From a virus: a stretch of DNA of 24,278 nucleotides. Below are positions 1 to 24,278 of the stretch, in pieces. Every line of letters starts with the position of its first letter. Position 1 is the first letter of the stretch. Below the pieces are notes generated by a model. That model was not told the origin of the DNA. It ran no database searches and was given only the letters and a program-made list of their open reading frames with translations. The position numbers and the translations under genes were made by a program. The stretch is taken from positions 1 through 24,278 of IMG/VR virus record IMGVR_UViG_3300033149_002776, one strand, 5' to 3'.

Positions 1-2368
1 AATTGGTTGTACCACCGTCTCCAACATGAGCACCATAGTATGCTTTCAAAACACCTGATGCGTTGATACCGACACGCAATGAATTAGCTGTAGCATCACG
101 TATCTCAAACAAATTAGCTATATGCCACCCAGCCCCAACACTCCAATTACGATTATTTGTGGTGTTAATTTCGTAATGGGCTGTATCTACAGCATCAAGA
201 CGCATAAGACACTTGTTGCTTATGGCCTTAATATAGACAAGCGGGTCAGTAGACGAACCAGTTTTCTCAAGATGGAGCCAATAACTCGGGGAGAGACCGA
301 TGCCAAATTGTCCTGTAACAGACAACCACAACTTATCAGTATTACCTGTTCTAAACGTAAATGGGTGGGCAGTTATTGTCCCTACACCGCCTGAAGAATC
401 CCTATTCACGAAAGTATAAACATCACACGTGCCAGCACGGAATCGATAAAAACTATCGCCCGATGTTATAGCTTCAAATCTGGCTATCTCACCACCACCA
501 CTCCGTGAAACATGAAGCGGAACCTGTGGTGCTGTTTCGTTTATTCCGACGTTGCAACCAGAAATTTCAAGATAATCGTTGGTGTCGTCAAAGGTCAAGA
601 GTGGTCCAGCAACTTGCCCAATTGTACCGCCATCGGGCATGGTGATATTTCCCGCCATTGTATAACTGGCTACAGTACCAGCAAGCGTTATAACACCAGC
701 TTGTGTAATACTGAAACGTGTGACATCTCCGCCCACCTCTCTTGATCTTATATCGAATATATCGCCATTATTCCCATCACAACGAAATTGCCAGGCTGAT
801 GTTCCGTCTACTGCCCACAGAAATCCGCCTTCACTTGCAGCAGCGGCGTCGAACAACATATAACAATGACTGGTACTGTTAAGATGAAGCAGTCCAATAC
901 CGCTAACGTGAGCACCACTAATCTCCAGGCATGTGTCCGGGGCAGTCTCGTTAATGCCGACATATCCAGTAGAGTCGATCCGCATAACCTCAACTTCGGC
1001 TATCGAATCGACAGGGCATGTCTCGAACGTCAGATACGTACCCTGGGCGGCGTCAGTCCAGTTCTGAGCAGCATAAGCACAGAAATGTGCCTGTCCATTG
1101 CCGGAGTAACCTGTCGCCCCGTAACCGTGGAACGATAACTCGCCAATACACTCATCGTCCTGTACCGCGGTCGGCGTCTCTGCTGTCCCAGCCGCTCGTC
1201 GGAACGTCATAGATGGCACCTCATTGTAGGCGTCAAGCAGTACCCGTATCACGGTGCTGTCCGTACCCGCAATGTGTAGTTCAGTGTTGGCAATCCGGGT
1301 CTGTGGTGTGGCAGCGTTAGCGTTAATCGTTACGCACTGAGTAAATACTACGTCACCGTCAGCCTCGATCTGGATAGCGTCAGTGTCACCAACAGAACCA
1401 ATATATGACCCGTTAGCCACAATAATATTACCGCTAACAGTGAGGGTCCCGGTAACTTCTACCTGGTGATCGGTCTCGTCGAAAACGATCATCGGGTTGT
1501 TGTTTACCCCGATACCGGCGTCGTCTGTTAAATTGAGATTGCCGGTTAATTCTATATCACCGGATACATATAGAGTCTGACTTATAGTGACATTACCAGA
1601 TGCAGCTATTTGAATAGCATCAGTATCAGACACGGACCCGATATATCCATCATCTGAAATGGTTATATTGCCTGTTAAAGTTACCGTACCGGTGATGTCC
1701 ACTCCACCTGAGACAATTCTTAAGGCTGGTCCTGTGCCGTCTTGACGTATTTCCAGAGCCGGTTGATCATCGCCGGCATTATCCTGGAAAACATACAAAA
1801 CAGAACAATCCGTTGATGCGGCGGCAAGATCACGGACAAACTGGAAACTACCGCCGTAACCACCGTTGGGGTTACACCCAAGATAGGCCGCACCGTTTGC
1901 CTCGGCCCCGTATGCTATCAACGCTGCTATTGCACCACTGCCTGTTGTTACGGACAGACCCCAATTTGTATATGTTGTTGCATCCGAAGTAATCGCCAGA
2001 CCGGCAGCATTTGTGTCCTGATCTATGAGAGTATAACCATTTATTGTCAAGCCACTAAACGTAGGTGATGAAGCAACAGCGAGGTCCTGTGGTGCGGACA
2101 GCGTCACCGTGCCATCAGCGTCGTCAGTGACCGTAATCTGATTTGCTGTTCCGGCAATCCACGAGTTGGCGTCTGTTGACACCAGAACTTTATCACCATC
2201 GGTAGCGACAAGCCTGGTCGCCGTTAGACCGCTGAGTGTAAACGTGGTAAACTCTGGACTGTCAGATACGGTTAAACCCTGGGTTAGAACCTGGGTGCTA
2301 AGATCATTTATGATTTGTTCCAGATAATGCCAGTCACCTGGTATTAAGTTGTAACGTGCAAGTCCCAT
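1..2368 (-). CDS. Tail fibre-like virion protein, C-terminus beyond window
   Basis: An open frame runs leftward from the ATG at 2368 to the window edge without a stop, giving at least 789 residues. The start overlaps the stop of the preceding gene as TAATG. The first 60 residues (start MGLARYNLIPGDWHYLEQII) look like a virion-anchoring end. The rest is rich in Gly, Thr, Ser, Asp and Asn with short beta-strand-like repeats of the type VSGNITI and LTGNLNL, usual in trimeric phage fibres. Two modules are duplicated: YIGSV.DTDAIQI (coded near 1610-1655 and 1370-1412) and VGINETAP with LEISG (near 948-968 and 533-554). Likely role: host receptor binding or a shaft on the virion tail. A chaperone or receptor-binding end may lie to the left of the window. 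Fibre is inferred from composition, repeats and position as last gene of the block, not from a recognised domain. Confidence 0.8.
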   Translation of the reverse strand, partial: MGLARYNLIPGDWHYLEQIINDLSTQVLTQGLTVSDSPEFTTFTLSGLTATRLVATDGDKVLVSTDANSWIAGTANQITVTDDADGTVTLSAPQDLAVASSPTFSGLTINGYTLIDQDTNAAGLAITSDATTYTNWGLSVTTGSGAIAALIAYGAEANGAAYLGCNPNGGYGGSFQFVRDLAAASTDCSVLYVFQDNAGDDQPALEIRQDGTGPALRIVSGGVDITGTVTLTGNITISDDGYIGSVSDTDAIQIAASGNVTISQTLYVSGDIELTGNLNLTDDAGIGVNNNPMIVFDETDHQVEVTGTLTVSGNIIVANGSYIGSVGDTDAIQIEADGDVVFTQCVTINANAATPQTRIANTELHIAGTDSTVIRVLLDAYNEVPSMTFRRAAGTAETPTAVQDDECIGELSFHGYGATGYSGNGQAHFCAYAAQNWTDAAQGTYLTFETCPVDSIAEVEVMRIDSTGYVGINETAPDTCLEISGAHVSGIGLLHLNSTSHCYMLFDAAAASEGGFLWAVDGTSAWQFRCDGNNGDIFDIRSREVGGDVTRFSITQAGVITLAGTVASYTMAGNITMPDGGTIGQVAGPLLTFDDTNDYLEISGCNVGINETAPQVPLHVSRSGGGEIARFEAITSGDSFYRFRAGTCDVYTFVNRDSSGGVGTITAHPFTFRTGNTDKLWLSVTGQFGIGLSPSYWLHLEKTGSSTDPLVYIKAISNKCLMRLDAVDTAHYEINTTNNRNWSVGAGWHIANLFEIRDATANSLRVGINASGVLKAYYGAHVGDGGTTN

Positions 2369-3156
2369 TAAAGTTGTAGCCCTACACTACCACCACCTGT
2401 ATTACCACTGCCACCTGGCGACCATCGATTTCTGGCGTTAGCGGCCATCTGTGCTGAGGCCATCTGTGCCTGGGCACCTATTAAACTACTGGCTATACTG
2501 GCCTCAGCCGATGCTTTACTGCCGAACATAGAGGCTTCGGCACCCATCTGTGCTGCTTCTAATGAAGCATGAGCACCGAGTTTAGCAGTGGCAAGTTGTG
2601 ACAAAGCACCAACCTTGGTCGCTTCAAAGCCTGCTACCGGAGCATAACTCGGTTCTTGCGTGGCGGCTGTGAGCAAAGCCCCGGCTGCTGACGCTTTCAA
2701 ATTGGACAATGCAGTCAAGGCGTTGGCAAGATTTTCGGTTCGCACATCTTCAACACCAAGAAATTGTTTTGTCGCTTCGGATGATACAAGTCCGTGAATA
2801 CCAGCCATCGTTGAACCACTTGCCATACCCGTCTGTACCAGGCTCGTCTGACCAGCACCAAGTGCTTCCTTGGCTTCCTGTTCTATGATGGCCTTTTGAC
2901 CAGCACCGTATTCACCACCGGGACGAAACATACCAACAGCCTCAGCGAGAGGGGCTTCAGCTTTACCGAAATCAGTTTTGGCCTCTTGGAGACGGGCGGC
3001 AAATCTGGATAAAGCGGAAGAGTAAAGACCACCTACCACATCGCCGCTCTGCTTTATGGCCGTCTCAGTCCCGAACGTACTCGGCAACCCCCGATAGGTT
3101 ATGTCTTTCACCTGTGGTTTTTGGCTCTTGCTCTTTGATCGTTCATAAACGTACAT
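2368..3156 (-). CDS. Ala-rich internal virion or DNA-ejection-like protein
   Basis: 262 residues if it starts at the ATG at 3156. That ATG overlaps the upstream stop (TAATG) and has GGGAG nine bases before it; the frame extends 54 bases further upstream but inside the preceding gene. The protein is very rich in Ala, Ser, Gly, Gln and Met, with a long stretch from about residue 90 to 240 of helical, low-complexity type (ASAEASIASSLIGAQAQMAS is typical), and a Gly/Ser/Asn-rich tail. No transmembrane segment is clear. In short-tailed phages, Ala-rich helical proteins coded between hub and fibre are often ejected with the DNA to build a channel through the cell envelope. That role is inferred from composition and place only. 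It could instead be a fibre-connector protein. Confidence 0.8.
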   Translation of the reverse strand: MYVYERSKSKSQKPQVKDITYRGLPSTFGTETAIKQSGDVVGGLYSSALSRFAARLQEAKTDFGKAEAPLAEAVGMFRPGGEYGAGQKAIIEQEAKEALGAGQTSLVQTGMASGSTMAGIHGLVSSEATKQFLGVEDVRTENLANALTALSNLKASAAGALLTAATQEPSYAPVAGFEATKVGALSQLATAKLGAHASLEAAQMGAEASMFGSKASAEASIASSLIGAQAQMASAQMAANARNRWSPGGSGNTGGGSVGLQL

Positions 3157-4664
3157 TATTTTATTCTCCCGCTTCCTTTGAGGTTCGCTGATATTTTTTC
3201 TATACTCCAACTCTGTGAGGCCGTTGAATTAGACAGTTTTATAGCTATAGCACCGTCAGCCATCTTCTGCCTGACAGCGGCCAACAACTTGGTGGATGTG
3301 AATGTCTTTTGTAAATTGGCACCAACCCCGCTTTGTATGTTGTCGGTTAGTTCTTCCGCTGTTGCGGCTTTATAGATACTGACTGTAATTCCGTCTGTAT
3401 CCTGCCCGACAGTCACGCTAAGATCGTCCATCTCAATTTTTTCACGGGGTGTTTCGCCGTCACTCACTATCGGACCCACTACGACCTGGCTTGAGATCGC
3501 ATTAGAACCGTCATCGTTTTTATGGGCCTCACTGAATTTGCGAATATAGCCATCACCGCCGCCCCACAAAAGTTGGCGTTCTGAATCTTTACGGCAATCG
3601 TAATACATAGTGCTGTGTGGTAGATGGTCTGTTTGATAAGTCTCGGGCCACACACCGCCTTTTCGCAGGTCTATCCACATATTAACTGACCAACCTGAAT
3701 CAGCTTGCACCGCATTTAGAGTAAGGCCATAACGCCGTTTATCATAGGACAGCATTACACGGTCAGTACGTCTGTTAAGACCCATGTCAGTGACAAGTTC
3801 CGGCAAATGCTCCTTTGTCAAATTTATCGGCGGTTCGCCCGCTTGTATAGATTTAGTTGTAATGCCAAATACACCGTCACTGCCTACAAAATAGAGAGTG
3901 TTGCGATCATCCCAACACCAGGCTTGTGATCCAAATACTCCGGTAGCACGTGATAGATTGGTAAGTATTCCGCCTGTCATTGGGTCACTGCGTAACACCC
4001 ACAGGCTATTTACACAACCAAAGAGCATATAAAAGTCCTTGTATGGTATAAATGCTGTAAGCTCCTGGCCGACCTGACCGGCTTTTGCTGTCTGACTGGA
4101 ACAAGCAGCGGCCATATCTGTCTGTGACGTATCCGTGTCAAGCGGATCGTTTACCCTGGTACATAACCATTGGTGTGGGTGTGCGAGGTCGTTCATAAAA
4201 ATACGGCCAAAACACAAGCCCATGAGATTCGTACCGCCGTCTGGGAATATACCATCAGTTAGTGTCCACGGTGTCCAGTGCGGCGGTGCTACTACCGCTG
4301 TGGGCGTTAGCGTAGCCCCACTATCAGCACCAGTGATTTCATTGGTGGTATCAAATTCAGTTGTGGTAGTTCGATAAATCAGACTCCAAGCTGTGGCCCC
4401 GGTACCAACATTCTCATCGAAGATACCAGTAGCCCCGCTTGTTGCCTGAGTAACAATTTCACCCTGGGTAAAGGGACCATCGCCAACAGTACCGACGCAT
4501 CTTGTATTAACACAATCGAGCTTATTGTAGCCGCCGTTCGCACTGGTACGTCCATCGGCAAAATATACCTTCTGGTAAGCCGGGCACATCTCGATGTGTC
4601 CAGTGGCACTGAGATCACCGGCAGTCCAACCATGTCCTGCTGCTAATGCTGTCAGTATCGCCAT
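3156..4664 (-). CDS. Beta-propeller-like tail hub or nozzle protein (C-terminal body)
   Basis: 502 residues, starting at an ATG that overlaps the upstream stop (TAATG). The body from about residue 125 has repeated strands with aromatic and Asp/Gly turns (LMGLCFGRIFMNDL, DFYMLFGCVNSLWVLRSD, NTLYFVGSDGVFGI, RQLLWGGGDGYIRKF), the look of a propeller-type hub such as P22 gp10 or the nozzle protein of T7-like phages. Residues 65-120 hold an inserted Thr/Gly-rich segment (FTQGEIVTQATSGATGIF) of the type often found grafted into phage structural proteins. Canonical hub proteins start with a conserved PINGL...QPPGT-type segment. That segment is absent here but present in the separate short gene at 5966-6196, so this appears to be the body of a split hub. 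Assignment to the hub family is by pattern only. Confidence 0.75.
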   Translation of the reverse strand: MAILTALAAGHGWTAGDLSATGHIEMCPAYQKVYFADGRTSANGGYNKLDCVNTRCVGTVGDGPFTQGEIVTQATSGATGIFDENVGTGATAWSLIYRTTTTEFDTTNEITGADSGATLTPTAVVAPPHWTPWTLTDGIFPDGGTNLMGLCFGRIFMNDLAHPHQWLCTRVNDPLDTDTSQTDMAAACSSQTAKAGQVGQELTAFIPYKDFYMLFGCVNSLWVLRSDPMTGGILTNLSRATGVFGSQAWCWDDRNTLYFVGSDGVFGITTKSIQAGEPPINLTKEHLPELVTDMGLNRRTDRVMLSYDKRRYGLTLNAVQADSGWSVNMWIDLRKGGVWPETYQTDHLPHSTMYYDCRKDSERQLLWGGGDGYIRKFSEAHKNDDGSNAISSQVVVGPIVSDGETPREKIEMDDLSVTVGQDTDGITVSIYKAATAEELTDNIQSGVGANLQKTFTSTKLLAAVRQKMADGAIAIKLSNSTASQSWSIEKISANLKGSGRIK

Positions 4665-4837
4665 TATACATCCCCGAAATAAATAACCCGGTTCCCGTCA
4701 CTATCCATACCAACAACGACAAGACGAACGGAATGCCTGCCACCCTGCCGCCCGTCGTTAGCTGTCCACGCTTCGGTTGGCTCATCCCATACTTTGTCAG
4801 CATCGTAGCTATCGTCTCTGTCATCCGGCCACGTCAT
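4664..4837 (-). CDS. 57-residue WPDDR-motif protein (small paralogue)
   Basis: A 57-residue gene starting MTWPDDRDDSYDADKVWDE and ending NRVIYFGDV. It fills the gap between the 109-residue gene and the hub body: its ATG lies two bases after the TAG of the upstream gene and its TAA overlaps the downstream ATG (TAATG). It is a relative of the upstream protein. Both share WPDDR, then Y-[DE]-AD, a WDE, a Trp a few residues later, and the ending V[VI]YFG, which argues strongly that this short frame is real. A competing frame across the same DNA (4615-4824) overlaps the hub gene and shares nothing with its neighbours. Function unknown; presumably a small virion or assembly protein of the tail. Confidence 0.8.
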   Translation of the reverse strand: MTWPDDRDDSYDADKVWDEPTEAWTANDGRQGGRHSVRLVVVGMDSDGNRVIYFGDV

Positions 4838-4839
4838 AA

Positions 4840-5169
4840 CTATGCCTTCCCGAAGTAAACCACTGTGTCGTCGGCATCATCGGACCCAATTGCAACGATC
4901 CACTGATTCGCCCCATGACCTACACCCCCACATAATGCGAAGTCACCAAGACCACCTTCTCCATCAGCACCGCCATCACCACCAGATATATCACTTGCCC
5001 ATTGATGATTTACTTCATCCCAATAATAATCAGCCTCATAGTCGCCTGGTCTGTCGTCAGGCCATGCTATGCTATCCGCCGAAACAACCGGCAAACCGTC
5101 TACAACAGGCTGTCTGCTTGTTACAAACGAAAGTACATAAGTGGTGGTCTGGGCGGGTATAAGGGCCAT
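4840..5169 (-). CDS. 109-residue WPDDR-motif protein (large paralogue)
   Basis: 109 residues from the ATG at 5169, two bases after the TAA of the preceding gene; an upstream in-frame start at 5208 would lie inside that gene. The N-terminal 35 residues (MALIPAQTTTYVLSFVTSRQ) look like a beta-rich segment. Residues 36-60 carry WPDDRPGDYEADYYWDE, a Gly/Asp loop follows (ISGGDGGADGEGGLGDF), and the end is VAIGSDDADDTVVYFGKA. The middle and end match the 57-residue protein coded next, so the two form a tandem paralogous pair, with this one carrying an extra N-terminal part and a Gly-rich insertion. No known family recognised. The position among tail genes suggests a small tail or fibre-attachment component. 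Confidence 0.75.
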   Translation of the reverse strand: MALIPAQTTTYVLSFVTSRQPVVDGLPVVSADSIAWPDDRPGDYEADYYWDEVNHQWASDISGGDGGADGEGGLGDFALCGGVGHGANQWIVAIGSDDADDTVVYFGKA

Positions 5170-5171
5170 AA

Positions 5172-5966
5172 TTATCCGGGATATATGTCCTGCCAAACAC
5201 TTTCCCAATTCGTCTGTAATGTCGGAGCAAATAAATACAACGGGACGTCGGACTCTGGTGCGTCGCTCCGCACCTTGAACGATAGAGATACTTCAATGTC
5301 CGGGATTATATCTATAATCCCAATTGTTTCAGTGTATTCGCGTGTATCATGAATAGTGTAATTTACACTCACAAAATCACCGGGTATACCGTACAGTTCC
5401 TTCAAATTATCGGCTGCCCCAGCCAGACTGTCTTCAAGTGTGTCTAAACCGCTTCCTTCGTCGTTACTCTCAGCCCACCAGCCCTCATGATAAACATGGT
5501 AACTACCGGTCGTAAAAACCCAGGGACCATAACCGTCATTGCCAAATTCCAATAGTGACTGTTTGTGTTCTATTTCCTCGGTGGCCTCACGGGTCTCATC
5601 ATCATTCCACGAGGTATAATCGGGTGAAGCCGCTACGGCTATAGAATCTATATAATCATCCTCATCATATAGGTCATCGAGATATGGATAGTAACTCATC
5701 GAGTTACCCTTTGTCAAGGGGTCCGAACTAAGATAACCCTCTATCTGATTCTGTGTCCATAGAACTCTACTCCTTACATCGTTTAATGATGGATGATATA
5801 TGTTTATCAGCAGTTGTTTCCACTGTGACTTATAATAAGTTCCACTCTCATATCCTGGCATTTCTATATATTTTTTTTCTTGCCAGCCGCCGACACTTAT
5901 TTTGACCTCATAAGTACCACCACGCTCCCATAGACCAGAATTTTCAACTGATATTATTGGATCCAT
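5172..5966 (-). CDS. Unknown 264-residue tail-region protein
   Basis: 264 residues, ATG overlapping the preceding stop (TAATG). No family recognised. The N-terminal third is beta-rich and aromatic (LWERGGTYEVKISVGGWQEKKYIEM). The middle is acidic and Tyr-rich (SYYPYLDDLYDEDDYIDSI, then EATEEIEHKQSLLEFG). The C-terminal half has strand patterns such as FVSVNYTIHDTREYTETIGI and PDIEVSLSFKVRSD. Repeated WW/WY and GSYHVYHEGWW motifs suggest a compact extracellular-type fold without Cys pairs. It sits between what look like the two halves of a split hub gene. It may be a tail accessory protein, or a domain split off from the hub; the sequence alone does not decide. Confidence 0.7.
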   Translation of the reverse strand: MDPIISVENSGLWERGGTYEVKISVGGWQEKKYIEMPGYESGTYYKSQWKQLLINIYHPSLNDVRSRVLWTQNQIEGYLSSDPLTKGNSMSYYPYLDDLYDEDDYIDSIAVAASPDYTSWNDDETREATEEIEHKQSLLEFGNDGYGPWVFTTGSYHVYHEGWWAESNDEGSGLDTLEDSLAGAADNLKELYGIPGDFVSVNYTIHDTREYTETIGIIDIIPDIEVSLSFKVRSDAPESDVPLYLFAPTLQTNWESVWQDIYPG

Positions 5967-6196
5967 TATGTTGGCTCAATATATGTGGTTGCTATCTGAC
6001 ACATACTGGTAATAGGATGATTACCACCCACTTTAGTGGTATATGCCTTAATAAGACCAGGACGTTGGCCTATACGAGATCGTTCATCACTAACATCAGT
6101 CGGTCGCACATTAAATGAATGCGGTGTCGTGGTAGGCGGTTGCTCTTCAAGAGCCAGACCCTGGTGCAGTCCATTTATTGGCATCGGAATCTTCAT
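5966..6196 (-). CDS. Short hub N-terminal-like protein
   Basis: 76 residues beginning MKIPMPINGLHQGLALEEQPPTTTPHSFNVRP, then RSRIGQRPGLIKAY. This pattern (a PINGL start, QPP..TP..NVRP, then G-x-RPG) is how large propeller-type hub proteins of short-tailed phages usually begin. Here the frame stops after 76 residues and a new gene starts at the overlap TAATG. The likely remaining hub body lies about 1.3 kb downstream at 3156-4664. Either the hub is made of separate chains, or a genuine small protein with this N-terminal module remains after an insertion of three genes. The start at 6196 has no better alternative; the ribosome site is GGGTGAC, about nine bases upstream. Confidence 0.7.
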   Translation of the reverse strand: MKIPMPINGLHQGLALEEQPPTTTPHSFNVRPTDVSDERSRIGQRPGLIKAYTTKVGGNHPITSMCQIATTYIEPT

Positions 6197-6221
6197 AATG
6201 TCACCCTATGGTATAAATACG

Positions 6222-6249
6222 TCCCGGGGAGTATATGTGCTCCCCGGGA
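6222..6249 (-). terminator. Strong GC hairpin after the 196-residue gene
   Basis: A perfect 10-bp inverted repeat, TCCCGGGGAG and CTCCCCGGGA, separated by eight bases, lies ten bases past the stop of the gene at 6259-6849 and before the next start. On the minus-strand transcript it is followed by CGTATTTATACC rather than a proper U-run. It is a strong RNA hairpin but a poor intrinsic terminator; processing site, 3'-end stabiliser or partial attenuator are the alternatives. Confidence 0.55.
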
Positions 6250-6258
6250 TACAGTCGA

Positions 6259-6849
6259 TTAACTCGTCCAATCACGGTCATCAGGGTCGAAGTACACAAT
6301 ATCGCCTGCGTACACTACCTCAATACCGTAGATGTGAATTGCGTCAGTGGTGTGGTCACCGGTTTTCAGCAAAATCGTAAGGGCATCGCCACCCTGTAGA
6401 CTATTGCCGTCAGCATTAACCTCGTACCACGCTGCACTTGCCACCGCCGATGCGATAGCCGTTGCACACGCGGTCGGGTCAAGGTCCGCACTTGCGGCAG
6501 CACCGGCACGTTTCTGATATATCTCAGCATCGAGATATACAGTGTCTGTCGCACCGCCATCCATCGACATCAGAGCACGAATACGCAGCTTGTCCAAGCC
6601 CTCATCGTAGTCCTGCGGTACGAGGAAATTGAACATGCACAGTGTATTCTGATCATCGTCAACGAACGTCACCAATTGTTTACTATCTGTATCAAGCAGA
6701 TCATTGCCGATCTCGGTAAGAGTCGCGGTAAGACTCGCCCCAGTATGATCAAGGAGCGTCCCCAGAGGAATCGGTACTGACTTCCTGATGCCGTTGCCAG
6801 TAATCACGGCGTTAAGTCTGCTAAGAAATGTTGCTGGATTCAATCCCAT
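6259..6849 (-). CDS. Unknown 196-residue virion-type protein
   Basis: 196 residues starting MGLNPATFLSRLNAVITGNG. The ATG is preceded by GGAG at a spacing of eight. The protein looks beta-rich: residues 55-110 read as strands (KQLVTFVDDDQNTLCMFNFLVPQDY, TVYLDAEIYQKR), a short Ala-rich helix follows (CATAIASAVASAAW), and the end is IHIYGIEVVYAGDIVYFD. No family recognised. It is the only gene of the tail cluster with structured RNA on both sides: two hairpins before it and a strong hairpin after it, so it may be translated at a level different from its neighbours. Abundant head or tail accessory protein is a guess from that context. Confidence 0.8.
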   Translation of the reverse strand: MGLNPATFLSRLNAVITGNGIRKSVPIPLGTLLDHTGASLTATLTEIGNDLLDTDSKQLVTFVDDDQNTLCMFNFLVPQDYDEGLDKLRIRALMSMDGGATDTVYLDAEIYQKRAGAAASADLDPTACATAIASAVASAAWYEVNADGNSLQGGDALTILLKTGDHTTDAIHIYGIEVVYAGDIVYFDPDDRDWTS

Positions 6850-6860
6850 AGTAATTCTCC

Positions 6861-6899
6861 TTCCGGTAGTCCCGGAATTAGCCTTGGTAGTCCCAAGGC
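6861..6899 (-). promoter_or_regulatory. Twin hairpins with identical loops before a start site
   Basis: Two short hairpins fill the gap between the adaptor gene stop and the ribosome site of the next gene. On the minus strand they are GCCTTGG-GACTA-CCAAGGC (6899 to 6881) and TTCCGG-GACTA-CCGGAA (6877 to 6861). Loop and closing pairs (GGGACTACC) are the same in both while the outer stem pairs differ, which is the pattern of a conserved RNA structure. The GGAG ribosome site of the downstream gene follows the second hairpin directly. A protein-binding or translation-control element is plausible. Confidence 0.55.
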
Positions 6900-6900
6900 G

Positions 6901-8211
6901 TTAAACGTCGTGATCCGTGGTCACATCGGCCCACGATCTTTCACGGCGGACGGTTCCCCTGGTATTCGACGAACCGAGACGTCTCGGCCCTGTTCTCGAA
7001 TCTTTCAGGTGAGCCATTGGTAATGCCTTTTGTACGTACTTTTCGATAAAACCGGCACTCTCAACCATATCCTCGATGTCCATCTCAGCCTGTGCCATGA
7101 CAGCAGCCAAGATAGCATGGTCAAACCTAACACCGGCAGGATGTTTATTGTTGGCAGGTTCGACATAATAGATGCTATTCGCACCTGGGTTCGTACCGCC
7201 AGCGGCACCGGACGGTTTAAGCCAGTCAGCCACGGTAAATGTGCCAGTTGCAGCAGTATAGTCCGTCACAGCAGCATAACTACCTTTACCCGTACCGGCG
7301 ATTATTGTAATCACCCAACCGTTAAAGTAGTCATCAGCCTCGCCACGAGTCGCATCTACTATCGTAGTATCAGTAGCAGAGTCTACCACTCCGCACTCAC
7401 AATCGAGTTTATCAAACATGAGTTCGTAAGGAAACTCAAGGACCTCAGCCGAATTCGATTGTGGGTCGATGAACAATTCCCATCGACGTGTCGGGCCAAG
7501 GTTCTCATCAGTGTACTCCAGAGGTCGGATGGCTGCGAGTTTCGGGAACCCACTACTCACCGAACATGAACGACGTTGACGTATAACCGATTCATGCACC
7601 CATCTAATTTGCGTAGAATGTGCCGAACTCGCCTCATACGTTATATCACCGCTGTACTCACCCGAGAAGTTCTCGTTGAGTGGATACCTGGCCTTATCAC
7701 CTTCCACCGTTTCTACATTGGTGATGGCAAAGGTGTCGCCGGTTGCTGGATTCGTCCCACCGGCATTGCCATACTTGTCAAGCCAGTCAGCCACTGTGCA
7801 TGTGCCAGTTGCAGTGGTATAATCAGTAATCTTGGCGTAACTGCCTTTGCCAGTACCTGTCAGAATGTAACAGTACCAGTCATTTAGGTCGTCATCACTG
7901 TCGTAAGTAGCCGACAATGTGGCATCAACGAGGGTGGTGTCCGTCGCCGAATCGACCGTTCCTGTAACCCTGGTGGTAGCCAGAGTTACGCTCATTATTC
8001 TGCGGGTCCATCGCCAGCCCTCGGATGGCCCGTCAGCTATAAACATGCGTATGCCATCGTTGACCACGTCCTTGAGTAGTTCAAGATCGGCCTTGTCTAT
8101 AGGCGGCAACGCCTCATCAGTACCGGACGAGCCATAATAGGCCATACCAGACTTGCGGGCCACTCGCGTTATCAGTTGCCTGAACGTAAGGGCTGAGGTA
8201 GGTTCGCTCAT
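6901..8211 (-). CDS. Head-to-tail adaptor-like protein with two inserted repeats
   Basis: 436 residues; the ATG overlaps the upstream stop as ATGA. The N-terminus (LTFRQLITRVARKSGMAYYG, then LELLKDVVNDGIRMFI to about residue 70) has the helical look of adaptor or head-completion proteins that plug into the portal, and the C-terminal part (RFDHAILAAVMAQAEMDIED) is helical too. Between them lie two copies of a 75-80-residue module, about residues 85-163 and 275-349. Both contain VDSATDTT.VDAT, GTGKGSYA..TDYT.ATGT.TVADWL and AGGTNP. These read as an inserted surface domain duplicated inside the protein; the copies are also similar at DNA level. The likely role is connecting portal and tail hub. 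The adaptor call rests on position and fold-like pattern, while the repeats are directly visible. Confidence 0.75.
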   Translation of the reverse strand: MSEPTSALTFRQLITRVARKSGMAYYGSSGTDEALPPIDKADLELLKDVVNDGIRMFIADGPSEGWRWTRRIMSVTLATTRVTGTVDSATDTTLVDATLSATYDSDDDLNDWYCYILTGTGKGSYAKITDYTTATGTCTVADWLDKYGNAGGTNPATGDTFAITNVETVEGDKARYPLNENFSGEYSGDITYEASSAHSTQIRWVHESVIRQRRSCSVSSGFPKLAAIRPLEYTDENLGPTRRWELFIDPQSNSAEVLEFPYELMFDKLDCECGVVDSATDTTIVDATRGEADDYFNGWVITIIAGTGKGSYAAVTDYTAATGTFTVADWLKPSGAAGGTNPGANSIYYVEPANNKHPAGVRFDHAILAAVMAQAEMDIEDMVESAGFIEKYVQKALPMAHLKDSRTGPRRLGSSNTRGTVRRERSWADVTTDHDV

Positions 8212-8585
8212 TTTTCCACTTCCTTCATGCCAAATATACGGGTTATGGCCTCTTCGTGAATCACACCACCGACCGGTGCCGGCGAATTGCCATCGTGCGT
8301 GGATTCGATATGGCGATTCATCGCTTTCTTGATAATGTCATATTCGTGTTCATCCACTGAGAACGTATCATCTCCACAGGCAAGCAGCCGCTTCGCTACC
8401 GTAATAGCTTCGCAGATTTCCTCACCGGTCTTAAACACTCCGCCGACTCTAAGCCAGGCCGCAAGATTTTCCTTCAGCGGATATTGCCGTTGTTCCTGCA
8501 CCGTCTCATGTTTACCGTCACTGGTTACCTTCGGCACTGCAACAGTAACATCATACTCGCTCAAATCCAATTCGTACATCTTCAT
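8208..8585 (-). CDS. Unknown 125-residue protein before the adaptor
   Basis: 125 residues from the ATG at 8585, which has AAAGGGG ten bases before it; a longer frame from 8627 would start inside the hairpin at 8615-8654 and lacks a better ribosome site. The protein begins MKMYELDLSEYDVTVAVPKV and continues with PLKENLAAWLRVGGVFKTGEE and a helical middle (AITVAKRLLAC, YDIIKKAMNRHIEST). The end is acidic and basic mixed (GMKEVEK). It overlaps the adaptor start by four bases. It has the size and mixed fold of small head-completion or assembly-chaperone proteins, but no family is recognised. It is the first gene after the terminator-like hairpin, so its level is probably lower than that of the capsid genes. 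Confidence 0.8.
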   Translation of the reverse strand: MKMYELDLSEYDVTVAVPKVTSDGKHETVQEQRQYPLKENLAAWLRVGGVFKTGEEICEAITVAKRLLACGDDTFSVDEHEYDIIKKAMNRHIESTHDGNSPAPVGGVIHEEAITRIFGMKEVEK

Positions 8586-8614
8586 TACACTTTCCCCTTT
8601 CAATGCGGTTAAAA

Positions 8615-8654
8615 GCCCAGGTCCCACCCCGCACTGAAAGGAGTGGGACCGGGC
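8615..8654 (-). terminator. Terminator-like hairpin after the capsid gene group
   Basis: On the minus strand the arms are GCCC-GGTCCCAC and GTGGGACC-T-GGGC: 12 pairs with one bulged base and a 15-base loop, followed directly by TTTTAA. It begins about nine bases after the stop of the 46-residue gene. The U-run is only four long, so partial termination (attenuation) between the capsid genes and the tail genes is more likely than full stop, since no clear promoter is seen downstream. Confidence 0.7.
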
Positions 8655-8662
8655 GTTAGATG

Positions 8663-8803
8663 CTACTCAGGGGCGTCATCGTCAGCCTCAGCCTCAGCTT
8701 CAGCCTCAGCAGCTTCAACGACGTCCTTCGCTTCCTGCGTCAGTTTCGGATTAAACCCACCACCAGCCGCAAGAATCTTCTCTGCCTTCCAAAGCGGAAT
8801 CAT
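8663..8803 (-). CDS. 46-residue Ala/Glu-rich small head-region protein
   Basis: 46 residues starting MIPLWKAEKILAAGGGFNPK and ending in a run of AE dipeptides followed by DDDAPE. A start two codons further upstream (8809) exists, but the GGAG ribosome site sits seven bases before the 8803 ATG and only one base before the other, so 8803 is chosen. The short aromatic N-terminus plus acidic, low-complexity C-terminus suggests a small protein that docks on the capsid or connector. It lies between the likely decoration protein and the terminator-like hairpin, so it belongs to the highly expressed capsid group. The AE repeat is coded by a GCTGAG/GCTGAA microrepeat that could vary in length. No family is recognised. 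Confidence 0.75.
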   Translation of the reverse strand: MIPLWKAEKILAAGGGFNPKLTQEAKDVVEAAEAEAEAEADDDAPE

Positions 8804-8838
8804 GTTCATTCTCCTACTAAATTTTCAAGAGTTCGGTT

Positions 8839-9642
8839 TTAGCCCTGCAAATTTATCAGAGGGCCGTTACCATCTGCCGTACCAGCAACGCAATGGCCGG
8901 CATACTGCGTACCATCAGCAGCGGGTACCGTTCCACCGATTGCTGTCTCCACACCATCGAGTGAACCATCATGTCTCCACATAATACCGACACCGCCGTG
9001 ACCGGTTACAGTGGCCTGTGGTGCAACCCACGAAATTCCCTTAGTCTGAACCCAGAAATACTGGGCGGCAGCACTGACGTAAGACGCCGGTACACCAGCC
9101 TTGGGCATGTTCGCATCCGCAGCGACGTCAAGGCCATAATACGGATTACGGTAGACCTCAACGGCCTCGGTACCGGAAACAATCGCATTGGTGAGCGAGG
9201 CGTCAATCCGCAGATTAAACGCAACGTCAGCAGCACTCGCGTCGTTCCCGATAATACCGCGAGTCGTGGTAGCGAGATCGGTTGCACCGTCAAACAAAAT
9301 CACATACCCACCACGCAACTCGTCCTCAGTAAGAGCGGCGTGGGTAGCTGCCGGAATGGTGATCTCAAAATCACCTACAGAATGGTTTGTTGCGAACGCA
9401 GTGTAGGACACCAGTCCGGTGTACGAAAACTCACAACCGTGAGCCGCATACAAAGCATTAGTCCCGAGTGACCTCGCATAACGAAACTCTCTGCCATCAG
9501 GTAGTACGACTCGATCACCCACGTTCCACTTAGTATCCCTCTCTGTGGAAACACGATACAAAAAATCCCAACTTGGGCCATCAGCATGGCGAACCATACC
9601 AGCCTCATCGAGATAATTTACTCTGGCTTTACCTTGTGCCAT
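8839..9642 (-). CDS. Probable capsid decoration or accessory head protein
   Basis: 267 residues beginning MAQGKARVNYLDEAGMVRHA, with AAGGGG eight bases before the ATG. It lies 31 bases after the major capsid gene, the usual position for decoration or stabilising proteins. Recognisable elements are WNVGDRVVLPDGREFRYAR near residues 40-57, beta-rich strands (GDFEITIPAATHAALTEDELRGGYVILFDG at about 90-120), VYRNPYYGLDVAADANMPKAG in the middle, and an Ala/Gly/Thr-rich C-terminal half with AAAQYFWVQTKGISWV. Such Gly/Ala/Thr-rich proteins with a DGREFRY-type motif are frequent next to capsid genes in environmental phages. Decoration is inferred from the context; no catalytic motif is seen. Confidence 0.8.
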   Translation of the reverse strand: MAQGKARVNYLDEAGMVRHADGPSWDFLYRVSTERDTKWNVGDRVVLPDGREFRYARSLGTNALYAAHGCEFSYTGLVSYTAFATNHSVGDFEITIPAATHAALTEDELRGGYVILFDGATDLATTTRGIIGNDASAADVAFNLRIDASLTNAIVSGTEAVEVYRNPYYGLDVAADANMPKAGVPASYVSAAAQYFWVQTKGISWVAPQATVTGHGGVGIMWRHDGSLDGVETAIGGTVPAADGTQYAGHCVAGTADGNGPLINLQG

Positions 9643-9673
9643 TTCATTCCCCTTTCATTCTAACAATGAGCTA

Positions 9674-10777
9674 TTAGCTCGTGATCGGCTTGTGGATTAC
9701 GAAGCCAGCCTGACGCCGGTTCGTACACAGGTTGTTGTGAGCACCATCAAGAAAGACAGTAAACGTGGTATGTTGGCCGCGGTCTGTCATCGGCTCAGAC
9801 TCTTCCATCCAGTAGCCATCCTGGACATAAGGAATGAACTTCTCGAAGTTGACACAGTAAATCGGCGAGGTCGCGTCAGACGTCACCGGATCGGTGACGC
9901 CATCAAGCTCGGTAATATATACAACCGGGAGCCTGTTGACGTATACCACACCGGCATCATCGGCCCTGATATTACCGAGAACGTCCGCACCCGTATGATT
10001 ATCCTGCTTCTGGTCCGCGAGGTCCTGGAGTTCCACCGCGACATCAGCATCACAATAGATTCTCTTAGCCGCATTACGGGCCTGGGCCGGGTCGTTGATA
10101 AACAACGGGGCCTTAAACTTAGTAAGCAGGAATGCCTTACGGAAAGTACGCAACAGGACGTTGTCAACGCTCGTGTACGTTGCAGCGTAGTTCTTCCACT
10201 TGGCATTGGCGTTGGCATCAAGATCGGCACAGATATAACTGGTACTCGCATCCTGGAATCGGATGGTCTGCCCGTTAAATCCGGCAGTGGTGCTGTCCGC
10301 ATCAAGCATGTTGATGTAATACGGTACACCATACGGGTACAGGTCGTCGGTACTGTTAGTCGGAGTCTTCCAACCACGGTCCTCGATGAGGTCCGCCAAA
10401 GACCACAACCCGTCAATTCGTCGCGTTTCAAGCAGCCTGATGAAACCCTTAGCCGAACTCTTATTACGGAGAATCTCCAGTTTATCCCACGAGTAATGGG
10501 TGCCTATCTGACACCAGGGAACCTCGATCTTCGTCAGGGCGTCGCCAACCGCTGGCTCGTCCGTATCGAAGAGTCTCCGATACCTTGCGTTACCAGTCGG
10601 TGACAGCATCACCTTCCGCTCGATCTTCGTTCCGCCATCAATCTCCATTCGCTCTGTCTGATAGATACGGCAGAACTCATAGTCGTTGTTTGTCCACATG
10701 ACCTCAAAATACTGCTTAGGTAAATCCTGAAGCGTAGTCTGTATGAGATCAGCGAGGTCTGCATTCTTTACAGCCAT
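9674..10777 (-). CDS. Major capsid protein
   Basis: 367 residues, starting MAVKNADLADLIQTTLQDLP; AAAGGGGGG lies just before the ATG and the gene ends in a double stop (TAATAG). It follows the scaffold and precedes the decoration gene, as expected for a capsid gene. Segments typical of HK97-fold capsid proteins in this phage group are present: an N-terminal helical arm, WCQIGTHYSWDKLEILRNKS at about residues 87-106, the LLETRRIDGLWSLADLIEDRGW helix (about 114-135), GVPYYIN, and the C-terminal strands around DRGQHTTFTVFL and NRRQAGFVIHK. Expected role: shell subunit forming hexamers and pentamers around the portal. No self-cleavage region is seen at the N-terminus, matching a separate scaffold protein rather than a delta domain. 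Confidence 0.88.
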   Translation of the reverse strand: MAVKNADLADLIQTTLQDLPKQYFEVMWTNNDYEFCRIYQTERMEIDGGTKIERKVMLSPTGNARYRRLFDTDEPAVGDALTKIEVPWCQIGTHYSWDKLEILRNKSSAKGFIRLLETRRIDGLWSLADLIEDRGWKTPTNSTDDLYPYGVPYYINMLDADSTTAGFNGQTIRFQDASTSYICADLDANANAKWKNYAATYTSVDNVLLRTFRKAFLLTKFKAPLFINDPAQARNAAKRIYCDADVAVELQDLADQKQDNHTGADVLGNIRADDAGVVYVNRLPVVYITELDGVTDPVTSDATSPIYCVNFEKFIPYVQDGYWMEESEPMTDRGQHTTFTVFLDGAHNNLCTNRRQAGFVIHKPITS

Positions 10778-10802
10778 GTTTTCCCCCCTTTACGGTTATT
10801 GT

Positions 10803-11867
10803 TTACTTAAACGCTTTGACGAGTCTGTCCTGTGTTCTGGACAGTAACTCATCACGATCCTTGGGCTTGCCCTTTGTCTTCTCGTCAGCGGTAGACTTCC
10901 CAGTCTTTTTCCCGCTCGAAGGTCGGATGGTCATGCTCTTTCGCCGCTTGGTGGCTGTACCCTTCAACTTATCACGTATCACCTGCTCTTGCATCGGAGC
11001 AGTGACCAGCAGATGAGCCTTTTCGAGAGCCGTTTCGGCTTCCATCCTGACACCATTCAATGCCGCACCACCAAGAATCTGGTCTGCCAAATTAAGAACG
11101 GCCAAACGGTTCTTCTGTTGACCACTCCGGAGATCAGACCAGTCCATACCAGGTTTAACCACGCCATAAAACTCAGCATACGGTTCCTGTGTTTGTGTGG
11201 CTGCAAAGAACGCATCAACCTTGGCTTCGACCGCATAGTCGGCAGATGCCACCTGCTGTGGCTGCTGTACCTGCTGCGGCTGTTGCATAATCTGCTGTTT
11301 GAGAGCTTTGTTGCTTTCGTGCATCCCTTTGAGCAGGTTTACAACTTCTGGGCTTAGGTCGTTCTCTTCGGCGATTTTCTTGAAGTCAGGGTCAGCTTCC
11401 TGCTGCACCTGCTGCGGTTGCTGCACCTGCTGCGGTTGCTGCACCTGTCGTCCAAGAGCCGCGAACTGTTTCGTTAGATTGTTGGTGCTCGCATGGATAT
11501 TCTGTAACACCTCTAACGCATGTTCGGGGTCCGCCCCAAAGAACTTTTCTACATCCTCTTTCTTCCATCCTTGGTGGATCGCACTGCGTAGGTACGCATC
11601 GGGCAACTCCACTTCTTGCGAGCCATCGCCTTCGTCCTCGCCAGGGGTAGGTTCGTCGTCACCTGCCTGTGTGTCATCCTCAACACCAGGGGTAGGTTCG
11701 TCGTCACCTGCCTGTGCATCGTCTTCGTCGATGTCGTCGTCATCTTCCTTCGGTCTCGTCAGATTGCCAAGATTGGCGAGTCGTTCCTCTACGGAACTAA
11801 CAAGTGTCTCATCTGCGAGAGCCTCCTCGTCCAATTTCTTCAACTTTTCTGTGTGTTCTTTGCCCAT
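10803..11867 (-). CDS. Scaffolding protein
   Basis: 354 residues, strongly charged. The start has AAGGAG seven bases before the ATG, the best ribosome site in the head cluster. The N-terminal part is acidic (EDDDDIDEDD) with two copies of QAGDDEPTPG at about residues 52-75. The middle holds QPQQVQQPQQVQQ at about 144-156 and a second copy near 195-206, flanking a predicted helical segment (FKKIAEENDLSPEVVNLLKG). The C-terminus is basic (RDKLKGTATKRRKSM, KKTGKSTADEKTKGKPKDRD), which suits binding of scaffold to the capsid protein. Acidic N-terminus, helical centre, basic C-terminus and position directly before the capsid gene are the hallmarks of phage scaffolds. It would guide procapsid assembly and then leave or be degraded. 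The sequence repeats are also repeats in the DNA. Confidence 0.88.
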   Translation of the reverse strand: MGKEHTEKLKKLDEEALADETLVSSVEERLANLGNLTRPKEDDDDIDEDDAQAGDDEPTPGVEDDTQAGDDEPTPGEDEGDGSQEVELPDAYLRSAIHQGWKKEDVEKFFGADPEHALEVLQNIHASTNNLTKQFAALGRQVQQPQQVQQPQQVQQEADPDFKKIAEENDLSPEVVNLLKGMHESNKALKQQIMQQPQQVQQPQQVASADYAVEAKVDAFFAATQTQEPYAEFYGVVKPGMDWSDLRSGQQKNRLAVLNLADQILGGAALNGVRMEAETALEKAHLLVTAPMQEQVIRDKLKGTATKRRKSMTIRPSSGKKTGKSTADEKTKGKPKDRDELLSRTQDRLVKAFK

Positions 11868-11896
11868 GATTATCTCCTTAAAGGGTAGGGGTTAAA

Positions 11897-12262
11897 TTAC
11901 ACCGCTGCTTTTCGGAATTTGTGTCTTACTCTCTGCTTTTGTTTTCTGAAACCTGTCTTTTTCAAGTACGCATCGTGTGCCGCATAGTTTGTAAACTCAG
12001 GCCGTCCATCATCGTGTATCTTTATGTCCGGGAACAGTCGCCGATGTTCGGCCACCTGTGACGGACTAACGGCAAGTGAATCTGATATGATCGGTTTACT
12101 GTACTCCCGCCCTTGGTGTGACTGCGTGGGCACATCAGCCCCAAAATCACGACGCATCACAGCCCCGCAATCGCATGTCGGCAGTACCTCATCGGCATGT
12201 ATGCTGCGGCTGACTTCTTCTGTGTTATCACACCTATCACAGATGTAACTATAAATAGGCAT
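11897..12262 (-). CDS. FmdB-type zinc ribbon protein
   Basis: 121 residues. It begins MPIYSYICDRCDNTEE, the FmdB-type start with the first zinc knuckle C8-x2-C11. The second knuckle is C30-x-C32 (PTCDCGAVMRRDFG) rather than the more usual CxxC, so zinc binding may be altered. A middle segment reads ISDSLAVSPSQVAEHRRLFPDIKI, followed by FTNYAAHDAYLKKTGFRK and a basic end. The ATG overlaps the preceding stop (TAATG). Proteins with this build often lie among packaging and head genes of phages; their role there is not established. Zinc-binding assembly or regulatory protein is the cautious call. Confidence 0.82.
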   Translation of the reverse strand: MPIYSYICDRCDNTEEVSRSIHADEVLPTCDCGAVMRRDFGADVPTQSHQGREYSKPIISDSLAVSPSQVAEHRRLFPDIKIHDDGRPEFTNYAAHDAYLKKTGFRKQKQRVRHKFRKAAV

Positions 12263-12492
12263 TATTTCTTTCTCCCAGTAGCGGGGTACTTTTTGTTTGA
12301 ATAGGTCTTGCCCCCGTAATAAATCTTTTTCAGTTTCCTGCCCACCCGTTCTAACAGGGACTTACGTTTCTTCTTCTTCTCCTGTTTTGTTTTCCATCTC
12401 TTTTTGGCTTCAGCGTGAGCCTTATCAATATCCCGCCCTGCTTTAAGCTGTTTTTCAACTTCTTGTGCATATTTATTCCGATTTACTGCCAT
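12262..12492 (-). CDS. Small, highly basic protein after the portal
   Basis: 76 residues with very many Lys and Arg: AQEVEKQLKAGRDIDKAHAE, a KTKQEKKKKRKSLLERVGRKLKKIYYGGK core and an NKKYPATGRKK end. The N-terminal half is likely helical, with a possible nucleic-acid-binding character. The start lies three bases after the portal stop and the stop overlaps the next ATG (TAATG), so it is firmly embedded in the head operon. No family recognised. It could bind DNA or the acidic scaffold; both are guesses from charge. Confidence 0.75.
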   Translation of the reverse strand: MAVNRNKYAQEVEKQLKAGRDIDKAHAEAKKRWKTKQEKKKKRKSLLERVGRKLKKIYYGGKTYSNKKYPATGRKK

Positions 12493-12495
12493 AAT

Positions 12496-14283
12496 CTACA
12501 CCATCCCCGCAGGTTGTGGAGCACCCTGCTGCTGCATCTGGGCTGTCTCCCCGCCAGGTCCAAACTGTCTCGTATCATAGCCGCTCGTATAGCCGCCATT
12601 CTGTTTTATAGCACCCATCGACATCGAACCAGCCCCGGCTTTACCTGCCGGTTGTGGTCCCATCATCATCATAAGCTGTAGCCTATTCATGTACTCAGGG
12701 TCTTCAAACCAATCACCAACTTCTTCAAGTATCCCCATCTCATCGGCCAAATCAGTAATGGCCTTCGGGATATTGAACTGCACACCCATCTGCATTGACA
12801 CCATGCCGGACTGCATTATGGACGGCACCAGCTTCGTGGCGAATTCAAGGATACGCCGTGTCTTGACCTTCGGGTCAAGCCGTGACATAGACCTTGCTTT
12901 AATGCTGAACGTAAACTCAAGAAAGTCCCCGGTGCGTTGCTCGGGGGTTAGCACCAACTGCTCGTAACGTCCGCCTGGTAGTCTACGTGATACTGGCAAT
13001 TCAATGAACGGATCCGTATGCAGATACCAAGCGTGCTTCATCGCCACCTGGCCGGCCACCTTGTATCCGGCGAGCCGCATATCTTCAAGGCCGATATTGG
13101 CGTTTTCCTGCATCCCGGCATACTCGGTCGCAGTGTCGGCTCCAGTATCACCACCGGCAAGTTGCTCCGGGTTCTGTGACATGTAATTGAACCAATGCTG
13201 CAATGTTGAAATAATTCGCTCATTACTCTGGTTCTGCCCACCGAACGATAATACCTTAGCACTGTCTGGATTACCGATAATAAAATCACCATCGGGAGCG
13301 GTACGCAGGTCCTCACCTTCATCAGCCCCCGAAGGGTCAACTACGGCCACATCTTTCTGACGGTCGGCCTGATCAAGCGTTTTCGACATCATGCGATTCG
13401 ATGCCACATGCAAATCGTACCACACACCAACGGGCGGTACACCGAACGGACTGCCGGGAATCTCTTCAGTCAACGACATGAACGTATATGGCCCCTCATC
13501 GGGTCCATAGAACTCATTGACAGAGATATAATCATCAGTTATAAGTTGCTCCGGGTCGGGAATGCGTATCAGGGCCTCTGCTCCGGGCACGTATATCTCA
13601 ACCACGTCAACCAGGTCCTGTAACTCGAATATCTCCTGGTTTGACATGTTGGACTGCATCAGTGCTTCGACCTTATGACCGGCATCGGCATGTTTTGACC
13701 GTGGCAACAGCATAACAACATCGTGGTCGCACGTATCGTCATCAAGCAAAAACTGTCTCGGTACTCTGTTTCTATCACCAAGAAATGCTGATTTGCGAAA
13801 GCGTTTGCACTCACTATCAAACACGAAATCATCCAGGTCAACGATGTCCGTATATATCTGTCCCTGATCTATTAGGGTGTCACCGAAGTTGATAAGCTGC
13901 CCACCTTGAGCCAGCCCGGTCTTTAGTATACCAAGCATAAACATAGCATCTACAGCACACAGTCTCAACGTGCTGGCAAGATCAATACGCTTAGCAAGAT
14001 CGTCAAGCCCAAGACCAAGCAAGTACGCATAGTCCCGGTGTTCTACGATTTCGGTATCTACCTTGGTGACGCCATTCCGCATAATGATGTTCGGTATGAT
14101 AGCTCTTATGGCGTGAAATATCTGATTGATGGGTTCGTCACCGACGACGCCCTCGTCTTTCGCCATATACTGGCCGATGTACTCACGCAGGAACATGGCT
14201 CTCGCACGCCTTTGTCGCCGTGTGCGTCTGAAGCCGTCCTTCACCATGAGTTGTAGCTGGCGTGGACCGATTTCTTGTGGCAT
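12496..14283 (-). CDS. Portal protein
   Basis: 595 residues, starting at an ATG that overlaps the terminase stop (TAATG), with GGGAG before it. It lies directly after the large terminase and before the scaffold, as portals do. Characteristic elements are the helical N-terminus (RRTRRQRRARAMFLREYIGQYM), NQIFHAIRAIIPNIIMRNG at about residues 53-71, the beta wing region (LDDFVFDSECKRFRKSAFLGDRN), PPVGVWYDLHVASNRMMSKTLDQADRQKD as the long stem helix near 300, and the NEQ-type crown helices (ISTLQHWFNYMSQNPEQLAGG). The C-terminus is low-complexity, rich in Met, Gly and Gln (MQQQGAPQPAGMV). It would form the dodecameric ring at one capsid vertex through which DNA is pumped by the terminase. Confidence 0.88.
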   Translation of the reverse strand: MPQEIGPRQLQLMVKDGFRRTRRQRRARAMFLREYIGQYMAKDEGVVGDEPINQIFHAIRAIIPNIIMRNGVTKVDTEIVEHRDYAYLLGLGLDDLAKRIDLASTLRLCAVDAMFMLGILKTGLAQGGQLINFGDTLIDQGQIYTDIVDLDDFVFDSECKRFRKSAFLGDRNRVPRQFLLDDDTCDHDVVMLLPRSKHADAGHKVEALMQSNMSNQEIFELQDLVDVVEIYVPGAEALIRIPDPEQLITDDYISVNEFYGPDEGPYTFMSLTEEIPGSPFGVPPVGVWYDLHVASNRMMSKTLDQADRQKDVAVVDPSGADEGEDLRTAPDGDFIIGNPDSAKVLSFGGQNQSNERIISTLQHWFNYMSQNPEQLAGGDTGADTATEYAGMQENANIGLEDMRLAGYKVAGQVAMKHAWYLHTDPFIELPVSRRLPGGRYEQLVLTPEQRTGDFLEFTFSIKARSMSRLDPKVKTRRILEFATKLVPSIMQSGMVSMQMGVQFNIPKAITDLADEMGILEEVGDWFEDPEYMNRLQLMMMMGPQPAGKAGAGSMSMGAIKQNGGYTSGYDTRQFGPGGETAQMQQQGAPQPAGMV

Positions 14284-16208
14284 TATTTTCTCCCCAAACT
14301 CCAGCGTGTCCTATATTTCTTGGACGTCGTTCTCTTCTTACGCTCCATAGCCGCTTTATACCTCGCAGCAGGAGACCTCGCCGGGGCATTGCGTTCGCCC
14401 GGCTTCGGCCCTCTTGGAATATCCTTGTCATCAATCGTAAGTGCGTCCGCTATGACGACGTCACCGTGGGTCTTGCGTGCCGACGCCTTTTCCTCGACCA
14501 TTGCCGCGGGACCTATCCCGCCGTCATCATAGTAGACATACATTTTCATCTCATCAAGGCCCCATCTCGACGGATTCACATATCCACCATGAGCCAGGGC
14601 ACGGTCATACTGGGTGAGTAGCATCTCTTTCGACTTCTCATTGGAATGCCACCCATATTTCTTCTGTTTCTTCTCGTGGATCGTGCCAACAGTAGGCATC
14701 CGGTAATAGTACGGGTAGCGGTACACCCGCACCATCAATCTGCCAAAATCCCATCCAGGCCCGTTCATCTCCCACTTCAAAAACGGCAAGCCCTTTCGAC
14801 CACCGCACCAAAGAGCCAAGGCCGCGACCACTCGCACCATCTCGTATGGCGGGGTCGTGGCATTCCGCCACTCAGCGATCTTCTGTTTAGTCTGCTTGCA
14901 CTTGATCGAGACCACCGAGTTCGATGCCCCCATACCTTTTCCCACATCAATACCAAAGATATAGCTAAGGTTCTGGTCTGGCCTGCCGCCTATGAGTTCA
15001 GTCCACACCCGTAGATCGCCATTATTATCCCGCTTAAACGAGATACCTTTACGATCTCGTTGGTGTATGAGAGTAGCTATTGAATCGTCCGCGATAGTAC
15101 GCTTCATCCCCACAGTCCATCGACTTATCGGATCTCTGGCAAACAGGGCGATGTGCTTCTCAATGTTGCTCACCGTAAAGAAATTCGAGCCAGCCTCAAG
15201 GTCTTCGGCGTCGAGTTCCCTCGCCATTTCCTGTGGCGATCTCACTTTTTCCTCTTCGTTGTAAAATGGAGACCGTATCTTCCAGACTTTGGTAACGGGG
15301 TCCTGAACCACATACCGCCCCTTGCCTTTGTCTGGGTGATCCCACCACATCAATGGGAATACAACAATCTTACCCGAGTTCTTCCATTTACTATACTCAG
15401 TACCAGGTCCAGCCACAGTCGAATTCACGATACGCATCAAGCTGGCGTCTCGCGTAGCACTCCGCATTAGTGTGCCATTCTTTACCTTGGCAAACTCGTC
15501 AAGCAATGTCAACAATCGCCTGTCACCGGAAGCAGCGTGTTCCGTGGTCGATTCACCATCGATGCAACTACCATTAAGGGCGTTTTTCATGTGCATCTTC
15601 GTGCGATATTTGCCGCCCACCTGCGTCATAGGTGGCTGCATCCAGTCCGGCAACCAGTGATTTATGTAATCATGCCGTTGAAACAACGCCTTCATATTGC
15701 CCGGTTTGTCTACGTAATCCTCGGTCCTGGACAATTCGAGCAACTGACTGTCTGGGCGGAACAACCACAGCCAGTGTACAAACGCGATACTACACCAACT
15801 TGCTCCCATGTCCCTTGATTTGTTGATGAGTATGTCAAGTGCGTTGGCAAGGTGATACTCAAATCTGCCAAATAGAACATCTTGCACATCCCAGGTAATA
15901 AAGGGAGCGTCGGCAAAGGCCGACTGTGTTCGTTCACCCGAAATACCCTCAACTTCAAACTGATGGTATGTCCACCCAAAGGTGTTAATCCAGTACAATA
16001 CTGACTCAGTACAAGCAGCCATGAGATCGTTCTGGAGCCCCTCGTCATCCTCGGCTTCAGCAAGCAACTTCTCGCGGTACTGAAGATTCTCCATCTCCAA
16101 TTTTGGAACCACGAGACCAGTCTTCGGGCATGTCCACGTAGGCTGTATGTCCGGGAATGGCTCTCTAAGCTGGGGCTTCAGTATTTCCTGGCCCACTGTC
16201 ACTGGCAA
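14283..16208 (-). CDS. terL: Terminase large subunit (packaging ATPase and nuclease)
   Basis: 641 residues. The ATPase domain has the Walker-A-like NKSRDMGASW at residues 129-138 and the Walker B LLTLLDEFAK at 232-241 with the catalytic Asp-Glu. The C-terminal RNase H-fold nuclease has its acidic residues in FGIDVGKGMG (D421), KWEMNGPG (E480) and HGDVVIADAL (D583 and D588). The enzyme powers DNA packaging into the procapsid and cuts concatemers. Start choice: TTG at 16208 lies two bases after a GGGGGG run; GTG at 16202 has better spacing, and either gives an almost identical protein. It overlaps the small-terminase candidate by 44 bases (38 from the GTG) and the portal ATG by one base. The SRxMGxSW form of the P-loop is typical of many phage terminases lacking a classic GKS. 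Confidence 0.93.
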   Translation of the reverse strand: MPVTVGQEILKPQLREPFPDIQPTWTCPKTGLVVPKLEMENLQYREKLLAEAEDDEGLQNDLMAACTESVLYWINTFGWTYHQFEVEGISGERTQSAFADAPFITWDVQDVLFGRFEYHLANALDILINKSRDMGASWCSIAFVHWLWLFRPDSQLLELSRTEDYVDKPGNMKALFQRHDYINHWLPDWMQPPMTQVGGKYRTKMHMKNALNGSCIDGESTTEHAASGDRRLLTLLDEFAKVKNGTLMRSATRDASLMRIVNSTVAGPGTEYSKWKNSGKIVVFPLMWWDHPDKGKGRYVVQDPVTKVWKIRSPFYNEEEKVRSPQEMARELDAEDLEAGSNFFTVSNIEKHIALFARDPISRWTVGMKRTIADDSIATLIHQRDRKGISFKRDNNGDLRVWTELIGGRPDQNLSYIFGIDVGKGMGASNSVVSIKCKQTKQKIAEWRNATTPPYEMVRVVAALALWCGGRKGLPFLKWEMNGPGWDFGRLMVRVYRYPYYYRMPTVGTIHEKKQKKYGWHSNEKSKEMLLTQYDRALAHGGYVNPSRWGLDEMKMYVYYDDGGIGPAAMVEEKASARKTHGDVVIADALTIDDKDIPRGPKPGERNAPARSPAARYKAAMERKKRTTSKKYRTRWSLGRK

Positions 16209-16557
16209 TTCCCCCCGCTATTTTATTCAACCGCTTTCTGCTCTGCTCGCCCACTCGATCAGCAGCCGAAGCCTTGTTACCAAGACTCTTCCCGTCCGTC
16301 TGCGGCACCTTGCCTTCAAGTCTGTCCCACAATAGGGCCATCATGCCCTTATCTGGTTTGTGGGCAATCTCTTTGCCATCATCCTTTATCTCTGTCCATC
16401 CAAGGGCCATCTTCCACATCAATCGTGCAAGTTTCTCGGCCTTGGATACCGGCCTGGGATCGTCACCCTCAAGACACTGTTCGGTCTGCTCAAGTGCTAT
16501 TTCGCGGACAAACTTAGACAGGGTCCTGCTGGCTTTTGCTTTTGCACCTCTCTCCAT
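16165..16557 (-). CDS. Terminase small subunit candidate
   Basis: 130 residues starting MERGAKAKASRTLSKFVREI with GGGGGG just before the ATG. The middle reads SKAEKLARLMWKMALGWTEI, then KPDKGMMALLWDRLEGKVPQT, a pattern seen in small proteins directly upstream of the large terminase of many phages and generally taken as the small subunit or a DNA-binding partner. A classic helix-turn-helix is not evident to me. The C-terminus is polar and flexible (GNKASAADRVGEQSRKRLNKIAGG). It overlaps the terminase gene. The expected role is recognition of packaging sites and stimulation of the ATPase, inferred mainly from position and the KPDK...RLEGKVPQ pattern. Confidence 0.78.
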   Translation of the reverse strand: MERGAKAKASRTLSKFVREIALEQTEQCLEGDDPRPVSKAEKLARLMWKMALGWTEIKDDGKEIAHKPDKGMMALLWDRLEGKVPQTDGKSLGNKASAADRVGEQSRKRLNKIAGGIASDSGPGNTEAPA

Positions 16558-16574
16558 TTCCCCCCGCCGATCTA

Positions 16575-16913
16575 TCAGTCAATCGTGATCTTCCGCATAT
16601 ACAAAGTTGAAGAATTGGTGTTCGCTTCAAAATACAGAGTTGTATACCCAGTAGGAACCTTTATAATGATCGTCTGTTCCTTCGGGCACACCCATTCGAT
16701 GTTTGCAGCCGTAGACGTCACACCCGTCAGCGACATAAGGAACGAACCTACCAAAGCGGTACAGGCATAAGTCGCACCAGCCTCTACCGTCTGGGTATAG
16801 TCATCCCCGGCTGTAGCAGCCGCAGCCGATAGACCAGATGCGAGCACCGGGTCAGCCGTAAATGGCGTATTTGGCATCTTGTTGCCATGATTATCACACG
16901 AATAATTAGCCAT
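16575..16913 (-). CDS. Small Ala/Thr-rich virion-type protein
   Basis: 112 residues from the ATG at 16913, which has GGGAG six bases before it; a longer frame from 16985 would run inside the preceding gene. It starts MANYSCDNHGNKMPNTPFTA, has an Ala-rich middle (SGLSAAAATAGDDYTQTVEAG) and ends in strands (EQTIIIKVPTGYTTLYFEAN, STLYMRKITID). This has the look of a small beta-sandwich decoration or spike-base protein rather than an enzyme. It lies just before the terminase genes, which is unusual for a decoration protein but common in mosaic phages. No known family recognised. Confidence 0.78.
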   Translation of the reverse strand: MANYSCDNHGNKMPNTPFTADPVLASGLSAAAATAGDDYTQTVEAGATYACTALVGSFLMSLTGVTSTAANIEWVCPKEQTIIIKVPTGYTTLYFEANTNSSTLYMRKITID

Positions 16914-16914
16914 A

Positions 16915-17154
16915 TCACTCTCCCATCGCGTTATCAATCTCTCGTTTAGTTTCTGCCAACCCACGCTTCCGACGTCGGATGTCAACCATATCTGCCTTCA
17001 GCCTCTCGGGGTCAATAGCAGCCTTGAACCGTCTGCGGAACTCCGCTCGCGGCATGTCCTTGACAGTGAATGAATCGAACAACCTGTCGATATAGTCCTT
17101 TTTCTTTGGCCCTTTGCCATTACGTGTCGATTTTTTCGATCTTCGTAGAGCCAT
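16915..17154 (-). CDS. Basic small protein upstream of the terminase genes
   Basis: 79 residues, Lys/Arg-rich. The N-terminus KSTRNGKGPKKKDYIDRLFD is basic; the middle reads FTVKDMPRAEFRRRFKAAID and the rest is a likely long helix (PERLKADMVDIRRRKRGLAETK). The stop TGA lies one base before the next ATG, so the two are coupled. No family recognised. Basic helical proteins just before terminase genes sometimes take part in DNA recognition; a role in packaging is only suggested by position. Confidence 0.75.
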   Translation of the reverse strand: MALRRSKKSTRNGKGPKKKDYIDRLFDSFTVKDMPRAEFRRRFKAAIDPERLKADMVDIRRRKRGLAETKREIDNAMGE

Positions 17155-17163
17155 TAGTCCTCG

Positions 17164-17505
17164 TTAAATTTGCTTTATTAGCCAAGCCAAACAGTAGGCG
17201 TAGGCTTCCTCGGAACTATTAGTCAACCATACCCCAGATTCACCCAACATCCAACACGCCGCATGAAATGCTTCGTGTGCAACTACGTGAGGTTTCGCGT
17301 TACTGTCCAGCCATATAACACCAATGTCACTCTTTTCTTTGGAGTGGACAGCAAACGTCCCCGATATATCTGCTCCGTGTTTCTCCGCTATATCGCCAAA
17401 CTCGTGCATAATGCGACGAGCGTATGTCTTTCGTGGACCACGAAAGACATAGATATTACGACAGTATAGCTCGGAATAAATACATCGGAAATTGGGTTTT
17501 GCCAT
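17164..17505 (-). CDS. Small HExxH metallopeptidase-like protein
   Basis: 113 residues. The zinc-binding motif HEAFH is at residues 77-81 in the context HVVAHEAFHAACWMLGESG, and an acidic SSEEAYAYCLAWL segment about 18 residues later could supply the third ligand; this arrangement is frequent in small phage proteins of unknown substrate. The N-terminal half has a strand-rich start with two Cys (FRCIYSELYCRNIYVF) and a helix (RKTYARRIMHEFGDIA). Without an obvious signal peptide it would act in the cytoplasm. It lies three bases after the GroES-like gene. A peptidase role is inferred from the motif alone; it could be a structural zinc protein. Confidence 0.8.
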   Translation of the reverse strand: MAKPNFRCIYSELYCRNIYVFRGPRKTYARRIMHEFGDIAEKHGADISGTFAVHSKEKSDIGVIWLDSNAKPHVVAHEAFHAACWMLGESGVWLTNSSEEAYAYCLAWLIKQI

Positions 17506-17508
17506 AAT

Positions 17509-17787
17509 TTAGTCTACTACTTCACACCAAGCTGCGATCTCGTCCTCACCAACCAGCCACGCCATCTGACCAGTCTTGTCATCGGTGTATACATACAGGG
17601 GTGGCTCGGGTCGTAGCACAACGTCGCCAATCTTGAACTTGCTTTCCTCGCCCGCCGATGCTACCGTGGCCCAGTCTTCATAACCCGGGTCACTGCCATC
17701 GGGTAGCTGGATACCGCCAGCCGTCATCTTATCTCTCTTTATCGGTACGAGGACAACATATCCCGGACACGCTATCATTTTCAACAT
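17509..17787 (-). CDS. GroES-like co-chaperonin
   Basis: 92 residues, near the usual 95-110 of the family. It has the strand VVLVPIKRDK at residues 11-20, a mobile-loop-like KMTAGGIQLPD at 20-30 (the GGI[VL]L-type motif contacts GroEL in known co-chaperonins), then DWATVASAGEESKFKIGDVVLRP with the typical KxGDxV, and ends LVGEDEIAAWCEVVD, where GroES proteins have a similar acidic strand. Phage GroES-like proteins (T4 gp31 is the model) replace host GroES so that the chaperonin can fold the large capsid protein. AGGAAA lies before the ATG. It sits between two HExxH genes and well upstream of the capsid gene in the same operon, consistent with a folding role for virion proteins. Confidence 0.88.
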   Translation of the reverse strand: MLKMIACPGYVVLVPIKRDKMTAGGIQLPDGSDPGYEDWATVASAGEESKFKIGDVVLRPEPPLYVYTDDKTGQMAWLVGEDEIAAWCEVVD

Positions 17788-17798
17788 CAGTTTTCCTT

Positions 17799-18068
17799 TC
17801 AGTGCGTATCGTTTCTATATCCCAATCGCCACAACAATCGTCCTATGTCCTTGCTTATTCTGTCCACGCTCTCTTCTGATTTACGCGGTTCACAAGCGTG
17901 CATAGCTTCATGTATTGCTGTTATTAAACCCCTCTGAGTGTTAAGAGGAACTAAAATGTACAGCCATCGGCGATTGCTTGGTGTGTCGCAACATCCGTCA
18001 ATACCATCTGGTTTAACCTCTACACAATACCTGGTTCCATTGAACGTATGCGTTTTTATGCTACTCAT
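17799..18068 (-). CDS. Second small HExxH metallopeptidase-like protein
   Basis: 89 residues. The motif HEAMH is at residues 53-57 within ITAIHEAMHACEPRKSEESVDRISKDIGRLLWRLGY; Glu residues at 65-66 may be the third ligand. The N-terminal half is strand-rich with three Cys (TRYCVEVKPDGIDGCCDTP) and WLYILVPLN. It is distinct in sequence from the other HExxH protein at 17164-17505, so the two are probably not recent duplicates. The start overlaps the end of the preceding gene by eight bases. The substrate is unknown; peptidase activity is inferred from the motif. Confidence 0.82.
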   Translation of the reverse strand: MSSIKTHTFNGTRYCVEVKPDGIDGCCDTPSNRRWLYILVPLNTQRGLITAIHEAMHACEPRKSEESVDRISKDIGRLLWRLGYRNDTH

Positions 18069-18318
18069 CTTGTTCCGATAAAGAATCAGCCGGGTCTCCC
18101 CCCGCTAAACCCGGCTGATCTTCTGTTGGGAGATATGTTGTCAATCTCGTGTTAATCTGATCCATCAACTGGAATATCTTATGAGCAGTCGAACCAATAT
18201 ACCCTTTGTCAACGACACCGATTCCCTCACACATCAGTGCCTCGTTAATGGCTTCGTGATAATCATCGTTGGCGTTCTTAACCACAAGTACGATCTCTTT
18301 TACCGTTTTATCCGCCAT
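18061..18318 (-). CDS. Unknown 85-residue protein
   Basis: 85 residues starting MADKTVKEIVLVVKNANDDY, with GAGGAC five bases before the ATG. Likely a helix-rich fold: HEAINEALMCEGIGVVDKG, AHKIFQLMDQINTRLTTYLP, then a flexible acidic tail (GGDPADSLSEQDE). The pattern ends with an overlap of eight bases with the next gene. No family recognised. The position in the small-gene stretch before the co-chaperonin suggests an accessory role only. Confidence 0.72.
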   Translation of the reverse strand: MADKTVKEIVLVVKNANDDYHEAINEALMCEGIGVVDKGYIGSTAHKIFQLMDQINTRLTTYLPTEDQPGLAGGDPADSLSEQDE

Positions 18319-18328
18319 TATTAGTCCT

Positions 18329-18481
18329 CTATTGGTGCGTTCGTATAAAATGTTGCAGTTCTGCCCGGGTCATCCCCTCGGCCATTTTCTTCGACGCCCC
18401 CTTCACCTTAACCCGCTTCCCCTTTTTCTTCGCCAGGGCTATCCGTGCCGCTATCGCTTGTTTCTTACTCTTCGCCGGCAT
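18329..18481 (-). CDS. 50-residue MPAKSK-type basic protein (DUF3008-like)
   Basis: 50 residues: MPAKSKKQAIAARIALAKKK, then a basic stretch and ASKKMAEGMTRAELQHFIRT near the end. Short proteins that begin MPAKSK and end with a K-x-[AM]-x-x-M-[ST]-x-x-[EQ]L motif are common in phages and plasmids and are grouped as DUF3008-like; function unknown, probably nucleic-acid-associated from the charge. The ribosome site AGAAGGAAAATG is good. Its first 11 codons and 33 bases of leader occur a second time, nearly unchanged, at 18802-18872, where they begin a different protein. This copy keeps the complete family length, so it is likely the original. Confidence 0.78.
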   Translation of the reverse strand: MPAKSKKQAIAARIALAKKKGKRVKVKGASKKMAEGMTRAELQHFIRTHQ

Positions 18482-18514
18482 TTTCCTTCTCTTTTAACGT
18501 TGATAATACCGTTG
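18444..18514. repeat. 71-bp direct repeat, copy 1 (leader plus MPAKSK start)
   Basis: This 71-bp stretch matches 18802-18872 with two mismatches by my alignment. It covers the leader, ribosome site and first 11-12 codons of the 50-residue gene. The offset is 358 bp, which is close to one small gene, as expected from a tandem duplication. Confidence 0.9.
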
Positions 18515-18515
18515 C

Positions 18516-18839
18516 TTATTCGTCAAGTACCAAACGTACAATACCGTCATTATCTCTAATCACTTCCCCCCGTGCCCCACGGTTTATGGCACTGAGGACA
18601 CTGGCATCGCCCAGGATCACAGTTCCAGGTGTCAGACTGATGCGGGTAACAGCCAAAAACCTGTTACCCCCATCTGAGTTACGGAGATGAACCTTCCTCC
18701 CACCATAACCAGGAGGGATTTCTATCGCTGTATTCGATCTCAGTCTACACTCTTGTGTCCCTTTTATTACCGGTGGTATCACAAAGAAACACTCGAAGCA
18801 TCGTGTCGCTATCGCTTGTTTCTTACTCTTCGCCGGCAT
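18516..18839 (-). CDS. Chimeric 107-residue protein made by tandem duplication
   Basis: 107 residues. The first 11 residues (MPAKSKKQAIA) are those of the neighbouring 50-residue protein. The rest resembles the protein coded at 18894-19259: both have a PGYGG segment in the middle and end in related strands, here ISLTPGTVILGDASVLSAIN followed by RGARGEVIRDNDGIVRLVLD. The join lies just after codon 12. The middle has three Cys (RCFECFF, ECRLR), a possible metal site. The C-terminal pattern (LTxGTxIxV...VLxAIxRG) looks like a small beta-barrel; some short regulators share such a pattern, but I cannot name a family. If the chimeric start is used, its leader is the same as for the 50-residue gene. 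Confidence 0.75.
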   Translation of the reverse strand: MPAKSKKQAIATRCFECFFVIPPVIKGTQECRLRSNTAIEIPPGYGGRKVHLRNSDGGNRFLAVTRISLTPGTVILGDASVLSAINRGARGEVIRDNDGIVRLVLDE

Positions 18840-18872
18840 TTTCCTTCCCTTTTAACGTTGATAATACCGTTG
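18802..18872. repeat. 71-bp direct repeat, copy 2
   Basis: Second copy of the 71-bp repeat described at 18444-18514. Differences are a C/T change near the left edge and a T/C change in the leader. Here it supplies the leader, ribosome site and N-terminus of the chimeric 107-residue gene. Confidence 0.9.
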
Positions 18873-18893
18873 TCTGTTCACCTGTTCTCCGGC

Positions 18894-19259
18894 CTATTTG
18901 TCAAGCATCAAACGTGCAATGCCATCGCTATCTCCAATCACTTTTCCTCGTATCCCACGACTTATCGCCCGTAATACTTCAGGTTCGACCCAAATCGGTG
19001 TGCCCGCGGTTAAATTTGTCAACGTGATGATAATCGGCGTCACGAGACAGGAGTTGTCTTTCGAGTTCAGTCTGTAATCAGGCGCGGAGTAATTATCACA
19101 GCCTTCATATCCATGACAGACATCGGTAGGGCCTCGTTTCGGTTTACCACCATATCCCGGAACGGTCTCCGGTTTCTTGACATACCCCTTGCATTCTGGA
19201 CGAGTGCAGTGGATCATTTTATGACAATATAACATGAGAGTGTACCATTGATTGTCCAA
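18894..19259 (-). CDS. Cys-rich 121-residue protein, parent of the chimeric neighbour
   Basis: 121 residues if started at the TTG at 19259, nine bases after a GGGGG in the end of the previous gene; ATG at 19235 is an alternative that removes eight residues. The N-terminal half has Cys and His spaced like a zinc site (YCHKMIHCTRPECKGY, later VCHGYEGCDNY). A PGYGGKPKRGP linker follows. The C-terminal 40 residues read ITLTNLTAGTPIWVEPEVLR and then AISRGIRGKVIGDSDGIARL, related to the end of the chimeric protein coded next. This copy looks like the more complete ancestor. It may be a small regulator with a zinc finger and a beta-barrel; no family is recognised. Confidence 0.75.
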   Translation of the reverse strand: MDNQWYTLMLYCHKMIHCTRPECKGYVKKPETVPGYGGKPKRGPTDVCHGYEGCDNYSAPDYRLNSKDNSCLVTPIIITLTNLTAGTPIWVEPEVLRAISRGIRGKVIGDSDGIARLMLDK

Positions 19260-19265
19260 TCTTTT

Positions 19266-19508
19266 TTACCCCCATAGCCATCTATCAATAAAGCGTTCCC
19301 ACCATGTTCGTTTGCGTCCTTTGTTACTTTGGAACCAGACCTCATCAAATTTGAACACCTTATAGGCGGATAACTTATACTGTGTCAACTCCTTATTGGT
19401 TAAATGGGGTCCGCAGTTACCCTTACTGTTGTGTGTCGTCCAATAGGGCCGCTGAAAAGGCCGTATCCATATATTATACGCCGCATCATGGCATTCTGTT
19501 GATGGCAT
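19266..19508 (-). CDS. Trp-rich 80-residue protein
   Basis: 80 residues starting MPSTECHDAAYNIWIRPFQR, with GGAG eight bases before the ATG and a 23-base overlap with the end of the preceding 44-residue gene. Seven Trp, many basic residues and a C-terminal segment KRTWWERFIDRWLWG that could be an amphipathic, membrane-touching helix. There is no cleavable signal and no typical membrane span. Conserved-looking pieces are YWTTHNSKGNCGPHLTNKE and FDEVWFQSNKGR. No family recognised; a role at the membrane or with nucleic acid is possible from the Trp/Arg content only. Confidence 0.65.
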   Translation of the reverse strand: MPSTECHDAAYNIWIRPFQRPYWTTHNSKGNCGPHLTNKELTQYKLSAYKVFKFDEVWFQSNKGRKRTWWERFIDRWLWG

Positions 19509-19620
19509 TCACGTAGCTCCGATACATCTTTATATACTCGTGGGCGTCGGCTTTCTTTCGGGTCCTACGCCATTTACCCCACGCCTTCTGAAGCGGTGTC
19601 GATTTCGGTAGCGGTTTCAT
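19486..19620 (-). CDS. 44-residue basic protein after the protease gene
   Basis: 44 residues starting MKPLPKSTPLQKAWGKWRRT and ending YIKMYRSYVNAINRMP. The ATG overlaps the TGA of the protease gene as ATGA, so it is translationally coupled. It overlaps the following gene by 23 bases in another frame. The composition is basic and helical with Trp at positions 14 and 17, which may suit binding of nucleic acid or acidic lipids. No family recognised; kept because of the tight coupling and because the frame fills the only gap between two genes. Confidence 0.65.
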   Translation of the reverse strand: MKPLPKSTPLQKAWGKWRRTRKKADAHEYIKMYRSYVNAINRMP

Positions 19621-20249
19621 ACCCCATGTTCCCGTAAAAACGCACAGATACTGAACGACGGGATAATCACGGTCATTCCGCCATTCCCACCGCTTACCAT
19701 TCCGACAATTCCATCATCCATGTCAAATACCGGACTCCCCGAACTGCCGCCCAATATACAGGCGTCAATCAGGTATACTTCACAGTCCCACGACCATTTA
19801 TCATACGTCGTAGTCTTTCTGGATAATATACCTGTGGTCAACGTGCCGGCAAACAACGACGGTGAACCTATCACGAATACCTTCGAGCCGATTTCCGGGT
19901 CCGTCTCCAGGTTAAACACCGGCCCGTCGTATTCGCTCTCGGCCCGGAACAACGCGAGATCGTAGTGATCGTTGACGGCAACCCTCTTCACCTTCACGGT
20001 CTTGCCGTTTAGCAGTCGTAACTCCGCGGTCCCATCAATTATGCTGTTCGCAACGTGGGCGTTCGTTAAAACGTGCCTCTCATCTACGAAAAACCCTGAG
20101 CCAACACCGCGTATCTCATTGCTGAAATCGTCGTTTCTGTCGCCGTATATCGTAACCGTACTCGACACTCGGGCGTCGTACATCTTACTCAACGGTGCCA
20201 CTCGTACACACGAGCACAATAACAGACTAATCAGCAGTATTCTCTTCAT
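19617..20249 (-). CDS. Exported trypsin-like serine protease with lipoprotein signal
   Basis: 210 residues. The start MKRILLISLLLCSC is a short lipoprotein-type signal with LCSC as likely lipobox, so the mature protein would be lipid-anchored in the cell envelope or periplasm. The chymotrypsin/HtrA-type triad is complete: H65 in VLTNAHV, D97 in HYDLALF, S170 in GGSSGSPVF. Supporting motifs are GVGSGFFVDERHVLTNAHV at 48-66, GSKVFVIGSP at 121-130, and VGMVSGGNGGMTVIIPS near the end. No PDZ domain follows; the length is that of a bare protease domain. Protease lipoproteins are not usual phage virion genes. It could process host envelope proteins, exclude other phages or act in lysis; a prohead protease is unlikely because of the export signal. 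It overlaps the zinc ribbon gene upstream by 23 bases. Confidence 0.88.
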   Translation of the reverse strand: MKRILLISLLLCSCVRVAPLSKMYDARVSSTVTIYGDRNDDFSNEIRGVGSGFFVDERHVLTNAHVANSIIDGTAELRLLNGKTVKVKRVAVNDHYDLALFRAESEYDGPVFNLETDPEIGSKVFVIGSPSLFAGTLTTGILSRKTTTYDKWSWDCEVYLIDACILGGSSGSPVFDMDDGIVGMVSGGNGGMTVIIPSFSICAFLREHGV

Positions 20250-20421
20250 TTTTCAGTGGTTCCCACCTCATCGGTCTGGCGCATAACGGGCAACGGTGTT
20301 TTATGACCACATCATCGACCGGTTCGATCTGGAACAGGCCACAGTGATCACAATGCCAGGCGAATCTATCAGCCGCCTGCTGTTCTCCCCATCTTAACGG
20401 TCTTTCCAGCACATCATCCAT
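20227..20421 (-). CDS. Small zinc ribbon protein
   Basis: 64 residues from the ATG at 20421 (a TTG three codons upstream is an alternative start). Two zinc knuckles are visible: WHCDHCGLFQIEP and KHRCPLCARPMRW. The N-terminus is MDDVLERPLRWGEQQAADRF. Two CxxC pairs 20 or so residues apart form a rubredoxin- or ribbon-like site. The stop lies inside the protease gene, so translation may be coupled with it. The start overlaps the 24-residue candidate by eight bases. The general role (protein or nucleic acid contacts) cannot be told from the sequence. Confidence 0.78.
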   Translation of the reverse strand: MDDVLERPLRWGEQQAADRFAWHCDHCGLFQIEPVDDVVIKHRCPLCARPMRWEPLKNEENTAD

Positions 20422-20488
20422 AGTTTTCAAGGTAAATATCCCCGTATACGGCGATTTTACCCTCTTCGATCATCGCTGTAAACTTCAT
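20414..20488 (-). CDS. Candidate 24-residue peptide
   Basis: A frame of 24 residues, MKFTAMIEEGKIAVYGDIYL followed by ENYG, starts five bases after the stop of the 52-residue gene and overlaps the zinc ribbon start by eight bases. The tight packing and peptide-like composition support it, but there is no clear ribosome site, so it would depend on coupling from the upstream gene. It might simply be a spacer. Confidence 0.4.
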   Translation of the reverse strand: MKFTAMIEEGKIAVYGDIYLENYG

Positions 20489-20493
20489 GCCGG

Positions 20494-20652
20494 TCAATCC
20501 ATACCCTCATCGCGTTCAATCTCCATTTCGAGGGTGTTGATCATCGAGTCCATGTGGTTCTGAATCTCGCACAACCGGTCCACAGTTTCCCGCTTACTAA
20601 CGCTCATGTCCCCGAACATTTCATCAATCAGTTTTTTAATCTCTTCGACCAT
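20494..20652 (-). CDS. 52-residue coiled-coil protein, first gene of the leftward block
   Basis: 52 residues: MVEEIKKLIDEMFGDMSVSK at the start, then RETVDRLCEIQNHMDSMINT and an acidic end. Heptad-like spacing of Ile, Leu and Met suggests a short coiled coil that dimerises. The ATG is preceded by GGGTGGG at a spacing of about eight. It is the first gene of the leftward block, next to the control region, which fits a small regulator or a partner of a larger protein, but no DNA-binding motif is visible. The ribosome site lies in a hairpin (20656-20680, arms AATACCC and GGGTATT) that could dampen translation. Confidence 0.65.
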   Translation of the reverse strand: MVEEIKKLIDEMFGDMSVSKRETVDRLCEIQNHMDSMINTLEMEIERDEGMD

Positions 20653-20876
20653 AAAAATACCCACCCTTACCCGGGGTATTTTCTTCTTTCGACGCTATCG
20701 CCAAATACCCCTGCCTTCCACTATACCCCCAAATCTTACGGAATTACGCCATTTTCCTGCATTATTCTGTAGACTTTTCCCGGATTTTGCTCATATATAT
20801 GTTTACTTAGTGTGGTCCGCTAAAATAGTGTAAATTGTGTAATAGGCATTTTTAGTGCGTATGTTGCTTTCGAGAA

Positions 20877-20924
20877 GGGGGAGGGGCGGGACTCCGGGTG
20901 GGGGGCGAAGGTGGGACGGGGGGG
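20877..20924 (+). other. G-rich tract with G-quadruplex potential
   Basis: Within 48 bases the plus strand has six runs of three or more G (at 20877, 20883, 20888, 20896, 20900 and 20918), plus GGG at 20913. Loops between them are one to a few bases, which meets the usual pattern for quadruplex formation. The complementary strand is C-rich. It lies in the control region, between the leftward genes and the iteron-like repeats. Confidence 0.75.
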
Positions 20925-20977
20925 TATGCCCGATTTTTTCTCTGGGGGTACTGATTTCACCCTCACGTGTTCACTCC

Positions 20978-21001
20978 CCCGCACGCACGCACGCACGCGG
21001 G
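20978..21001. repeat. ACGC tandem repeat enclosed by a CCCGC/GCGGG stem
   Basis: About four ACGC/GCAC units lie between the arms CCCGC and GCGGG, forming a 5-bp stem with a 14-base loop. Alternating purine-pyrimidine DNA of this sort can also adopt a left-handed form. A CACGTG-like box lies a few bases to the left. Directly to the right begin the ATTAAATCGG boxes. Confidence 0.7.
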
Positions 21002-21051
21002 ATTAAATCGGCCAACGTTTAATCGCGTCGCCACGTGCGATATTAAATCGG
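21002..21051. repeat. Two ATTAAATCGG boxes
   Basis: ATTAAATCGG occurs at 21002-21011 and 21042-21051, 40 bp apart (about four helical turns). A related TTTAATCGCG lies between them at 21018-21027, roughly in inverted orientation. Spacing in whole turns suggests a protein-binding pair. Confidence 0.65.
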
Positions 21052-21058
21052 GGCGAGG

Positions 21059-21499
21059 TAGTACAGTAAATTAGTACAGTAAACATCTGGGGTTGGCGTC
21101 CTGGACATCACGCACCCACGATTTTAGCCCAAAATTGGCGATCCGGGCAATAGGTTGCATTAAATTTAGTCAGTTAGACAGCAATAGTACAGTAAAATTT
21201 TTGCTTAAGTCGTTGTTCTATAAGGGTTTAACTGCGATTTTAGTACAGTCAGCAAAATAACCGGAGTCTACATACATATATACATATTTGCGCTCTCGAT
21301 TATCGGCCCCTTTCCCTCTCTTTTCTCTTTTCTTTTTTCTTTATACTAAGAAAAATAACCGTACTGTACTAAAACAGGGGTTAAACTATTATAAATAAAG
21401 GACTTACGAAAAATCGTTTACTGTCTATCTGTACTAAAATCCACGTTTTCACGCCAAAAACAACGTTTCAGTTAGTACAGTAACATTTTTGCTGTACTA
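21059..21499. repeat. Array of eight TAGTACAGTA-type elements (iterons or operators)
   Basis: Direct copies of TAGTACAGTA start at 21059, 21072, 21185, 21241 (last base C) and 21473. Inverted copies (TACTGTACTA) end at 21371 (full), 21436 (CTGTACTA core) and 21499 (CTGTACTA core). Most are flanked by A- or T-runs, giving a wider consensus TTTTAGTACAGTAA. The first two are 13 bp apart; the last two are an inverted pair nine bases apart. Repeats of this kind bind an initiator, a repressor or a phage-specific transcription factor. Confidence 0.85.
21307..21342. other. 36-base pure pyrimidine tract
   Basis: An unbroken run of C and T on the plus strand (CCCCTTTCCCTCTC, then T-rich), purines on the other strand. 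Such tracts can form triplex DNA or serve as easily melted or nucleoprotein sites. It lies in the middle of the TAGTACAGTA array. Confidence 0.7.
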
Positions 21500-21713
21500 A
21501 AAACAGTTGCCATCAAGCCAGCGAAACCGAAAATTTCGGCTTATCCTCTTATATAGCAAATTTCATGCCAAACCACACAAAAATCACAAACAGTTTTTCG
21601 ACGTCACGATGTGCAAATCCCGTGCCAGCTTTTTTTGCAAAATTTTAAGTCCTTTAATGACAATGGTTTACAGCACAAAAAAATATTTTTTCGCACAAAA
21701 ATCAGGATTTTCC

Positions 21714-21741
21714 TTGACAAAAGAAATATCGATGGTATAAT
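21714..21741 (+). promoter_or_regulatory. Strong sigma-70-type promoter for the rightward genes
   Basis: TTGACA at 21714-21719 and TATAAT at 21736-21741, both perfect consensus, 16 bp apart. Transcription should start near 21748, about 115 bases before the first rightward gene. A/T-rich DNA with A-tracts lies upstream and may act as an UP element. Recognition by host RNA polymerase would make these genes early ones. Confidence 0.88.
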
Positions 21742-21745
21742 AAAA

Positions 21746-21805
21746 GGCGAACCGCGACGGCGAAAACGCCGAAACGCACCCCCTAACGGTTTTTCGGGAT
21801 TCGCC
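21746..21805 (+). promoter_or_regulatory. Structured leader hairpins
   Basis: Right at the expected transcript start, GGCGAA (21746-21751) can pair with TTCGCC (21800-21805), extended by CCG with CGG. Inside is a small stable hairpin GGCG-AAAA-CGCC (21759-21770). The leader is thus folded before the GTT repeat and the ribosome site; it may protect the mRNA 5' end. Confidence 0.55.
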
Positions 21806-21827
21806 GCTCGGTTCTGTTGCTGTTGCT

Positions 21828-21851
21828 GTTGTTGTTGTTGTTGTTGTTGTT
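21828..21851 (+). repeat. (GTT)8 microsatellite before a ribosome site
   Basis: Eight perfect GTT units, preceded by imperfect CTGTTGCTGTTGCT, end directly at the GGAGG ribosome site (21852-21856) of the first rightward gene. Slippage would change the leader length without touching the coding frame. In frames over this stretch the plus strand would read poly-Cys, poly-Val or poly-Leu, none plausible as a gene. Confidence 0.85.
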
Positions 21852-21863
21852 GGAGGTAGTGCT

Positions 21864-22040
21864 ATGTGCGACTCTTGTGAAGTGTCATACATAAATGGCG
21901 TAAAATGCCATGAGCAAGGCTGTCCCGATGCTTGGAAAGATTCAATCCGTGAATGTGATTGGTGCGGTGCTGAGTTTATTCCTGAGACTCGATTTCAGAC
22001 CTGCTGCTGTGATGATTGTGCCGTTCTGCTGAGAACGTAA
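21864..22040 (+). CDS. 58-residue Cys-rich zinc-binding protein
   Basis: 58 residues with ten Cys: MCDSCEVSYINGVKCHEQGC at the start, then ECDWCGAEFIPETRF and CCCDDCA. The order CxxC, ING.KCHE.GCP.AW, CxxCG..F, C-C..C is that of small zinc-binding proteins common in phages and plasmids. The ribosome site GGAGG is seven bases before the ATG. It is the first gene behind the strong promoter, so it should be made early and in quantity. The function is not known; protein or nucleic-acid contact through two zinc sites is likely. Confidence 0.85.
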   Translation: MCDSCEVSYINGVKCHEQGCPDAWKDSIRECDWCGAEFIPETRFQTCCCDDCAVLLRT

Positions 22041-22075
22041 AACAAGGCTTTTTGTTACTATCGGAGAAATATACT

Positions 22076-22285
22076 ATGCGGTCTGAAATTTTGCACATGA
22101 AAAGCGGCAACAATTATGCCCTACTACATGACAAAATGTGTAACCAAGGTGCTTGGGAATCGCGGGCTTGGCGATGGTTTTTGTTCATCTTGGGCGAAGA
22201 ACGTGAGTATGTCGGTGATTTCCGCACAAAATGTGAAGCTCTCGACCATATTGAGGAAATTGAAGGTGTCTCTCTGCAATTATGA
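22076..22285 (+). CDS. 69-residue unknown early protein
   Basis: 69 residues from the ATG at 22076, which has GGAG nine bases before it; an upstream in-frame start at 22016 lies inside the preceding gene. It starts MRSEILHMKSGNNYALLHDK, has an aromatic middle (WESRAWRWFLFILGEE) and ends FRTKCEALDHIEEIEGVSLQ. A compact mixed fold is likely. No family recognised. As a small gene just behind an early promoter it may be one of the host-takeover proteins common in this position. Confidence 0.75.
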   Translation: MRSEILHMKSGNNYALLHDKMCNQGAWESRAWRWFLFILGEEREYVGDFRTKCEALDHIEEIEGVSLQL

Positions 22286-22300
22286 CGTGGGATTAAAATC

Positions 22301-22384
22301 ATGACCGAAAAACTACTGTTCACTATGATCGTTCTGCTGATTTCCGGTATTGCTGTGGCCGGTACGATATGGCAAAATAGATAA
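22301..22384 (+). CDS. 27-residue single-span membrane peptide
   Basis: 27 residues: MTEKLLFTMIVLLISGIAVA then GTIWQNR. Residues 5-22 form one hydrophobic span, with a short charged start and a Trp-basic end, so it should sit in the inner membrane. GTGGGA lies eight bases before the ATG. Being too short for most gene finders, it is supported by the membrane pattern and by fitting exactly between two genes. Small membrane peptides of phages often modulate host envelope or lysis timing; no such role can be assigned here. Confidence 0.6.
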   Translation: MTEKLLFTMIVLLISGIAVAGTIWQNR

Positions 22385-22400
22385 AACCACTATTGGGTTA

Positions 22401-22422
22401 CTGGCCAACCCTTGATGGCCAG
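22401..22422 (+). promoter_or_regulatory. Hairpin before the 59-residue gene
   Basis: CTGGCCA (22401-22407) and TGGCCAG (22416-22422) form a perfect 7-bp stem with an 8-base loop, a few bases before the GGAG ribosome site of the next gene. No U-run follows, so translation or mRNA stability control is more likely than termination. Confidence 0.5.
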
Positions 22423-22439
22423 AGAAACGGAGACTCCAC

Positions 22440-22619
22440 ATGGAAGCTCACCTAAACAAAGACGGCCAACTTGTCATCACCCTTGACTTCGATAAGAAGG
22501 GCAAGATGTCGGCAAGTGGCAAGTCGAAAGTACACGCAAGTACCAGAGGTAACATCAGATGCAACCTTGAGGACTTTGGGACTTTGAACATCGGCGTCAA
22601 TGCGTACTCCTCGAAGTAG
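22440..22619 (+). CDS. 59-residue conserved phage protein (SASGK...ASTRGN type)
   Basis: 59 residues: MEAHLNKDGQLVITLDFDKK, then MSASGKSKVHASTRGNI and a closing LNIGVNAYSS. Small phage proteins with an SASGK....ASTRGN core and an IG.NAY end are widespread; I know of no proven function. The core looks like two beta hairpins. GGAG lies seven bases before the ATG. The gene is followed directly by the structured element at 22621-22712, so that element might also act as its 3' end. Confidence 0.85.
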   Translation: MEAHLNKDGQLVITLDFDKKGKMSASGKSKVHASTRGNIRCNLEDFGTLNIGVNAYSSK

Positions 22620-22620
22620 G

Positions 22621-22712
22621 ACAGTCTCCGGCACTGGGGCACGGGCGGGTTGCCGTACCCGACAAAACAAACCCGTGCCCCGGACCCGGCCACTGTGAAA
22701 GATTGAGACTGT
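22621..22712 (+). ncRNA. Nested structured RNA element before an early gene
   Basis: Three nested stems are visible. The outer stem is ACAGTCTC (22621-22628) with GAGACTGT (22705-22712). Inside, GGGGCACGGG (22636-22645) pairs with CCCGTGCCCC (22672-22681), ten perfect pairs. Inside that, CGGGT (22646-22650) pairs with ACCCG (22657-22661) around a six-base loop, followed by an A-rich ACAAAACAAA bulge on the 3' side. The element starts right after a stop codon and its last stem touches the GAGG ribosome site of the next gene (22713-22716). It can be a cis-regulatory element (riboswitch or thermosensor-like) or a separate small RNA; the type is not recognised. Confidence 0.7.
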
Positions 22713-22722
22713 GAGGTGTAAG

Positions 22723-22950
22723 ATGGTGGATATTGAAATAAACACGAATACAAAAGATAGTTTTGTGGTGGGCCGGAACGGTGTGATCCCCATTATAGCT
22801 ATCAAGGTATGGCAAGCAGAGGACCGCGGTATGTTGTATATTAACGGTGTTGGTGTGAGCGGAAAAGTGCTTAATGCCGGATTTGTTATCGATAAGAAGG
22901 CGGCAGAAAAACTGTTGACCAAGATTTCTGAAGTACGATCCAGAAAGTGA
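22723..22950 (+). CDS. 75-residue protein preceding the radical SAM gene
   Basis: 75 residues from the ATG at 22723, with GAGG six bases before it; the in-frame GTG at 22711 lies in the structured element and is rejected. It reads MVDIEINTNTKDSFVVGRNG, then VIPIIAIKVWQAEDRGMLYI, and ends with a helix (VIDKKAAEKLLTKISEVRSR). A strand-rich front and a helical tail suggest a compact small fold. It is directly followed, eight bases on, by the radical SAM gene using the same start cassette. It could be a partner or substrate of that enzyme, but lacks the Cys/Gly-rich core of typical modified peptides. No family assigned. Confidence 0.78.
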   Translation: MVDIEINTNTKDSFVVGRNGVIPIIAIKVWQAEDRGMLYINGVGVSGKVLNAGFVIDKKAAEKLLTKISEVRSRK

Positions 22951-22958
22951 GGTATAAC

Positions 22959-24125
22959 ATGAACACCCCAAACGTATTGTTAGTACAAATCGGCAGTGAC
23001 CTGTTGACCACCGGTGAGAGCAAACAGGTCCGTGAGTATTATGACCTGTTGTACAGTGGAGTGCGGCCCGGTTACTATAAGTTTGGTCCGACGTGGGAAA
23101 TCCCCCTGTGGATGGCAGAGATAAAAGCCATACTGCCGAATACTATGGTGTATTTTGCTATCGGTAAAACAGATGTGGGATGGCTAACACTGAATTATGA
23201 CGTAGTACAGGGTTTAATATCACTGTGCAGACGTTTCCAATATGTCTGCTTCTCCGCACTGGATTGCAACAAGCACATCATTCGTCAAGTGGTGAATCAG
23301 TGCCCTAACACCATGTTTTGTGTTGGTGGGTACTGCGGCGAACACTTCGCTAAATCTGAAAATGTGCAGTGGTTTTACAGTATGAGACAATTCAGACGAT
23401 GGTGGAAGAAACATGACAACGGTTACTGTGTCAACTATAATACTTGGGCTGGACATAAAACTATCGGGCGTCTTCGGTTATCCACCGGCTGCAATAACAA
23501 TTGCAGATTCTGTACGATAACCGGCAGGGTAAAAGAATTGACTGAGGCGGAGATATTTCAACAAGTCGATGCTCTGAGTGTTCTGGACAGTCCGTTGATC
23601 TATCTGGACGACAAAACATTCGGACAGGCGGTAAACCACGTTTTGCTGCCGGAAATTGCCGCACGTTTTCGCCGGATAATGTCCTACGGTTTTCAGGGAT
23701 TTATCATTCAGACCACCGCCGCTCAGATAATACATAAGTCAGAAGAATTTTTCAGAGAATCTGGTATCAAGTATGTTGAAATCGGTGTAGAATCATACAA
23801 CAACGATATTCTTGGGGCCATGAACAAGCCGGCCCGCGAAATGACGATACAGGCGGCGGTGAGCAAACTGAAACGGCTCGGCATACAGGTTGTCGCCAAT
23901 GTGATGATCGGTTTACCAGGCGAGACGGCAGAAACATACAACAAAACATTGAGTTGGCTTTTAGACAACAAATCTGCCATAAGTCATCTTAACATTTATA
24001 CATACGTGGACTATGACAGTCCCAAACCAACGTCTGAGAATTGTGGTGGGCATAGCGAGATTGACAAATCGTTTGCCAAGACACTGTACGATATTGGAAC
24101 AACGATGCTCGAAAGTGAGGTCTAA
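22959..24125 (+). CDS. Radical SAM enzyme with degenerate B12-binding-like N-terminus
   Basis: 388 residues from the ATG at 22959 (GAGG six bases before; the in-frame GTG at 22947 overlaps the previous gene). The cluster motif C178-x3-C182-x2-C185 lies in RLSTGCNNNCRFCTI and binds the 4Fe-4S cluster for S-adenosylmethionine cleavage. YLDDKTF at 215-221, KYVEIGVESYNNDIL at 271-285 and VMIGLPGET at 315-323 are typical of the barrel of the B12/methylthiotransferase-like superfamily. Residues 1-165 resemble a Rossmann-like B12-binding domain in layout (FSALDCNKHIIRQ, then FCVGGYCGEHF), but the DxHxxG cobalamin motif is missing. The C-terminus is short and has no TRAM domain. The substrate is unknown; nucleotide, RNA, peptide or lipid modification are all possible. 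Confidence 0.9.
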   Translation: MNTPNVLLVQIGSDLLTTGESKQVREYYDLLYSGVRPGYYKFGPTWEIPLWMAEIKAILPNTMVYFAIGKTDVGWLTLNYDVVQGLISLCRRFQYVCFSALDCNKHIIRQVVNQCPNTMFCVGGYCGEHFAKSENVQWFYSMRQFRRWWKKHDNGYCVNYNTWAGHKTIGRLRLSTGCNNNCRFCTITGRVKELTEAEIFQQVDALSVLDSPLIYLDDKTFGQAVNHVLLPEIAARFRRIMSYGFQGFIIQTTAAQIIHKSEEFFRESGIKYVEIGVESYNNDILGAMNKPAREMTIQAAVSKLKRLGIQVVANVMIGLPGETAETYNKTLSWLLDNKSAISHLNIYTYVDYDSPKPTSENCGGHSEIDKSFAKTLYDIGTTMLESEV

Positions 24126-24126
24126 T

Positions 24127-24278
24127 ATGATGTATAAACTAACAGACCAAAACATGCAAACCTGTAACGGATTTCAGTACACACTCGGAAAATGGGCAGA
24201 GGCAACCGGTGATGAAAACAAGAGCTTATGTTCAGATGCTTGGTTGCACTGTTATAGCAGTCCAGAATTAGCGGCATT
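24127..24278 (+). CDS. N-terminal part of a conserved phage protein, runs off the edge
   Basis: At least 50 residues, cut by the window edge. It starts MMYKLTDQNMQTCNGFQYTL and continues GKWAEATGDENKSLCSDAWL, then HCYSSPELAA. The layout LTD.N..T...[QW]..GxW....G....LCS..WLH.Y..P.LA occurs in a family of phage proteins of unknown function (I associate it with DUF7666, unverified). The start uses the same GTGAGGTNTAANATG cassette as the two genes before it and begins one base after the radical SAM stop, so these genes form one translation-coupled group. Confidence 0.75.
   Translation, partial: MMYKLTDQNMQTCNGFQYTLGKWAEATGDENKSLCSDAWLHCYSSPELAA

What the first reader, a model, noticed from the sequence alone, without database searches (positions are those of the whole stretch)
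22959..24125. Phage-borne radical SAM enzyme with a degenerate B12-type N-terminal domain
The CX3CX2C cluster motif at residues 178-185 and the EIGVES and MIGLPGE barrel motifs are directly visible. The first 165 residues follow a B12-binding layout but lack DxHxxG. It is not one of the radical SAM enzymes best known from phages (QueE-like or anaerobic ribonucleotide reductase activase), which are shorter and lack such an N-terminus. It may represent an undescribed phage modification system acting early in infection, together with the 75-residue protein and the downstream gene.
Basis: partly seen in the sequence, partly recalled or inferred. Interest (0 to 1): 0.72.

Follow-up and report, generated by a model that had tools for sequence, protein, structure and literature searches.

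The report
Phage-only radical SAM enzyme family
A bacteriophage carries an intact iron-sulphur 'radical SAM' enzyme from an undescribed, almost exclusively viral family, which elsewhere is mostly built into giant phage proteins of the kind thought to be injected into the host cell, so it is probably a tool for chemically altering something in the host early in infection.

Summary
Window 22959-24125 (+) encodes an intact 388-aa radical SAM protein with CX3CX2C, EIGVES and MIGLPGE at the stated places, in a phage contig. A 59-sequence AlphaFold2 model (pLDDT 92.7) shows a Rossmann N-domain plus radical SAM barrel, the full-length fold of AprD4, MgmA, CysS and MiaB/RimO. The N-domain lacks DxHxxG but is strongly conserved; it keeps S-x-L/M and GG(Y) and is remotely like the B12-binding domain. 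It matches no curated family above cut-off, and is not a methylthiotransferase or Elp3. Profile searching found 67 IMG/VR loci with relatives but only two solid cellular-genome loci (one apparently phage) and no full-length relative in 50,697 phage records. About 47 of the 67 are domains in ORFs of 710-4351 aa, some with polyvalent-protein domains (LPD38, ART-PolyVal, SprT-like, GNAT). The founding polyvalent-protein paper's main text does not contain the word 'radical'. The window copy's clade branches within the fused forms in the tree, but not decisively. The proposed operon partners are not conserved. Best reading: an early-infection effector that uses a 5'-deoxyadenosyl radical, perhaps with cobalamin, to modify a host target. 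Substrate, cobalamin use and injection are inferred.

The parts
22959..24125 (+). radical SAM protein, 388 aa, intact ORF
   Evidence: PF04055 E=4.8e-16; AF2 model pLDDT 92.7
22959..23453 (+). N-terminal Rossmann (cobalamin-binding-type) domain, residues 1-165
   Evidence: alternating strands and helices in the AF2 model; full-length fold match to AprD4, MgmA, CysS, OxsB, TsrM; weak B12-binding Pfam match in 12 of 59 relatives, best 3.5e-5
23253..23261 (+). S99-A-L101, the S-x-L/M element of the B12-binding fold
   Evidence: S in 60/60 relatives with a letter there, L or M in 58
23325..23333 (+). G123-G124-Y125, GG element of the N-domain
   Evidence: 60/60 relatives with a letter there
23490..23513 (+). 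CNNNCRFC, CX3CX2C [4Fe-4S]/SAM motif, residues 178-185
   Evidence: all three Cys in 61/61 relatives
23601..23627 (+). YLDDKTFGQ, residues 215-223, family signature
   Evidence: Y215 and DKTFGQ in 61/61 relatives
23778..23795 (+). EIGVES, residues 274-279
   Evidence: E274, G276, E278 in 61/61 relatives
23904..23924 (+). MIGLPGE, residues 316-322
   Evidence: G318 in 61/61 relatives
22723..22950 (+). 75-aa upstream ORF (79 codons from GTG 22711); orphan, probably not part of the system
   Evidence: no Pfam, PHROG, NCBIfam or PADLOC match; 0 of 34 related records
24127..24278 (+). DUF7666 gene cut by the contig end; probably not a dedicated partner
   Evidence: PF24703 E=4.8e-7; distribution

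Best explanation
The gene encodes a probably active enzyme of a new, essentially phage-specific radical SAM family with a cobalamin-binding-type Rossmann N-domain. SHOWN by sequence or model: three Cys for one [4Fe-4S] cluster, a SAM-type barrel, a Rossmann N-domain, no auxiliary-cluster Cys conserved in the family, and most relatives being modules of giant phage proteins, some with polyvalent-protein domains. INFERRED: the cluster reduces SAM to a 5'-deoxyadenosyl radical that abstracts a hydrogen from a host target (protein, RNA or metabolite) bound over the barrel, and the N-domain either holds cobalamin for methyl transfer or is a cobalamin-free relic as in AprD4. In most relatives the enzyme would be made late, carried in the virion and injected as part of a polyvalent protein. 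In the window phage it is a free-standing gene in the plus-strand module of small genes opposite the virion genes, possibly released from a polyvalent protein, so it would be made soon after infection and act on the same kind of target.
For: PF04055 E=4.8e-16. Invariant active-site residues in 61 relatives. AF2 pLDDT 92.7, pTM 0.91, with full-length Z of 23.7 to AprD4 (342 aligned, 3.4 A), 23.5 to MgmA (311 aligned, 3.4 A) and 22.1 to CysS. B12-binding PF02310 weakly in 12/59. 67 viral loci against 3 loci (one weak) among 84,980 species genomes. Fusion in ORFs up to 4351 aa, with ART-PolyVal, LPD38, SprT-like, GNAT, NUDIX or DUF7178 in individual ones. Some fused genes adjoin virion genes: head fibre, tail spike, virion structural protein, terminase. 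Tree: the window clade (100/100) lies in a 28-row set with 24 fused rows (97/92), and no bootstrap tree separates fused from free. The sole clearly non-phage relative (L160, Rhizobium smilacinae) lies beside a cobalamin adenosyltransferase (2.2e-65), a nucleoside phosphorylase and a class II aldolase, the last two being the kind of genes that dispose of 5'-deoxyadenosine.
Against: No relative has been studied as far as I found, so substrate and reaction are unknown. Cobalamin binding is not tested, and AprD4, a top fold match, does not need cobalamin (my knowledge). The window copy is not in a polyvalent protein, and the AU test does not reject the fused forms as one separate group (p=0.344), so release from a fusion is not proven. 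Injection of polyvalent proteins is itself a prediction of PMC5512222. The most frequent neighbour, DUF7178, usually occurs without the radical SAM gene. L160 is one isolated locus (1 of 298 Rhizobiaceae).
Confidence: 0.5

Rival explanations
1. Class B-like cobalamin-dependent methyltransferase: the N-domain binds cobalamin, and the enzyme methylates an unactivated carbon (or phosphorus) of a host protein, RNA or metabolite.
For: Full-length fold of MgmA, CysS, OxsB, TsrM, TokK. S-x-L/M and GG kept in essentially all relatives. PF02310 weak in 12/59. Closest NCBIfam core is the PhpK P-methyltransferase, 7.4e-18 over the barrel only. Cobalamin adenosyltransferase near the Rhizobium relative.
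Against: AprD4 has the same fold without cobalamin. No DxHxxG (not decisive, since Mmp10 lacks it and SXL too; PMC8828468). B12-binding matches are below Pfam's cut-off and absent for P0001 itself. PhpK cut-off is 600 bits against 64 here.
Confidence: 0.45
2. Cobalamin-free radical SAM enzyme of AprD4 type: the Rossmann domain is a structural relic and the reaction is a dehydration, isomerisation or deoxygenation of a sugar, nucleotide or modified base.
For: AprD4 is the top structural row by Z (23.7, tied with MgmA) and is matched by the family profile at 3e-7 over the barrel. The conserved N-domain stretch W46-E47-x-P49-x-W51 with G38-Y39 is unlike the usual PLGLAYLA stretch of B12 enzymes (my knowledge).
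Against: AprD4 NCBIfam cut-off is 500 bits against 16.9 here. No aminoglycoside-type or sugar genes were noticed beside any family member.
Confidence: 0.3
3. Ordinary accessory gene acquired from bacteria (a metabolic or tRNA-modifying radical SAM enzyme), with no conflict role.
For: The gene is patchy: 2 of 50 terminase-related records carry it. Many phages carry unrelated radical SAM genes. A free relative sits in a metabolic cluster in Rhizobium.
Against: Almost no cellular relatives (3 hits, one weak, among 84,980 species; 1 of 298 Rhizobiaceae, that one itself), no family match above cut-off, and repeated presence inside otherwise unrelated giant phage proteins.
Confidence: 0.2
4. Part of a DNA base repair or hypermodification pathway together with the DUF7178 glycosylase-like protein.
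For: DUF7178 occurs in 21 of 50 radical SAM-positive records against 1 of 48 terminase relatives lacking it, is fused in the same polypeptide in several giants, and its profile matches 8-oxoguanine DNA glycosylase at 1e-4.
Against: The reverse does not hold: at most 5 of 35 DUF7178 records carry the radical SAM gene, one of them only a remnant. The contrast weakens to p=0.013 when only long negative records are used. The M6 hypermodification-region radical SAM gene gp53 is unrelated beyond its cluster motif. No DUF7178 gene was seen in the window (the contig ends just after the gene).
Confidence: 0.1

Closest known systems
Polyvalent proteins of phages and conjugative elements (Iyer et al. 2017, PMC5512222)
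   Same: Most relatives are modules of 710-4351-aa phage proteins; individual ones carry LPD38, ART-PolyVal, SprT-like and GNAT domains, and some genes adjoin virion genes.
   Different: The word 'radical' does not occur in that paper's main text, so a radical SAM module appears to be new there. The window copy is a single-unit protein.
AprD4, radical SAM 1,2-diol dehydratase (PDB 6fd2)
   Same: Same full-length fold, Z 23.7, 342 residues aligned at 3.4 A; one cluster motif and a Rossmann N-domain.
   Different: 13% identity; NCBIfam AprD4 model far below cut-off; no sugar-pathway context seen.
B12-dependent radical SAM methyltransferases (MgmA 9ccb, CysS, OxsB, TsrM; PhpK and HpnJ models)
   Same: Same two-domain layout, barrel motifs (EIGVES, GLPGE), S-x-L/M and GG in the N-domain.
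   Different: Shorter, no C-terminal extension, no match above any family cut-off; cobalamin untested.
MiaB/RimO/MtaB methylthiotransferases
   Same: Barrel and overall fold alignable, Z 20.6-21.0; barrel matches by sequence.
   Different: No conserved N-domain Cys for a second cluster, no TRAM domain.
Pseudomonas phage M6 gp53 (radical SAM-like gene in the thymidine hypermodification region; function from my knowledge)
   Same: Phage gene with a radical SAM cluster motif.
   Different: No homology beyond the cluster motif.

Membership tests
Radical SAM superfamily | CX3CX2C cluster motif and PF04055 barrel above cut-off | tested here: met
   59.8 bits against 29.5; Cys in 61/61 relatives
Radical SAM superfamily | Cleaves SAM to 5'-deoxyadenosine and methionine | not testable with these tools
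   needs anaerobic biochemistry
Cobalamin-dependent (class B) radical SAM methyltransferases | N-terminal Rossmann B12-binding-type domain before the barrel | tested here: met
   AF2 model and full-length structural matches; PF02310 weak in 12/59
Cobalamin-dependent (class B) radical SAM methyltransferases | Binds cobalamin | not testable with these tools
   S-x-L/M and GG kept, DxHxxG absent; neither is decisive
Cobalamin-dependent (class B) radical SAM methyltransferases | Score above a named subfamily cut-off (PhpK, HpnJ, MgmA, BchE and others) | tested here: not met
   best 64.2 bits against 600 (PhpK)
Methylthiotransferases (MiaB, RimO, MtaB) | N-domain with three conserved Cys for a second [4Fe-4S] cluster | tested here: not met
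   no N-domain column has Cys in more than 9 of 61 relatives, apart from column 173 next to the barrel start (12 of 61)
Methylthiotransferases (MiaB, RimO, MtaB) | C-terminal TRAM domain | tested here: not met
   protein ends with the barrel's last helix; no TRAM match
Elp3 | C-terminal GNAT acetyltransferase domain | tested here: not met
   no such domain in P0001; only barrel residues match
AprD4-like radical SAM dehydratases | NCBIfam AprD4 model above cut-off | tested here: not met
   16.9 bits against 500
AprD4-like radical SAM dehydratases | Same full-length fold | tested here: met
   Z 23.7, 342 aligned, 3.4 A
QueE / anaerobic RNR activase (phage-type) | Short protein without a Rossmann N-domain | tested here: not met
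   388 aa with a well-modelled N-domain
Polyvalent proteins | Several unrelated domains in one large polypeptide | tested here: not met
   not met for the window protein (388 aa, one two-domain unit); met for about 47 of 67 viral relatives
Polyvalent proteins | Packaged in the virion and injected | not testable with these tools
   only indirect: some fused genes adjoin virion genes

The most novel reading that the evidence does not exclude
Phages prepackage an oxygen-sensitive radical SAM (possibly cobalamin) enzyme inside giant virion proteins and inject it to make a radical-based chemical modification of a host macromolecule at the start of infection; the window phage carries a released, free-standing version of that module.
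Probability: 0.3. Interest if true: 0.85.

Novelty: new variant of a known kind. Interest (0 to 1): 0.62.

Why it matters
Radical SAM enzymes carry out chemistry at unactivated positions that few other enzymes can, and I did not find this activity named among polyvalent phage effectors. A conserved, nearly virus-only family with a strict signature (CX3CX2C, Y-x2-DKTFGQ, GF-x2-QT, E-x-G-x-E, KP, N-x3-G) gives a testable handle: does a phage carry a radical enzyme into the cell, and what does it modify? It would add a new class of modification to phage-host conflict and could reveal a new reaction of the B12/radical SAM type.

Tried and rejected
A direct search with the single protein found nothing in IMG/VR; relatives came only through terminase-related records and then a three-sequence profile. 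No full-length relative in the phage collection with four different queries; hits there cover only the barrel. Plasmid hits are barrel-only and at most about 31% identical. The 75-aa neighbour and DUF7666 as partners: rejected, although one search had no positive control. DUF7178 as an obligate partner: rejected by the reverse test, kept only as a frequent companion; its contrast is confounded by record size. A recurrent 86-109-aa neighbour (6 of 20 free loci) looked like a SAM lyase (E=0.003 for one member), but its profile found none in the PDB, so I do not claim it. M6 gp53 as a relative: rejected. A tree test for release from polyvalent proteins was suggestive but not significant (AU p=0.344). 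The absence of any family from the structure list was not used as evidence.

Full report
OBSERVATION. The ORF at 22959-24125 (+) is intact and encodes 388 aa. The start ATG has GAGG about 7 nt upstream, and the gene sits tightly between a 75/79-codon ORF ending at 22950 and a DUF7666 gene starting at 24127. PF04055 matches at 4.8e-16, above the curated cut-off. The window is a phage contig: a terminase-like gene at 14286-16208 (-), an SU10-portal-like gene at 12499-14283 (-), a virus record of 24,278 bases in IMG/VR. The virion module is on the minus strand, while the small genes from about 21.8 kb, including this one, run on the plus strand.

KNOWN FAMILIES. No NCBIfam model reaches its cut-off; the best is the PhpK P-methyltransferase at 64 of 600 bits, over the barrel only, followed by HpnJ and the methylthiotransferase models. 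PHROGs and PADLOC give nothing convincing. PDB sequence matches cover the barrel only: RimO, MgmA, AprD4, Elp3. The family has no conserved cysteine outside the three of the cluster motif, so it lacks the second cluster of methylthiotransferases, and it has no TRAM or acetyltransferase domain.

RELATIVES. The single sequence found no IMG/VR relatives. The terminase brought 80 related phage loci, and two of the 50 records searched carry full-length homologues: a free 396-aa protein in G003 (42% identity) and a domain inside a 1698-aa protein in G019 (40%). A profile of these three (A1) found 67 IMG/VR loci and three loci in 84,980 species genomes: a Neptuniibacter MAG contig whose neighbours look phage-like (DUF7178 and other genes shared with phage loci), one Rhizobium smilacinae locus, and one weak hit. 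Among 298 Rhizobiaceae only that same genome matched. No record of the phage collection has a full-length relative. The family is therefore essentially viral, in the collections searched.

CONSERVATION. In 61 non-redundant relatives R171, G177, the three Cys, Y215, D218-K-T-F-G-Q223, G247-F248, Q251, E274, G276, E278, K290-P291, N314 and G318 are invariant. The N-domain carries Q10, Y27, Y32, G38-Y39, W46-E47-x-P49-x-W51, S99-x-L/M and G123-G124-Y125, each in 80-100%. This domain is not decaying. DxHxxG occurs in none, but that is not decisive: the B12-dependent Mmp10 lacks both DXHXXG and SXL (PMC8828468).

STRUCTURE. The AF2 model made with 59 family members has mean pLDDT 92.7 and pTM 0.91. 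It aligns over its full length with AprD4 (Z 23.7, 342 residues, 3.4 A), MgmA (23.5, 311 residues, 3.4 A), CysS (22.1, 338 residues, 4.1 A), an MtaB model (21.0) and MiaB/RimO (20.6-20.7), then OxsB and TsrM. AprD4 and MgmA are tied, so the fold does not decide between a cobalamin-dependent and a cobalamin-free enzyme. Single members match Pfam B12-binding weakly (12 of 59, best 3.5e-5 for the Rhizobium protein).

ARCHITECTURE. Of the 67 viral loci, about 47 place the domain inside ORFs of 710-4351 aa (some cut by locus ends), 18 are free-standing proteins of 369-549 aa and two are truncated. Outside a shared block of about 450-500 aa the giants are largely unrelated to each other, so this is a mobile module. 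Individual giants carry ART-PolyVal and NUDIX (L098), NUDIX (L121), a DnaJ zinc domain (L105), SprT-like (L112, slightly below cut-off), DUF7178 (several), LPD38 (1e-40 in one), GNAT, and GHKL ATPase. ART-PolyVal and LPD38 are domains named for polyvalent proteins, which are predicted to be injected with phage DNA (PMC5512222). That paper's main text does not contain 'radical', nor do two follow-up surveys contain 'radical SAM'. Of ten neighbours of giant genes tested, four match virion or packaging families: head fibre, tail spike, virion structural protein, terminase. Fused members share a leader of about 40 aa (..P..xYxxA...NxWVR..NxxRxLMVQ) that the window copy lacks.

HISTORY. In the tree the window protein groups with three free-standing relatives (100/100), within a 28-row set containing 24 fused forms (97/92); no bootstrap tree separates all fused from all free forms. 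The AU test, however, does not reject fused forms as one group (p=0.344). Release of the window's gene from a polyvalent ancestor is thus suggested, not shown. One contig (G100/L210) has a polyvalent-type ORF with only two pieces of the N-domain left, interrupted by a segment that reads like a nucleotidyltransferase (my reading), and no barrel: the module can also be lost.

NEIGHBOURS. The 75-aa gene has no relative in 34 records (no positive control). DUF7666 adjoins the gene only in L092 and also occurs in three relatives lacking it. DUF7178 (PF23802), whose profile matches 8-oxoguanine DNA glycosylase (1e-4), is present in 21 of 50 radical SAM-positive records against 1 of 48 terminase relatives without it (Fisher 1e-6; 0.013 if only long negative records are used), yet at most 5 of 35 DUF7178 records carry the radical SAM gene. 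It is a frequent companion, not a dedicated partner. The Rhizobium relative sits with a cobalamin adenosyltransferase, a nucleoside phosphorylase, a class II aldolase, an aldehyde dehydrogenase-like gene, an ATP-grasp protein and a MATE transporter. Phosphorylase plus class II aldolase resembles the disposal of 5'-deoxyadenosine, the radical SAM by-product (pathway described in PMC10986504 and PMC12632272, seen as abstracts; that a class II aldolase is its last enzyme is my knowledge), and the adenosyltransferase hints at cobalamin; this is one locus only.

MECHANISM. Shown: an intact radical SAM active-site motif set and a conserved Rossmann domain in a nearly virus-only family, mostly fused into giant polyvalent-type proteins. 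Inferred: SAM cleavage to a 5'-deoxyadenosyl radical; use against a host protein, RNA or metabolite at the start of infection; injection for fused forms, early expression for the window's copy; cobalamin use (about 0.45). The substrate cannot be named from these data.

VERDICT. The new point is the recurrent place of this radical SAM module in polyvalent-type phage proteins.

Noticed in passing
L210 (G100:24500-33137), hit at G100 26608-26790 (-): Polyvalent-type ORF keeping only two pieces of the radical SAM N-domain, separated by an insert that reads like a nucleotidyltransferase (GSHAMG..SDIDIYV), with the barrel gone: a remnant or replacement of the module.
   Followed up: partly
L160:1751-10863 (Rhizobium smilacinae): Singleton cellular relative in a cluster with ATP-grasp ligase, MATE exporter, class II aldolase, aldehyde dehydrogenase-like gene, cobalamin adenosyltransferase and nucleoside phosphorylase; looks like a horizontally acquired metabolite pathway.
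   Followed up: partly
L094:6824-7105, L092:2541-2801, L147:7384-7662, L150:7568-7870, L156:1367-1696, L159:4076-4345: Recurrent 86-109-aa protein near free-standing family members (6 of 20 loci), with ..GLWxGxxExSLxIEI..; one member matches S-AdoMet lyase weakly (E=0.003).
   Followed up: partly
L147:7655-8278 and others (PF23802, DUF7178): DUF7178 profile matches 8-oxoguanine DNA glycosylase/AP lyase (1e-4); widespread in cyanophages, roseophages and mycobacteriophages and also fused into polyvalent-type proteins.
   Followed up: partly
L091 (G015:1-14000), hit at G015 6919-7344 (+): A related phage carries a different, short (242-codon frame) radical SAM gene at a similar distance from its contig end.
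   Followed up: no
window 19617-20249 (-): Trypsin-like serine protease (PF13365, 4e-23) with a lipoprotein-like signal start in a phage genome.
   Followed up: no
window 18329-18481 and 18516-18839 (-): Two adjacent small ORFs share the start MPAKSKKQAIA; the second and the ORF at 18894-19259 share a similar C-terminus (DNDGIVRLVLDE / DSDGIARLMLDK): local duplication and divergence.
   Followed up: no
L213:2182-3681 (Streptomyces phage SF3 gp36): A cultured phage annotated with a B12-binding radical SAM protein next to a thymidylate kinase and a NUDIX gene; not a member of this family (barrel-only match).
   Followed up: partly
upstream of the domain in fused members, e.g. L105 and L121: Fused members share a leader of about 40 aa (..P..xYxxA..NxWVR..) just before the Rossmann domain, absent from the window protein; function unknown.
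   Followed up: partly
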